Program-made: the position numbers and the translations under genes
In this document: positions 1-64,000 of the stretch, in pieces
How the letters are laid out: each line of letters starts with the position of its first letter
How positions within the stretch are numbered: position 1 is the first letter of the stretch
DNA from: Stappia sp. MMSF_3263
GTDB taxonomy: Bacteria > Pseudomonadota > Alphaproteobacteria > Rhizobiales > Stappiaceae
Assembly (NCBI RefSeq): GCF_030733745.1
Contig: NZ_JASHIK010000007.1
Span: 124,001-188,000, forward strand
DNA length: 64,000 nt
Direction: 5' to 3'
The notes under the pieces: model-generated
Seen by the model: only the letters and a program-made list of their open reading frames with translations
What the model was told of the DNA's origin: nothing
The model's database searches: none

Positions 1-624
1 GAGAACGCGGCGGGCCGCCAGGTGGAGATGATCTTCACCGCGCCGCAGGAGCTGTTCTTCACTCAACTGAAGCTCGCCTTCTTCGGCGCGCTTTTCATCG
101 CCTTCCCGGTGATCGCCTCGCAGCTCTACATGTTCGTGGCGCCCGGCCTCTACAAGCACGAGCGCGGGGCCTTCCTGCCGTTCCTGGTGGCGACCCCGAT
201 CCTGTTCAGCATCGGCGCCTCGCTGGTCTTCTTCCTGATCATGCCGCTTGCCATGGGCTTCTTCCTGTCGATGGAGCAGGACGGCACGGACGGGCAGGCC
301 AAGATCCAGCTGATGGCGCGGGTGAGCGAGTATCTCGGGCTGATCATGACGCTGATCTTCGCCTTCGGCCTGGTGTTCCAGCTGCCTGTCCTGCTGACGC
401 TGCTCGGCCGGGTCGGCATGGTCACGGCGGAGGGCCTGCGGGCGAAGCGCAAATACGCGATCGTCATCGGCTTCGTGCTGGCCGCGGTGCTGACGCCGCC
501 CGATCCGATCAGCCAGATCGGCCTTGCACTTCCCACCCTGCTTCTCTACGAAGTGTCGATCATTTGCGTCCGGCTGGTCGAGAAGAAGCGGGCCGAGCGG
601 GAGGCTGCCGAGGCGGACGCCTGA
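1..624 (+). CDS. tatC: Sec-independent protein translocase subunit TatC (5'-truncated)
   Basis: This is the C-terminal part of TatC, the multispanning inner-membrane subunit that binds twin-arginine signal peptides with TatB. The reading frame is already open at base 1, so the start lies outside the window. About 207 of the family's usual 250-270 residues are visible. Hydrophobic segments alternate with polar loops, including a conserved helix beginning [20 protein letters not shown] and a later P-G-L-Y-K-H-E loop. The protein ends in a charged cytoplasmic tail rich in Arg, Glu and Ala. serS follows closely. tatC-serS-surE-pcm is a common order in alphaproteobacteria, so this is probably the end of a tatABC operon. 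Confidence 0.96.
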
Positions 625-692
625 GCAGCATTTCCGGGCCGGGTTCTCCTGCCGCCGCAACGGCGCGCGCGTACCTATCCCGGGGTTCTTTC

Positions 693-1973
693 ATGTTCGA
701 CATCAAGTGGATCCGCGACAATGCCGCGGCTTTCGATCATGCCATGAAGCGGCGCGGTCTCGGCCCCCAGGCCGGGGCTCTGGTCGCCATCGACGACCGG
801 CGCCGCGCGCTGATCGCCGAACTCCAGCAGGCTCAGGAGCGCCGCAACGCCGCCTCCAGGGAAATCGGCAAGGCGAAGGCGTCGGGCGACGATGCGGCCG
901 CGCAGGCGGTCATCGACGAGGTGGCCAAGCTCAAGACCGCGATCCAGGACGGCGAGGAGCGCGAGCGCCAGATCACGGCCGAGCTCCAGGACGCCCTGTC
1001 GGTGCTGCCCAACATGCCGCATGACGATGTTCCCGACGGCGCCGACGAGAACGACAACGTGGAGCTGCGCGCCGTCGGCACGCCGCCCGTCCTCGATTTC
1101 GCACCGAAGGAGCATTTCGAGATTTCGGGCATCCAGGCCGGGCTTGCCTTCGAGCGCGCCGGGCGCATGTCCGGGTCGCGTTTCGTCATGCTGCAGGGCA
1201 AGCTTGCGCGTCTGGAGCGTGCGCTCGGCCAGTTCATGATGGACCTGCAGACCGGCGAGCACGGTTACATGGAAGTGTCGCCGCCGCTGCTGGTGCGCGA
1301 CGAGGCGCTTTTCGGCACGTCGCAGCTGCCGAAGTTCGCCGAGGATCTCTTCAAGACGACCGACGGCCGCTGGCTGATCCCGACCGCCGAGGTGCCGCTG
1401 ACCAACATGGTCGCCGGCGAGATCGTCGATGAGGCCGAGCTGCCCCTGCGCGTCACGGCGTTGACCCCGTGCTTCCGCTCGGAAGCCGGATCGGCCGGGC
1501 GCGACGTGCGCGGCATGCTGCGCCAGCACCAGTTCTGGAAATGCGAGCTGGTGTCGGTGACGCGGCCGGAGGACTCGCTTGAGGAACTGGAACGCATGAC
1601 GGCTTGCGCCGAAGAGGTGCTGAAGCGCCTCGGCCTTGCCTACCGGGTGATGGCGCTTTCCGCCGGCGACATGGGGTTTGGCGCGCGCAAGACCTATGAC
1701 ATCGAGGTCTGGCTGCCGGGGCAGAACGCCTATCGGGAGATTTCGAGCTGTTCGGTCTGCGACGACTTCCAGGCCCGGCGGATGAATGCCCGCTATCGCC
1801 CGGCGGGCGAGAAGGGATTGAAGTTCGTTCACACACTCAACGGATCGGGCATCGCCGTCGGCCGCGCGCTGATCGCGGTGCTTGAGAACTATCAGAACGC
1901 GGACGGCAGCATCACGGTGCCCGACGCCTTGCGGCCCTATATGGGCGGGCTCGAGACCATCGAGGGACTTTGA
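693..1973 (+). CDS. serS: Serine--tRNA ligase
   Basis: Cytoplasmic class II aminoacyl-tRNA synthetase that charges tRNA-Ser (and tRNA-Sec where present) with serine. The N-terminal 100 or so residues are charged and heptad-like, the tRNA-binding coiled-coil arm of SerRS. The catalytic core follows, with class II motif 2 around residue 259 (FRSEAG followed by [13 protein letters not shown]) and motif 3 around residue 382 ([14 protein letters not shown]). The chosen ATG begins [10 protein letters not shown], the typical SerRS N-terminus. The frame is open further upstream, but that stretch is low-complexity and unlike the family. Length, 426 residues, is normal. The stop codon overlaps the surE start (TGATG), which implies translational coupling. 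Confidence 0.97.
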
Positions 1974-2731
1974 TGCGAATTCTGCTGACCAATGACGACG
2001 GCATTCATGCCGAGGGCTTTGCCGCGCTTGAAAAGATCGCGCGCGAACTCTCGGACGACGTGTGGATTGTGGCGCCGGAAAGCGACCAGAGCGGTGTCGC
2101 GCATTCCCTGACGCTGCACGACCCGCTTCGGGTGCGCAAGCTGGGCGACCAGCGCTACTCGGTGCGCGGCACGCCGACCGATTGCGTCATCATGGGCGTG
2201 CGCGAGATTCTTCCCGAGCGGCCCGACCTGATCCTGTCCGGCGTCAATCGCGGCCAGAATGCCGCCGACGACGTGACCTATTCGGGCACCATCGCCGGTG
2301 CGATGGAAGGCACGCTCACCGGCATCCGCTCGATCGCCTTGTCGCAGGCCGTCGCCTGGTCGGAAGGCGCGCGCGCCGACTATGCCTGCGCGGTCGCGCA
2401 TGCGCCGGCGCTGATCAGCAAGCTGCTGGGCTTCACGTTTCCCGCCGACACGCTGCTCAATCTGAATTTCCCGGCCTGCGCGCCCGACGCAGTCGCCGGC
2501 ATCGAGGTGACGCGCCAGGGCAAGCGCAAGGTCAGCGAACTCGCCGTCGATGCCCGTACGGACGGGCGCGGCGTTCCCTATTACTGGCTCGGCTTCCGCA
2601 ATGCGGAGGAAAACCCGCCGCGCGATACCGACCTGTCGGCGCTCGCCAACCGCTACATCTCCGTCACGCCGCTGAAGCTCGACTTGACGTCCTTCGACGT
2701 TATCGGCGAACTGAAGGACCTTTTGGCCTGA
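1973..2731 (+). CDS. surE: 5'/3'-nucleotidase SurE
   Basis: Metal-dependent phosphatase that removes phosphate from nucleoside 5'- and 3'-monophosphates and short polyphosphates, linked to stationary-phase survival. The metal-binding N-D-D-G sits at residues 7-10. The conserved [18 protein letters not shown] segment, which carries the second metal ligand and the active-site loop, is near residue 95. Length, 252 residues, is typical. The ATG at 1973 overlaps the serS stop by one base. A TTG three bases earlier is in frame but less likely. pcm follows after a short gap; surE-pcm pairing is widespread in proteobacteria and fits a joint role in repair and survival. Confidence 0.96.
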
Positions 2732-2760
2732 GCCTGCAGCGCGGGCGCGGGGAGGGAACG

Positions 2761-3459
2761 TTGAGCGAGGACGGCGACGACATCGGCGAACGGATGAATG
2801 CGGGCGCGCGACAGGCGGAAGCCGACCGCGAGGCCAATGCCGCGCTGATCCTGAGCCTGCGCTCGCAAGGCATCCGCAGCCACAAGGTGCTCTCGGCCAT
2901 CGAGCGGGTGCCCCGGCGGCTGTTCCTCTCGGCGGCGCTGCAGCGCCATGCCGCGATGGACAGCGCCCTGCCGATCGAGTGCGGCCAGACCATCTCCCAG
3001 CCAAGCCTCGTGGCGATGATGACGGAGGCGCTCGACGTCCAGTCCGCACATCGTGTTCTGGAGGTCGGAACGGGATCGGGCTATCAGGCCGCGATCCTGG
3101 GTCATCTGTCCGGCGAGGTGCATTCGCTGGAGCGCTACCGCACGCTTGTCGATCTTGCGCGCGAACGGCTGGCGACGTTGAAGATCGGCAGCGTCGAAGT
3201 GCATCATTGCGACGGGCTGGAAGGCCTTGCGGAGAAGGCGCCGTTCGACCGGATCGTGGTCACCGCGGCCGGCCCGGACATCCCCCGGCCGCTGGCCGAT
3301 CAACTCGCCGACGGCGGCAAGCTGATCCTGCCGCTTGGCCCGAAGGGCACCGTCCAGCAACTTGTAATGGTGGAAAGACGGGGTGCGGTGCTGGAACGCC
3401 GGGTGCTTGCGGATGTGCGCTTCGTGCCGCTGGTCGAAGGCGTGGCGACCCGTCTCTAG
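2761..3459 (+). CDS. pcm: Protein-L-isoaspartate O-methyltransferase
   Basis: Cytoplasmic SAM-dependent repair enzyme that methylates isoaspartyl residues in aged proteins. The Rossmann motif EVGTGSGYQAAILG lies near residue 100, and the family-specific substrate loop CGQTISQPSLVA precedes it. I chose the TTG at 2761 because a GGAGG ribosome binding site sits about five bases upstream. An in-frame ATG at 2794 has no comparable site. This gives 232 residues, slightly longer than the roughly 210 usual. It follows surE by 29 bases in the same operon. A second, divergent PIMT-like gene occurs at 27087. Confidence 0.93.
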   Translation: MSEDGDDIGERMNAGARQAEADREANAALILSLRSQGIRSHKVLSAIERVPRRLFLSAALQRHAAMDSALPIECGQTISQPSLVAMMTEALDVQSAHRVLEVGTGSGYQAAILGHLSGEVHSLERYRTLVDLARERLATLKIGSVEVHHCDGLEGLAEKAPFDRIVVTAAGPDIPRPLADQLADGGKLILPLGPKGTVQQLVMVERRGAVLERRVLADVRFVPLVEGVATRL

Positions 3460-3573
3460 CTTGTATCGTTTGCAGATGGTTTACGTAAAAACAGCGCGCT
3501 TTAAGTCTTTATAAACGTTACCGGCATTTAATCGGACATAACGAACTCAGGTGTCTTCAGTCCGAGTAGCGCC
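3460..3573 (+). promoter_or_regulatory. AT-rich promoter-like gap upstream of the NlpD-like lipoprotein gene
   Basis: This 114-base gap is clearly more AT-rich than its surroundings, with TTTACG, TTTAAG, TTTATAAACG and CATTTAATCGG in succession. That is what a promoter region looks like in this GC-rich genome. No single -35/-10 pair has ideal spacing, so I do not assign one. It suggests the downstream gene has its own promoter as well as readthrough from pcm. Confidence 0.35.
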
Positions 3574-4938
3574 ATGTCCATGCAGACTTTCCGTCCTTCA
3601 TCCCGACTGCTTTCGCAGACCGCCATCGTGCTTGTGCTTGCCGCACTTGCCGGGGCGTGCAGCGGAGGTGTCGAGCGCTTCGAAGATCCCATCTTCACCG
3701 GAAACACCGCGAACCAGCGCGCCATGCTCGGCACGTCGCAGCCAAGCTTCGACGATGTCGCGGCAGGCCCGCGGAGCGATGTCCGTCCCCAGGTCAGCGC
3801 GAAGGTCGAAAGATCGACCCTGCCGCCGCCAACCTCGGCCAATTCTCGCATCGCCACGGGCTCGATCCCGGCACGCGCGCCGACCACCCCGACGCGTCCG
3901 GCAACATTCGCATCCGTGCCGACGCCCCGTGCAAGCACCGTGTCGACCACGCCGGTCACGAATGCGGGCGAGGCCCGCTCGATCATGTCGTCGAATGCCT
4001 CCACCGGGGCTGCTCAGCGCACCGTGCGCGGCTGGACGACGGCGGGCGCGACGCAGGTCAGCGCCAGGTCCGGCGATACCGTCGCCAGCATGTCGCGCCG
4101 CTACGGCATTCCCCAGCACGTGCTGGCCGAGATCAACGGCGTCGAGCCGAACGGTTCGTTCCCCGCCGGTCAGCGCGTCACCATTCCGACCTATGTCCAT
4201 GGCGCCCCGAACATCGCGGCGGCGGCCCCCTCGCAGCCCGTGCGCCTGCCGTCGGCCGGCGGGACACCGAGCGTGACCGGATCGATCCCGGCCGGGGCGG
4301 CATTCGCCGCAAACGCGCCCAAGCCGCATGCAAAGCCCGGCGCGCCGGTGCGCGTCGCGTCGCTCTCCACGCCGACGCGCAGCGATGCCCCGTCTGTCGG
4401 GGCTCAGCCGAAGCGTAAGCCGGCAACCCTGTCCAGCCGTACGGGCGCCACTTCCTCGGCGAGCGAGCCCGTTCCCCCGCGCGTTGCGCGGGTCGAGGCG
4501 GCGCCCACGGCTCCGATCTCCGTCAACCGCGACACGGGGGCTGCCTCCAACGACGGCGAGCGCCGGTTCCGCTGGCCCGCCAAGGGGCGGATCATCTCCG
4601 ACTTTGGCTCCAAGCCCGGCGGGGCGCGCAATGACGGCATCAACCTGGCTCTTCCGGAAGGCACCGAGATCAAGTCCGTCGAGGACGGCACGGTGATCTA
4701 CTCGGGCAACGAGCTGAAGGGCTATGGCAGCCTCGTGCTGGTCCGCCACGACGATGGCTGGGTCTCGGCCTATGCCCACAACAGCGAGTTGCTGGTCAAG
4801 CGCGGCGACACCGTGCAGCGCGGCCAGACTGTCGCCAAGGCCGGTTCCACCGGCTCGGTGACGCAGCCGCAGCTGCACTTCGAACTGCGCCGCGGCAACA
4901 AGCCCGTCGATCCGATGCTGTATCTGGCGCGGCTCTGA
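3574..4938 (+). CDS. NlpD-like lipoprotein with LysM and M23 (LytM) domains
   Basis: Predicted periplasmic lipoprotein acting at the cell wall. A hydrophobic signal runs to Cys29 in the context LAGAC, a plausible lipobox. A long Ala/Pro/Ser/Thr-rich low-complexity region follows, then one LysM peptidoglycan-binding domain at about residues 160-207 and a C-terminal M23 (LytM) domain at about 345-452. In the M23 fold the first two metal ligands appear to be replaced: the expected H-x-G-x-D reads N-D-G-I-N (residues 353-357). The later YAH and LHFE motifs are kept. That pattern matches non-catalytic EnvC/NlpD proteins, which activate amidases. Position after pcm is typical of NlpD. Its exact role in division is inference. 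Confidence 0.85.
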   Translation: MSMQTFRPSSRLLSQTAIVLVLAALAGACSGGVERFEDPIFTGNTANQRAMLGTSQPSFDDVAAGPRSDVRPQVSAKVERSTLPPPTSANSRIATGSIPARAPTTPTRPATFASVPTPRASTVSTTPVTNAGEARSIMSSNASTGAAQRTVRGWTTAGATQVSARSGDTVASMSRRYGIPQHVLAEINGVEPNGSFPAGQRVTIPTYVHGAPNIAAAAPSQPVRLPSAGGTPSVTGSIPAGAAFAANAPKPHAKPGAPVRVASLSTPTRSDAPSVGAQPKRKPATLSSRTGATSSASEPVPPRVARVEAAPTAPISVNRDTGAASNDGERRFRWPAKGRIISDFGSKPGGARNDGINLALPEGTEIKSVEDGTVIYSGNELKGYGSLVLVRHDDGWVSAYAHNSELLVKRGDTVQRGQTVAKAGSTGSVTQPQLHFELRRGNKPVDPMLYLARL

Positions 4939-4972
4939 AACGGGCCCGACCCCTTGCGGCAATGACGAATTT

Positions 4973-4992
4973 CGAAACGGGCGCCCGTTTCG
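4973..4992. repeat. Perfect 20-bp palindrome downstream of the NlpD-like gene
   Basis: CGAAACGGGC is followed immediately by its reverse complement, so the 20 bases form a perfect palindrome with no spacer. No T-run follows, so it does not look like an intrinsic terminator. It could be an operator or a cruciform-forming site; the rest of the gap up to the tRNA promoter shows nothing else I recognise. Confidence 0.6.
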
Positions 4993-5088
4993 CGTTGTGC
5001 CGGCCCCTGTCCCCTCGTTTTCCACAGACGGCAGGGCAGGGCGGGCATGGCGCTTTGCAGAAACGTCACAATGGGAGACCGCTTGCGC

Positions 5089-5117
5089 TTGACTTGAAGC
5101 GCGGCTCGCCGTACATC
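5089..5117 (+). promoter_or_regulatory. Sigma70-type promoter for the tRNA-Asp pair
   Basis: TTGACT at 5089-5094 and TACATC at 5112-5117 are separated by 17 bases, close to consensus for a housekeeping promoter. The first tRNA-Asp begins about 40 bases past the -10 element, leaving room for a short 5' leader. Confidence 0.65.
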
Positions 5118-5156
5118 ACCGCCACTCCCGGCGGCCTTGTGTCGCCAAGAGGCCAA

Positions 5157-5233
5157 GCGGGTGTAGCTCAGTTGGTTAGAGTGCCGGCCTGTCACGCCGG
5201 AGGTCGCGGGTTCGAGCCCCGTCACTCGCGCCA
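5157..5233 (+). tRNA. tRNA-Asp (GTC anticodon), copy 1
   Basis: Complete 77-nt tRNA including an encoded CCA end. The acceptor arm GCGGGTG pairs with CACTCGC (one G-T pair). The D-loop reads AGCTCAGTTGGTTAGAG, the anticodon arm GCCGG/CCGG encloses CTGTCAC with anticodon GTC, and the T-arm carries GGTTCGAGCCCC. Anticodon GTC reads both aspartate codons. Confidence 0.97.
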
Positions 5234-5274
5234 CTTGCCTCTTACGGAGCCCTTCGCATATGCGAAGCGGGCGA

Positions 5275-5351
5275 GCGGGTGTAGCTCAGTTGGTTAGAGT
5301 GCCGGCCTGTCACGCCGGAGGTCGCGGGTTCGAGCCCCGTCACTCGCGCCA
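5275..5351 (+). tRNA. tRNA-Asp (GTC anticodon), copy 2
   Basis: Second tRNA-Asp, identical base for base to the copy starting 118 bases upstream, again with encoded CCA. The 41-base spacer shows no separate promoter, so both copies are probably processed from one transcript. A weak hairpin with CCCC/GGGG arms lies about 35 bases downstream, but it is not a convincing terminator. Confidence 0.97.
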
Positions 5352-5503
5352 CTCGCCCCATGTTTCCCCACGAGATCCTGAAAATCCCCCCCTCCGGGGT
5401 TCCTTCGGCGGCCCTGCGGCATCGCGGCCGGGATCACACTTTCGCAACATCCTTCCGGTTCCAATGGCGTTCATTGACGGTGTTTCTTGCGAAAGGACTG
5501 ATC

Positions 5504-6322
5504 GTGATCATCAAACCGGTTCTGAGTGCCGCGACGACCCTGATCCTTCTGGCCGGCATCGGCGCGGCGCAGGCGGGCGTCGTCTGCACCCTTGTCATTG
5601 ATTCGCAGGACGGTGCGTCGCTGCTGGAATCGGGGGACTGCGACAGCCGGGTGACGCCAGCCTCGACGTTCAAGGTGGCGCTTGCCGCCATCGGTTTCGA
5701 GGACGGCATCCTTGCCGGGCCGCACGCGCCGGTCTGGACCTACGCCAAGGGCGAGGTCGACTGGGGCGGGGAACCGTGGCGCGGGGATGTCGATCCCGCC
5801 TGGTGGATGAAATATTCGGTGGTCTGGTACTCGCAGCGCATGGCGCGGAAGCTGGGGGCGGCGAGGCTGGAAGACCGCGCCCGCTCGATCGGCTACGGCA
5901 ATGCGGATTTTTCCGGCGACCCGGGCAAGGGCAACGGGCTGGAGCGCGCCTGGATCGCGTCCTCGCTGAAGATCTCGCCCCGCGAGCAGACGCGCTTTCT
6001 CCGCGGCCTCTTGAACCGCTCCCTGCCGCTGTCCGAGGCGGCGATGGCGCAGGCCGAGGGGATCGTGGAAAGCGTCGAGCCGGGCGCGGGGTGGCGCATG
6101 GCGGGCAAGACGGGCGGCGCCTATCCGCGCCGGGCCGATGGCAGCTTCGACCGCTCGCGCGGCCATGGCTGGTTCGTCGGCTGGGCGCAAAAGGGGACAC
6201 GCCGGGTGGTCTTTGCAAGGCTTGCCCAGGACGAGAGCCGCGAGCGCGGCTCGCCGGGTATCCGCGCCCGCAAGGCGCTCCTTGCGCAGTGGCCCGAACT
6301 GGCGGCGCGCTTCGCGCGTTGA
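5504..6322 (+). CDS. Class D (OXA-type) beta-lactamase
   Basis: Predicted periplasmic serine beta-lactamase of class D. With the GTG start chosen, residues 1-22 or so form a signal peptide ending in GAAQA. The class D motifs are all present in order: STFK with the nucleophile Ser54 and Lys57, SVV (S-x-V) at 105, YGN at 131, and KTG at 202. The tryptophan-rich stretch before SVV also fits. Total length is 272 residues, usual for OXA enzymes. The frame is open upstream to 5360, but that part is not signal-peptide-like; AAAGGA before the GTG is an acceptable ribosome site. It stands alone between tRNAs and nuo with matching composition, so it is probably an intrinsic chromosomal gene. Substrate range cannot be read from sequence. 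Confidence 0.9.
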   Translation: MIIKPVLSAATTLILLAGIGAAQAGVVCTLVIDSQDGASLLESGDCDSRVTPASTFKVALAAIGFEDGILAGPHAPVWTYAKGEVDWGGEPWRGDVDPAWWMKYSVVWYSQRMARKLGAARLEDRARSIGYGNADFSGDPGKGNGLERAWIASSLKISPREQTRFLRGLLNRSLPLSEAAMAQAEGIVESVEPGAGWRMAGKTGGAYPRRADGSFDRSRGHGWFVGWAQKGTRRVVFARLAQDESRERGSPGIRARKALLAQWPELAARFAR

Positions 6323-6345
6323 GGCATGCGGGCTTTGCCTTCAAA

Positions 6346-6376
6346 TTGACGTCAACGTCATTTCGCGCTTGCGAAA
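6346..6376. promoter_or_regulatory. Palindrome cluster upstream of nuoA
   Basis: The 245-base gap before nuoA contains the perfect 10-bp palindrome TTGACGTCAA at 6346-6355, directly followed by a second ACGTCA. Next comes the hairpin-like TTCGC-GCTT-GCGAA at 6362-6375. These look like operator sites, and TTGACG could also serve as a -35 box, but I find no convincing -10 at correct spacing. The nuo promoter presumably lies in this gap. Confidence 0.35.
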
Positions 6377-6567
6377 ATGCCGCTTCGATTACACCGTCGT
6401 CGGGCTTGCGTTGCGGTGGAGCGTGGGCTAAGCGTGCCCCTATGGGCACTGGCGGTCGCGCCTCTCCACGCGCACTGCCACAATCGCCGGGATTAGGCTC
6501 GGCCGCGTCCGCGCGGCCTGTAAGCGCACTTCGGTGCTGAGGGCCTGGCGCAAGGACACGTTTGAAC

Positions 6568-6933
6568 ATGGAAGAGCTCCTGAGAGACTATGTTCCGATC
6601 CTCGTCTTCATCGGGGTATCGCTCGTCATTGGTCTCGCGCTTCTGATTTCGCCGTTCATTCTCGCTTACCAGAACCCCGATTCGGAGAAGCTGTCGGCCT
6701 ATGAGTGCGGCTTCAACGCATTCGACGACGCGCGGATGAAGTTCGACATCCGGTTCTACCTGGTGGCGCTGCTGTTCATCATCTTCGACCTGGAAGTGGC
6801 GTTCCTGTTTCCGTGGGCGGTCGCGTTCGGCGACCTCGGCTGGTACGGGTTCGGATCGATGATGACCTTTCTCGGCGTGCTGACCGTCGGCTTCATCTAC
6901 GAATGGAAAAAGGGAGCACTGGAATGGGACTGA
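6568..6933 (+). CDS. nuoA: NADH-quinone oxidoreductase subunit A
   Basis: Small membrane subunit of proton-pumping complex I, located at the junction of the peripheral and membrane arms. 121 residues contain three hydrophobic helices and the conserved loop YECGF, then [20 protein letters not shown], the NuoA/ND3 signature. The ATG at 6568 is preferred. A TTG at 6562 (two codons longer) is better spaced from the AAGGA at 6552, so the start is slightly uncertain. It opens the nuo operon. Its end overlaps nuoB by ten bases. Confidence 0.95.
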
Positions 6934-7502
6934 CGTCGCGCGAGCCGCTCGTTGCCCAGGCTCCGAAGGGCATTCTCGATCCAGCCACCGGCAAGCCTGT
7001 CGGGGCCAGCGATCCGTTCTTCCTCGAGATCAACGACGAACTGGCCGACAAGGGCTTCGTCGTCACCGCAACCGACAACCTGATCCAGTGGGCGCGCACC
7101 GGCTCGCTCATGTGGATGACCTTCGGCCTGGCGTGCTGCGCGGTCGAGATGATGCAGATGTCGATGCCGCGCTACGACGTCGAGCGCTTCGGTTTCGCGC
7201 CGCGCGCCTCGCCGCGCCAGTCGGACGTGATGATCGTCGCCGGCACGCTGACCAACAAGATGGCGCCGGCGCTGCGCAAGGTCTACGACCAGATGCCCGA
7301 GCCGCGCTACGTCATCTCGATGGGCTCGTGCGCCAATGGCGGCGGCTACTACCACTATTCCTATTCGGTGGTGCGCGGCTGCGACCGGGTGGTTCCGGTC
7401 GACATCTATGTCCCCGGCTGTCCCCCGACCGCCGAGGCGCTGCTTTACGGCGTGCTTCTTCTGCAGAAGAAGATCCGCCGCACCGGTACGATCGAACGCT
7501 GA
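6924..7502 (+). CDS. nuoB: NADH-quinone oxidoreductase subunit B
   Basis: Peripheral-arm subunit that binds the terminal 4Fe-4S cluster N2, which passes electrons to quinone. Cluster ligands are visible: the adjacent Cys71-Cys72 pair in [11 protein letters not shown], Cys136 in GSCANGG, and Cys166 in [10 protein letters not shown]. Length is 192 residues. The start at MGLTSREP overlaps the nuoA stop by ten bases, indicating coupled translation. Confidence 0.97.
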
Positions 7503-7566
7503 ACCTGCGCCAACGCGGACCCCGGGCGGGTCCGAACTCCCCGGCGCGACAAGACGGGTCAGGATC

Positions 7567-8166
7567 ATGGACGAGACGCTCGCCGAACTTGGCGAACACA
7601 TTCAGGCGCATCTGGGCGATGCCCTCGACGGCTTCGCCGTCGCCCATGGCGAGCTGACGCTCGCCGCGCGGGCTTCGGATATCGTCCAGGTGGTGCGCTT
7701 CCTGCGCGACGATTCCAGTTGCCTGTTCGTCAACCTTGTCGATATCTGCGGTGTCGACTGGCCCAAGCGCGACCGGCGCTTCGAGGTTGTCTACCACTTC
7801 CTCTCGCCGGTGCAGAACCTGCGGGTGCGGGTCAAGGTGACGACCGACGAGGAGACGCCGGTTCCCTCGATCATCGACGTGTTCGCCGGCGCGGAATGGT
7901 TCGAGCGCGAAACCTACGACATGTACGGCGTGCTGTTTTCAGGCCATCCGGACCTGCGCCGCATCCTCACCGACTACGGCTTCGACGGCTATCCGCTGCG
8001 CAAGGATTTCCCGCTGACCGGTTATGTCGAGGTTCGCTACGACGACGAGAAGAAGCGGGTGGTCTACGAGCCGGTCCGGCTCAACCAGGAGTTCCGCGAC
8101 TTCGACTTCATGTCTCCCTGGGAGGGCGTCGACTACGTGCTTCCGGGCGACGAGAAGGCAAGCTGA
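7567..8166 (+). CDS. nuoC: NADH-quinone oxidoreductase subunit C
   Basis: Peripheral-arm 30-kDa subunit. The 199-residue protein carries the family signature near residue 118, [20 protein letters not shown], and the C-terminal [12 protein letters not shown]. Stand-alone NuoC, not the NuoCD fusion of enterics, is normal for alphaproteobacteria. It starts 64 bases after nuoB. Downstream, a GFA-family gene separates it from nuoD. Confidence 0.96.
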
Positions 8167-8177
8167 GGGATCACGGG

Positions 8178-8612
8178 ATGGGCGACCGGCTGAACGGTGG
8201 ATGTCTTTGCGGCGCGGTGCGTTTTTCGGCTGAGCCGAAGGACGGCAACATGGGCGTCTGCCACTGCTCCATGTGCCGCCGCTGGAGCGGCGGCGTCTAC
8301 ATGGCCGTGCAGTGCGCGGGCGATGTCGCCATCGAGGACGAGACGGCCGTTGGCGTCTACCGGTCGTCCGGCTATGGCGAGCGGGTGTTCTGCAAGACCT
8401 GCGGCACGTCGCTGATGTGGCGGATGCAGGACGGTTCGCACCACAGCGTTTCGGTCCAGGCGTTCGACGACCCGTCGGTCTTCGCGTTCAGTTCGGAAAT
8501 CTTCATTGACGAGAAGCCCGACAACTACACGTTTGCCAATTCGACCCAGAAAATGACAGGCGCCGAGGTGTTCGCTCTCTTCGCGCCCAACCAGGATCCT
8601 CAAGATGGCTGA
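8178..8612 (+). CDS. GFA-family zinc-binding protein inside the nuo operon
   Basis: This 144-residue protein belongs to the GFA/CENP-V fold family, named after glutathione-dependent formaldehyde-activating enzyme. The zinc-ligand pattern is clear: CLCGAV near residue 8, CHCSMC near 30, and CKTCG near 72. Family members have varied or unknown functions, so I do not assign a reaction. The gene sits 11 bases after nuoC and its end overlaps the nuoD start by eight bases, so it must be co-transcribed and probably translationally coupled with complex I genes. It is not a known complex I subunit; a role in assembly or formaldehyde/thiol chemistry is only speculation. Confidence 0.88.
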
Positions 8613-9789
8613 GGCCCAGGTCCGTAACTTCAACATCAATTTCGGTCCGCAGCACCCGGCCGCGCACGGCGTGCTGCGTCTCGTGCTGGAGCTGGACGGC
8701 GAGGTGGTGACGCGCGTCGACCCGCATATCGGCCTGCTGCATCGCGGCACCGAGAAGCTGATCGAGCACAAGACCTATCTTCAGGCGGTGCCCTATTTCG
8801 ACCGGCTCGACTATGTCGCGCCGATGAACCAGGAGCACGCCTTCGCGCTGGCGGTGGAAAAGCTCGTCGGCGTCGAGGTGCCCAAGCGCGGCCAGCTCAT
8901 CCGGGTGCTCTATTCGGAGATCGGCCGCATCCTGTCGCATCTGCTCAACGTGACGACGCAGGCCCTGGATGTCGGCGCGCTGACGCCGCCGCTGTGGGGC
9001 TTCGAGCCGCGCGAGGAGCTGATGGTGTTCTACGAGCGGGCCTCGGGATCGCGCATGCATGCCGCCTTCGTGCGGCCGGGCGGCGTGCACCAGGACCTGC
9101 CGCCGGACCTGCTCGACGACATCTGGGATTTTTGCGATCCGTTCCTGCAGACGCTCGATGACATCGAGGGCCTCCTGACCGACAACCGCATCTTCAAGCA
9201 GCGCAATGTCGACATTGCGGTGGTTTCGCTGGAAGACGCCTGGGCGCGCGGCTTCTCGGGCGTGATGGTACGCGGGTCGGGCGCGGCCTGGGACCTGCGC
9301 AAGTCGCAGCCCTACGAGTGCTATTCCGAGCTCGAGTTCGACATTCCGGTCGGCAAGAACGGCGACTGCTACGACCGCTACCTGATCCGCATGGAAGAGA
9401 TGCGCCAGTCGGTGCGGCTGATGAAGCAGTGCCTGGAAAAGCTGACGGTCGAAAAAGGTCCGGTCTCGTCCATCGACGGCAAGGTCGTGCCGCCCAAGCG
9501 CGGCGAGATGAAGAAGTCGATGGAAGCGCTTATCCATCACTTCAAGCTGTACACCGAAGGTTACCGGGTGCCGGAAGGCGAGGTCTACGCGGCCGTCGAG
9601 GCGCCGAAGGGCGAGTTCGGCGTCTTCCTGGTCTCCGACGGCACCAACAAGCCCTATCGCTGCAAGATCAAGGCGCCGGGTTTCGCGCATCTGCAGGCGA
9701 TGGATTTCCTGTGCCAGGGGCACATGCTGGCGGACGTGTCGGCGATCCTTGGTTCCCTCGATATCGTGTTCGGAGAGGTTGACCGGTAA
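8605..9789 (+). CDS. nuoD: NADH-quinone oxidoreductase subunit D
   Basis: The 49-kDa subunit lining the quinone-reduction chamber next to cluster N2; related to [NiFe]-hydrogenase large subunits. The 394 residues begin with the signature [19 protein letters not shown], which includes the quinone-site His. Further family motifs are [14 protein letters not shown] and, near the C-terminus, [17 protein letters not shown]. The start lies within the end of the GFA gene, and the stop overlaps the nuoE ATG by one base (TAATG). Confidence 0.97.
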
Positions 9790-11021
9790 TGGCCGTTCGT
9801 CGCCTTCACCCTGAGCAGCCCGAGAGCTTCGCCTTCACGGCGGCCAATCTGGACTGGGCCAAGAAAGTCATCTCGCGCTATCCGGAGGGGCGTCAGGCCT
9901 CTGCCGTGATCCCGCTGCTGTGGCGGGCGCAGGAGCAGCACGAAGGCTGGTTGCCGGAACCGGCGATCCGCTATGTGGCGGAGATGCTGTCGATGCCGGA
10001 CATCCGCGTGCTGGAGGTCGCGACCTTCTACACGATGTTCCAGCTCGCGCCGGTCGGCAAGAAGGCACATATCCAGGTCTGCGGAACGACACCGTGCCAG
10101 CTGCGCGGTTCGGAGGACCTGATCCGGGTCTGCAAGTCGAAGATCGCGGCCCATGCGCACGAATTGTCCGGCGACGGCGATTTCTCCTGGGAAGAGGTCG
10201 AGTGCCTCGGCGCCTGCGTCAACGCGCCGATGGTCCAGATCTTCAAGGACACCTACGAGGACCTGACGGCGGAAAGCCTCGAGGCGCTGATCGATGACAT
10301 CGCGGCGGGTCGCGAGATCACGCCGGGCCCGCAGAACGGCCGCCGCTTCGGCGCGCCGGAAGGCGGCGCGACGACGCTGACCGGCCTTCCGGACAAGACG
10401 AAAGGTGCGGATCCCCTGCCGCATCTGGTCAACGGCGCGGAGGTTGCCTCGCACGCCTTTGCCGGCGCCTCGATCAACGGCGGCGGCAACGACTTCAACG
10501 GCGTTCCGGGTGCTTCTGCCGGAAAGACGTCCGCGAAGAAGGCTCCAACTGCAACGCCGGCGGCGAAAGCCAAGGCACCTGCCGCCAAGGCAGAAGCTCC
10601 TAAGGCAGAAGCTCCCAAGGCCGCAGCACCCAAGGCAGAAGCTCCCAAGGCCGCGGCTCCGAAGAAGCCGGACGTCAAGACCGTGCTCGCCGACCAGACG
10701 AGCCTCGACCTTGCGCCGGGTACCGAGAAGGAGCCCGAGCTGCTCAAGGGCGCGCGCGGCGGCAAGGCCGACGATCTCAAGCGGATCAAGGGTGTCGGCC
10801 CGAAGATCGAGGGCATCCTCAACGAACTTGGCGTCTATCATTTCGACCAGGTCGCGAACTGGACCGAGGAGAACAAGGCCTGGGTCGATACCCGGTTGAA
10901 GTTCAAGGGCCGGATCGACCGCGAGGACTGGATCGCGCAGGCCAAGGTGCTTGCCGCGGGCGATGAAACCGAATTCTCGAAGCGCGTCGGCGGTGGCGAC
11001 GTTCCTTCGAGCAAGGCGTAA
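9789..11021 (+). CDS. nuoE: NADH-quinone oxidoreductase subunit E with C-terminal extension
   Basis: Residues 1 to about 170 are the 24-kDa thioredoxin-like subunit, which binds 2Fe-2S cluster N1a through the Cys pairs in [11 protein letters not shown] and CLGACVNAP. The protein is 410 residues, far longer than the roughly 170 of E. coli NuoE. A variable linker is followed by an Ala/Pro/Lys-rich tract and then a C-terminal domain near residues 325-395, containing [20 protein letters not shown]. That segment resembles a helix-hairpin-helix domain also seen in other small proteins. Long NuoE proteins of this kind occur in other Rhizobiales, to my knowledge. The function of the extension is unknown. 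Confidence 0.95.
10590..10664 (+). repeat. Five 15-bp tandem repeats within nuoE
   Basis: Five in-frame 15-bp units of the type GCAGAAGCTCCCAAG lie head to tail; two of the five are the variant GCCGCAGCACCCAAG or similar. They encode the repeat A-E-A-P-K / A-A-A-P-K in the linker. Such repeats can change copy number by slippage without breaking the frame. Confidence 0.85.
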
Positions 11022-11036
11022 GGGAAGGGGGTCTAG

Positions 11037-12341
<1,305 letters not shown>

Positions 12342-12348
12342 GCGGTGG

Positions 12349-12702
12349 ATGATGCGAATCGACGGCGAGAAACACAGGCTGGACGTGGAAAAGAGCGATC
12401 TCTCGGGATCTCGCTTCCATGATGTCAACATGTCCGGCGGGGTGTTCGACGACGTCAATCTGTCGGGTGGGCGGTATACGAATGTGAACCTGTCGGGCTG
12501 CGAGTTTCGCGACCTGAACATGTCGGGCTGGACGGTGTCCGACGCCAATCTGGCCGGCCTGCGGATCGACGATGTCAATCTCGCCGGGGCAACCATTACC
12601 AACAGTCGATTGCAGGGCATGACAATCGACGGCATAGACGTTTCGGATCTCCTCGAACTGTGGTTCGAGACGCAGAAAAGCCGCGAGGGCAGCACAGCAT
12701 GA
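12349..12702 (+). CDS. Pentapeptide-repeat-like protein between nuoF and nuoG
   Basis: A 117-residue protein made largely of about six ten-residue units of the form F-x-D-V-N-L-S-G-G-x (for example [10 protein letters not shown] then [10 protein letters not shown]). Each unit corresponds to two pentapeptide repeats, and the run spans about residues 17-95. This predicts a right-handed quadrilateral beta-helix. No signal peptide or membrane segment is visible, so it should be cytoplasmic. The gene begins eight bases after nuoF and its stop overlaps the nuoG ATG (ATGA), so it is translated from the nuo mRNA. Pentapeptide proteins act as scaffolds or DNA mimics; which, if either, applies here is unknown. 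Confidence 0.85.
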
Positions 12703-14798
12703 ACAAGACGATCTTTGTCGACGGCAAGGAGATCGAGGTTCCGCAGGACTACACGCTGCTGCAGGCTTGCGAGGCGGCGGGTGCCGAGGTGCCTCGGTTC
12801 TGTTTCCATGACCGGCTGTCGATCGCCGGCAACTGCCGCATGTGCCTTGTCGAGGTGAAGGGCGGACCGCCGAAGCCGGTGGCCTCCTGCGCGATGAACG
12901 TGCGCGACCTGCGCCCGGGCCCGAATGGCGAGGCGCCGGAGGTGTTCACCAAGACGCCGATGGTGAAGAAGGCCCGCGAGGGCGTGATGGAGTTCCTGCT
13001 GATCAACCATCCGCTCGACTGCCCGATCTGCGACCAGGGCGGCGAGTGCGACCTGCAGGACCAGGCGATGGCCTATGGCGTCGACGCTTCGCGCTATGCC
13101 GAGAACAAGCGCGCCGTCGAGGACAAGTATATCGGCCCGCTGGTCAAGACGATCATGACCCGTTGCATCCACTGCACGCGCTGCGTCCGTTTCACCACGG
13201 AAGTGTGCGGCGTCGCCGACCTCGGCCTGATCGGGCGCGGCGAGGATGCGGAGATCACCTCCTATCTCGAGAACGCGCTGTCCTCGGAGATGCAGGGCAA
13301 TGTCGTCGACCTGTGCCCGGTCGGTGCGCTGACGCACAAGCCCTATGCCTTCCAGGCGCGGCCCTGGGAACTGAAGAAGACCGAATCCATCGACGTGATG
13401 GATGCGGTCGGTTCGGCGATCCGCGTCGACACGCGCGGCCGCGAGGTCATGCGTGTGCTTCCGCGTCTCAACGAGGCGGTCAACGAGGAGTGGATCTCGG
13501 ACAAGACCCGCTACATCTGGGACGGGCTCAAGACGCAGCGGCTTGACCGGCCCTACGTCAAGACCGGCGGCCGGCTCGCCGCTGCCAGCTGGGGCGAAGC
13601 GTTTACCGCCATCGCCGACAAGATTGCCGCCTCGAAGCCGGAGCGGATCGCGGCGATTGCCGGCGACCTTGCCAGCGTCGAGGAGATGTTTGCGCTGAAG
13701 TCGCTGATGGACGGGCTCGGTTCTGCCAATCTCGACTGCAGGCAGGACGGGGCGGCGCTCGATCCCGCGCTCGGCCGGTCCTCCTATCTCTTCAATGCCA
13801 CCATCGAGGGCATCGAGGACGCGGATGCCGTCCTCATCATCGGCTCCAATCCGCGCATTGAGGCACCGGTGCTGAACGCGCGCATCCGCAAGCGCATGCG
13901 CATGGGCGAGCTGCCGGTCGGCGTCATCGGCCAGCCGGCCGACCTGACCTATCCCACCACGTATCTCGGCGCGGGTCCCGACACGCTGTCCGAACTGGCG
14001 GCCGGCAAGCATGCCTTCGCCAAGATCCTGAAGAAGGCGGAGCGTCCGCTTGTCATCCTCGGCCAGGGCGCGCTGTCGCGCGCCGACGGCGCGGCGGTCC
14101 TGTCGGCCGCGGCGGAACTGGCGCAATCGGTCGGTGCGATCAGCGCGGACTGGAACGGCTTTTGCGTGCTGCACACGGCTGCGGCCCGGGTTGGCGGCCT
14201 CGACATCGGCTTCGTGCCGGGCGAGGGCGGCAAGGGCGTCGCCGAGATCCAGCAGGCGGCCTCCGCCGGCGAGATCGACGTGGTCTTCCTACTTGGCGCC
14301 GACGAGGTCGACATGGGCGCCTTCGGCGATGCCTTCGTCGTTTATCTGGGTACCCATGGCGATCGCGGCGCCCACCGGGCCGACGTGATCCTGGCGGGTG
14401 CGGCCTATACCGAGAAGTCCGGCACCTGGGTCAACACGGAAGGCCGTGTCCAGCTTGGCGAGCGCGCCGGCTTCCCGCCGGGCGAGGCCCGCGAGGACTG
14501 GGCGATCCTGCGGGCGCTGTCCGCGCGGCTGGGCAAGGCGCTTGCCTTCGATTCCCTCGACGAACTGCGCGCGGCACTTTACGCGGCGCATCCGCACATG
14601 GCGGCGATCGACGCGATCGCCGGCGATGACGGCGCGGGCGTTGCCAATGCGGCCGCACGCGGCGGCAAGACCGGCGGCGAGGCGTTCCAGCCGGCAATCG
14701 CCGATTTCTATCTGACCAATCCGATCGCGCGGGCCTCCGCGACGATGGCCGAGTGTTCGGCCCTCGCCAAGGCACGCGCGGCAGAGGCCGCGGAGTAA
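12699..14798 (+). CDS. nuoG: NADH-quinone oxidoreductase subunit G
   Basis: 75-kDa subunit that carries several iron-sulfur clusters of the peripheral arm. The N-terminal 2Fe-2S ferredoxin domain includes [19 protein letters not shown]. Then come [19 protein letters not shown] and the 4Fe-4S motif [13 protein letters not shown]-terminal molybdopterin-oxidoreductase-like domain follows and lacks an obvious cofactor role, as usual in NuoG. Length is 699 residues. The ATG at 12699 ([11 protein letters not shown]) overlaps the preceding stop; upstream open codons belong to the neighbouring frame. Confidence 0.97.
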
Positions 14799-14807
14799 AC
14801 GGGGGCA

Positions 14808-15869
14808 ATGATGGCGGACTTCTGGGCGGATTACCTCTTCCCCTTGATCATCATGCTGGCACAGAGCGTCCTGATGCTCGTCGTGCTGCTGGTGATCGTG
14901 GCCTATATCCTTTACGCCGACCGCAAGATATGGGCGGCGGTGCAGATCCGGCGTGGCCCGAACGTCGTCGGTCCCTGGGGATTGCTGCAATCCTTCGCCG
15001 ACCTGCTGAAGTTCGTGCTGAAGGAGCCGGTGATCCCGGCCGGCGCCAACAAGGGCCTGTTCCTGCTGGCGCCGCTCGTCACCGTGACGCTGTCGCTGGC
15101 GGCCTGGTCGGTGGTGCCGGTGGCCGAGGGCTGGGTGATCGCCGACATCAATGTCGGCATCCTGTTCATCTTCGCGATTTCCTCGCTCGGCGTTTACGGC
15201 ATCATCATCGGCGGCTGGGCCTCGAACTCGAAATACCCGTTCCTGTCGGCGCTGCGCTCGGCGGCGCAGATGGTGTCCTACGAGGTGTCCATCGGCTTCG
15301 TCATCGTCACCGTGCTCCTGTGCGCGGGCTCGCTGAACCTGTCGGACATCGTGCGGGCGCAGGAAACGGGCCTTGCGACGGCGCTTGGCGTGCCGTGGCT
15401 TGCCTTCCTGAACTGGTACTGGCTGCCGCTGTTCCCGATGTTCGTGATCTTCTTCATCTCGGCGCTGGCGGAAACCAACCGGCCGCCTTTCGACCTGGCC
15501 GAGGCCGAGTCCGAGCTCGTCGCGGGCTTCATGGTCGAATACGGCTCCACGCCCTACATGATGTTCATGCTGGGCGAGTATGTTGCCATCGCCTTGATGT
15601 GCTCGCTGACGACCATCCTGTTCATGGGCGGATGGCTGCCGCCGTTCGACTTTGCGCCCTTCACCTGGGTGCCGGGCATCATCTGGTTCCTGCTGAAGTC
15701 GCTTTTCGTGTTCTTCATGTTCGCGATGGTCAAGGCGATGGTCCCGCGCTACCGCTACGACCAGCTGATGCGGCTCGGCTGGAAGGTGTTCCTGCCGCTG
15801 TCGCTGGCGATGGTGTTCATCGTCGCTGCGGTGCTGATGGCCATGGGCTGGGCCCCGACCGGGACCTGA
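14808..15869 (+). CDS. nuoH: NADH-quinone oxidoreductase subunit H
   Basis: Membrane subunit (ND1 family) that forms the quinone entry channel with NuoB and NuoD. 353 residues with about eight hydrophobic helices. Family signatures are [18 protein letters not shown] near residue 47 and [20 protein letters not shown] near residue 218. Two consecutive ATG codons open the gene; I took the first. It begins nine bases after nuoG behind GGGGGC. Confidence 0.97.
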
Positions 15870-15893
15870 TGCCAGGCCGGGGAGGGCGCTGAC

Positions 15894-16130
15894 ATGTCGA
15901 TCTCGATTGCCGGTCTGATCGGCGCGGCCATCGGCCTCTATGTGGGGTGGATCGACTACAAGATCGTCGTCGGCGTGCTGAAGGGCGCGGCGGAACGGCA
16001 GCGGCAGAGAACCGGGCGCGAGAGCCTGCTTGGCCGCTACATGGGGGCGATCAGGATTGTGGTCCTGGGCTTTGCCCTGGTCGGCTTTCCCGCCGTCGGC
16101 TATTTGGCCGGCAGCGCGCTTGCCGGATAG
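15894..16130 (+). CDS. Small membrane protein between nuoH and nuoI
   Basis: A 78-residue protein with two hydrophobic segments, about residues 4-20 (SIAGLIGAAIGLYVGWI) and 52-76 (IRIVVLGFALVGFPAVGYLA). They flank a basic loop KGAAERQRQRTGRESLLG. The gene lies 24 bases downstream of nuoH with AGGGCGCTGAC before the ATG, in the same direction, inside the nuo operon. I do not recognise a named family. Because it shares the operon, a role as an accessory subunit or assembly helper of the membrane arm is possible but unproven. Confidence 0.75.
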   Translation: MSISIAGLIGAAIGLYVGWIDYKIVVGVLKGAAERQRQRTGRESLLGRYMGAIRIVVLGFALVGFPAVGYLAGSALAG

Positions 16131-16291
16131 GGCGGCCAGGCAAGGTGGCTGGACGGGCTGCCCGGAACATTTCGACGGTTCCAGCAAGGGACCGCAAACC
16201 AGACTGAAGGACCGCCGGGTCCGGTGCTGCACGCGACAGGCGGCGGCGCGGGGGCGGTCCGAAGGGAAACGAGAGAACGAGGCTGAACGCC

Positions 16292-16780
16292 ATGGCACTG
16301 CAACAGGCTGCCAAATCGCTCTTGCTGAAGGAGTTCGTATCCGCCTTCTTCCTGGCGATGCGCTACTTCTTCAAGCCGAAGCCGACGATCAACTACCCCT
16401 TCGAGAAGGGGCCGGTGAGCCCGCGCTTCCGCGGCGAGCACGCGCTGCGCCGTTATCCCAACGGCGAGGAACGCTGCATCGCCTGCAAGCTGTGCGAGGC
16501 GATCTGCCCGGCACAGGCCATCACCATCGAGGCCGGGCCGCGCCGGAACGACGGCACGCGCCGCACGACCCGCTACGACATCGACATGGTGAAATGCATC
16601 TATTGCGGTTTCTGCCAGGAGGCCTGCCCGGTCGATGCCATCGTCGAGGGGCCGAATTTCGAGTTCGCCACCGAGACCCGCGAGGAACTCTATTACGACA
16701 AGGAGAAGCTCCTTGCGAACGGAGACCGCTGGGAACGGGAAATCGCCAGCAACATCGCCATCGACGCGCCCTATCGCTGA
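16292..16780 (+). CDS. nuoI: NADH-quinone oxidoreductase subunit I
   Basis: Ferredoxin-like 23-kDa subunit holding 4Fe-4S clusters N6a and N6b. The two cluster motifs are [12 protein letters not shown] near residue 63 and [12 protein letters not shown] near residue 102. An amphipathic N-terminal helix and the segment [20 protein letters not shown] complete the family pattern. Length is 162 residues. It starts 161 bases after the 78-residue membrane ORF, one of the larger gaps in the operon, in which I see no promoter. Confidence 0.97.
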
Positions 16781-16909
16781 GCGCGCGGGGAGTGGACGCC
16801 GCGCGGCGGCTGGTCTAAGACGAGGCCGTTCCGCACCGGGACACGCCCAACCAACTTGAAGCCGCCACGGGCCGCTTCGCACCAATCGGGGACGGGGGCA
16901 CATCGCGAA

Positions 16910-17524
16910 ATGGTCCTGCAAGCCATCTTCTTCTATCTCTTCGCCGCGACCGCCGTGGCGTCGGCCTTCATGGTCATCGCCTCGCGCAATCCCGTGCACT
17001 CGGTGCTGTTCCTGATTCTCGCCTTCTTCAACGCGGCAGGCCTGTTCATCCTGCTCGGCGCGGAGTTCCTGGCGATGCTGCTGGTCGTCGTCTATGTCGG
17101 CGCGGTGATGGTGCTGTTCCTGTTCGTGGTGATGATGCTCGATGTCGACTTCGTCGAGATGCGACAGGGCTTCCTGCAATACCTGCCGGTCGGCGCGCTT
17201 GTCGGCATCGTCCTCCTTGTCGAACTGCTGCTGGTGCTCGGCGTCTGGGTGATATCGCCGGAGATTGCCGGACACACGGCGGCGCCCGCGCCGCTGCCGT
17301 CGGACATGTCCAACATTCGCGCGCTCGGCGAGCTGATCTACACCCGCTACATCCTCTATTTCCAGACGGCCGGGCTTGTGCTGCTGGTGGCGATGATCGG
17401 CGCCATCGTGCTGACCCTGCGCCACAAGGAAGGGGTCAAGCGCCAGGATATTTCCGCACAGGTCGGGCGTACGCGCGAAGCGTCGATCGAGGTGCGCAAG
17501 GTCGAAACCGGCAAGGGGATCTGA
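16910..17524 (+). CDS. nuoJ: NADH-quinone oxidoreductase subunit J
   Basis: Membrane subunit (ND6 family) with five hydrophobic helices in 204 residues. The family motif FFNAAGLFILLGAEFLAMLL, containing the pi-bulge region, is near residue 39, followed by VVYVGAVMVLFLFVVMML. The ATG at 16910 begins MVLQAIFFYLF. An earlier in-frame start at 16856 would add a hydrophilic leader not expected in the family. The gap from nuoI is about 130 bases. Confidence 0.95.
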   Translation: MVLQAIFFYLFAATAVASAFMVIASRNPVHSVLFLILAFFNAAGLFILLGAEFLAMLLVVVYVGAVMVLFLFVVMMLDVDFVEMRQGFLQYLPVGALVGIVLLVELLLVLGVWVISPEIAGHTAAPAPLPSDMSNIRALGELIYTRYILYFQTAGLVLLVAMIGAIVLTLRHKEGVKRQDISAQVGRTREASIEVRKVETGKGI

Positions 17525-17605
17525 GGATCTCCGCCTAATCTTTCCGGCAGCGCCGTCACCCTGGCGCCCGGGTCCGTCTTAATCGGGGAGCATCACGAGG
17601 CGCCC

Positions 17606-17914
17606 ATGGAAATCGGTCTGTCCCACTATCTGGCGGTTGCAGCGATCCTGTTCACGATCGGGATCTTCGGGATCTTCCTGAACAGAAAGAACGTGATCGT
17701 CATCCTGATGTCGGTCGAGCTGCTGCTGCTCTCGGTCAATCTCAACCTGGTCGCCTTTTCCTCGTTCCTGGGCGACCTGGTCGGACAGGTCTTCGCGCTC
17801 TTGGTGCTGACCGTGGCGGCCGCCGAGGCGGCCATCGGCCTTGCGATCCTCGTCGTCTTCTATCGCAACCGCGGCTCGATCGCGGTCGAAGACGTCAACA
17901 TGATGAAGGGGTGA
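17606..17914 (+). CDS. nuoK: NADH-quinone oxidoreductase subunit K
   Basis: Small membrane subunit (ND4L family), 102 residues with three helices. Conserved features are [20 protein letters not shown], including a membrane glutamate, and [20 protein letters not shown] with the second key glutamate. These buried acids belong to the proton-translocation path. It begins 81 bases after nuoJ behind GGGGAGCATCACGAGG-like sequence and is followed closely by nuoL. Confidence 0.97.
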
Positions 17915-17921
17915 GGGCAGG

Positions 17922-19883
17922 ATGTACCAGCTAATCGTCTTTCTGCCCCTTGTCGGCTTCCTGATCGCGGGTCTCTTCGGCCGGTTCATCGGCGCCAAGG
18001 CCAGCGAGTATGTCACTTCCGGCCTGCTGATCGTCGCGGCCCTCTTGTCCTGGGTTGCGTTCTTCTCGGTCGGCTACGGCGAGACGCCGGTGGTGCGCGA
18101 GACCGTGATGCGCTGGATGTCGTCCGGCGCGTTCAATGTCGACTGGATGATCCGCGTCGACACGCTGACGGCGGTCATGCTGGTGGTGGTCAACACCGTG
18201 TCGGCGCTCGTGCATGTCTATTCGATCGGCTACATGCATCACGACCCGCACCGGCCGCGCTTCTTTGCCTACCTGTCGCTGTTCACCTTCGCCATGCTGA
18301 TGCTGGTGACCTCGGACAACCTGCTGCAGATGTTCTTCGGCTGGGAAGGCGTTGGTCTCGCCTCCTACCTGCTCATCGGTTTCTGGTTCAAGAAGCCCTC
18401 GGCGAACGCCGCCGCGATGAAGGCCTTCGTCGTCAACCGCGTCGGCGATTTCGGCTTCATCCTGGGCATCTTCGGCATCTTCTACCTGTTCAATTCCACC
18501 GACTACGACACGATCTTCGCCAATGCGCAGTCCTTTGCCTCGGCCGAGCCGGCCACGGTGATGAATTTCCTGGGCTACCAGCTCGACCAGCATGCCGCGC
18601 TCACCGTCGTGTGCCTGCTGCTGTTCATGGGCGCCATGGGCAAGTCGGCGCAGTTCCTGCTGCACACCTGGCTGCCGGACGCGATGGAGGGCCCGACGCC
18701 GGTTTCCGCGCTGATCCATGCCGCGACCATGGTCACGGCGGGCGTCTTCATGGTGGCGCGCCTCTCGCCGATCTTCGAGCTGTCGCACACCGCGCTCACC
18801 GTGGTGACGCTGTTCGGTGCGACGACGGCCTTCTTCGCCGCCACGGTCGGGCTGGTGCAGAACGACATCAAGCGCGTGATCGCCTATTCGACCTGCTCGC
18901 AGCTCGGCTACATGTTCGTCGCGCTTGGCGTGGGCGGCTACTCGATCGCGATCTTCCACCTGTTCACGCATGCCTTCTTCAAGGCACTGCTGTTCCTCGG
19001 CGCCGGCTCGGTGATCCATGCCGTGTCGAACGAGCAGGACATGCGCAAGATGGGCGGGCTGCGCAAGCACATCCCGATCACCTACTGGATGATGGTGATC
19101 GGCACGCTGGCGCTGACGGGCTTCCCGCTGACGGCCGGCTTCTTCTCCAAGGACGGCATCATCGAGGCGGCCTATGTCGGCCACAACACCTTTGCCATGT
19201 ACGGCTTCTGGATGACGGTGGTCGCCGCCGCGCTGACCTCGTTCTATTCCTGGCGCCTGGCGTTCATGACCTTCCACGGCAAGCCGAGGGCCTCGGTCGA
19301 CGTGATGAAGCACGTGCATGAGAGCCCGCTGGTGATGACCGTGCCGCTGATGATCCTGGCGGTTGGTGCGCTCTTTGCCGGTCTCGTCTTCTCCGGCGTG
19401 TTCATGGGTCACGGCTACGACGCCTTCTGGAAGGGGGCGCTGTTCACCTCCGAGGAGAACCACATCCTGCACGACATCCACGAGGTGCCGCTGTGGGTGA
19501 AGGCCTCGCCGTTCGTGATGATGCTCGGCGGTTTCGCCGTCGCATGGCTGTTCTACATCAAGTCGCCCGACATTCCGCGCCGGCTCGCCGAGCGGCATGA
19601 CGGCCTGTACCGCTTCCTGCTCAACAAGTGGTATTTCGACGAGCTCTATGACGTGATCTTCGTGCGCCCCGCCATGTGGATCGGCCGCCAGCTCTGGAAG
19701 AAGGGCGACGGGATGATGATCGACGGGCTCGGTCCCGACGGCGTCGCGGCGCGGGTGCAGAATGTCAGCACCTGGGCCGTGCGGCTGCAGACCGGCTATC
19801 TCTACCACTACGCATTCGCCATGCTGATCGGTGTCGCGGCGCTGATCACCTGGTCCATGTTCTCCGTCGGGGGCGCTCACTGA
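17922..19883 (+). CDS. nuoL: NADH-quinone oxidoreductase subunit L
   Basis: Largest antiporter-like membrane subunit (ND5 family), at the distal end of the membrane arm with the long lateral helix. 653 residues with around 16 helices. Diagnostic segments are [39 protein letters not shown], and [20 protein letters not shown]. It starts seven bases after nuoK behind GAGGGCAGG. Its stop overlaps the nuoM ATG (TGATG). Confidence 0.97.
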
Positions 19884-21397
19884 TGAGCAACTGGCCGCTT
19901 CTTTCCATCACCACCTTCCTTCCGCTGGTCGGTGTCTTCTTCATCCTGCTCGTTCGCGGCGAGGACGACGGGGCCAAGGAGAACATGCGTCGGGTGGCCC
20001 TGATCACCACGGTGTTCACCTTCGTCATCTCGCTGTTTATCTGGGGCGGGTTCGATCCGAACAACCCGGGCTTCCAGTTCCAGGAAAGCGAAGAGTGGCT
20101 CGGCGGCAGCATCGGCTACCGGATGGGCGTCGACGGCATCTCGATGCTGTTCGTCATCCTCACGACCTTCCTGATGCCGTTCTGCATCCTGGCGAGCTGG
20201 AAGAGCGTCCAGGTCCGGGTGAAGGAGTACATGATCGCCTTCCTCGTGCTGGAGACGCTGATGATCGGCGTGTTCTGCGCGCTCGATCTGGTGATGTTCT
20301 ATGTCTTCTTCGAGGCCGGCCTGATCCCGATGTTCCTGATCATCGGCGTGTGGGGCGGCAAGCGCCGCGTCTATGCGAGCTACAAGTTCTTCCTCTACAC
20401 GCTGCTCGGCTCGGTGCTGATGCTGATCGCGCTAATGGCGATGTACTGGGATGCCGGCACCTCCGACATCCCGACGCTGATGGCGCACGGCTTCCCGGCC
20501 GGCATGCAGACCTGGCTGTGGCTTGCCTTCTTCGCCAGCTTTGCCGTCAAGATGCCGATGTGGCCGGTACACACCTGGTTGCCGGATGCCCACGTGGAGG
20601 CGCCGACCGCCGGCTCGGTCATCCTGGCGGCGATCCTTCTGAAGATGGGCGGCTACGGCTTCCTGCGGTTCTCGCTGCCGATGTTCCCGCTGGCGAGCGA
20701 GATGTTCGCGCCCTTCGTCTTCACGCTCTCGGTGATCGCCATCGTCTACACCTCGCTGGTGGCGCTCGCCCAGGAGGACATCAAGAAGCTGATCGCCTAT
20801 TCCTCCGTCGCCCATATGGGCTACGTGACCATGGGCATTTTCACCATGACCGAGCAGGGCGTCCAGGGCGCGCTGTTCCAGATGCTCTCGCACGGCATCG
20901 TCTCGGGCGCGCTGTTCCTGTGCGTCGGCGTGATCTACGACCGGATCCACACGCGTGACATCGCCGCCTATGGCGGGCTTGTGAATCGCATGCCGTTCTA
21001 CGCGGTCGCCTTCCTGATTTTCACCATGGCGAATGTCGGCCTGCCGGGCACGAGCGGGTTCGTGGGCGAGTTCCTGACGCTGATGGGGGCTTTCCAGGTC
21101 AACACCTGGGTGGCGCTGATCGCAACGTCCGGCGTCATCCTGTCGGCGGCCTATGCGCTCTTCCTCTACAAGCGGGTCGTGTTCGGAGCGCTCGACAAGG
21201 AGAGCCTGAAGTCGATCATGGATCTCAGCCTGCGCGAGCGCGTCATCATCGTGCCGCTGATCGTGCTGACGATCCTGTTCGGCTTCTATCCGGCGCCGAT
21301 CCTCGACGCCACGGCTGCGTCGGTCGGAGCGCTTGTCACCAATTACCAGGCCGCGATCGAGGCGGCGCCGTCGACAGCCTTGCTGGCGACGCATTAA
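19883..21397 (+). CDS. nuoM: NADH-quinone oxidoreductase subunit M
   Basis: Antiporter-like membrane subunit (ND4 family), 504 residues. Characteristic segments are [20 protein letters not shown] with the conserved membrane Glu, [20 protein letters not shown], and [20 protein letters not shown]. The start ([12 protein letters not shown]) overlaps the nuoL stop by one base. Upstream codons in this frame lie inside nuoL and are not part of the gene. Confidence 0.97.
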
Positions 21398-21418
21398 GGT
21401 CCGAGGACGAGAGACGCC

Positions 21419-22879
21419 ATGAACGCCTATTCCCAACTCCCGGATCTCTCGCCCGCGCTGCCGGAACTGTTTCTGGCCGGCGGTGCGCTGGCGCTGCTGA
21501 TGCTCGGCGTCTTCGGCGGGCGCAAGATCACGCCCTATGTGACGGCGCTGTCCGTGGCCCTTCTGGCGGTGGCGGCATTGCCGCTGCTGCTGCCCGCGCA
21601 GTTCGGCATCACTGAAGCCAGCAGCACCAGTTTCCACGGCGCCTTCATCCTCGACGGCTTCGCCCGTTACCTGAAGCTCCTGACGCTGCTGGGATCCGGT
21701 TTCGCCATCGCCATGTCGGTGGCCTATGCGCGCAACGAGAATTTCGAGCGGTTCGAGTACCCGGTGCTGATCGTGCTCGCCACGCTCGGCATGATGCTGA
21801 TGCTGTCTGCGAACGACCTGATCACGCTCTATCTCGGGCTCGAGCTGCAGTCGCTGGCGCTCTATGTCATCGCCGCCTTCAACCGCGACAGCGTGCGCTC
21901 GACGGAAGCCGGCCTGAAATATTTCGTCCTTGGTTCCGTTTCCTCCGGCATGCTGCTTTACGGCATGTCGCTGGTCTACGGCTTCACTGGCCAGACGGGC
22001 TTTGCCCCGATCGCGGCCGCGATCGCGCATGAGGGCGGCTCCTCGCTCGGCCTCGTCTTCGGTCTGGTGTTCATTCTGGCCGGTCTTGCCTTCAAGATTT
22101 CGGCGGTGCCGTTCCACATGTGGACGCCGGATGTCTATGAGGGCGCGCCGACGCCGGTGACGGCCTTCTTCGCCGCCGCCCCCAAGATCGCCGCCATGGG
22201 CCTTTTGACCCGCGTCGTGATCGAGGCGTTCGAGCCGGTGACCCACGACTGGCAGCAGATCATCGTCTTCGTCTCCATCGCCTCGATGGCGCTCGGCGCC
22301 TTCGCCGCGATCGGCCAGAAGAACATCAAGCGGCTGATGGCCTATTCCTCGATCGGTCACATGGGCTTTGCCCTGGTCGGCCTGGCCGCGGGTTCGAAGA
22401 CCGGCGTCGAGGGCGTGATGATCTACATGACCGCCTATCTGGCGATGACGCTGGGGGCTTTCGCCTGCATCCTGTCGATGCGCCGCAAGGACGGCATGGT
22501 GGAGGAGATTTCCGATCTCTCCGGCCTGTCGCGCACCAACCTGCCGATGGCGGTGCTGCTCGGCGTGATCCTGTTCTCGCTGGCCGGCATCCCGCCCTTC
22601 GTCGGCTTCTTCGCCAAGTTCTACGTGTTCCTGGCGGCGGTCGAGGCGGGACTTTATCCGCTGGCGGTGATCGGCGTGCTGGCCTCGGTGGTCGGTGCCT
22701 ACTATTACCTGCGGATCGTCAAGGTGATGTTCTTCGACGAGCCGGTCCGCGGCTTCCTGCCGATGCCGGTCGAGCTGAAGTTCACCCTTGGCCTGTCGGT
22801 GGCCTTCGTGGTTCTGTTCGTCGTGTTTGCCGGTTCCGTCGTGGAGATGGCGAGCGCGGCGGCGGGGACGTTGTTCTGA
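21419..22879 (+). CDS. nuoN: NADH-quinone oxidoreductase subunit N
   Basis: Antiporter-like membrane subunit (ND2 family) and last nuo gene, 486 residues. Features include [20 protein letters not shown] with the conserved Glu, [20 protein letters not shown], and [33 protein letters not shown] precedes the ATG. The birA reading frame begins across its stop codon, so the two are probably translated from one mRNA. Confidence 0.97.
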
Positions 22880-22941
22880 GCACGTTTGTTTTCGACGGAC
22901 GTATTCGCGAGGTCGCGGGCGTCGCGGGATACCGCGTCGCC

Positions 22942-23697
22942 GTGCATGCGGAACTGGGCTCGACCAACAGCCATGCGCTGGCCGCGGCGGGCGAGGGCGA
23001 TCCGGGCAATCTGTGGATCGTCGCCGGGCGTCAGGTCGCCGGCCGGGGCCGCAGGGCGCGGGCCTGGGTGTCGGAGCCCGGCAATCTCTACACCTCGCTT
23101 CTGCTGATCGATCCGGGCAAGGGCGAGCGGGTCGGCCAACTGCCGCTGGTGGCGGCGCTGGCGCTTGCCGAGGCGGTCGATGCCATGACCGGCAGCTACG
23201 GGCTGGCGCGGCTGAAATGGCCGAACGACCTTCTGGTCGACGGAGCCAAGATTTCCGGCATCCTGCTTGAGGCAACGGTTCTGGCCGACGGGCGGCGTGC
23301 CGTCGTGTGCGGGTTCGGACTGAACCTTGCGCATCATCCGGACCTGCCGGGATACGCGGCCGCCGATCTTGCGGGGCTGGGCTTTTCCGTTGCGCCGGAA
23401 CGCGCGTTCCGGGCGCTTGCCGAAAGCGCTGCGAAACAGCTGGCGCGTTGGTCGAGCGAGCCGTTCGCGGAAATTCTGACGGACTGGCGCACGCGCGCCG
23501 TGGGGATCGGCGCGCCGATCCGCGTGCGGCTGGAAGACCGCGAGCTGACCGGCGTGTTCGCCGGGCTCGACAGCGAGGGGCGCCTTGTTCTGGACCAGGG
23601 AGAAGGCCGACACATGACGGTGTCGGCCGGAGATGTCTTTTTCGAACCGTCGGCGATATCCGGCGGCGCGGCCGGGAGCGCCGGTCAGGGAATGTGA
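22942..23697 (+). CDS. birA: Biotin--[acetyl-CoA-carboxylase] ligase
   Basis: Monofunctional biotin protein ligase: makes biotinyl-AMP and transfers biotin to carboxylase carrier lysines. The ATP/biotin loop reads GRQVAGRGRRARAW, followed by LKWPNDLLVDGAKISGILLE, both diagnostic. There is no N-terminal helix-turn-helix, so it is not a repressor. The coordinates use the first ATG/GTG/TTG-class start (GTG), but homologous N-terminal sequence (GYRVAVHAELGSTNSHAL) continues upstream of it in frame. A CTG at 22876, overlapping the nuoN stop as CTGA, would add 22 residues and may be the real start. Location after nuoN is usual in Rhizobiales. Confidence 0.9.
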   Translation: MHAELGSTNSHALAAAGEGDPGNLWIVAGRQVAGRGRRARAWVSEPGNLYTSLLLIDPGKGERVGQLPLVAALALAEAVDAMTGSYGLARLKWPNDLLVDGAKISGILLEATVLADGRRAVVCGFGLNLAHHPDLPGYAAADLAGLGFSVAPERAFRALAESAAKQLARWSSEPFAEILTDWRTRAVGIGAPIRVRLEDRELTGVFAGLDSEGRLVLDQGEGRHMTVSAGDVFFEPSAISGGAAGSAGQGM

Positions 23698-23871
23698 GGC
23701 GGGGCAGGGCCGGGCAAGACACCGGTCCTGAATGTCCCCGCACAGGCATTTGTAAAGCAAAGCGGTGGCCCGTCCCCTGGACGCATGGCTGCCTGATGGC
23801 ACATGGGAGATCGTTGCCGCAGCCGACCCAGCAAGGGCGTGCCGCCGTGCGGTCCAGACAGGAGTTTCATA

Positions 23872-25539
23872 ATGGCGGGCAAAGAAGAGCTCGTATTCGT
23901 CGCGCTTGGCGGCCTTGGCGAGATCGGCATGAACATGGCGCTTTACGGCTACGGGCCGGCGCGTGACCGGCGCTGGCTGATGGTCGATTGCGGCGTGACA
24001 TTCGCCGGGCCGGAACTTCCGGGCGTCGACATTGTCGTTCCCGATACGCGCTTCATCGAGGAGAATCTCGACCGGCTCGACGGCATCGTCATCACCCATG
24101 CGCACGAGGACCACTACGGCGCGATCGTGCATCTGTGGCCGAAGTTGAAGGCGCCGCTCTACATGACGGCGTTCACCGCCGGCCTGCTGGAAGCCAAGGC
24201 CTCGAGCGAGCCGGGGGTCGGCAAGATCCCGGTCACGGTGGTGGAGCAGGGCGGCCGCATCAACGCCGGTCCCTTCGAGGTCGAATTCGTGGCGATGTCG
24301 CACTCGATCCCCGAACCCTGTGCCCTGGCGATCCGCACGCCGGCGGGCACCGTCGTCCATTCGGGCGACTGGAAGATCGACCCGACGCCCGGCGTCGGCA
24401 AGCCGATTGATACCGAGCGCCTGGCCGAGATCGGCCGGGAAGGCGTGCAGGCGCTGATCTGCGACAGCACCAACGCGGTGCGCGACGGCGTCAGCCCGAG
24501 CGAGATGGACGTGGCGGCCGACCTCACCAAGGTGATCCGAAAGGCCAAGCGCCGCGTCGCGGTGACGACCTTCGCCTCGAACGTGGCGCGGATCCGCTCC
24601 ATCGCGCTTGCCGCGAAGGCGGCGGATCGCGATGTGGTCGTGATGGGCCGCTCCATGCACAGGGCCATCGAGGTGTCCCGGGAACTGGGCTATCTCGACG
24701 ATCTGCCGGCTTTCCTGTCCGAGGATGCCTACGGCTACCTGCCGCCCGAGCGCGTGGTGCTGCTGCTGACCGGCAGCCAGGGCGAGGAGCGCGCGGCGCT
24801 GGCGCGCATCGCGTCGGGCGACCATCGCAACGTGGCCCTGTCGAAGGGCGACCTGGTCATCTTCTCGTCCCGCACCATTCCCGGCAACGAGAAGGCCGTG
24901 GGTGCCATCCTCAACAAGCTGGCCGAGGCCGAGGTCGAGATCGTCACGGACCGGGATGCGCTGGTGCATGTCTCCGGCCACCCGCGCCGGGGCGAGCTGA
25001 CGCAGCTCTACGACCTTCTGAAGCCGCAGGGGCTGATCCCCGCGCATGGCGAGGCGGTGCACCTGAAGGCGCACCGTGACCTGGCCCTGCAATACGGCAT
25101 CAAGAACACGCTGATCGCCCGCAATGGCGACGTCGTCCGGCTGGCGCCGGGCAAGCTTGCGGTCATCGACGACCTGCCGACCGGCATCGCCGTCAAGGAC
25201 GGGCTGATCTTCGGCGACCCGGAAGAGACGGGCGTTCATGAGCGCCGCAAGCTCTCCTTCGCCGGGGCGATCGTCGTTTCCGTGGTCATCGACGCCAAGG
25301 GCACCGTGATCGGCGAGCCCCTGGCGGCTCTGTTCGGGCTTCCGGATGTGGACGAGAACGGCGACGATCTGGAAGATATCGTCATCGACGAAGTCGTGGC
25401 GGCGCTGGACAGCATCCCGAAGAACCGGCGCAAGGATGCCGATCTGGTGGCGGAGGCCGCGCGCCGCGCGGCCCGCGCCGCCATTCGCGACTGCTGGGGC
25501 AAGAAGCCCCTGACCGAAGCGCTTGTCGTGCGCGTGTGA
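23872..25539 (+). CDS. rnj: Ribonuclease J
   Basis: Metallo-beta-lactamase/beta-CASP ribonuclease with 5'-3' exonuclease and endonuclease activity in RNA maturation and decay. The zinc-binding motif THAHEDHYGAI (H-x-H-x-D-H) is near residue 77. Other signatures are MSHSIPEPCALAIRT, GDWKIDPTP, DSTNAVRDG and VSGHPRRGELTQLYDLLKP. Length is 555 residues, normal for the family. CAGGAG lies about seven bases before the ATG. The open frame further upstream (from 23803) is not RNase J-like. It follows birA by 174 bases and forms part of the usual nuo-birA-rnj-mce neighbourhood. Confidence 0.96.
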   Translation: MAGKEELVFVALGGLGEIGMNMALYGYGPARDRRWLMVDCGVTFAGPELPGVDIVVPDTRFIEENLDRLDGIVITHAHEDHYGAIVHLWPKLKAPLYMTAFTAGLLEAKASSEPGVGKIPVTVVEQGGRINAGPFEVEFVAMSHSIPEPCALAIRTPAGTVVHSGDWKIDPTPGVGKPIDTERLAEIGREGVQALICDSTNAVRDGVSPSEMDVAADLTKVIRKAKRRVAVTTFASNVARIRSIALAAKAADRDVVVMGRSMHRAIEVSRELGYLDDLPAFLSEDAYGYLPPERVVLLLTGSQGEERAALARIASGDHRNVALSKGDLVIFSSRTIPGNEKAVGAILNKLAEAEVEIVTDRDALVHVSGHPRRGELTQLYDLLKPQGLIPAHGEAVHLKAHRDLALQYGIKNTLIARNGDVVRLAPGKLAVIDDLPTGIAVKDGLIFGDPEETGVHERRKLSFAGAIVVSVVIDAKGTVIGEPLAALFGLPDVDENGDDLEDIVIDEVVAALDSIPKNRRKDADLVAEAARRAARAAIRDCWGKKPLTEALVVRV

Positions 25540-25545
25540 CCATTT

Positions 25546-25591
25546 GCCGGGTGGTGCGATTGTCCGCGAACGGGCAATCGTGCGACCCGGC
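25546..25591. repeat. Long imperfect hairpin just after rnj
   Basis: GCCGGGT at 25546 pairs with ACCCGGC ending at 25591. Between them TGCGATTG pairs with CAATCG plus G-U wobbles and TCCG with CGGG, giving a stem of about 20 base pairs around a CGAA-type loop. It begins six bases after the rnj stop. No T-run follows, so it is not a standard terminator. It may stabilise or mark the 3' end of the rnj transcript. Confidence 0.6.
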
Positions 25592-25662
25592 GGTCAAAAT
25601 CGGCGATCGACCGGCCCCGCTGCCCGGAGCCGCGCCGCAAGGCCTGTTGAGGAGGAAGTGAG

Positions 25663-26067
25663 ATGATCGGACGCCTGAACCATGTCGCCATCGCCGTGCC
25701 GGATCTCGAGGCGGCGACGGCGATGTACCGGGATACGCTTGGAGCGAAGGTGTCGCAGCCCCAGCCCGAGCCCGATCACGGCGTGACGGTGGTGTTCATC
25801 GAACTGCCCAACACGAAGATCGAACTGCTCGAGGCGCTTGGCGAGAACTCGCCGATCAACGCCTTCCTGGAACGCAACCCCTCCGGCGGCATTCATCATG
25901 TCTGCTACGAGGTGGAGGATATCCTGGCGGCCAGGGACAGGCTGACGGACAAGGGCGCGCGGGTGCTGGGCAGCGGCGAGCCGAAGATCGGCGCGCATGG
26001 CAAGCCGGTGCTCTTCCTGCACCCCAAGGATTTCAACGGAACGCTGGTCGAGCTCGAGCAGGTCTGA
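25663..26067 (+). CDS. mce: Methylmalonyl-CoA epimerase
   Basis: Vicinal-oxygen-chelate (glyoxalase-fold) enzyme that interconverts (R)- and (S)-methylmalonyl-CoA in propionyl-CoA metabolism. The 134 residues contain the metal-ligand His in LNHVAIAVPD near residue 6, a second in GIHHVCYEVED near 75, and the terminal FLHPKDFNGTLVELEQ with the glutamate ligand. Length and motifs match the family. GAGGAGG stands about six bases before the ATG. It follows rnj as in other Rhizobiales. Confidence 0.95.
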   Translation: MIGRLNHVAIAVPDLEAATAMYRDTLGAKVSQPQPEPDHGVTVVFIELPNTKIELLEALGENSPINAFLERNPSGGIHHVCYEVEDILAARDRLTDKGARVLGSGEPKIGAHGKPVLFLHPKDFNGTLVELEQV

Positions 26068-26101
26068 CTGGGCACCGTTCCAAGAGAAGAGAGTGAACCC
26101 G

Positions 26102-26371
26102 GTGTCGTTCGTATCCGCGCTGGCAATCTATTTCATCATCTGGTGGATCGTGCTCTTCGCCATCCTGCCGATCGGGGTCGTGACGCAGGAAGAGGCCGGC
26201 GAGGTGACGCCGGGCACCGAGTCGAGCGCGCCGGGCCGTCCGCAGCTGCTGAAGAAGGCCCTGCTGACGACGCTCGTCGCCGGCGTGCTGTTCGCGGGCA
26301 TCTACTGGCTGCGGGTGCATTCCGGCCTGACGCTCGACGATTTGCCGTTCAAGCCTCCGAGCAGCCGTTGA
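26102..26371 (+). CDS. DUF1467 family membrane protein
   Basis: Small protein of 89 residues with two membrane helices, about residues 3-25 (SALAIYFIIWWIVLFAILPI) and 53-70 (LTTLVAGVLFAGIYWL). The tryptophan-rich first helix followed by GVVTQEEAGEVTPGTESSAP is the DUF1467 pattern. Function is unknown. I chose the GTG at 26102, because it gives the family N-terminus (MSFVSALAIYF) and is well spaced from GAAGAGAG. A GTG at 26093 is the alternative. It follows mce, its regular partner in alphaproteobacteria. Confidence 0.88.
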   Translation: MSFVSALAIYFIIWWIVLFAILPIGVVTQEEAGEVTPGTESSAPGRPQLLKKALLTTLVAGVLFAGIYWLRVHSGLTLDDLPFKPPSSR

Positions 26372-26446
26372 ACGGGCCGCCGTCCAAGGTGCGTGTAAAA
26401 ATGGGGCGCGTCGAAGGGCGGTTCGGGCATCCGTCGACGGCGAGCG

Positions 26447-26710
26447 TCAAAGCGGGTTCGGTGCCGGCAGCCTTTGGTCTTTGCCCGACGTGGTCGCTGC
26501 AAGTTCCTTCTCGCAGTCGGTGACGAGCATCGCCTTCTGCTGCCGCGTGAGCAGCGACAGGTCGCCCGTGCCGAAGCGGTAGCGGGCAAGCCGCACGGCC
26601 AGCGGCATCAGGTCGTGGCGCTTCAGTTTCATCAGCAACTGGTCGAAACGCCAGTCGACGGACCAGCCGCTGTCCGACGGGCCCTTGTCATGGGGATCAC
26701 CAAGCAACAT
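26447..26710 (-). CDS. Hypothetical 87-residue protein
   Basis: Small minus-strand gene, convergent with the DUF1467 gene. I do not recognise the family. A GGAGG ribosome site stands about eight bases before the ATG, which is strong support for translation. The protein is hydrophilic and basic/amphipathic (DWRFDQLLMKLKRHDLMPLA, then RYRFGTGDLSLLTRQQKAML), without a signal peptide or membrane segment. It ends in a charged, probably flexible tail. The open frame continues upstream to 27070, but that part is Arg/Pro-rich noise lacking a ribosome site. It is probably a short soluble regulator or structural protein; this is a guess. Confidence 0.6.
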   Translation of the reverse strand: MLLGDPHDKGPSDSGWSVDWRFDQLLMKLKRHDLMPLAVRLARYRFGTGDLSLLTRQQKAMLVTDCEKELAATTSGKDQRLPAPNPL

Positions 26711-27086
26711 CGATAAGTCCTCCGGCCTTCGGCCGTCATCGTCCCTTGCGACAGGTTGAACCTTGAGCGATAGCCGGAGACTGTGCGGGGAATGTCCGCA
26801 GGCTCGGGCGCGCGACGGGTTGAGGACGGAACGCCTTGCACCGTATCGTGTCGACAAGTGTGCCGACGACGGCGTGATTATTCCGTTATGCTGCCGCTTG
26901 CGCGGCAACGGATGCCTGCGGTGCTTGTCCGGCTTGTCAGGCGCGCCGGACACCGCTAAGGAACCGGGATGACGATCACAGCGGCGCGTCCGGCCCGGAC
27001 GGGTGGCGCCGGCGACATTCGACGGGATCCGCACGCCTGAGGAAACGGCAGGCGTGCCGGGATACGGCAAAGGGAAGAGGCGCGCG
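26711..27086. other. Divergent intergenic region with two hairpins
   Basis: 376 bases between the minus-strand 87-residue ORF and the PIMT-like gene. Two inverted repeats are visible: TGCCGC-TTGC-GCGGCA near 26890, and GTCCGGC...GCCGGAC at 26927-26951. A short AT-richer patch (GATTATTCCGTTATGC near 26875) may hold a promoter. No -35/-10 pair is convincing and I find no further ORF. Confidence 0.4.
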
Positions 27087-27749
27087 ATGGGCGATTACGA
27101 GCAGGTTCGCACCCACATGGTGGACAACCAGCTGCGAACCAACGACGTTACCGACCTGCGGGTTCTCGACGCGATGGAGGCGGTTCCGCGCGAGCGCTTC
27201 GTGCCGGCCTCCAGGCGCTGCGTCGCCTATAGCGACCAGGACATCGCGCTGACCTCCGGCTCGAGCCCGCGCTATCTGATGAAGCCGCATATCTTTGCCA
27301 AGCTGGTGCAGCTCGCGGCGGTTCGCCCCGGCGAAGTCGCTCTTTGCGTCGGCTGCGGCACCGGGTATGGCGTCGCCGTGCTGGCGCAGCTCGCCGGCTC
27401 GGTCGTGGGGATCGACAATGACCCGGAAACGGTTGCCGCGGCGTCGGAGCTGCTCGTCGACCTTGGGATCGAGAACGCCGCGGTGATCGATGGCGATCTG
27501 GTCACCGGCGGGGCCTCCGAAGGGCCTTATGACGTGATCCTGATCGACGGGGCGGTCGAGCGCCTGCCCGATGCGCTGACGGCGCAGCTCAAGGACGGGG
27601 GACGTCTGGTGGTCATTCGCGGTCGCGGCGGCTCGGGAACCGCCGAGCTGCATGTCCGCTCCGGCGACGCCGTCTCGGGGCGGTTCGCGTTCAACGCGGC
27701 GGCGCAGGTGCTGCCGGGCTTCGAGCAGCCCAGGGAATTCGTCTTCTGA
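27087..27749 (+). CDS. PIMT-like SAM-dependent methyltransferase upstream of tolC
   Basis: 220-residue protein of the protein-L-isoaspartate methyltransferase superfamily. It shares the N-terminal layout (VRTHMVDNQLRTNDVTDLRV, then AVPRERFVP) and a SAM-binding LCVGCGTGYGVAVLAQLAG near residue 88. It lacks the canonical substrate loop G-Q-T-I-S-Q-P; the equivalent position reads LTSGSSPRYLMKPHIFAK. It is therefore probably not a redundant copy of pcm at 2761, and its substrate is unknown. GGGAAGAGG precedes the ATG. In Rhizobiales this gene commonly precedes tolC, which suggests but does not prove a functional link. Confidence 0.88.
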   Translation: MGDYEQVRTHMVDNQLRTNDVTDLRVLDAMEAVPRERFVPASRRCVAYSDQDIALTSGSSPRYLMKPHIFAKLVQLAAVRPGEVALCVGCGTGYGVAVLAQLAGSVVGIDNDPETVAAASELLVDLGIENAAVIDGDLVTGGASEGPYDVILIDGAVERLPDALTAQLKDGGRLVVIRGRGGSGTAELHVRSGDAVSGRFAFNAAAQVLPGFEQPREFVF

Positions 27750-27775
27750 CGAGGTGACAACCGAGGATTTCAAGG

Positions 27776-27810
27776 AAGCCGCCGCGCGGGTCAGCGCTGG
27801 CGGCTTTTTT
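27776..27810 (+). terminator. Rho-independent terminator after the PIMT-like gene
   Basis: AAGCCGCC at 27776 pairs with GGCGGCTT at 27799, followed by a run of six T. It ends the PIMT-like transcript 27 bases after its stop codon, so tolC needs its own promoter. Confidence 0.8.
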
Positions 27811-28228
27811 CATGTCTCGCCCGGGATGCACAGGGGTGTTGCCGAGAGGTCGCAGCGGTGCGCGAATGCATCGCCGCACCGCTTTCAAAGGTTGTCACCC
27901 GACCGGACCGAGATAACAGTATCGGCGCGTCGCCCTGCCTGCATGACGGGCTGGAGGGTTGCCGCGCAAATTTGCCACTCCCGCAAGGAGCCGACCGGCG
28001 CAAGAGGCCGAAAGATCGGCGCGGGCGGGGAGGGAACCCGGCAGGTTGCCAGTGCGGCTGGTCGGGCGGAAGGATCGAAAAGCGGTGGACGCCAGAGGGC
28101 GGACCGACAAGCCGTGGATCCGGTACGGACAGGAAATCGGGTCGCAGGGACCCGCGTCAAAGTGATGACGGCGAGTGCGCGTGATCGCGCGCGCCGCTGA
28201 ATTCCGGAGTTGTACAGGGGTGTTCAAG
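27811..28228 (+). promoter_or_regulatory. Long 5' region of tolC with candidate promoter
   Basis: About 420 bases without a credible gene. A candidate promoter is TTGTCA at 27892-27897 and TAACAG at 27914-27919 (16-base spacing), next to the AT-richer GAGATAACAGTATCGG. If used, the tolC leader would be about 300 nt. The leader is purine- and G-rich, with overlapping small frames that I judge to be noise. Confidence 0.4.
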
Positions 28229-29602
28229 GTGAATCGGACGGGTTCTTGGCTCATTGCAGCCGCCATTTCCGTGGCGGCGGCGGGCGTGCCCGCGACGGCG
28301 CGTTCTCAATCGATCGGCGAGGCACTTGGCCAGGCCTATTCGGCAAACCCGACGTTGAACGCGGCGCGTGCGGCGCTGCGTTCCGTCAACGAATCGGTGC
28401 CGCAGGCGCTTTCCGGCTGGCGGCCCCAGATCTTCGGCCGTTTCGACGTCGGCTCCCAATACTCGAAATCCGACCCGGGCCGTGCCCGCTACGGCAACAC
28501 GGCCTCGGTCGGCCTGTCTCTGTCGCAGGCCCTGTTTCGCGGCTTCCGCACGGTGAACTCCGTGCGCCAGGCCGAGGCCGTGGTGCGCGCCGAGCGCGAA
28601 AGCCTCCGCGCTACGGAACAGTCGGTGCTGCTTCAGGCGGCAACGGCCTATATGGACGTGATCAGCAACACGGCGATCGTTTCGCTGCGGCGCAGCAGCC
28701 TGACCTTCCTGGCCGAGCAGGTTCGCGCCGCCGATGACCGTTTCGAAGTGGGCGAGGGCACCCGCACGGACGTGTCGCAGGCCCGTGCCCGCTTCTCCGA
28801 GGCACAGTCGGAACTCAACCTGGCGCTGGCCAACGTCAACAGCAGCCGCGCCATCTACCGCCAGATCATCGGCTCCGACCCGAAGTCGCTGTCCGCGCGC
28901 ACGACCGTCTACCGCCAGTTGCCCAGGAACCTGGACTTGGCGCTCAAGGCCGGTGCCAGCAACCATCCCTCGATCCTTTCCGCCCAGCATCTTGTCGATG
29001 CGGGCACGTTCGGCGTGAAGACGGTCGAGGGCGAGTTGCTGCCGACCGTGACGCTGGAAGCCGACATGCAGCGCCAGTGGAGCCCGCCGAGCTCACCGGG
29101 TGCGGACACGGTCGACAGCGCCAGCATTTTCGGCCGGGTCTCGATTCCCCTCTATCAGGGCGGAGCGGTCTCGTCCCGCGTGCGCCAGGCCAAGGAAGAC
29201 CTCGGCCAGACCCGTATCCAGCTCGATGTCGCACGCGACCAGATCCGCGCGTCGGTCGTCTCCGCCTGGGGGCAGTACCAGGCCGCGGAAGCCTCGATCC
29301 AGGCGGCCCAGGATGCCGTGTCGGCCAACCAGCTGGCGCTTGAGGGCGTGATCGAGGAGCAGCGTGTCGGCCAGCGCACGACGCTGGACGTGCTGAACGC
29401 CCAGTTCGAACTGGTCAACAGCCGGGTCAGCCTGATCAGCGCGCAGCGCAATCGCACGGTGGCGGCCTACTCGTTGATGTCGGCGGTGGGGGGACTCACG
29501 GCGGACCGCATCGGTCTGGGCGTCGCCCTCCACGACGAGAAGGCGCACTACAAGAAGGTCCGCAACAGCTGGTACGGCATTCGCACGCCCGACGGCCGTT
29601 GA
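28229..29602 (+). CDS. tolC: TolC-family outer membrane efflux protein
   Basis: Outer-membrane channel for type I secretion and multidrug efflux pumps. With the GTG at 28229 the protein begins MNRTGSWLIAAAISVAAAGV and has a signal peptide cleaved near ATARS. AGGGG lies nine bases upstream, which decides this start over the GTG at 28220. The mature part has the two TolC repeats: IGEALGQAYSANPTLNAARA opens the first, and LGQTRIQLDVARDQIRASVV lies in the second. NALR-like DVLNAQFELVNSRVSL helices follow. Length, 457 residues, is typical. A hairpin terminator follows. Confidence 0.95.
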   Translation: MNRTGSWLIAAAISVAAAGVPATARSQSIGEALGQAYSANPTLNAARAALRSVNESVPQALSGWRPQIFGRFDVGSQYSKSDPGRARYGNTASVGLSLSQALFRGFRTVNSVRQAEAVVRAERESLRATEQSVLLQAATAYMDVISNTAIVSLRRSSLTFLAEQVRAADDRFEVGEGTRTDVSQARARFSEAQSELNLALANVNSSRAIYRQIIGSDPKSLSARTTVYRQLPRNLDLALKAGASNHPSILSAQHLVDAGTFGVKTVEGELLPTVTLEADMQRQWSPPSSPGADTVDSASIFGRVSIPLYQGGAVSSRVRQAKEDLGQTRIQLDVARDQIRASVVSAWGQYQAAEASIQAAQDAVSANQLALEGVIEEQRVGQRTTLDVLNAQFELVNSRVSLISAQRNRTVAAYSLMSAVGGLTADRIGLGVALHDEKAHYKKVRNSWYGIRTPDGR

Positions 29603-29643
29603 CGCGGAGCTGGTTGCGGCAGCCGCCGGCAGCCTGCACGGGT

Positions 29644-29669
29644 CCCGATGGTTCCTGCCATCGGGTTTC
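29644..29669 (+). terminator. Hairpin terminator after tolC
   Basis: CCCGATGG and CCATCGGG form a perfect 8-bp stem around TTCCTG, followed by TTTCA. The short T-run makes it a moderate candidate, located about 40 bases beyond the tolC stop. Confidence 0.55.
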
Positions 29670-29760
29670 ACGTGCAAAAGCGGCCGAATCGGGGAATTGT
29701 TGCACTTGACAAGGCCGCCGGGCCGGTTCGTGACGTTGTCATGCTTTTCCCCCGGCGGAT

Positions 29761-29789
29761 TAACGCGTTATATTCTGCAGGATCGAGTC
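29761..29789 (+). promoter_or_regulatory. Candidate popZ promoter with palindrome and GANTC site
   Basis: The perfect palindrome TAACGCGTTA at 29761-29770 overlaps TATATT at 29769-29774, a good -10 match. A GAGTC (GANTC) CcrM methylation site lies 11 bases downstream at 29785. No good -35 is spaced for that -10. GANTC sites near promoters mark CcrM/GcrA control in alphaproteobacteria; one site alone is weak evidence. Confidence 0.4.
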
Positions 29790-29874
29790 GGCATGCCCAT
29801 CGGTGCATCCGACCGGATGCCAGGGCCCTCTAGCAGGACGGTCGGGCGCAGAGTTGTCGAGTGCGGGGATCGGT

Positions 29875-30525
29875 ATGGCTAACGCCAATCAGGCTCAAGA
29901 ACCTTCTATGGAAGAAATCCTGGCGTCCATTCGCCGGATTATTTCCGATGAGGATACACCGTCTGATGACAAGGCCGAGGCTGCAGCCGAAGCCGATACG
30001 ACGGATGACGCGCTTGCCGATGCCGGCGAGGAGATGTCGCAGGACGACCTCGACAAGCTGTTTGATTCCGCCGGCGATGCCGATGTGGAAGTCGAGCCGG
30101 ATCCCGAGCCCGAGATCGAAGACGTGGCCGAGGTCGACGATGTCCTGGAACTGACCGAGGACCAGGCCGTCGACGAGGACGAGTTCGATCTTGTCGAGGG
30201 CCTTGCGACCGAGGAAGACGATACCGGCGACGTCGCTTTCGTCGACGAGCGTGCCGAGGCGGAAACCCCGAAATCCGATCCCTGGACACGCCCGGCGCGC
30301 GACAGCACGGCGGAAGAGCTGCTGTCGCCCTCGGCGGACCAGGCCGTGCAGGCCGCGTTCCACAATCTGGCCGGCACGATCCTTTCCAACAACGCCCGCA
30401 CGCTGGAGGATCTCGTCAAGGAGATGCTGCGGCCGATGCTGAAGGGCTGGCTCGACGAAAATCTTCCCCCGCTCGTCGAGCGGCTCGTACGCCAGGAGAT
30501 CGAGCGGGTATCGCGCGGACGCTGA
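29875..30525 (+). CDS. popZ: Polar organizing protein PopZ (DUF2497)
   Basis: Cytoplasmic scaffold that self-assembles at cell poles and anchors ParB-parS and cell-cycle regulators. Residues 8-25 carry the hallmark [20 protein letters not shown], the N-terminal client-binding helix. A long acidic, disordered Asp/Glu-rich linker follows. The C-terminal oligomerisation region, [20 protein letters not shown] with [16 protein letters not shown], closes the protein. The 216-residue length is somewhat longer than Caulobacter PopZ because of the linker. The ATG at 29875 (MANANQAQ) is chosen; earlier in-frame codons lie in the promoter. PopZ next to valS is the normal order. Confidence 0.93.
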
Positions 30526-30550
30526 TCCGCGCCGCCATATCCGCTCGTCA

Positions 30551-30573
30551 CGCCGCCCTCCGGGCGGCGTTTT
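30551..30573 (+). terminator. Rho-independent terminator between popZ and valS
   Basis: CGCCGCC and GGCGGCG form a 7-bp GC stem with a 5-base loop, followed by TTTTCGTTT. It lies 26 bases after the popZ stop, so valS is probably transcribed separately. Confidence 0.75.
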
Positions 30574-30662
30574 CGTTTCCAGCCCGCATGTGCGCGGTGG
30601 TTGACTTGGCGACATGCCTGCGAGTAACCACGCGTTCAGTTCACAGTTCCCCGGGAAAACCG

Positions 30663-33509
30663 ATGCTCGACAAGACCTACGATGCCGCCACAGTCGAACC
30701 CAGGATCGCCAAGGCCTGGGAAGACGCAGATGCCTTCAGGGCCGGCGCCGGCGCCGAGCCGGGGGCGGCGTCCTTCTCGATCGTGATCCCGCCGCCCAAT
30801 GTCACCGGCTCCCTGCACATGGGTCATGCGCTCAACAACACGTTGCAGGACGTGCTGGTGCGGTTCGAGCGCATGCGCGGGCGCGACGTGCTCTGGCAGC
30901 CGGGAATGGACCATGCGGGCATCGCCACGCAGATGGTGGTCGAGCGGCAGCTGGCCGAGCGCCAGGAGCCGGGGCGGCGCGACATGGGGCGCGAGGCCTT
31001 CGTCAACCGCATCTGGGAGTGGAAGGCCGAGTCCGGCGGCATGATCTTCAACCAGCTGAAGCGGCTGGGCGCGTCCTGCGACTGGTCGCGCGAACGCTTC
31101 ACCATGGACGAGGGCCTGTCGAGGGCCGTGCTGGAGGTCTTTGTCGGGCTCTATCGCGAGAACCTGATCTACAAGGACAAGCGGCTGGTCAACTGGGACC
31201 CGAAGCTTCTGACCGCGATCTCGGACCTCGAGGTCGAGCAGGTCGAGGTGAAGGGCAATCTCTGGCATTTCCGCTATCCGCTGGAAAACGGCGAGACCTT
31301 CGAGGCGCCCGTCGCCTTCGACGAGGACGGCAAGCCGGTGGAGTTCGAGACGCGCGACTACATCACCGTCGCCACGACGCGTCCCGAAACGATGCTCGGC
31401 GACACCGCCGTCGCGGTGAACCCGGAAGATCCGCGCTACAAGGGGCTGATCGGCAAGCATGTGGTGCTGCCGCTGGTCGGCCGCCGCATCCCCATCGTCG
31501 CCGACGACTACGCCGACCCGGATGCGGGATCGGGCGCGGTGAAGATCACCCCGGCGCATGACTTCAACGATTTCGAGGTCGGCAAGCGTCACAACCTGCC
31601 GATGATTTCGGTGCTCGACCGCGAGGCGAAGGTCCGCCTTGCCGAGAACCCGGAATTCCTAGAGGGCGTTGCCGAGAGCGCGGAGCTGTCCGAAACGATC
31701 TCGGCCTATGAGGGTTGCGACCGTTTCGACGTGCGCAAGCGGCTGGTCGAGCGGATGGAGGAACTCGGTCTTCTCGACCGGATCGAGCCGCACACCCACA
31801 TGGTGCCGCATGGCGACCGTGGCGGCGTGCCGATCGAGCCGCTGTTGACCGACCAGTGGTATGTCGACGCCAAGACGCTGGCCCAGCCGGCGATCGCCAG
31901 CGTGCGCGAGGGGCGGACGAACTTCGTGCCGCGCAACTGGGACAAGACCTATTACGAGTGGATGGAGAACATCCAGCCCTGGTGCATCTCGCGGCAGCTG
32001 TGGTGGGGACACCGGATCCCGGCCTGGTACGGCCCGGACGGCCGGATCTTCGTCGAACGCGGCGAGGAGGAGGCCTGCGCGGCTGCGGCGGAGCATTACG
32101 GCAAGCCCGTCGAGGTCATCGACATGGAGGCCGCTCTTGCCCGCTGGGAGAGCGGCGAGGACGGTGCCGGCATCGCGCTCTACCGCGACGAGGACGTGCT
32201 CGACACGTGGTTTTCCTCGGCGCTGTGGCCGTTCTCGACGCTCGGCTGGCCGGACAAGACACCCGAGCTTGCCAACTACTACCCGACAAGCGTGCTGATC
32301 ACCGGCTTCGACATCATCTTCTTCTGGGTTGCCCGGATGATGATGTTCGGCGATCACTACATGAAGACCGAGCCCTTCCACACGGTCTACATCCATGCCC
32401 TGGTCCGCGACGAGAAGGGCCAGAAGATGTCGAAGTCGAAGGGCAACGTCATCGATCCGCTGGCCCTGATCGAGGAGTACGGCGCCGACGCGCTTCGCTT
32501 CACGCTGGCGGCGATGGCCGCGCAGGGACGCGATATCAAGCTGGCGACCAGCCGGGTCGCGGGCTATCGCAACTTCGTCACCAAGCTGTGGAACGCGGCC
32601 CGCTTCGTCGAGATGAACGGCGGCGCCCGGCCGCAAGGGTTCGATCCGGCGGCCGTCCGGGAGACCGTCAATCGCTGGATTGTCACGGAGACGGGGCGCT
32701 GCGTCACCGAGGTCACCGAAGCGCTGGAAGGCTTCCGCTTCAACGAGGCGGCGGGCGCGGCCTACCGCTTCGTGTGGAACACCTATTGCGACTGGTACCT
32801 GGAGTTCGCCAAGCCGATCTTCAACGAAGGCACGGAAGAGGCGCAGGCGGAAACCCGCGCGACCGCGGCCTGGGTTCTCGACGAGATACTCAAGATGCTG
32901 CACCCGTTCATGCCGTTCATGACCGAGGAGCTGTGGGCCCGCGCGGTCGAGGAGGATGCGGCGGCGAGCCGGGACAACCTGCTCGTCCACACCCGCTGGC
33001 CAGGTTCGGCCGGCGGCGACCAGGGCGCGGCGGCCGAGATCAACTGGGTGGTCGACCTGATTTCCTCGATCCGCTCCGTGCGCGCCGAGATGAACGTTCC
33101 CGCCGGAGCGAAGGTGCCCCTGGTGGTGACCGGCGCCAACGAGGTGACACGCCAGCGTCTCAAGGCGCATGAGGCGGCGATCCTGCGTCTTGCCAGGGCC
33201 GAGGCGATCTCGCATGGCGACGCGCCGCCGCGCGGCTCCGTGCAGATTGTCAGTGGAGAAGCGGTGGTCTGCCTTCCTCTTGCCGACTTCATCGATCTTG
33301 GTGCGGAAGCGGCGCGCCTTGCCAAGGAAGAAGGCAAGCTCGACGACGAGATCGCACGCATCGACAAGAAGCTTGGAAATGCCGCTTTCGTCGCCAAGGC
33401 GCCGGAAGAGATCGTGGCGGCCGAGCAGGAGAAGCGGGTCGAGCTGGTCGAGCGACGCGACCGGGTTGTCGAGGCGCGCAAGCGGCTTGCCGACCTGTCG
33501 CATGCGTGA
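30663..33509 (+). CDS. valS: Valine--tRNA ligase
   Basis: Class I aminoacyl-tRNA synthetase that charges tRNA-Val, with an editing domain against threonine. The 948 residues show the HIGH-type motif [14 protein letters not shown] near residue 44. The editing-domain sequence [18 protein letters not shown] follows, then [16 protein letters not shown], and [13 protein letters not shown] near residue 590. The C-terminal coiled-coil arm that contacts tRNA covers the last 65 or so residues. The ATG at 30663 ([14 protein letters not shown]) matches the family start; upstream codons are not conserved-looking. Confidence 0.97.
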
Positions 33510-33537
33510 CCGGGCGATCTGTACGGGGAAGTAGCGG

Positions 33538-34101
33538 ATGATGCGTTTTGCGGGATTGCGGAATGGGCGCGCCGGTGTCGCGCGGGGGCGGGGCGTGCTT
33601 GCCGCCGGCCTGATCGCACTTGGTGCGTCGGCGGGCCTTGCCTCGCCGGCCCTGGCCGAGAAGATCGTCAATCCTGTCGCCGTCTTCTCCGGGCTCGACA
33701 AGATCACCGGCCGCATCATCGCGTTCGACGTCTATGTCGGCGAGACGGTGCAGTTCGGGGCGCTGCAGGTGACCCCGCGCGAGTGCAACACCCGGCCGCA
33801 GACGGAAGCTCCGCAGACGACCGCCTTCGTCGAGGTCGACGAGATCACGCTGAACAACGAGGTGCGGCGGATCTTCACCGGCTGGATGTTTGCCGCCAGT
33901 CCCGGCCTGCACGCGGTGGAGCATGCCGTCTACGACGTGTGGCTGACCGACTGCAAGCAGTCCTCGAGCGTCGCCCCGCCGGCGAACTACAGCGGCCCGC
34001 CGATCTCCGAACAGGCCGCGGCCGGCAACGATCCGCTGGCAGGAACCGCGCCCAAGCTCGGGCCGGAACAGGTCGTTCCGCGCATCAAGCCGCCGCAGTA
34101 A
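33538..34101 (+). CDS. DUF2155 domain-containing exported protein
   Basis: 187-residue protein with an N-terminal twin-Arg-containing hydrophobic leader ending SPALAEKIV, so probably exported to the periplasm. The central part (FSGLDKITGRIIAFDVYVGE, then TPRECNTRPQTEAPQTTAFV and FTGWMFAASPGLHAVEHAVY) is the DUF2155 domain, containing two cysteines. A Pro-rich tail follows. Function is unknown. In many alphaproteobacteria this gene sits beside a NDUFA12 homologue and aat; here it follows valS by 28 bases and no NDUFA12 gene is nearby. Convergent with the hydrolase gene. Confidence 0.88.
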   Translation: MMRFAGLRNGRAGVARGRGVLAAGLIALGASAGLASPALAEKIVNPVAVFSGLDKITGRIIAFDVYVGETVQFGALQVTPRECNTRPQTEAPQTTAFVEVDEITLNNEVRRIFTGWMFAASPGLHAVEHAVYDVWLTDCKQSSSVAPPANYSGPPISEQAAAGNDPLAGTAPKLGPEQVVPRIKPPQ

Positions 34102-34119
34102 GGCGCCGCCGGCACGGCA

Positions 34120-35178
34120 TCATTCTTCCGTGACCTTGCGGATCCACTCGCTCATGGACGCAATCGCGCCTGGCGCATAGGCGTTGCGGCCGAGCACCAC
34201 GAAGGCGGCCCTGGCATGCCAGGGCATCTGGTCGGGCAGCTGATAGTTGAACAGGCTCGCCCGCAGCAGGCCGTGCGTCGCCCCCGGCAGCATTGTCACG
34301 ATGCTTGGCCTTGCAGGAAGATGCAGGCGCCGGTAGTCGGCGGCGTTTGCCCGCGGATTGACGTTAAGGTCCCGCTCGCCCCAGATCGCCATGAACGGCC
34401 TGTCGATCCGCGCGATGTCGGTGCTTGCATCCTCATGCCGGTTGCGGGCGATGAAGGCGAGGCGTTCCGGCGTCACGTCGATCCGCCGGGCTGCTTCGCC
34501 GGGCGCGAGGGTGCCCGTGGCAAGACCCGAGAACAGTTCCGTCTCCCGGCGATCCGCATCGATCAGGTGCCCGGCTATCCGCTCCGGCGTCCAGCCTTCC
34601 GCCTCAAGCCGCCGCGCGGTGAAATAGTCGCCCTGGCGCTGCCAGTTCACGGCGCCCCCGACAAGCACGAAAAAACCCGCGTCCGTTTCCGTAGCGGCAA
34701 GGCGCGGCAACACCCAGCCGGCTTGGGAGAAGCCGAGGAAGCCGATCCTGCCACCGGCCTGCGGCAGGCTGTCTGCAACGGCCGACAGGGCCGCCCGCGC
34801 CTCGTCGGCACGGTCCTGCATCGACTGGGAGAGCCAGTCGCCGGTGCTTGCGCCGATGCCGGGCTTGTCCCAGGTGAAGACCGCGATTCCGTCGTCGAGC
34901 AGGGCGTTGACGAGGGGAAGGTAGCCGCCGGCGGAAAAGCGGTCCTGGGGACCGTCGCCATGGACGAGCAGCACCACCGCCCGCGGCCGTTCGCCGGCGT
35001 TCCCGGGCAGAAGCAGCGTCCCCGACAAGCCGGCCCCGCCGCTGTCGAAGGTGAGTTCGCGCTGCGTGCGCCCGGCAAGGTCGAAGTCCGACAGTCCGGG
35101 CAGCGCAAGCCCCACGATCGCGAGCGCCAGGACAGCGCCCGCAATCAGCCAGCGGATCGTGCGTCCCTGCTTGCGCAT
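34120..35178 (-). CDS. Alpha/beta hydrolase, membrane-anchored or exported
   Basis: 352-residue serine hydrolase of the alpha/beta fold. An N-terminal hydrophobic segment (residues 9-28, WLIAGAVLALAIVGLALPGL) suggests an uncleaved anchor or a signal peptide. The oxyanion region LLVHGDGPQDRFS is near residue 72, and the nucleophile elbow GFSQAG near residue 150. The acid lies in IWGERDLNVNP, and the terminal LPGATHGLL carries the catalytic His. This matches prolyl-oligopeptidase-type or dienelactone hydrolases. Substrate is unknown. AAGGAG lies six bases before the ATG. It is encoded opposite to its upstream neighbour valS/DUF2155. Confidence 0.88.
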   Translation of the reverse strand: MRKQGRTIRWLIAGAVLALAIVGLALPGLSDFDLAGRTQRELTFDSGGAGLSGTLLLPGNAGERPRAVVLLVHGDGPQDRFSAGGYLPLVNALLDDGIAVFTWDKPGIGASTGDWLSQSMQDRADEARAALSAVADSLPQAGGRIGFLGFSQAGWVLPRLAATETDAGFFVLVGGAVNWQRQGDYFTARRLEAEGWTPERIAGHLIDADRRETELFSGLATGTLAPGEAARRIDVTPERLAFIARNRHEDASTDIARIDRPFMAIWGERDLNVNPRANAADYRRLHLPARPSIVTMLPGATHGLLRASLFNYQLPDQMPWHARAAFVVLGRNAYAPGAIASMSEWIRKVTEE

Positions 35179-35268
35179 CCCGTCTCCTTGCTGACTGCCC
35201 GCCGCCGTTTCAGGTCAGGTGGGGACGGCGGGCGGCCTGTTCAACCTGCGGTTCCGTGCTTGCCCGGA

Positions 35269-36168
35269 TCAGCCCTGCAGACTCCTGCCCATGCGTCCGG
35301 CCAGGTCCTGGATGAACTGGAAGGCGACGCGGCCCGAACGGCTGCCGCGGGTCGTCGCCCATTCCAGCGCCTCGGCCCGCAGCGTCTCTGCGTCTTGGTC
35401 AAGGCCGTAATGGGCCACATAGGCCTCGATCATCGCCAGGAACTCGTCCTGGCTGCACTTGTGAAAGCCGAGCCAGAGGCCGAATCGGTCGGAGAGCGAG
35501 ACCTTTTCCTCGACCGCTTCGCCGGGATTGATCGCGGTGGAGCGCTCGTTTTCGATCATGTCGCGGGGCAGCAGGTGGCGGCGGTTGGAGGTGGCGTAGA
35601 ACAGCACCGTCTCCGGCCGTCCTTCGATGCCGCCGTCGAGCGCGGCCTTCAGGGACTTGTAGGAGGCATCGCCGCTGTCGAAGCTGAGATCGTCGCAATA
35701 GACGATGGTGCGGTGGCCGCCGGCCTTCACCAGTTTCATCAGGGCCGGCAGGCTCTCGATGTCCTCGCGGTGGATCTCGATCAGCTTCAGGCGGTCATCC
35801 TTGCCGTCCCGTGCGAGCAGGGCGTTGACATGGGCGTGGGTCGCCTTGACCAGCGAGGACTTGCCCATGCCGCGCGCGCCCCACAGCAGCACGTTGTTGG
35901 CGGCAAAGCCGCTGGCGAAACGCATCGTGTTGTCGACCAGCTGGTCGCGGGCCCGGTCGACGCCCTGGAGCAGCGAGATGTCGATCCTGTTGACACGCTC
36001 GACCGGTTCGAGCGTGGCTTCGCCCGCGTGCCAGACAAAGGCGTCGGCTGCCGAAAAGTCCGGCGCGGCGTGCTCCGGCGGCACCGCGCGTGCGATGAGA
36101 CCGATGAGTGTGTCCAGCCGCGATGCGATGGCGGTCATTTCGGACTTGTCGTGTTGCTGGGGATCCAT
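35269..36168 (-). CDS. DUF815 family AAA-type ATPase
   Basis: 299-residue cytoplasmic P-loop ATPase. Walker A is LLWGARGMGKSSLVKA near residue 104 and a Walker-B-like segment is RTIVYCDDLSFD near residue 155. ATSNRRHLLPRDMIEN (sensor region) and LSDRFGLWLGFHKCSQDEFL follow, the typical DUF815 pattern. The exact function is not known. The start at 36168 (MDPQQHDKSEM) is uncertain because no strong ribosome site precedes it; an ATG at 36137 is the alternative. It is divergent from yajC. This ATPase next to yajC-secDF recurs in Rhizobiales. Confidence 0.88.
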   Translation of the reverse strand: MDPQQHDKSEMTAIASRLDTLIGLIARAVPPEHAAPDFSAADAFVWHAGEATLEPVERVNRIDISLLQGVDRARDQLVDNTMRFASGFAANNVLLWGARGMGKSSLVKATHAHVNALLARDGKDDRLKLIEIHREDIESLPALMKLVKAGGHRTIVYCDDLSFDSGDASYKSLKAALDGGIEGRPETVLFYATSNRRHLLPRDMIENERSTAINPGEAVEEKVSLSDRFGLWLGFHKCSQDEFLAMIEAYVAHYGLDQDAETLRAEALEWATTRGSRSGRVAFQFIQDLAGRMGRSLQG

Positions 36169-36315
36169 ATCTGTGCCGTGGGTCTTTGTTCTGGTTGTCT
36201 GTTGGCGGCCGGGGGGAGGACCGCAGGGAGGATGCCGGTTACCTAGCATGCCGGCGCCCGTGTCCCAAGACCGGGAAAGGCCGCGTGGAGCTTTCCGCCC
36301 ATCCACCGGTTCGCC

Positions 36316-36343
36316 TTGCAAAGCCGGGCGCGACTTGTATAGT
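36316..36343 (+). promoter_or_regulatory. Sigma70-type promoter for yajC-secDF
   Basis: TTGCAA at 36316-36321 and TATAGT at 36338-36343, 16 bases apart, lie about 85 bases before the yajC ATG. The -10 matches consensus at five of six positions. Confidence 0.6.
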
Positions 36344-36425
36344 CCGCGCGACTTTTGGTTCAGTTGCCGGTGACTTGCCGTGCTTGCGCTAGGACGCAGG
36401 GGCAGGGCCGGCCAGGGAGACGCTA

Positions 36426-36758
36426 ATGCTGATTTCGCCCGCCTACGCACAGGGTGCCGGGGGCTCGACCCCCGACCTTTTGATGTCGATCCTTCCGTTC
36501 GTCCTGATCTTCGTGATCATGTACTTCCTCATCATCCGCCCGCAGCGTCAGCGTATGAAGCAGCACCAGGAACTGGTCGCGAACCTGCGTCGTGGCGATA
36601 CGGTGGTGACCGCCGGAGGCCTCATCGGCAAGGTCTCGAAGGTCGTCGACGAAAGCGAAGTCCAGCTTGAGCTCGCCGAGGGTCTCAAGGTTCGCGCCGT
36701 GCGCAGCATGATCACGGAAGTGCGGTCCAAGTCCGAACCGGTCAAGGACAACGGCTGA
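36426..36758 (+). CDS. yajC: Preprotein translocase subunit YajC
   Basis: Single-pass inner-membrane accessory subunit of the SecDF complex. 110 residues: a short Ala/Gly-rich N-terminus, one helix SILPFVLIFVIMYFLIIRPQ directly followed by RQRMKQHQELVANLRRGDTV, the family signature. A cytoplasmic beta domain and basic tail follow. GGGAGACGCT precedes the ATG. It is the first gene of the secDF operon. Confidence 0.96.
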   Translation: MLISPAYAQGAGGSTPDLLMSILPFVLIFVIMYFLIIRPQRQRMKQHQELVANLRRGDTVVTAGGLIGKVSKVVDESEVQLELAEGLKVRAVRSMITEVRSKSEPVKDNG

Positions 36759-36833
36759 CACCGGCCTTGATGCCATTTTTTCCCGGCGCGGCCTGACGGG
36801 TCGCGCCGACGGCACAGCAGAAACGGCAACGCC

Positions 36834-38444
36834 ATGCTTTATTTCGCGCGCTGGAAGATCACCCTGATCGTCCTCGTCATTCTCGTCGGGGCGATCACGA
36901 CCCTGCCGAACTTCCTGTCTCCCGCGACCTTGAGGGCCATGCCCGACTGGCTCCCCAAGAGCCGGATCGTGCTGGGTCTCGACCTGCAGGGCGGTGCCTA
37001 TCTGCTTTATGAAGTCGACCGGGCCGACTACATCCAGAAGCGGCTGAAGACGCTGGAAGGCGACATTCGCCAGACCCTGCGCGACGAACCGCGCATCGGT
37101 TACACGGGCCTTGGCGTGCAGGGCAACGGCACGCAGGTGCGCATTCGCGACCTGACGCGTCTCGACGAAGCGCGCACGCGCCTGTCCGCGCTTACCAACC
37201 CGCTCGTCACCAACGTGTTCGGCGGTCAGGCCGTCGACGAGTTCGAGATGACCGTGGCCGATGACGGCCTCGTGCGGTTCTCCTATACCGAGCAGGGACT
37301 GTCGCAGCGCATCAGCTCCATCGTGCAGCAGTCGATCGAGGTGATTCGACTGCGTCTCGACGAGTTCGGCACCACCGAGCCCAGCATCCAGCGACAGGGC
37401 GAGGACCGCATCCTTGTCGAGGCGCCGGGCGAGGGCGACCCGCAGCGGCTGAAGGAGCTTGTCGGCCAGACCGCGCAGCTCACCTTCCACATGGTCGACC
37501 AGTCCATGTCGGCGGAACAGGCGATGCAGTCCCGCCCGCCGGTCGGGACGGTCGTGATGTACTCGGCCGAGGACCCGCCGTTCCCCTATCTGCTCGAGGA
37601 AGCCCCGCTCCTGTCGGGCGAGGACCTGATCGACGCGCAGGTCGCCTTCGACCAGCAGTCCAACGAGCCGGTGGTCAATTTCCGCTTCAACACCTCCGGC
37701 GCACGCACCTTCTCGGTCGTCACCCAGCGCAATGTCGGGCGTCCCTTTGCCATCGTCCTCGACCAGGAAGTGATCTCGGCGCCGGTCATCCGCGAGCCGA
37801 TCACCGGCGGTTCGGGGCAGATTTCCGGCAGCTTCACCGTCGAGAGCGCCAACGATCTTGCGGTGCTGCTGCGTGCCGGCGCGCTGCCGGCCAAGCTGAC
37901 GGTCGTGGAGGAGCGTTCCATCGGTCCGGGCCTGGGACAGGATTCGGTCGATGCCGGCCGCATCGCATCGATCATCGGCGCCGCGCTGGTGATCGGCTTC
38001 ATGGTGCTGGCCTACGGGCGCTTCGGCGTGATCGCCGATCTGGCGCTTGCCACCAACATCATCCTCATCTTCGGCGCGCTGACCTTCCTGCAGGCGACGC
38101 TCACCTTGCCGGGCATTGCCGGCATCGTGCTGACCATCGGCATGGCGGTCGACGCCAACGTGCTGATCTTCGAACGCATTCGCGAGGAGGCGAGGGCGGG
38201 GCGCTCCGCCATCAGCGCCATCGATGCCGGTTACTCGCGCGCGCTCGGCACCATCCTCGATGCCAACATCACGACGCTGATCGCCGCGCTGATCCTGTTC
38301 CAGCTGGGCTCCGGTCCGATCCGGGGCTTCGCCGTAACGCTGGCGATCGGCATCTTCACCACGGTGTTCTCGGCCTTCACCGTTTCGCGCCTTCTGGTGG
38401 CTCTCTGGGTACGCTGGAAGCGCCCGAGCCACCTGCCGATCTGA
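36834..38444 (+). CDS. secD: Protein translocase subunit SecD
   Basis: Inner-membrane RND-type subunit that uses proton-motive force to pull exported proteins through SecYEG from the periplasm. The 536 residues have a first helix, then the hallmark VLGLDLQGGAYLLYEVD. A large periplasmic P1 domain follows (IRLRDELGTTEP-type sequence here IEVIRLRLDEFGTTEPSIQR). Five C-terminal helices follow, with TLPGIAGIVLTIGMAVDANV containing the key aspartate. It lies 75 bases after yajC. Confidence 0.97.
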   Translation: MLYFARWKITLIVLVILVGAITTLPNFLSPATLRAMPDWLPKSRIVLGLDLQGGAYLLYEVDRADYIQKRLKTLEGDIRQTLRDEPRIGYTGLGVQGNGTQVRIRDLTRLDEARTRLSALTNPLVTNVFGGQAVDEFEMTVADDGLVRFSYTEQGLSQRISSIVQQSIEVIRLRLDEFGTTEPSIQRQGEDRILVEAPGEGDPQRLKELVGQTAQLTFHMVDQSMSAEQAMQSRPPVGTVVMYSAEDPPFPYLLEEAPLLSGEDLIDAQVAFDQQSNEPVVNFRFNTSGARTFSVVTQRNVGRPFAIVLDQEVISAPVIREPITGGSGQISGSFTVESANDLAVLLRAGALPAKLTVVEERSIGPGLGQDSVDAGRIASIIGAALVIGFMVLAYGRFGVIADLALATNIILIFGALTFLQATLTLPGIAGIVLTIGMAVDANVLIFERIREEARAGRSAISAIDAGYSRALGTILDANITTLIAALILFQLGSGPIRGFAVTLAIGIFTTVFSAFTVSRLLVALWVRWKRPSHLPI

Positions 38445-38463
38445 CCATCCGGGGACCCAAGCC

Positions 38464-39432
38464 ATGCTATTGAGAATGATCCCGGACAACACGCGCATCC
38501 GCTTCATGTGGCTGCGCAGCGTTTCCTTCCCGCTCTCGGCCGTGATGTTTCTCGCGTCGATCGCGCTGTTCTTTTCCGTCGGGCTGAATTTCGGCATCGA
38601 CTTCAAGGGCGGCACGGTCTTCGAGATGAAGACGATGGAATCGCCGGCCGACATTTCCGCGATCCGCACGCAGCTGGGCACGCTCAATCTGGGCGATGTG
38701 CAGGTGCAGCAGTTCGGCGCCGAAGACGAGGTGCTGGTGCGCGTGCAGCAGCCCGAAGGCGGCGAGCTTGCTCAGCAGGCGGTGGTCTCGCAGGTGCGCG
38801 AGATCTTCGGCGAGAGCGTCGAGTTCCGCCGTGTCGAGGTGGTCGGCCCGCGCGTTTCCGGTGAACTTGCCCAAGCCGGCATGATCGCCGTTATCGCCTC
38901 GCTGGTGGTGATCCTGTTCTACATCTGGTTCCGGTTCGAATGGCACTTCGCCGTCGGCGCGATCCTGACGACGATCAACGACATCGTCGTCACCGTCGGC
39001 CTTTTCGTCGTGCTGCAACTGGAGTTCTCGCTGTCGAGCATCGCCGCCATCCTGACAATCATCGGTTATTCGCTGAACGACACCGTTGTCGTCTACGACC
39101 GCATCCGCGAGAACCTGCGGCGCTACAAGAAGATGGCGCTGCCGGAACTGCTTGACCGCTCGATCAACGAGATGCTGTCGCGCACCGTGATGACGTCGGT
39201 CACGACCCTGCTGGCGCTGATCGCCCTTTACTCCTTCGGCGGCGAGGTGATCCGCTCCTTCACCCTGGCGATGATTTTCGGCGTGGTGATCGGCACCTAT
39301 TCCTCGATCTTCCTTGCCGCTCCGTTCCTGATCCTTCTCAAGCTGCGTCCCTCCAGCGTCACCGGTGGTGACGGGGGCGCGGATGCCGACAAGGCGGACG
39401 AGGGGTCTTCCGGCTCCGCCGCTTCCGCCTGA
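38464..39432 (+). CDS. secF: Protein translocase subunit SecF
   Basis: Partner of SecD in the same proton-driven export motor. 322 residues with helix 1 then LNFGIDFKGGTVFEMK, the SecF signature. A periplasmic domain and five helices follow, with ILTIIGYSLNDTVVVYDRIR and the terminal TTLLALIALYSFGGEVIRSF. The tail is acidic and Gly/Ser-rich. It begins 20 bases after secD, so the two are co-translated from one mRNA. Confidence 0.97.
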   Translation: MLLRMIPDNTRIRFMWLRSVSFPLSAVMFLASIALFFSVGLNFGIDFKGGTVFEMKTMESPADISAIRTQLGTLNLGDVQVQQFGAEDEVLVRVQQPEGGELAQQAVVSQVREIFGESVEFRRVEVVGPRVSGELAQAGMIAVIASLVVILFYIWFRFEWHFAVGAILTTINDIVVTVGLFVVLQLEFSLSSIAAILTIIGYSLNDTVVVYDRIRENLRRYKKMALPELLDRSINEMLSRTVMTSVTTLLALIALYSFGGEVIRSFTLAMIFGVVIGTYSSIFLAAPFLILLKLRPSSVTGGDGGADADKADEGSSGSAASA

Positions 39433-39445
39433 GCGGGAGCGGGTG

Positions 39446-39844
39446 ATGGCCGGGCGCGGACAAGGCATCGTCATCCGGGATGCACATTTTCCCGGGCGCG
39501 CGCCGATCGAGGCGTATGGCGATGGCGGCTTCCGGTTCGCGGGAATGTCGCATCGCGGCTCGATCCTGTGCGTGCCGAGCGGCATCTACGGGTTCCAGGC
39601 GACATCTGCATCGGAGCTGGATACCGCAGCGCTTGAGAAGGTGTTCGAGGAAGCAGCCGATATCGAGGTGCTCCTGGTGGGAACCGGCGAGGGCCTCGTG
39701 CCGCTGAAGCGGGAGCTTCGCGAGGCCGTCCGCGCCGCCGCCATCATGGCCGACCCGATGTCGACCGGCGCGGCGGTGCGCACCTACAACGTGCTTCTTT
39801 CCGAGGACCGGGCCGTCGCGGCCGTTTTGCTGGCGGTCGGATGA
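39446..39844 (+). CDS. Mth938-like domain protein, NDUFAF3 homologue
   Basis: 132-residue cytoplasmic protein of the Mth938/DUF498 fold. The conserved core is YGDGGFRFAGMSHRGSILCV followed by EVLLVGTGEGLVPLKRELRE and MSTGAAVRTYNVLLSEDRAV. The mitochondrial member NDUFAF3 is an assembly factor of complex I, and the bacterial gene is known for its linkage to secF and to a phytoene-synthase-like gene, exactly the order seen here. Its bacterial function is not established; a role in complex I membrane-arm assembly is inference. It starts 13 bases after secF. Confidence 0.85.
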   Translation: MAGRGQGIVIRDAHFPGRAPIEAYGDGGFRFAGMSHRGSILCVPSGIYGFQATSASELDTAALEKVFEEAADIEVLLVGTGEGLVPLKRELREAVRAAAIMADPMSTGAAVRTYNVLLSEDRAVAAVLLAVG

Positions 39845-39904
39845 TGCGGATCACGGGACAAGACCGCTCTCCACTTTTTCCGCCGCCGCGCTAGGTGTCG
39901 TTTC

Positions 39905-40783
39905 ATGACAGCCGATGACACGGCGGGGGGCGATCACTGCCTCGCGCTCGTCCGCCAGCACGATTTCGACCGCTATCTCTCCCTGCTCTATGCGGGGGAG
40001 CCGGCGCGCTCGGCCCTTGCCGCGCTTTATGCGTTCAACATGGAGATCGCGCGCGCCCGGGAGATCGTCTCCGATCCCATGCCCGGGGAGATCCGCTTCC
40101 AGTGGTGGCGCGATGCGCTGGACGCCCCGCCCGGTTCCGATGTCGACCAGCATCCGGTCGCGGGCCGGATCAGGGCCGTGATCGCGGCCTATGCCTTGCC
40201 GCTCTCCGCCTTTCACGACCTGATAGACGCCCGGGTCTTCGATCTTTACGACGACCCGATGCCGAGCGTTCGGGATCTGGAAGGCTATGCCGGGGAGACC
40301 TCGTCGGCGCTGATCCAGCTCGCGGCGATCATCCTGGCCGGCGGCAAGGATCCGGGAACCGCGGAGGTCGCCGGTCATGCCGGCGTAGCCTATGCGATCA
40401 CCGGCCTGTTGCGGGCCCTGCCGTGGCATGCGCGGCGGCGGCAGCTCTATCTGCCCGCCGACCTGCTCGACGCGCACGGGGTCGATCCGGAAGACATGTT
40501 CGCGGCAAAGTGTACTCCCGAGCTCAAGGAGGCTGTCGCGACGCTTGCCGGCATCGCGCGTGAGCATCTGGCGCGCACGCGCGCCGGGATCGGCTGCGTC
40601 TCCCGCGAGATCGTGCCCGCCTTCCTGCCCGTGTGCCTGGTCGAGCCGCTGCTTGCCCGGATCGAGCGGCCGGGTTTCGATCCCTTGAGCGATCGGGCGG
40701 AACTGTCGGCACTGCGGCGCAACTGGATGCTTTGGCGGGCGTCGCGGAAGGCAGGGCGCAGGGTCCCTCCAGGGGCCGGCTGA
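39905..40783 (+). CDS. Squalene/phytoene synthase family protein, NDUFAF6-like
   Basis: 292-residue protein of the trans-isoprenyl diphosphate synthase (squalene/phytoene synthase) fold: CLALVRQHDFDRYLSLLYAG at the N-terminus and ALAALYAFNMEIARAREIVS. The equivalent of the first aspartate-rich motif is incomplete, and no clear D-x-x-x-D pair for diphosphate binding is visible. That fits the NDUFAF6 (C8orf38) branch, whose mitochondrial members assist complex I assembly and do not make isoprenoids. Position behind secF and the Mth938 gene supports this. No carotenoid genes are nearby. The ATG at 39905 follows a 60-base gap. Confidence 0.82.
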   Translation: MTADDTAGGDHCLALVRQHDFDRYLSLLYAGEPARSALAALYAFNMEIARAREIVSDPMPGEIRFQWWRDALDAPPGSDVDQHPVAGRIRAVIAAYALPLSAFHDLIDARVFDLYDDPMPSVRDLEGYAGETSSALIQLAAIILAGGKDPGTAEVAGHAGVAYAITGLLRALPWHARRRQLYLPADLLDAHGVDPEDMFAAKCTPELKEAVATLAGIAREHLARTRAGIGCVSREIVPAFLPVCLVEPLLARIERPGFDPLSDRAELSALRRNWMLWRASRKAGRRVPPGAG

Positions 40784-40804
40784 AGCCCGGCCTCCGCTTG
40801 GGGG

Positions 40805-42217
40805 CTATTCCGCCGCCAGCGGCAGGGGCGCGGAGGCTGCAATCCACTCGGCGAAATCGGCCCGCGCCCGGCCGGTCATCGCGAGCTTCTTCGCCCTGGT
40901 CTTGTCCTTGCCCTTGAGCCGCTTGCCCTCGTCGTCGACCTTCGGCGCCTCGACTGGTGGGAACAGTCCGAAATTCACGTTCATCGGCTGGAACGAGCGC
41001 GGGCCAGGTTCGTCCCGCAGGATGTGGCCGCCCGTGATGTGGCCGAGCAATGCGCCCATGGCGGTCGTTGGCGGCGGCGGCGGGCACTGCGTCCCCAGGC
41101 GCTCGGCCGCGGCGAAGAGGCCGGCCATGCAGCCGACGCTCGCCGATTCCACATAGCCCTCGCAACCGGTGATCTGGCCGGCGAAGCGCAGCCCCGGGCG
41201 CGCCTTCAGGCGCAGCGTGCCGTCGAGCAGCTTCGGCGAATTGAGGAAGGTGTTGCGGTGCAGCCCGCCAAGGCGGGCGAAGACGGCGTCCTCCAGTCCC
41301 GGGATCATCCGGAACACCTCAAGCTGGCCGCCATGCTTCAGCTTGGTCTGGAAACCGACCATGTTGTAGAGCGTGCCAAGCGCGTTGTCCTGGCGCAGCT
41401 GGACCACCGCATAGGGCTTCTCCGTCGGCTTGTGCGCGTTGGTCAGGCCCATCGGCTTCATCGGGCCGTGGCGCAGGGTCTCGCGGCCGCGCTCGGCCAT
41501 CACCTCGATCGGCAGGCAACCGTCGAAATAGGGGGTGTTCTCCTCCCATTCCTTGAACTCGGCCTTGGGCGCGGCGATCAGCGCGTCGATGAAGGCGTCG
41601 TACTGGGCCCGGTCCATCGGACAGTTGATATAGTCCTTGCCGGTACCGCCGGGACCGACCTTGTCGTAGCGCGACTGGAACCAGCAGATGTCGAGATCGA
41701 CGCTGTCGAAATGCAGGATCGGCGCGATCGCGTCGAAGAAGGCCAGAGCGTCCTCGCCGGTGGCGTCCAGGATCGCCTGCGACAGGGCGGGGGAGGTCAG
41801 CGGACCGGTCGCCACGATGACGCTGTCCCAGTCCTCCGGCGGCAAGGCGGTCAGTTCGCCGCGCTCGATCGTGACGAGGGGGTGGGCCTCCAGTGCCCGG
41901 GTCACGGCGGCGGCGAAACCGTCGCGATCAACGGCAAGCGCGCCGCCGGCGGGCACCTGATGCGCATCGGCGCTGGCCATGATCAGCGAACCGGCCGCGC
42001 GCAACTCCGCATGCAGCAGGCCGACGGCATTTTGGTCCGCATCGTCCGAGCGGAAGGAGTTCGAGCAGACCAGCTCGGCAAGGTCCTGGGTCTTGTGCGC
42101 ATCGGTTGCGCGGGTCGGGCGCATTTCGTGCAGGATCACGGGGACGCCGCGCCGGGCGAGTTGCCAGGCTGCTTCGGATCCGGCCAACCCGCCACCGACA
42201 ACATGAACTGGCTGCAT
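40805..42217 (-). CDS. trmFO: Methylenetetrahydrofolate--tRNA-(uracil-5-)-methyltransferase
   Basis: Folate- and FAD-dependent enzyme that makes 5-methyluridine at position 54 of tRNA. The 470 residues start with the FAD-binding [19 protein letters not shown], then [51 protein letters not shown] and [20 protein letters not shown] follow, all diagnostic. AAGGA lies about eight bases before the ATG at 42217. Coding strand is opposite to the NDUFAF6-like gene, convergent with it; the frame upstream of 42217 is not family-like. Confidence 0.96.
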
Positions 42218-42353
42218 GAACGTTGTCCTTCGCATTCGTGGCGTCCGGCAAGGCGAGCCGGAGCCGATATACCTGCGCGGTGACTTAGCGCGTCCCCTTC
42301 CATCAGGCAATCGGAGGGGCGATAAGAAGAGCGGACATGCGGGGGGAACATTC

Positions 42354-43013
42354 ATGATTCGATACGAGGTCGCCGGGCTTGCTGCCAGGCTCGGGGCCAG
42401 GCAGGCGGTCAGGCTGGCCGGCATGTTCGCATGCGCGGCTCTGCTGGCGGGCTGCGCCGGGCAGTCGGCGGGTCCTGCAAGGGCCTGGTACGGCGCGCAT
42501 GACGGCGTCGCGCCGAAGGGCACGCGGATCTATGTCTGCCACGCATTCGGATGCGCCCGGAAGACGGCCGTCGACCTGTCGGGGCGCCATCTTGCACGGT
42601 TGAAGTCGATCCTCGCCAAGGGCCGGGCCTCGCCCGAGGCCGAGCGGCGCGCGATCGCGGACGCGGTTGCCTGGCACGAACGCGCCATCGGTCCGATTGT
42701 CGGCTCGCAGGGCGATGTCGGCGGCTACGACCTGCACAATTCCGGCGTACCGGGCCAGATGGACTGTATCGACGAGGCCACCAACACGACGAGCCTGCTG
42801 CTGGTCATGGCGGACAAGGGTTATCTGCAGCATCACCGTGTGTCCGGGCCGGTTGCACGCGGCTTCTTCCTGGACGGACGGTATCCGCACGCCACCGCCG
42901 TCATCCGCGATACGGCGAACGGAACATCCTATGCAGTCGATTCCTGGCCGGACGACAATGGCAAGCCGCCGCTCGTGCAGACGCTGGACCGCTGGTTCGA
43001 GGAGCGCGGCTAG
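42354..43013 (+). CDS. Lipoprotein with Cys/His/Asp transglutaminase-like arrangement
   Basis: 219-residue predicted lipoprotein: a hydrophobic signal ends at the lipobox LLAGC with Cys34. GGGGGGAA precedes the ATG. The mature part contains [16 protein letters not shown] with Cys138 at the start of a predicted helix, [10 protein letters not shown] with His179, and [11 protein letters not shown] with Asp196. Order and spacing (Cys at a helix start, then His and Asp on successive strands) resemble the papain/transglutaminase fold. I recognise this as a recurrent hypothetical family of Rhizobiales, without a proven function; enzymatic activity is inference. It is divergent from trmFO and monocistronic-looking. 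Confidence 0.8.
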
Positions 43014-43145
43014 GCCGCCGGCTTCCGGAATGAAAGCCCGGGGGCCGGGGAGGAACTCTGCGGAACGCGCTTTCGGTTTTTCGGAACCGAAGACACGTAC
43101 TTGAATGCCTGTCAGAGGTAATCGTTCAAATAAAGCGAAGGCCGG

Positions 43146-43342
43146 AAAAAGAAAAAGCAAGGCACAAGGCCTTGCTTTTTAGGTTTCGCGTATCGCACCT
43201 TCATGCGCCAAAGGCAAATATAAATCTGTTCGGCGGGCAGCGGTCTATCAAGACGCGCCAGAAGGCTCTTCCTCCCAAGACTCAGACCGCGATGTCTGTT
43301 TATTCGGCTTCGTAAGCCTTGCGACTTCTTGCCTTGTTATGA
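43146..43342 (-). ncRNA. Candidate small RNA upstream of proS
   Basis: On the minus strand GTGACA (43377-43372) and TATTGT (43354-43349) form a promoter with exactly 17-base spacing. About 160 nt further a perfect 12-bp hairpin with A5/T5 ends (43180-43152) is followed by TTTTTCTTTTT. Between them the transcript could fold small hairpins, such as GGCTT-ACG-AAGCC and CAGAC-ATCGCG-GTCTG. It has no credible ORF. The region is noticeably less GC-rich than neighbouring genes. Predicted length is about 195 nt. I cannot match it to a known RNA family (it lacks the 4.5S core and tmRNA/RNase P features), so the class is unknown. Confidence 0.5.
43152..43180. terminator. Perfect bidirectional terminator
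   Basis: AAAAAGCAAGGC and GCCTTGCTTTTT are exact reverse complements around the loop ACAAG, giving a 12-bp stem with A- and T-runs on both sides. It can terminate the upstream lipoprotein transcript on the plus strand (139 bases past its stop) and the candidate small RNA on the minus strand. Confidence 0.85.
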
Positions 43343-43348
43343 GGACGG

Positions 43349-43377
43349 ACAATAGCGCATCGTTATCGTCTTGTCAC
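43349..43377 (-). promoter_or_regulatory. Minus-strand promoter for the candidate small RNA
   Basis: Read on the minus strand: -35 GTGACA, 17-base spacer, -10 TATTGT. The -35 matches TTGACA at five of six positions and the -10 matches at four of six. No minus-strand ORF starts downstream of it, which is why I attach it to an RNA gene. Confidence 0.5.
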
Positions 43378-43583
43378 CATTTTGTGCAGGAGAAGCCCAT
43401 TTTTTTTGCTGGGCGGGTCTTGAAGTCTCCGGCTGCCGGACGGTGAGACTGTTTTCGCCCCGCGGGGGCGCGTATCGGCAAGGCGGGGCTTGTGTTTTTG
43501 CGGCGCATGCGGTTTCACTGCCGAAACTTCAGGCGTCGCTTCCGGCGCCGTTCCCCCGCATACCAGAGCCCGAGATCCCGTCG
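43378..43583 (+). other. Leader region of proS
   Basis: About 200 bases before proS. It contains a T-run of eight within CCCATTTTTTTTGC and two hairpins: GTCTC...GAGAC near 43425-43450 and CGCCCC-GC-GGGGCG near 43456-43470. No ORF or recognised riboswitch. The proS promoter is probably here, but I cannot place it. Confidence 0.3.
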
Positions 43584-44912
43584 ATGCGCCTTTCCCGTTA
43601 CTTTCTTCCGATCCTAAAGGAAACGCCCAAGGAGGCGGAGATCGTCTCGCATCGCCTGATGCTGCGGGCCGGACTGATCCGCCAGGAGGCCGCCGGCATC
43701 TATGCCTGGCTGCCGATGGGTCTGCGGGTGCTGCGCAAGATCGAGCAGATCGTGCGCGAGGAGCAGAACCGGGCAGGTGCGCACGAGTTGCTGATGCCGA
43801 CCATCCAGCCGGCCGACCTGTGGCGCGAGAGCGGACGCTACGACGCCTACGGCAAGGAGATGCTGCGCATCCAGGACCGCCACGAGCGCGACATGCTGTT
43901 CGGCCCGACCAACGAGGAGATGATCACCGACATCTTCCGCGCCTCGGTCAGGAGCTACCGCGATCTGCCGCTGAACATGTACCACATCCAGTGGAAGTTC
44001 CGTGACGAGGTACGTCCCCGATTCGGCATCATGCGTGGCCGCGAGTTCCTGATGAAGGACGCCTATTCCTTCGACCTGGACAAGGAAGGCGCGCGCCATG
44101 CCTACAACCGCATGTTCGTCGCCTATCTGCGGACCTTCGACAGGATGGGGCTGCAGGCCATCCCGATGCGCGCCGACACCGGACCGATCGGCGGCGACAT
44201 GAGCCACGAGTTCATCATTCTCGCCTCCACGGGCGAGAGCGAGGTGTTCTGCGACAAGGCGATCCTGGAACTGCCGATCCCGGGCCAGGAGACGGATTTC
44301 AGCTCCGACCTGACGCCGGTCATCGAAGCCTGGACCACGCCCTACGCCGCGACCGATGAAATGCATGACGAGGCCGCCTATGCCGCGGTTGCCGAGGATG
44401 ACCGCATGTCGGCGCGCGGCATCGAGGTCGGTCACATCTTCTATTTCGGCACCAAGTATTCCGAGCCGATGGGTGCGAAGGTCACCGGTCCCGACGGCGT
44501 CGATGTGCCGGTGCACATGGGCTCCTACGGGGTCGGCGTGTCGCGCCTGCTCGGTGCGATCATCGAGGCGCATCACGACGATGACGGCATTATCTGGCCG
44601 GCATCGGTCGCGCCGTTCCATGTCGGGCTGGTCAATCTGAAACCGGGCGACGAGGCGGCGGACGCGGCTTGCGACGACCTGGAGCGGCAACTGTCGGCGG
44701 CCGGGATCGAGGTGCTTGTGGATGACGTCGACACCCGGGCCGGTGCGAAGTTCGCCACCATGGACCTCATCGGCCTGCCGTGGCAGCTTATCGTCGGTCC
44801 GCGCGGTCTGAAGGACGGCGTGGTGGAACTGAAGAATCGCGCCAGCGGCGAGCGGGTCACCATTTCGCCGCAAGAGGCGGTCAATCGACTGGTCGACGAA
44901 CTCGTCGGCTGA
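43584..44912 (+). CDS. proS: Proline--tRNA ligase (short type)
   Basis: Class II synthetase for tRNA-Pro. The 442-residue form lacks the large editing insertion domain and is the usual alphaproteobacterial type. Motif 2 reads [20 protein letters not shown] near residue 137, followed by LMKDAYSFD. Motif 3 is [20 protein letters not shown] near residue 313. The anticodon-binding domain follows at the C-terminus ([20 protein letters not shown]). The ATG at 43584 starts [19 protein letters not shown], the family N-terminus; the longer frame from 43371 is not conserved-looking. Confidence 0.97.
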
Positions 44913-45154
44913 TCCCGGAGCGTTGTCGGCCCGGTTTCGGCGCTTGCCGGATCGTGCGGATCGCGCCCGGGCAGATGCCGGAAGCCGAGAGGCACCATCA
45001 GATCCCTGTTTTCGGGGAGCGGCTGAATTCGACGTTTGAGGATGCGGGGCCGAACGAGGTGTCCGCGGGTTGAATTCGCTCCATCGGGGCCGGCAGGGCC
45101 CGAGACCGGAGATGCGAGGCAGGTGGCACGGGGCACCGGGAACGGGGAACGGGA

Positions 45155-46453
45155 ATGAAGGCAGCCGCAAAGGCGACGGCCAAATCGGCGAAATCGGGCG
45201 AGACACCGATGTTTGCCGGCTTCGAGTGGATGCTGGCCGGACGTTATCTGAGGTCTCGCCGCCGGGAGGCGTTCATCTCGGTCATCGCCGGCTTTTCGTT
45301 TGTCGGCATCATGCTCGGCGTCGCGACGCTGATCATCGTAATGGCCGTCATGAACGGGTTTCGCGGCGAGCTGCTTTCCAAGATCCTGGGCATCAACGGC
45401 CATCTGCTGATCCAGCCGATCGGCAGCGAGCTGGACGATTATGACGCCGTTGCGGCGCGGATCGAGAATCTCGAGGGTGTCACCTTCACCCTGCCGTTCG
45501 TCGAGGGGCAGGCATTGGTCTCCGGGCCTTCCGGCGCCTTCGGCGCGCTGGTGCGCGGCGTGCGCGAGACCGACCTGCGGCGACTGCCGCTTGTCTCCGA
45601 CACCGTCACTTCCGGCACGTTCGAGAATTTCGACAGCAGCACGGGGCTTGCCATCGGCACGCGCATGGCCCGCCAGCTCGGCGTTTCCGTTGGCGACACC
45701 ATCACGCTGGTCAGCCCGCGCGGCAATGTCACGGCGCTCGGCGTGACGCCCCGCGTCAAGGGCTACCCGATCAAGGCGATCTTCGAGATCGGAATGTCGG
45801 AATATGACGGCACCATCGCCTTCATGCCGCTTTCCGAGGCGCAGCTTTATTTCAACCAGGAAGGCATCGTCACCGGCATCGAGGTGTTCACCGACGATCC
45901 GGACAGCGTCGGGCGCATGCGCGAACTCGTCGAGGAGGGGGCCGGGCGTCCGGCCTTCGTCAGCGACTGGCGCTCGCGCAACATGACGTTCTTCTCCGCG
46001 CTGGAAGTGGAGCGCAACGTGATGTTCCTGATCCTGACGCTGATCGTGCTGGTGGCGGCGCTCAACATCATTTCCGGCATGACCATGCTGGTGAAGGACA
46101 AGGGGCGGGACATCGCCATCCTGCGCACGATGGGTGCGACGCGCGGCGCGGTGATGCGCATCTTCGTCATCACCGGCGCCAGCATCGGCATTGTCGGCAC
46201 GCTGGCGGGTTTCGCGCTCGGTCTCGTCGTCTGCCTCAATGTGGAAAGCATTCGCCAGGGCATTTCCTGGATGACCAGCACCGAGCTGTTCTCGCCCGAA
46301 CTGTATTTCCTCAGCCGGCTGCCGGCGGACATGGACACGGGCGAAACCATCACGGTCGTCGTCATGGCAATGGTGCTGTCGCTGCTGGCGACGCTCTATC
46401 CGGCCTGGCGCGCGGCACGGCTCGATCCCGTCGAGGCGCTCAGGTACGAATGA
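45155..46453 (+). CDS. lolC: Lipoprotein-releasing ABC transporter permease LolC/E
   Basis: Inner-membrane permease that extracts outer-membrane lipoproteins for transfer to LolA. 432 residues: an N-terminal cytoplasmic tail, helix 1 within [20 protein letters not shown], then the signature [21 protein letters not shown] large periplasmic domain and three C-terminal helices follow, with [20 protein letters not shown] (the coupling motif) and [19 protein letters not shown] at the end. Only one permease gene accompanies lolD, as in many alphaproteobacteria. GGAACGGGA precedes the ATG; a second ATG at 45209 is possible. It overlaps lolD by four bases. Confidence 0.95.
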
Positions 46454-47166
46454 CGATGACGATGGACCAGGACGACATCGAGGGCGCGGGCGGACTGCCG
46501 CTGGTGCTTGCCGGGATCAACCGGGGCTTCCGCGAAGGCGAGGGCAGGCTCGACATCCTGCGCGACGCCAATCTGGCCCTCCATCCGGGCGAGCTGGTGG
46601 CGCTGGTGGCGCCGTCGGGCGCGGGCAAGTCGACGCTTCTTCACATTGCCGGGCTGCTGGAGCGGCCGGACAGCGGCGAGATCTATATCGGCGGGCGCGC
46701 CTGCGGCACCATGGAAGATGCCGACCGCACCCGCATTCGCCGCAACGAGGTCGGTTTCGTCTACCAGTTCCATCATCTCCTGCCGGAATTCACGGCGCTG
46801 GAGAATCTGATGATGCCGCAGCTGATCCGCGGGCTCGACAAGCGCGAGGCGCGCGAACGGGCAAGCCAGCTGCTCGACTACATGCGGCTCGGCCAGCGCG
46901 CGGATCACCGGCCCTCGGAACTGTCCGGCGGCGAGCAGCAGCGCGTCGCCATCGCCCGGGCCGTGGCCAATGCGCCGCGCGTTCTGCTCGCCGACGAGCC
47001 GACCGGCAATCTCGACCCCGTGACCTCCGCCTATGTGTTCGATGCGCTCGTCGCGCTGGTTCGGGCCTCGGGACTGGCGGCGCTGATCGCCACGCACAAC
47101 ATGGAGCTGGCGGGCAAGATGGACCGGCGGATCACGCTCAAGGACCAGCAGATCGTCGAACTCTGA
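46450..47166 (+). CDS. lolD: Lipoprotein-releasing ABC transporter ATPase LolD
   Basis: Cytoplasmic ATPase of the Lol export complex. 238 residues with Walker [18 protein letters not shown], the Q-loop [20 protein letters not shown], signature [19 protein letters not shown] and Walker [14 protein letters not shown] terminal H-loop [12 protein letters not shown] follows. The [10 protein letters not shown]-loop is typical of LolD/MacB-type ATPases. Its ATG overlaps the lolC stop (ATGA), so both are made together. Confidence 0.97.
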
Positions 47167-47296
47167 CGAGGGCGCGCGCCAACCCCGCGCCCGCTCCGGT
47201 CTTCGTGCTTGCGGTGCTTGCACAATCAGCCCCGGACCGCGCCCTTGTTCCGGCCACCACATGCGCCGGGCGCGTGTGGTCGGGTGCGGGGGAACC

Positions 47297-47363
47297 GGCC
47301 TGATCATAGGGGCCTGACCAGACGGGCCTGATGAGCGGGCCTGACCAGCGGACCCGATCATGC
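47297..47363. repeat. Five degenerate 13-14 bp tandem repeats
   Basis: Units of the form GGCCTGAtCAtagg, GGCCTGAccagacg, GGCCTGAtgagcg, GGCCTGAccagcg and a diverged GACCCGAtcatgc lie head to tail. Located 130 bases after lolD in a 535-base gap with no gene up to the 38-codon ORF. Function unknown; copy number may vary between strains. Confidence 0.7.
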
Positions 47364-47637
47364 CACCCGGGCAAGGCCTGTGGCGCAGGGTGCGGCTTGC
47401 GTGCGTCCCGCGCATCCTTCTTCCTCTGCGATCATCGACATGCGCTCCGGCACTGGTCGCGGGCATGGCGGCTGCGTGTCCGGCGTCTGCCTGCGCCCGC
47501 TTGCGCGGCTTCCGAGCGTGCTGCGACCGATCCCATGGGCCCGCCTGTCAGCGCCTTGGTCGTGCCGTTTGCTTCCGGCCGGCACCTGCCGGTTTAACCT
47601 CCCGATAACCATCGCCCGCATGCGTTTCGAGGGAGGG

Positions 47638-47666
47638 TTGTAAAAAGAACAAAACATGAACATACT
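47638..47666 (+). promoter_or_regulatory. Promoter overlapped by a LexA-type (GAAC-N7-GAAC) box
   Basis: TTGTAA at 47638-47643 and CATACT at 47661-47666, 17 bases apart, form a plausible promoter in an unusually AT-rich patch. The spacer holds GAACAAAACATGAAC at 47647-47661, a perfect match to the alphaproteobacterial LexA operator GAAC-N7-GAAC. Bound LexA would cover the promoter. Chance matches to eight fixed bases are expected about twice in a 64-kb window, so position, not the match alone, is the argument. Confidence 0.55.
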
Positions 47667-47701
47667 ACGGAAATCGAGAGTTTGGAACGCGGGAGGGCAC
47701 C

Positions 47702-47818
47702 ATGTTCAACGACATTCGGGAAACGTTCCAGGACCTGATGGCGCTCGGCGCCCTGATGCTGTTCGGGGTGACGATGCTGCTGTGGAGCGACGCCTTGGCG
47801 GAGCTCTTCCTGGCCTGA
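47702..47818 (+). CDS. Small 38-residue membrane protein, candidate SOS-induced
   Basis: A short ORF with GGGAGGG five bases before its ATG, the best ribosome site in this gap. The peptide begins MFNDIRETFQDL and continues as a hydrophobic helix from about residue 12 to 29 (LMALGALMLFGVTMLLW), ending SDALAELFLA. This predicts one inner-membrane span with a short amphipathic N-terminus. A promoter overlapped by a LexA box lies about 36 bases upstream. Caulobacter SidA, a small membrane division inhibitor, has the same design of an SOS box driving a tiny membrane protein; homology is not shown. A longer overlapping frame from 47656 is Arg/Gly-rich and looks like noise. Confidence 0.6.
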   Translation: MFNDIRETFQDLMALGALMLFGVTMLLWSDALAELFLA

Positions 47819-48071
47819 GCGCGGGCCTGTCCGCGCACATCGCCGTTGCTGGCTGGGGACGGCCTTGCGGCAACTGGGGACGGTTCGCCGCCTGGTCTCG
47901 ACATCGGGCGGGCGAGAACCGACACTGACCGCCTGGCATCCGGGCGTGTGGCATCTGGATGCCGTCACGCGCGCCTTGTCCGACCGGCATGCGGGTGCCC
48001 CGGCCTTGTGGCTGCGCGGGCGCCGCGTCTGCCGGGGGCGGGCGGGCCGAGCAACGCGGTGGTGCAGGCAC

Positions 48072-51512
<3,441 letters not shown>

Positions 51513-51622
51513 GGCGAGCAGGGGCCGGGGAGGGCTTGCATGCCCTCCTGGACGGCGGCCTCAATGGCGAACTGTCCGCGCCCCGCCGCCGAGATCACGT
51601 CGGCCCTTCATCCCCCTCGGTT

Positions 51623-51768
51623 GTCATCCCCGGCTTGACCGGGGATCCATTGGCAACCCCGGCGGGCAGGATGGTTTCCTGCCGGTTGCGGCAGGGTGCA
51701 GGCGGCTTCCACGAGCTTGTCATCGCCGCTCTGGAAACGAATGGGCCCCCGGTCAAGCCGGGGGTGAC
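51623..51768. repeat. Inverted intergenic repeat (alphaproteobacterial palindromic element type)
   Basis: The left arm GTCATCCCCGGCTTGACCGG continues to GGATCCATT at 51651. The right arm AATGGGCCCCCGGTCAAGCC...GGGGGTGAC ends at 51768. They are inverted copies with about 26 of 29 bases matching, spaced 90 bases apart. Each arm also contains its own small palindrome CCCCGG-CTTGA-CCGGGG. This motif recurs between genes in many alphaproteobacterial genomes. It probably folds in RNA and may be a non-autonomous mobile element. Confidence 0.75.
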
Positions 51769-51930
51769 GGCTTGAGGATGAGGTGACGGCGGAGAGACGA
51801 CCCCAAGTCCTCCCGCCGCGCACGTTCCAGGTGCCGCGCCGCTTCGCCTTTCGCGGTCCGCGCACCGGACCATTCTTCGCCGCCTGCATCTTTTCAACGG
51901 CGGGCGGGGCAAAAGGCGGGTCGGCGGGGC

Positions 51931-51959
51931 TTGTCTTGGCGGGCAACGCCCTTTATAAC
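51931..51959 (+). promoter_or_regulatory. Promoter of the rpsB operon
   Basis: TTGTCT at 51931-51936 and TATAAC at 51954-51959 with 17-base spacing, a strong housekeeping promoter. The transcript would have a leader of about 110 nt before rpsB, where S2-type autoregulation could act. Confidence 0.7.
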
Positions 51960-52077
51960 GCGCGCATTCCACACGCAGGGTCGGTTTTCGTCACGGACGG
52001 GGTCCATCCGGTGTCGGCGCATGAGCGCTGTCACACCCTGCGGAGGTACAACCGGAAAATCAAGGAGTTGCACGGCC

Positions 52078-52923
52078 ATGGCCCTGCCCGATTTCACTAT
52101 GCGTCAATTGCTGGAGGCCGGTGTTCACTTCGGTCACCAGAAGCACCGCTGGAACCCGAAGATGGGTCCCTACATTTTCGGCGTGCGCAACAACATCCAC
52201 ATTCTGGATCTGGCGCAGACCGTTCCGCTTCTGCACCAGGCGCTGAAGACCGTGTCCGACACGGTCGCCGCCGGTGGCCGCGTCCTGCTGGTCGGCACCA
52301 AGCGCCAGGCTCAGGAAGCTGTCGCCGACAGCGCCCGCCGCTCGGCCCAGTACCATGTCAACGCCCGCTGGCTTGGCGGCATGCTGACCAACTGGAAGAC
52401 CATCTCCCAGTCGATCCAGCGCCTGCGCAAGCTTGAGGAGACGCTCAGCAACCCGAGCGGCCTCACCAAGAAGGAGCGTCTGTTCATGGACCGCGAGCGC
52501 GAGAAGCTCGAGCGGAACCTGGGCGGCATCAAGGACATGGGCGGCCTGCCCGACCTGCTCTTCGTGATCGACACGAATCGCGAGGCGATCGCGATCCAGG
52601 AAGCCAAGCGTCTTGGCATCCCCGTCGCGGCGATCGTCGACAGCAACTGCGATCCCGTCGGCATCGACTTCCCGGTTCCGGGCAACGACGACGCGGGCCG
52701 CGCGATCTCGCTCTATTGCGACCTGATCGCACGCGCTGCCATTGACGGCATTTCGCGTGCCCAGGGCGGCATGGGCGTCGACGTCGGCGCTGCCGAGGAG
52801 GCTCCGGTGGAGCCGGCGCTCGAGGCCGAGGCCGAAGTCGAGACTCCGGCCGAAGCCGCTGACGCTGCCGAGCAGCCGGCTGCGGAAACGGTCGCCGAGG
52901 AAGCTCCGGCCCAGGCCGGCTGA
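52078..52923 (+). CDS. rpsB: 30S ribosomal protein S2
   Basis: Small-subunit protein S2, 281 residues. The N-terminus [20 protein letters not shown] is diagnostic, and later VVGTKRQA-type (here [20 protein letters not shown]) and [20 protein letters not shown] follow. Beyond the core of about 240 residues there is an acidic Ala/Glu/Pro-rich C-terminal tail, common in Rhizobiales. AAGGAG lies 12 bases before the ATG at 52078; the in-frame codons upstream lie in the promoter and leader. tsf follows. Confidence 0.97.
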
Positions 52924-52937
52924 CGGTGTAAGCGATG

Positions 52938-52980
52938 GCCGGCGGACATTCGTTTCGCCGGCTGCCGCCGTCACGGCGGC
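52938..52980 (+). other. Two adjacent hairpins between rpsB and tsf
   Basis: GCCGGCG...CGCCGGC (loop 11) at 52938-52962 and GCCGCC-GTCAC-GGCGGC at 52964-52980 stand side by side. No T-run follows. They may partly terminate or process the rpsB-tsf mRNA and so adjust S2 relative to EF-Ts. Confidence 0.55.
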
Positions 52981-53050
52981 ACCTGTCATCAATCTTAAGC
53001 AAGGCCTCGGCTAAACGTGCCGGGGTAAACACCCGTCAACGAGGCGATCT

Positions 53051-53974
53051 ATGAGCATTACCGCAGCTATGGTGAAAGAGCTCCGCGAGAAGACCGGCGT
53101 GGGCATGATGGACTGCAAGGCAGCCCTCACCGAAACCAACGGCGACATGGAAGCGGCAATCGACTGGCTGCGCACCAAGGGTCTCGCCAAGGCGGCCAAG
53201 AAGGCCGACCGCGTCGCGGCCGAGGGTCTGGTCGGCGTTGCCTCCGAGGGCACCAAGGCCGCCGTCGTGGAGCTGAACTCCGAAACCGATTTCGTCGCCC
53301 GCAACGAGGCTTTCCAGGCGCTGATCGCCGGAACCTCGCAGGCCGCGCTTGCCGTCGACGGCGACCTGGAGGCGCTTGCCTCCTCGACGTTCCCCGGCTC
53401 GTCCAAGAGCGTGTCCGACACGATCAAGGACGCCATCGCGACCATTGGCGAGAACATGTCGCTGCGCCGTTCGGCCGCTCTTTCGGTCTCCAGCGGCGCT
53501 GTTGCGACCTATGTGCACAGCGCCATTGCCGACAACCTGGGCAAGATCGGCGTGCTCGTCGCGCTCGAGTCGGAAGGCGATGCCGCGGAAGTGGCCGCGT
53601 TCGGCCGCAAGATCGCGATGCATGTCGCGGCGACCAACCCGCTGTCGCTCGGCGTCGAGGATCTCGACCAGGATGTCGTCGAGCGCGAGCGCCAGATCTT
53701 CTCCGAGCAGGCGCGCGAATCGGGCAAGCCGGAAAACATCATCGAGAAGATGGTCGAGGGCCGCCTGCGCAAGTTCTACGAGGAAGTGACGCTGACCAAG
53801 CAGGCCTTCGTCATCGACCCGGACAACACGGTCGAGCAGGCCGTCGAGGCGTTCGCCAAGACGCTCGGCAAGCCGGTGAAGCTCACGGGCTTCGTGCGCT
53901 ACGCGCTCGGCGAGGGCATCGAAAAGGAACAGACCGATTTCGCCGCGGAAGTCGCGGCGGCCGTCGGAAGCTAA
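53051..53974 (+). CDS. tsf: Elongation factor Ts
   Basis: Guanine nucleotide exchange factor for EF-Tu. 307 residues, normal for alphaproteobacteria. The N-terminal UBA-like domain includes [20 protein letters not shown] and [20 protein letters not shown]. The core has [20 protein letters not shown], which contacts the EF-Tu magnesium site, and [16 protein letters not shown]. It follows rpsB by 127 bases and ends in a clear terminator. Confidence 0.97.
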
Positions 53975-53984
53975 GCCTATATCG

Positions 53985-54015
53985 GGGCGCCGGTCATTCC
54001 GGCGCCCTTCTTCTA
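53985..54015 (+). terminator. Rho-independent terminator after tsf
   Basis: GGGCGCCGG and CCGGCGCCC form a perfect 9-bp stem around TCATT, followed by TTCTTCT, ten bases past the tsf stop. It separates rpsB-tsf from pyrH. Confidence 0.8.
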
Positions 54016-54104
54016 TGCGAAGCGCAAGCGGACGGGGTGTCCTGTCCGCTTGCGTTTGCGCGAGCGTCCAAGACAAACTGCTTCTCTGAAACGGCGAGAA
54101 AAAA

Positions 54105-54824
54105 ATGACGGGAAAACTTCGCTGGCGACGCGTGCTCGTGAAACTTTCGGGCGAGGCGCTGATGGGATCGCAGGATTTCGGCATCGATCCGCAGACGGTG
54201 GACCGGGTCGCGAAGGAAATCGCCGAGGCCGTTTCGCTCGGCGCCCAGGTGGGCGTCGTTGTCGGTGGCGGCAACATCTTCCGCGGTGTCGCCATCGCGG
54301 CGAAGGGCGGCAACCGGGTCACTGGCGACCACATGGGCATGCTGGCCACGGTGATGAACTCGCTGACGCTTGCCGACGCCTTGCGCCGCCTTGGCGTGCC
54401 GGCCCGCGTTCTGTCGGCTGTGCCGGTGCCCTCGATCTGCGAGACCTTCACCCAGCGTAGCGCCGAGCGCTACATGGAGGATGGCGACGTGATCGTCTTC
54501 GCCGGCGGCACGGGCAATCCCTTCTTCACCACGGACAGCGGCGCCGCCCTGCGCGCCGCCGAGATGCGCTGCGACGCCTTCCTCAAGGGCACCAGCGTCG
54601 ACGGCGTCTATTCGGACGACCCCAAGAAGGTGCCGGACGCGGAGCGTTACGACACGCTGACGCCGGGCGAGGTGCTCGGCCGCGACCTGAAGGTGATGGA
54701 CGCCACCGCCATCGCACTGGCGCGCGACAACGCCATTCCGGTCATCGTGTTCTCGATTCGCACGCCCGGCGCGCTTGTCGATGTGATGAATGGCGCCGGC
54801 CGCTACACGGTGATTTCCGACTGA
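54105..54824 (+). CDS. pyrH: Uridylate kinase
   Basis: Bacterial UMP kinase of the amino-acid-kinase fold; converts UMP to UDP and is usually feedback-controlled by UTP and GTP. 239 residues with [13 protein letters not shown] near residue 9 and [15 protein letters not shown] near 50. [19 protein letters not shown] and [20 protein letters not shown] follow. GAGAAAAAA precedes the ATG. It stands downstream of the tsf terminator, so it must have a promoter in the 90-base gap, which I cannot identify with confidence. Confidence 0.97.
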
Positions 54825-54975
54825 AGCGGCGCCTGCCGGGGTGCTGTTCGGCATCCCCGTCCCCGCAAAAGAGGGGCGGGGGCCTTGCCTTTGGAGCCCG
54901 CGTCATGGAAATAAGACGCGAAGGTTTCGGTCGTTCCGGTCCTCCTGGACGGACGCTTCAACAAAAGAGGACAAG

Positions 54976-55539
54976 ATGGCGGACCAGGATATCGATTTTG
55001 GCGATCTCGAGCGACGCATGAACGGCGCTCTCGGCGTGCTGAAGACCGATCTGGCGGGGCTGCGCACCGGTCGCGCGTCGGCCAACATGCTCGACCCCGT
55101 TTCCGTCTCGGCCTACGGCTCCGACATGCCGCTCAACCAGGTGGCGACCGTCAGCGTCCCCGAGCCGCGGATGATTTCGGTCCAGGTCTGGGACAAGTCG
55201 ATGGTCGGCGCCGTCGAGCGCGCGATCCGCGAATCCAATCTCGGCCTCAACCCGATTGTCGACGGCACCAACCTGCGGCTGCCGATTCCCGAGCTCAACG
55301 AGGAGCGCCGCAAGGATCTGATCAAGCTGGCTCACAAATACGCCGAGCAGTCGAAGGTCGCCGTGCGCCATGTGCGCCGCGACGGCATGGACACGCTGAA
55401 GAAGCTCGAGAAGGACAGCGTTATCAGCGAGGACGACAGCCGCGTGCAGGCTGACCGGGTCCAGAAGATGACCGATGAGATGATCACGGAAATCGACGCC
55501 ATGCTGGCGAAGAAAGAACAAGAAATCTCCCAGATCTGA
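54976..55539 (+). CDS. frr: Ribosome recycling factor
   Basis: Splits post-termination ribosomes together with EF-G. 187 residues. [40 protein letters not shown] and the C-terminal helix-rich [20 protein letters not shown] are the family hallmarks. AGAGGACAAG lies before the ATG at 54976, and a longer frame from 54841 is in the gap after pyrH and not family-like. uppS follows 41 bases later. Confidence 0.97.
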
Positions 55540-55580
55540 TCGCACAGTCGCGGTCCGGTCGGCGGGTCAAGGAGTTTGGG

Positions 55581-56351
55581 ATGACGGTCACGGCAGACCT
55601 TGGCGTTTCCGCGCAGGTTGACGCGGGGGAGCGTATCGGGGTGCCCAGACACGTGGCCGTGATCATGGACGGAAACGGCCGGTGGGCTGTCGGGCGCGGG
55701 CTGCCGCGCACCGAGGGCCACCGTGCCGGCGTCGCGGCCCTGCGCAGGATCGTCAAGCACAGCGCCAAGCGCGGCGTCGAGATCCTGACGCTGTTCTCCT
55801 TTTCCTCGGAAAACTGGAACCGTCCGCCGGCCGAGGTCGGCTTCCTGATGGGGCTGCTTGAGCGTTTCGTGCGCCGGGACCTTGCCGAAATCCACCGCCA
55901 GAACGTCCGTGTCACGATGATCGGCGAGCGCGAGGGACTGGATCCCTCGATCCTCGGCCTGATCGAGGAAGGCGAGGCGCTCACCCGCGAGAACACCGGC
56001 ATGACGCTGGTCGTCGCCTTCAATTATGGCGGTCGCAACGAGATTGCCCGCGCCGTGAAGCGGCTCGCGGCCGACGTGGCGCAGGGCGTGATCGCGCCGC
56101 AAGACGTGAACGAAGACAGCATCTCCCGTTATCTGGACACGGCAGCGCTTCCCGATCCGGACCTGATCATCCGCACCAGCGGCGAGCAGCGCCTGTCCAA
56201 TTTCCTGCTCTGGCAGGCCGCTTATAGCGAGTTCTATTTCGCCGACCTGCATTGGCCGGATTTCGACGAGTGCGCGCTGGACAGCGCTTTCGAGGCCTTC
56301 GCGGCACGCGATCGCCGGTTTGGCGGGCTTTCGGCGAAAGTCGCCAGATGA
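55581..56351 (+). CDS. uppS: Isoprenyl transferase (undecaprenyl diphosphate synthase)
   Basis: Cis-prenyltransferase that makes the lipid carrier for peptidoglycan and other wall polymers. 256 residues with the catalytic Asp in HVAVIMDGNGRWAVGRGLPR near residue 32. EILTLFSFSSENWNRPPAEV and the C-terminal PDLIIRTSGEQRLSNFLLWQ follow, with SEFYFADLHWPDFD. The stop overlaps the cdsA start (ATGA), indicating coupling. Confidence 0.97.
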   Translation: MTVTADLGVSAQVDAGERIGVPRHVAVIMDGNGRWAVGRGLPRTEGHRAGVAALRRIVKHSAKRGVEILTLFSFSSENWNRPPAEVGFLMGLLERFVRRDLAEIHRQNVRVTMIGEREGLDPSILGLIEEGEALTRENTGMTLVVAFNYGGRNEIARAVKRLAADVAQGVIAPQDVNEDSISRYLDTAALPDPDLIIRTSGEQRLSNFLLWQAAYSEFYFADLHWPDFDECALDSAFEAFAARDRRFGGLSAKVAR

Positions 56352-57208
56352 CGGGCGGGGCCTCGGGGGGAGGTCGCCCCCGGTCCACCGAACTCAGGCT
56401 GCGGATCATCTCGGCCCTTCTGCTCGCACCCGCCGTGCTTCTTGCGACCTATGCCGGGGGCTGGCCCTTCGCGATCGGCGCGGCGCTGTGTGCCGCGATC
56501 CTGCTGCAGGAATGGGTCGTCATCGTCCGCGCGAACAACATGGTTGCCACCGGTCTTGCCGCTGTTGCCGTCGCCGGGGCGATGCTTGCGGTCGCCACGG
56601 GCCACCCGCAGGCCGCGCTCGGCCTGCTGCTGCTTGTTGCTGCGGTGCTGTTCTGTGCCGGGTGGCTGCTGGGGGCGGTCGGCGTCGCCTGGCTTGCCGG
56701 GGGCGTGCTCTATGCCGGACTGACCGGTGTGGTTCTCGTGATCCTGCGGGCGGGCGAAGCCGGGTTCATCGTCATCGTGTTTCTCTTCGCAGTGGTCTGG
56801 GCGACCGACATCGCAGCCTATTTCGCCGGCCGGCGAATCGGCGGGCCGAAATTGTGGGCGCGCGTCTCGCCGAAGAAGACCTGGAGCGGGGCGATCGGCG
56901 GGTTTCTTGCCGCCGTGTTGGTGGGACTGGCCGCGGGCATGCTCGTCGGGGGGGCGCCGCTGCCGGGCTGGCTGGTCGCCGCCGGTGTTCTTTCGGTTTT
57001 CTCGCAGGTCGGCGACCTGCTGGAATCCGCTCTGAAACGACGTTTCGGGGTGAAGGATTCGGGACGGATCATTCCCGGCCATGGCGGCGTCATGGATCGG
57101 GTCGACGGGCTCACCGGCGCCGGCGTGCTCGGATATCTGGTCGCGGTGGCGGCGAGCGGCGCTTTCTCCGATCCGGTCGCCGCGCTCGTGGGCATGCAGG
57201 GATACTGA
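56348..57208 (+). CDS. cdsA: Phosphatidate cytidylyltransferase
   Basis: Integral membrane enzyme that forms CDP-diacylglycerol from phosphatidate and CTP. 286 residues with about seven helices. The signature is VSPKKTWSGAIGGFLAA and, near the C-terminus, KDSGRIIPGHGGVMDRVDGL. An Arg/Gly-rich N-terminal tail precedes the first helix. The start shares four bases with the uppS stop. The frame is open upstream within uppS, which I discount. Confidence 0.95.
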   Translation: MTGGASGGGRPRSTELRLRIISALLLAPAVLLATYAGGWPFAIGAALCAAILLQEWVVIVRANNMVATGLAAVAVAGAMLAVATGHPQAALGLLLLVAAVLFCAGWLLGAVGVAWLAGGVLYAGLTGVVLVILRAGEAGFIVIVFLFAVVWATDIAAYFAGRRIGGPKLWARVSPKKTWSGAIGGFLAAVLVGLAAGMLVGGAPLPGWLVAAGVLSVFSQVGDLLESALKRRFGVKDSGRIIPGHGGVMDRVDGLTGAGVLGYLVAVAASGAFSDPVAALVGMQGY

Positions 57209-57211
57209 CAA

Positions 57212-58435
57212 TTGACCGCCCAGGACGGCCATGACCAAGCGCCCGGCGGCGCGCGCGCGGATGCCCGGCCGATGCGGCTGACGGTGCTCGGCGCCACCGG
57301 CTCGATCGGCACCTCGACCCTCGATCTGGTGGCTCGCGACCCGGAGCGTTTCGAGGTTGTGGCGGTGACCGCAAACGCCCGCGCGGAAGATCTTGCCCGG
57401 CTGGCGATCCGGGTGCGGGCCCGCCACGCGGTGGTCGCCGATCCGGCCGCCCATGGCGCCCTCAAGGCGGCGCTTGCCGGTTCGGGCATCACCACGGCCG
57501 CGGGCGCGCGGGCGATTTGCGAGGCGGCCGCGCTGCCGGCCGACATGGTCGTTGCCGCGATCGTCGGGGCGGCGGGGCTCGGACCGACGCTGGCCGCTGT
57601 CGGGCAGGGCACGACCATCGCGCTGGCCAACAAGGAATGCCTTGTCTGCGCGGGCGATCTTTTCATGCGCGCCGCGCGCGAGGCTTCCGCCACCATCCTG
57701 CCGGTCGATTCCGAACACAATGCCGTGTTCCAGGTGCTGGAGCGCGACAATGTCGAGCAGGTGGAAAAACTGATCCTGACGGCGTCGGGCGGTCCGTTCC
57801 GCACCTTCGCGCTGGAGGAGATGCGCGGCGTCACGCCGGACCAGGCGCTGCGCCATCCCAACTGGAGCATGGGCGCCCGGATCTCCATCGACAGCGCCAC
57901 GATGATGAACAAGGGCTTCGAGATCATCGAGGCGCGGCACCTGTTTCCCTTGCGGGCCGATCAGATCGACGTGCTGGTGCATCCGCAATCCGTGGTGCAT
58001 GGCATGGTGCAGTACCGGGACGGGTCGCTGCTGGCGCAAATGGGCGCTCCCGACATGCGCACGCCCATCGCCCATTGTCTTGCCTGGCCAGGGCGCATGG
58101 GAACGCCGGCGCAACGCCTTGATCTTGCCGCATTGGGAACGCTCACCTTCGAGGCGCCGGACCCGGTCCGGTTTCCCGCGCTGAGGCTTGCCCGCGAGGC
58201 GCTGGCCGCCGGCACGGCCGCGACGGCGGCGCTGAACGCGGTTGACGAGGTGATGGTGAAGGCGTTCCTTGCGCGGCGCGCCGGGTTCCTGGATATCGTG
58301 ACGACCGCCGAGCAGGTTCTGGAACGCATGGCCGGCACGACCGGTTTCGGCGAGATGACCTGTATCGACGATGTGTTCGCCGTGGATGAAACGGCTCGTC
58401 GTCTTGCCGGGGAGATTGCCGGAAACGGTTCTTGA
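57212..58435 (+). CDS. dxr: 1-deoxy-D-xylulose-5-phosphate reductoisomerase
   Basis: Second enzyme of the MEP isoprenoid pathway, making MEP from DXP with NADPH. The nucleotide-binding LTVLGATGSIGTSTLDL is near residue 24. The active site has PVDSEHNAVFQVL, LTASGGPFRTF, and NWSMGARISIDSATMMNKGF. 407 residues if the TTG at 57212 is used, just three bases after the cdsA stop; an ATG at 57272 (MRLTVLGATG) would give 387 residues. Adjacency to cdsA favours TTG, but this is uncertain. Confidence 0.93.
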   Translation: MTAQDGHDQAPGGARADARPMRLTVLGATGSIGTSTLDLVARDPERFEVVAVTANARAEDLARLAIRVRARHAVVADPAAHGALKAALAGSGITTAAGARAICEAAALPADMVVAAIVGAAGLGPTLAAVGQGTTIALANKECLVCAGDLFMRAAREASATILPVDSEHNAVFQVLERDNVEQVEKLILTASGGPFRTFALEEMRGVTPDQALRHPNWSMGARISIDSATMMNKGFEIIEARHLFPLRADQIDVLVHPQSVVHGMVQYRDGSLLAQMGAPDMRTPIAHCLAWPGRMGTPAQRLDLAALGTLTFEAPDPVRFPALRLAREALAAGTAATAALNAVDEVMVKAFLARRAGFLDIVTTAEQVLERMAGTTGFGEMTCIDDVFAVDETARRLAGEIAGNGS

Positions 58436-58529
58436 GGCGGGCGGGCGTGATACGTGCAGGCACCGGAGCCGGTCGCCAACGGGATGTTAACGCGCCGCGA
58501 GGACACTGCCCCGCGGCAATGGAGATACA

Positions 58530-59666
58530 ATGGAACTGATCGGATCGCTCTTCGGATCGGTGGCGGGCTACGCCCTGCCGTTCCTGTTCGTGCTGACGGT
58601 GGTGGTGTTCTTCCACGAACTCGGCCATTTCCTCGTCGGTCGCTGGTGCGGCGTGCGCGTCAACGCGTTCTCCGTCGGCTTCGGCCCGGAGCTCATCGGC
58701 CGCACCGACCGTCACGGCACGCGCTGGAAGCTGTCCGTCATTCCGCTCGGCGGCTATGTGAAATTCGCCGGCGACGAGAACGAGGCGAGCGTGCCCGACC
58801 AGGAGGCGCTGCGCCAGATGAGCGCCGACGAGCGCGCCGGTGCGTTCCAGACCAAGTCCGTCGCGCGCCGGGCTGCCATCGTCGCGGCCGGCCCGATTGC
58901 CAACTTCATCCTCGCCATCGTCATTTTCGCTGTCCTGTTCGCGCTGATGGGTCGCCCGGAGATCTCGCCGCGTGTCGACCAGGTGCAGCCCGACAGCGCC
59001 GCGGCCGAGGCGGGCCTGCAGGCCGGCGATCTCGTCCTGGCGATCGATGGCAGCAGCATCGGAACCTTCGCCGAACTGCAGCGCACGATCAGCGTCAGCG
59101 CCGACATTCCGCTGCGGATGGAGCTGGACAGGGGCGGCGAGCGCGTCGAGGTGACGATCACCCCGAAGCGGCGCGAAATCACCGACCCCTTCGGCAACGT
59201 CCAGTCCGTCGGCCTGCTCGGCGTCAGCCGCAGCGCCAAGCCGGAGGATGTGATCACCCGCCGCTTCGGCCCGGTCGAGGCCGTTGTCGAGGGAAGCAAG
59301 GAGACATGGTTCGTCGTCACGCGGACGGCCGGCTATCTCGGCGGAATCCTGACGGGACGCGAATCCGCCGACCAGCTTGGCGGCCCGATCCGGGTCGCGC
59401 AGATTTCGGGCCAGGTCGCGACGCTTGGCTTCGGCGCGCTGCTCAATCTCACGGCGGTGCTGTCGGTCAGCATCGGTCTGTTGAACCTGCTGCCGATCCC
59501 GATGCTGGACGGCGGACACCTGTTGTTCTACGCGGCGGAGGCCCTGCGGGGTAAGCCGCTGAGCGAACGTGCCCAGGAATACGGATTCCGGATAGGCATA
59601 GGCATCGTCCTGTTCCTGATGGTCTTCGCGACCTGGAACGATGTTCTGCACCTGAGTTCGTTGTAG
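58530..59666 (+). CDS. rseP: RIP metalloprotease RseP
   Basis: Inner-membrane site-2 zinc protease, cutting anti-sigma factors and signal-peptide remnants within the membrane. 378 residues. The zinc motif HELGH lies in VVFFHELGHFLVGRWCGVRV near residue 26. A periplasmic PDZ domain spans about residues 150-230 (GLQAGDLVLAIDG). The second metal motif LNLLPIPMLDGGHLLFY is near 325. GAGATACA precedes the ATG. It precedes bamA, the usual arrangement. Confidence 0.96.
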   Translation: MELIGSLFGSVAGYALPFLFVLTVVVFFHELGHFLVGRWCGVRVNAFSVGFGPELIGRTDRHGTRWKLSVIPLGGYVKFAGDENEASVPDQEALRQMSADERAGAFQTKSVARRAAIVAAGPIANFILAIVIFAVLFALMGRPEISPRVDQVQPDSAAAEAGLQAGDLVLAIDGSSIGTFAELQRTISVSADIPLRMELDRGGERVEVTITPKRREITDPFGNVQSVGLLGVSRSAKPEDVITRRFGPVEAVVEGSKETWFVVTRTAGYLGGILTGRESADQLGGPIRVAQISGQVATLGFGALLNLTAVLSVSIGLLNLLPIPMLDGGHLLFYAAEALRGKPLSERAQEYGFRIGIGIVLFLMVFATWNDVLHLSSL

Positions 59667-59853
59667 CGGGCGGGGCGAGCGTGTCTCGACTGCAACGCTC
59701 CGGTGCGAAACGGTTTTTGCGGGATTTGGGCGGTTGCTTCCGTTCCAAAAGCCTGTAAAACGACTGACGGATATAGAGAATCTCGACCACCACATCCGTA
59801 GCGCCCGGCGCCGGAAAAACGTGTGGCGGAAAAACCGAAGGCGAAGCGTCTTT

Positions 59854-62220
59854 ATGCAGCGTGTCCAGAACCTGACCAGAACAATCCTGGTAGCCGCCGT
59901 GATGAGCGGTGTCGCACCGATCCTGCCGGTGGCTTTCCCCGGTCTCGGTGCACCCGAGGCGGAAGCCGCGGTGGTCAGCCGGATCGATGTTCGCGGAAAC
60001 ACCCGCATCGATGCCTCGACGGTCGAGAGCTACCTGACGATCCGTCCGGGGCGCTCCTTCGGTCCCGCCGATATCGATGAATCGCTGAAGACGCTGTTTG
60101 CCACGGGCCTGTTCGAGGACGTTGCGATCAACCAGCAGGGCGGCACGCTGGTCGTGACCGTCACCGAGAATCCGATGGTCAACCGGATCTCGTTCGAGGG
60201 CAATCGCCGCCTCGATGACAAGACGCTGACCGGTGTCGTGCGGACCGAGGAGCGCTCGATGCTGACGCGCGCCAAGGTGCAGTCCGACGTCCAGAACGTG
60301 CTTGAGGCCTATCGCCGTTCCGGTCGCTACCGCGCGACCGTCGAGCCGAAGATCATCAGCCGTTCCAGCAATCGCGTTGATCTCGTGTTCGAGATCAACG
60401 AGGGCGACCGCACCGGTATCGAGCGGATCACCTTCATCGGCAATTCCACGTTCAGCGACGGCCGCCTGCGCGACGTCATCCGCACCCGCACCAGCGGCCT
60501 GCTGAGCTTCCTGCGCACGACCGACTCCTTCGATCCCGATCGTCTCGATGCGGATCAGGAGCTTCTGCGCCAGTTCTACTACCGCCACGGCTATGCCGAC
60601 TTCCAGATCGTCTCGGCCGTCGCCGATCTTGATCGCGAGGAGAACGTCTTCTACGTCACCTTCACGGTGGAGGAAGGCGAGCAGTACACCTATGGCGACA
60701 TCGACCTCCAGACCTCGCTGAGCGATGTCGATCCCGAGGAGCTGCGCCGCAAGCTGCGTACCTCGCCGGGCGACACCTATTCCTCGCTCGAGGTGGAGAA
60801 GTCGCTTGAGGACCTGACGCTGGACGTGTCCCGCCAGGGCTACGCCTTCGCCCAGATCCGTCCGCGCGCCTCCCGCGACTATGAAAACCGCACGATCTCG
60901 CTGACCTACTTCATCGAGGAAGGTCCGCGCGTCTATATCGAGCGCATCAACGTTCGCGGCAACGACCGGACCCGTGAATACGTGATCCGTCGCGAGTTCG
61001 ACCTGGTCGAGGGCGACGCCTTCAACCGCGTCCTCATCGACAAGGCGGAGCGCCGCCTGAAGGACCTTCAGTTCTTCAAGAACGTGCGCATCACGACCTC
61101 GCGCGGCAGCGCGCCGGACCGGATCGTCGTGAATGTGGATGTCGAGGAGCAGGCAACCGGCGAGATCGGATTCGGTGTCGGTTACTCGACCTCGGACGGC
61201 GTCATCGGCGACATCACGCTGCAGGAAAAGAACTTCCTGGGTCGCGGCCAGTTCATTCGCGCCAAGGTCGGCGCGGGCGCATCCTCGCAGACCTATGAGT
61301 TCGCGTTCACCGAGCCGTATTTCCTCGGCCGCCGGATCGCGCTGTCGCTGGATGTCTATCGCCGCACCTTCGACCGCAACGACTACCGCAATTACGAGCT
61401 GGAGACGACCGGCGGTTCGATCGGTCTCGGCCTGCCGCTGCGCGACGACGAGCTGCGCCTCAACCTGGTCTATCGGATTTTCGATCAGAAGTTGTCGCAG
61501 AACGTCCCGAGCAACCTGTCGGGCGGCCTGCAGTCGTCGCTGGGGCGCAACCTGACCTCGGCCATCGGCTACTCGCTGGTCTATGATACCCGTGACAGCC
61601 GAACCGATCCGCGCGACGGCTTCTACGTGTCGTTCGGTCAGGAAGTCGCCGGCCTCGGCGGCGATTCCCGCTACCTCTCGACCAGCATCGATGCGCGCGC
61701 CTACAAGGAGATCCTGCCCGAGTGGGGCGTGATCGGCATCCTGCGCGCCGGCGCCGGCAACATCTTCGGCCTCGGGCGCAGCCTGCGTGCCTCGGACCAG
61801 TTCCAGCACAGCGACAGCTGGCTGCGCGGCTTCGAGATGCAGGGCATTGGCCCGCGCGATTCCCTCACCGGTGACTCGCTGGGCGGCCGCTGGTATGTCC
61901 ACGCGAATGCGGAAGCGGAGTTCCCGATCCTCGGTCTTCCGAAGGAGCTGGGCCTGTCCGGCGCCGTGTTCACCGACTTCGGCGCGGTCTGGGATGCGGA
62001 TCCGGCGATTGTCAATTGCGTCGGCGTCGCCGCCTGCGGCACCACCCAGGTTCCGGCCACGGTTCAGTCCAACAGCTTCCAGCCGCGTGTTTCCGCCGGT
62101 GTCGGCGTGAAATGGGCATCGCCCTTCGGTCCGCTGCGGGCCGACTTCGCCTGGCCGCTGCTCAAGGAGTCCGGCGACCGGACGCAGTTCTTCCGCATCG
62201 GCGGCGGCACGCGCTTCTGA
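59854..62220 (+). CDS. bamA: Outer membrane protein assembly factor BamA
   Basis: Central subunit of the outer-membrane beta-barrel insertase. The chosen ATG gives 788 residues, with a signal peptide ending near APEAEA. Five POTRA domains follow (for example [20 protein letters not shown] and [20 protein letters not shown]), then a 16-strand barrel. The lid-lock motif is seen in [15 protein letters not shown], and the last residues are [10 protein letters not shown]. An in-frame GTG at 59821 or TTG at 59734 would extend the start with a basic stretch; neither has a good ribosome site. lpxD follows. Confidence 0.95.
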
Positions 62221-62246
62221 TCCTGGCGGGCATTTTGGACATCGAA

Positions 62247-62272
62247 CCGGCCGCCGTGCATTCGGCGGCCGG
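62247..62272 (+). other. Strong hairpin between bamA and lpxD
   Basis: CCGGCCGCCG and CGGCGGCCGG form a perfect 10-bp stem around TGCATT, 26 bases past the bamA stop and just before lpxD. The following ATTCATT is a poor T-run, so it may attenuate or protect mRNA, not terminate it fully. Confidence 0.6.
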
Positions 62273-62290
62273 ATTCATTGTGGGAAGACG

Positions 62291-63358
62291 ATGAGCGAAC
62301 CCTTTTTCTTTGAGCCGTTCGCGCCAACGGGCGTTTCAGACATCGCGGACTGGGTCGGCGGCGAACTGCCGCGCGGCGAGAGCGATGTCAGGATTACCGC
62401 CGTGGGACCGCTCGAGGATTCGGCCGCCGGCCAGTTGGTGTTCTTCGACAATCCGAAATATATCCCCATGCTCGAGACCACCCGGGCCGCGGCCTGCCTG
62501 GTGGCGCGCAAACATGCGGACAAGGTGCCGGACGGCGTCGTTCCCATCGTCGTGGAGCAGCCCTACAAGGCCTGGGGCCAGGTGCTGGCGCGGCTCTATC
62601 CCGATTCCATGCGCCCCACTTCACTGGACGGATCGCGGGGTGTCTCCCCGCATGCGCGGATCGATCCGGCGGCACGGATCGAGGACGGCGTGATCGTCGA
62701 GGCCGGCGCGGTCGTCGGCCCGGAGGCGGAGATCGGCGCGGGCTCGCGCGTTCACGCCAATGCGGTGATCGGCACGGGCGTTCGCATCGGCCGTGACTGC
62801 TCGATCGGCGCGAATGCCGTTCTTCAGCACACGCTGGTGGGTGACCGGGTAATCCTTCATTCCGGCGTTTGCAGCGGCCAGGACGGGTTCGGCTTTGCCA
62901 TGGGACCGGGCGGGCACAGGAAGGTTCCCCAGATCGGCCGTGTGATCATCCAGAACGATGTGGAGATCGGCGCCAATACGACCATCGACCGCGGCGCGAA
63001 CCGGGATACAGTGATCGGCGAGGGTACCAAGATCGACAACCAGGTGCAGATCGGCCACAACGTGGTGATCGGCCGGCATTGCGTCCTGGTTTCTCAGGTC
63101 GGCATTTCCGGCAGCGCGACGCTGGAGGACTATGTTGCCATTGGCGGCCAGTCGGGTGTGCGCGGTCATGTCACCATCGGCATGGGTGCCCAGATTGCCG
63201 CGGTCAGCGTGGTCGAGGCCGATGTGCCCGCCGGTGCCCGCTATGGCGGCGTGCCGGCAAAGCCGGTGAAGGTGTGGTTCCGCGAGGTGATGACCCTTGC
63301 GAAACTTGCCGAACGCGGCCTCGGGCAAGGCACGCCGAAGGCGCGCGACAAGGATTGA
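62291..63358 (+). CDS. lpxD: UDP-3-O-acylglucosamine N-acyltransferase
   Basis: Third step of lipid A synthesis: adds a hydroxyacyl chain to the 2-amino group of UDP-3-acylglucosamine from acyl-ACP. 355 residues. An N-terminal uridine-binding domain is followed by a left-handed beta-helix of hexapeptide repeats (for example [20 protein letters not shown]). [20 protein letters not shown] and [20 protein letters not shown] carry conserved His residues, including the catalytic one. A short C-terminal helix follows. GGGAAGACG precedes the ATG. Confidence 0.97.
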
Positions 63359-63391
63359 ACTCGGGCTGGTCTGAGCGTTGGGGAAATGGAT

Positions 63392-63856
<465 letters not shown>

Positions 63857-63867
63857 GACGAGGCGGA

Positions 63868-64000
63868 ATGACGTCCGGAATTCATCCAACTGCCATTGTC
63901 GAGGATGGCGCACAGATCGGCAGCGACGTCCGGATCGGACCGTTCTGCCATGTCGGACCGGACGTCGTGCTCGGTGACGGCGTCGAGCTGAAGTCGCATG
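63868..64000 (+). CDS. lpxA: UDP-N-acetylglucosamine acyltransferase LpxA (3'-truncated)
   Basis: First enzyme of lipid A synthesis. Only about 44 codons are visible before the window ends. They already show hexapeptide repeats: [20 protein letters not shown] then [20 protein letters not shown], the LpxA N-terminus. GAGGCGGA stands directly before the ATG. The gene begins 11 bases after fabZ. Confidence 0.93.

Follow-up and report, generated by a model that had tools for sequence, protein, structure and literature searches.

SidA of Caulobacter crescentus (CCNA_02004; PMC10769358) is described as an inner-membrane protein of 29 residues that interacts with FtsW and acts as a protein (PMC4211646). 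An AlphaFold 3 model from 2026, which is not of high confidence, places it on TM7 of FtsW (PMC13396833). The dnaE gene of this species is given as CC1926 (PMC1839093) and the LexA operator of Caulobacter as GTTCN7GTTC (PMC9578287). Further small membrane proteins are reported to act on the septal synthesis complex. These include the SOS-induced YneA, SosA and ChiZ of Gram-positive bacteria and DidA of Caulobacter (PMC13396833, PMC4211646), the last of which is SOS-independent (PMC4211646).

The DNA before dnaE was read in 30 of 199 Caulobacteraceae genomes, a sample chosen by the authors. The genomes are taken to be Caulobacteraceae on the basis of a CtrA sequence, to which seven genomes showed 100% identity. 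An ORF of 29 codons ends about 50 nt before dnaE, and its product aligns over the full length (1–29 of 29) with the family NF033228 (div_inhib_SidA) at 72.3 bits (cut-off 35). NF033228 passed its cut-off in eight of ten Caulobacteraceae genomes tested, in each case no more than 75 nt from the dnaE match, and stayed below it in the other two; it also passed in one of 14 control genomes. In 25 of the 30 loci, the 700 nt before dnaE contain a strict GAAC-N7-GAAC box.

The peptide gene and its promoter in the window

The window is the whole stretch of 64,000 nucleotides that was analysed, and all features described here are on its forward strand. A 38-codon ORF (47702–47818) is located upstream of dnaE (48072–51512), a gene name that comes from the sequence-only reading and from matches across the class. 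SidA of C. crescentus (NF033228) likewise lies directly 5' of dnaE, has a LexA-type box and contains one hydrophobic span. The ORF with one hydrophobic span had been proposed from the letters, and the ORF listing, conservation, HMMs and an AlphaFold2 model agree on a putative single-helix, SidA-like membrane peptide. In the model, helices are predicted for residues 2–27 and 29–37 with a mean pLDDT of 94.2.

The LexA-type operator GAACAAAACATGAAC (47647–47661) lies within the promoter. It fills the 17-base spacer between the −35 hexamer TTGTAA (47638–47643) and the −10 hexamer CATACT (47661–47666), and its last base is shared with CATACT. This arrangement had been claimed in the sequence-only reading and all positions were found as given. 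The start codon follows 35 bases 3' of the −10 hexamer. The putative ribosome-binding site GGGAGGG (47691–47697) is also present, but it ends four bases before the ATG at 47702 and not five, as the same reading had it. A strict sigma-70 scan called no promoter at the ORF, yet both hexamers are conserved in relatives.

Upstream, a lolD-like gene (46450–47166) carries the name given in the sequence-only reading, which was assigned without a family search. The stretch between this gene and the promoter contains a stem that resembles a terminator, with T-rich sequence after it (47398–47415; three overlapping matches, 0.9 expected). The peptide gene may therefore be transcribed apart from the lolD-like gene.

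GAAC-N7-GAAC occurs five times in the window, 1.6 matches being expected, and three of 100 shuffles of the window reach as many. The GAACAAAACATGAAC box alone is thus weak evidence, in line with the caution of the sequence-only reading that about two chance boxes are to be expected in a window this long.

When an A is added at its end, the pattern is found 29 times in the genome (5.02 Mb), compared with eight times when it is read backwards. One box, GAACGAAAATGGAACA, is found 116 nt before the recA ORF (RecA confirmed by Pfam). Another, GAACATATCAGGAACA, lies between the divergent genes ssb (SSB confirmed by Pfam) and a neighbour that we take to be uvrA from its protein sequence. A third, GAACAAGCCGGGAAC, starts 255 nt before the first ATG of the LexA_DNA_bind gene; the sole match to this domain over the cut-off is located about 9 kb beyond the window. 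Judged by these positions, GAAC-N7-GAAC (GTTC-N7-GTTC) is the box type of the genome's own SOS genes.

Boxes are also found at other genes. The 16-mer GAACATATCAGGAACA of the ssb/uvrA box recurs in identical form across the predicted start of a gene for a radical SAM protein (L010 and L015), and GAACAAAGAGTGAACA overlaps that of a methyladenine glycosylase gene (L009, G000:C11:252741-252756). The box GAACGAAAAAAGAACA (L020, G000:C33:236759-236774) is located about 57–120 nt upstream of a gene whose product has a GapR-like DNA-binding domain. It would be unexpected for LexA to control a GapR homologue, as this position might indicate.

Conservation in the family and similarity to SidA

Missing conservation of ORF or box in close relatives would have refuted the sequence-only reading; both are conserved. 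The ORF was matched in 86 of 87 genomes of the window's family at E≤0.001 with an alignment of 20 family peptides as query, a count that is partly circular because the query was built from members of this family. With the single window protein as query, a match at E≤1 was obtained in 62 of the 87 genomes. All 86 loci were read and dnaE is downstream of the ORF in each of them; of the first 30 loci retrieved, 26 have a lolD-like gene upstream. A strict box is present at most 130 nt upstream of the ORF in 77 of the 86 loci, and eight of the remaining nine have a box with one mismatch. The ninth locus (G026) has no one-mismatch box either, and its peptide is interrupted by an in-frame TAG. This genome belongs to genus g6, as does G027, which gave no match; both cases are perhaps gene losses.

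Alignment of the 77 promoters on the strict box showed that a TTGCAA-like hexamer and a CATAnT hexamer are kept 17 bases apart. The frequencies in the −35 hexamer are T 0.90, T 0.84, G 0.84, C 0.73, A 0.88 and A 0.87.

The pN/pS ratio is 0.19 in the ORF frame (607 pairs), compared with 1.53 (600 pairs) and 2.07 (571 pairs) off frame, all pairs being drawn from related sequences that are not independent. Inside the window's genus the ratio is 0.24 (25 pairs). According to these ratios, the ORF frame is under purifying selection that is frame-specific. Conserved ORF, box and frame together support the reading as a putative LexA-controlled small membrane protein.

In 41 of the 77 strict-box loci, a third GAAC half-site precedes the box at a distance of exactly 22 bp, or about two turns of the helix. 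It is present in all 38 loci of genus g7 and all three of g3 and in none of the 14 of the window's genus. An additional LexA subunit may bind there.

Searches of NCBIfam and Pfam with the window ORF gave nothing at E≤1. In the window's genome, NF033228 did not match the ORF, nor did it match the counterpart in five other genomes of the family. Assignment as a SidA equivalog (NF033228 above 35 bits) was thus rejected, and the ORF is filed as a remote, positional homologue of SidA. It falls within a wider grouping made in the present analysis, SidA-like peptides before dnaE. The grouping takes in ORFs of about 28–38 codons that lie before dnaE and encode a single hydrophobic span, and the window ORF is one of them; its similarity to SidA exceeds composition and a LexA-type operator is recognised by sequence in its promoter. 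SidA and the window peptide have an R-[DE]...A...F pattern in common, in register from the N-terminus. SidA has 29 residues and the window peptide 38, i.e. nine more.

HMMs that were never trained on SidA were built in four rounds, with the window's family only in round 0 and Hyphomicrobiales matches added in later rounds. At E≤0.01 they matched the Caulobacteraceae peptide in 6, 14, 14 and 10 of the 30 loci and missed the other 16–24. No antisense or dnaE-internal ORF reached this threshold (best value in the last round 0.42) and none of the reversed peptides matched; one antisense control ORF reached E≤0.1 in round 0. When SidA matches were admitted to training, 27 of the 30 loci were found, a result that is circular.

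A profile-profile alignment with SidA is colinear with a score of 22.3, which none of 200 column permutations reached (hand-picked peptides). Without the start Met the score is 20.2, again unmatched in 150 permutations. Under a stricter null, in which hydrophobic columns alone are permuted, the similarity is weaker: the observed score was reached in four of 150 permutations for the family, in one of 150 for Rhizobiaceae and in one of 150 for both together. Because of these permutations, similarity alone does not place the relationship beyond doubt. Similarity, place and control taken together make common descent of the window ORF and SidA likely. The sequence-only reading had offered SidA as an analogy; the matches of NF033228 in Caulobacteraceae, the HMMs and the profile alignment go further and make remote homology at a shared locus likely.

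Occurrence before dnaE in Hyphomicrobiales and the class

One genome from each of 51 other families of Hyphomicrobiales was surveyed; 50 had a dnaE match and 48 loci were read. A strict GAAC box within 700 nt before dnaE is present in 26 of the 48 loci, an HMM match in 22 and both in 20. The first 700 nt of dnaE itself contain no box in any of the 30 loci with enough sequence. For the class, 102 of 260 dnaE-positive genomes (289 searched) were read; they came from the upper part of the score range, in most cases with one genome for each family, and reduced genomes are therefore under-sampled. Of 101 loci, 18 have a GAAC box and ten an HMM match, and boxes in GTTC orientation are present at a background-like level (8/101). 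In a rule-based count that includes the window, 25 of 102 loci have a box of either orientation and 16 have a box together with a hydrophobic ORF. A universal class-wide gene was rejected on the GAAC box and HMM counts. As far as sequence patterns indicate, relatives with LexA-type boxes before dnaE occur in roughly one in two of the sampled Hyphomicrobiales families and are patchy elsewhere.

In the family that contains Ensifer (f24), 133 of 199 genomes gave a match at E≤0.01 with a query that included one row from this family itself. Among the best 30 loci, a strict box is found within 200 nt in 28 and dnaE is downstream in 25; one locus of f24 (L409) is a false match. Inspection of the loci from named records that are nearest to an Ensifer-type DnaE (best 80 of 530) showed the peptide pattern before dnaE in all 80 and a strict box within 700 nt in 68.

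Sinorhizobium meliloti 4H41 (L448) encodes a relative of 28 residues, MADFVRDLAAFASMSLFIVSISVIALGL, before dnaE. It is preceded by two overlapping boxes, GAACAAAATTAGAAC and GAACAAAAAGGGAAC, with one half-site in common. Such double boxes (GAAC-N7-GAAC-N7-GAAC) stand before the peptide at L448, L442, L443, L463 and L473, e.g. in S. meliloti and S. medicae. Ribosome profiling of S. meliloti in unstressed log-phase cultures is reported to have detected a translated ORF, sORF25, in the 5'-UTR of dnaE1 (PMC10117765). The terms "SOS" and "LexA" are absent from the main text of that article. sORF25 occupies the same place as the 28-residue relative with its overlapping LexA-type boxes in strain 4H41, and by position the two are presumably the same ORF.

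The presence of a SidA lineage across much of Hyphomicrobiales, with a fixed place before dnaE and unannotated by the families searched, seems to be new. This is said with respect to the literature on SidA outside Caulobacter, on the Caulobacter locus and on LexA and dnaE in the class.

Possible role of the peptide and its link to dnaE

The ORF quite probably encodes a LexA-repressed, single-span inner-membrane division inhibitor of SidA descent that acts on FtsW/FtsN. In the undamaged cell, LexA would occupy the box between the −35 and −10 hexamers and block RNA polymerase. Damage would lead to RecA-driven cleavage of LexA, freeing the promoter, and the resulting message would allow the short membrane peptide to be made at once. 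After insertion into the membrane, the peptide would, like SidA, bind the late divisome (FtsW/FtsN) and delay constriction until repair. With the SidA lineage as its origin, the simplest reading is that the peptide inhibits division at the FtsW/FtsN step. By analogy, the peptide likely works in the same way as YneA, SosA, ChiZ and DidA; the likeness concerns the way of working and implies no relation in sequence. It would thus be nothing new in kind and would belong, as a remote member, to the small membrane division inhibitors that are induced in the SOS response.

A LexA-controlled peptide of the SidA lineage could have changed its target, e.g. to envelope synthesis or lipoprotein export instead of FtsW/FtsN. 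The window peptide departs strongly from SidA in its C-terminal half, with W-S-D and a charged tail where SidA has its FVWMMC core, and the forms of Rhizobiaceae stop after 28 residues. However, the N-terminal half, the place and the control are retained jointly across large distances. This suggests a retained role; a changed target is rather unlikely.

It is improbable that the ORF is a leader peptide (uORF), translated to regulate the expression of dnaE and with an amino-acid sequence that serves this end. The place before dnaE is constant, and a uORF role has been suggested for 5'-UTR sORFs such as sORF25 in S. meliloti (PMC10117765). Furthermore, no promoter-like or terminator-like site was found in the 253-nt gap between ORF and dnaE in the window (47819–48071). 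On the other hand, the membrane helix is strongly conserved in its amino acids and the distance to dnaE varies from 33 to 527 nt in the window's family, which argues against a leader peptide. Folding of the gap RNA is no stronger than that of shuffles (z −1.33), and the Caulobacter gene at this place is SidA, which is described as acting as a protein (PMC4211646).

Size, single helix and LexA-type box would also fit an SOS-induced membrane toxin of the TisB/DinQ type, which would act by depolarising the membrane and slowing growth and would have no target in the divisome. This reading is very improbable, as similarity and position tie the peptide to SidA. In addition, an Rfam search of 47100–48300 gave no match up to E 1, a result that covers known RNA families, while an unknown antisense RNA would escape it. 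A chance box before a spurious ORF, conceivable with about two box matches expected per window, is rejected by the family-wide conservation of box and ORF and by the frame-specific purifying selection, and its probability is negligible.

The proposed division inhibitor of SidA descent may share its control with dnaE. Such common control would be compatible with the sequence, because no promoter-like or terminator-like site was found in the gap. Tentatively, SidA might be no peculiarity of Caulobacter but a branch of an ancient checkpoint gene of Alphaproteobacteria that was retained before dnaE. A single LexA-controlled transcript could then halt division and raise the supply of replicative polymerase, and the gene could be an unrecognised SOS division inhibitor of rhizobia and many other Hyphomicrobiales.

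The peptide is a concrete and genetically simple candidate for an SOS division inhibitor in Sinorhizobium, Ensifer, Rhizobium, Shinella and the window's family. Its relatives provide many natural variants for mapping which parts of SidA touch FtsW. The locus also raises the question of why the gene stayed beside the replicative polymerase.
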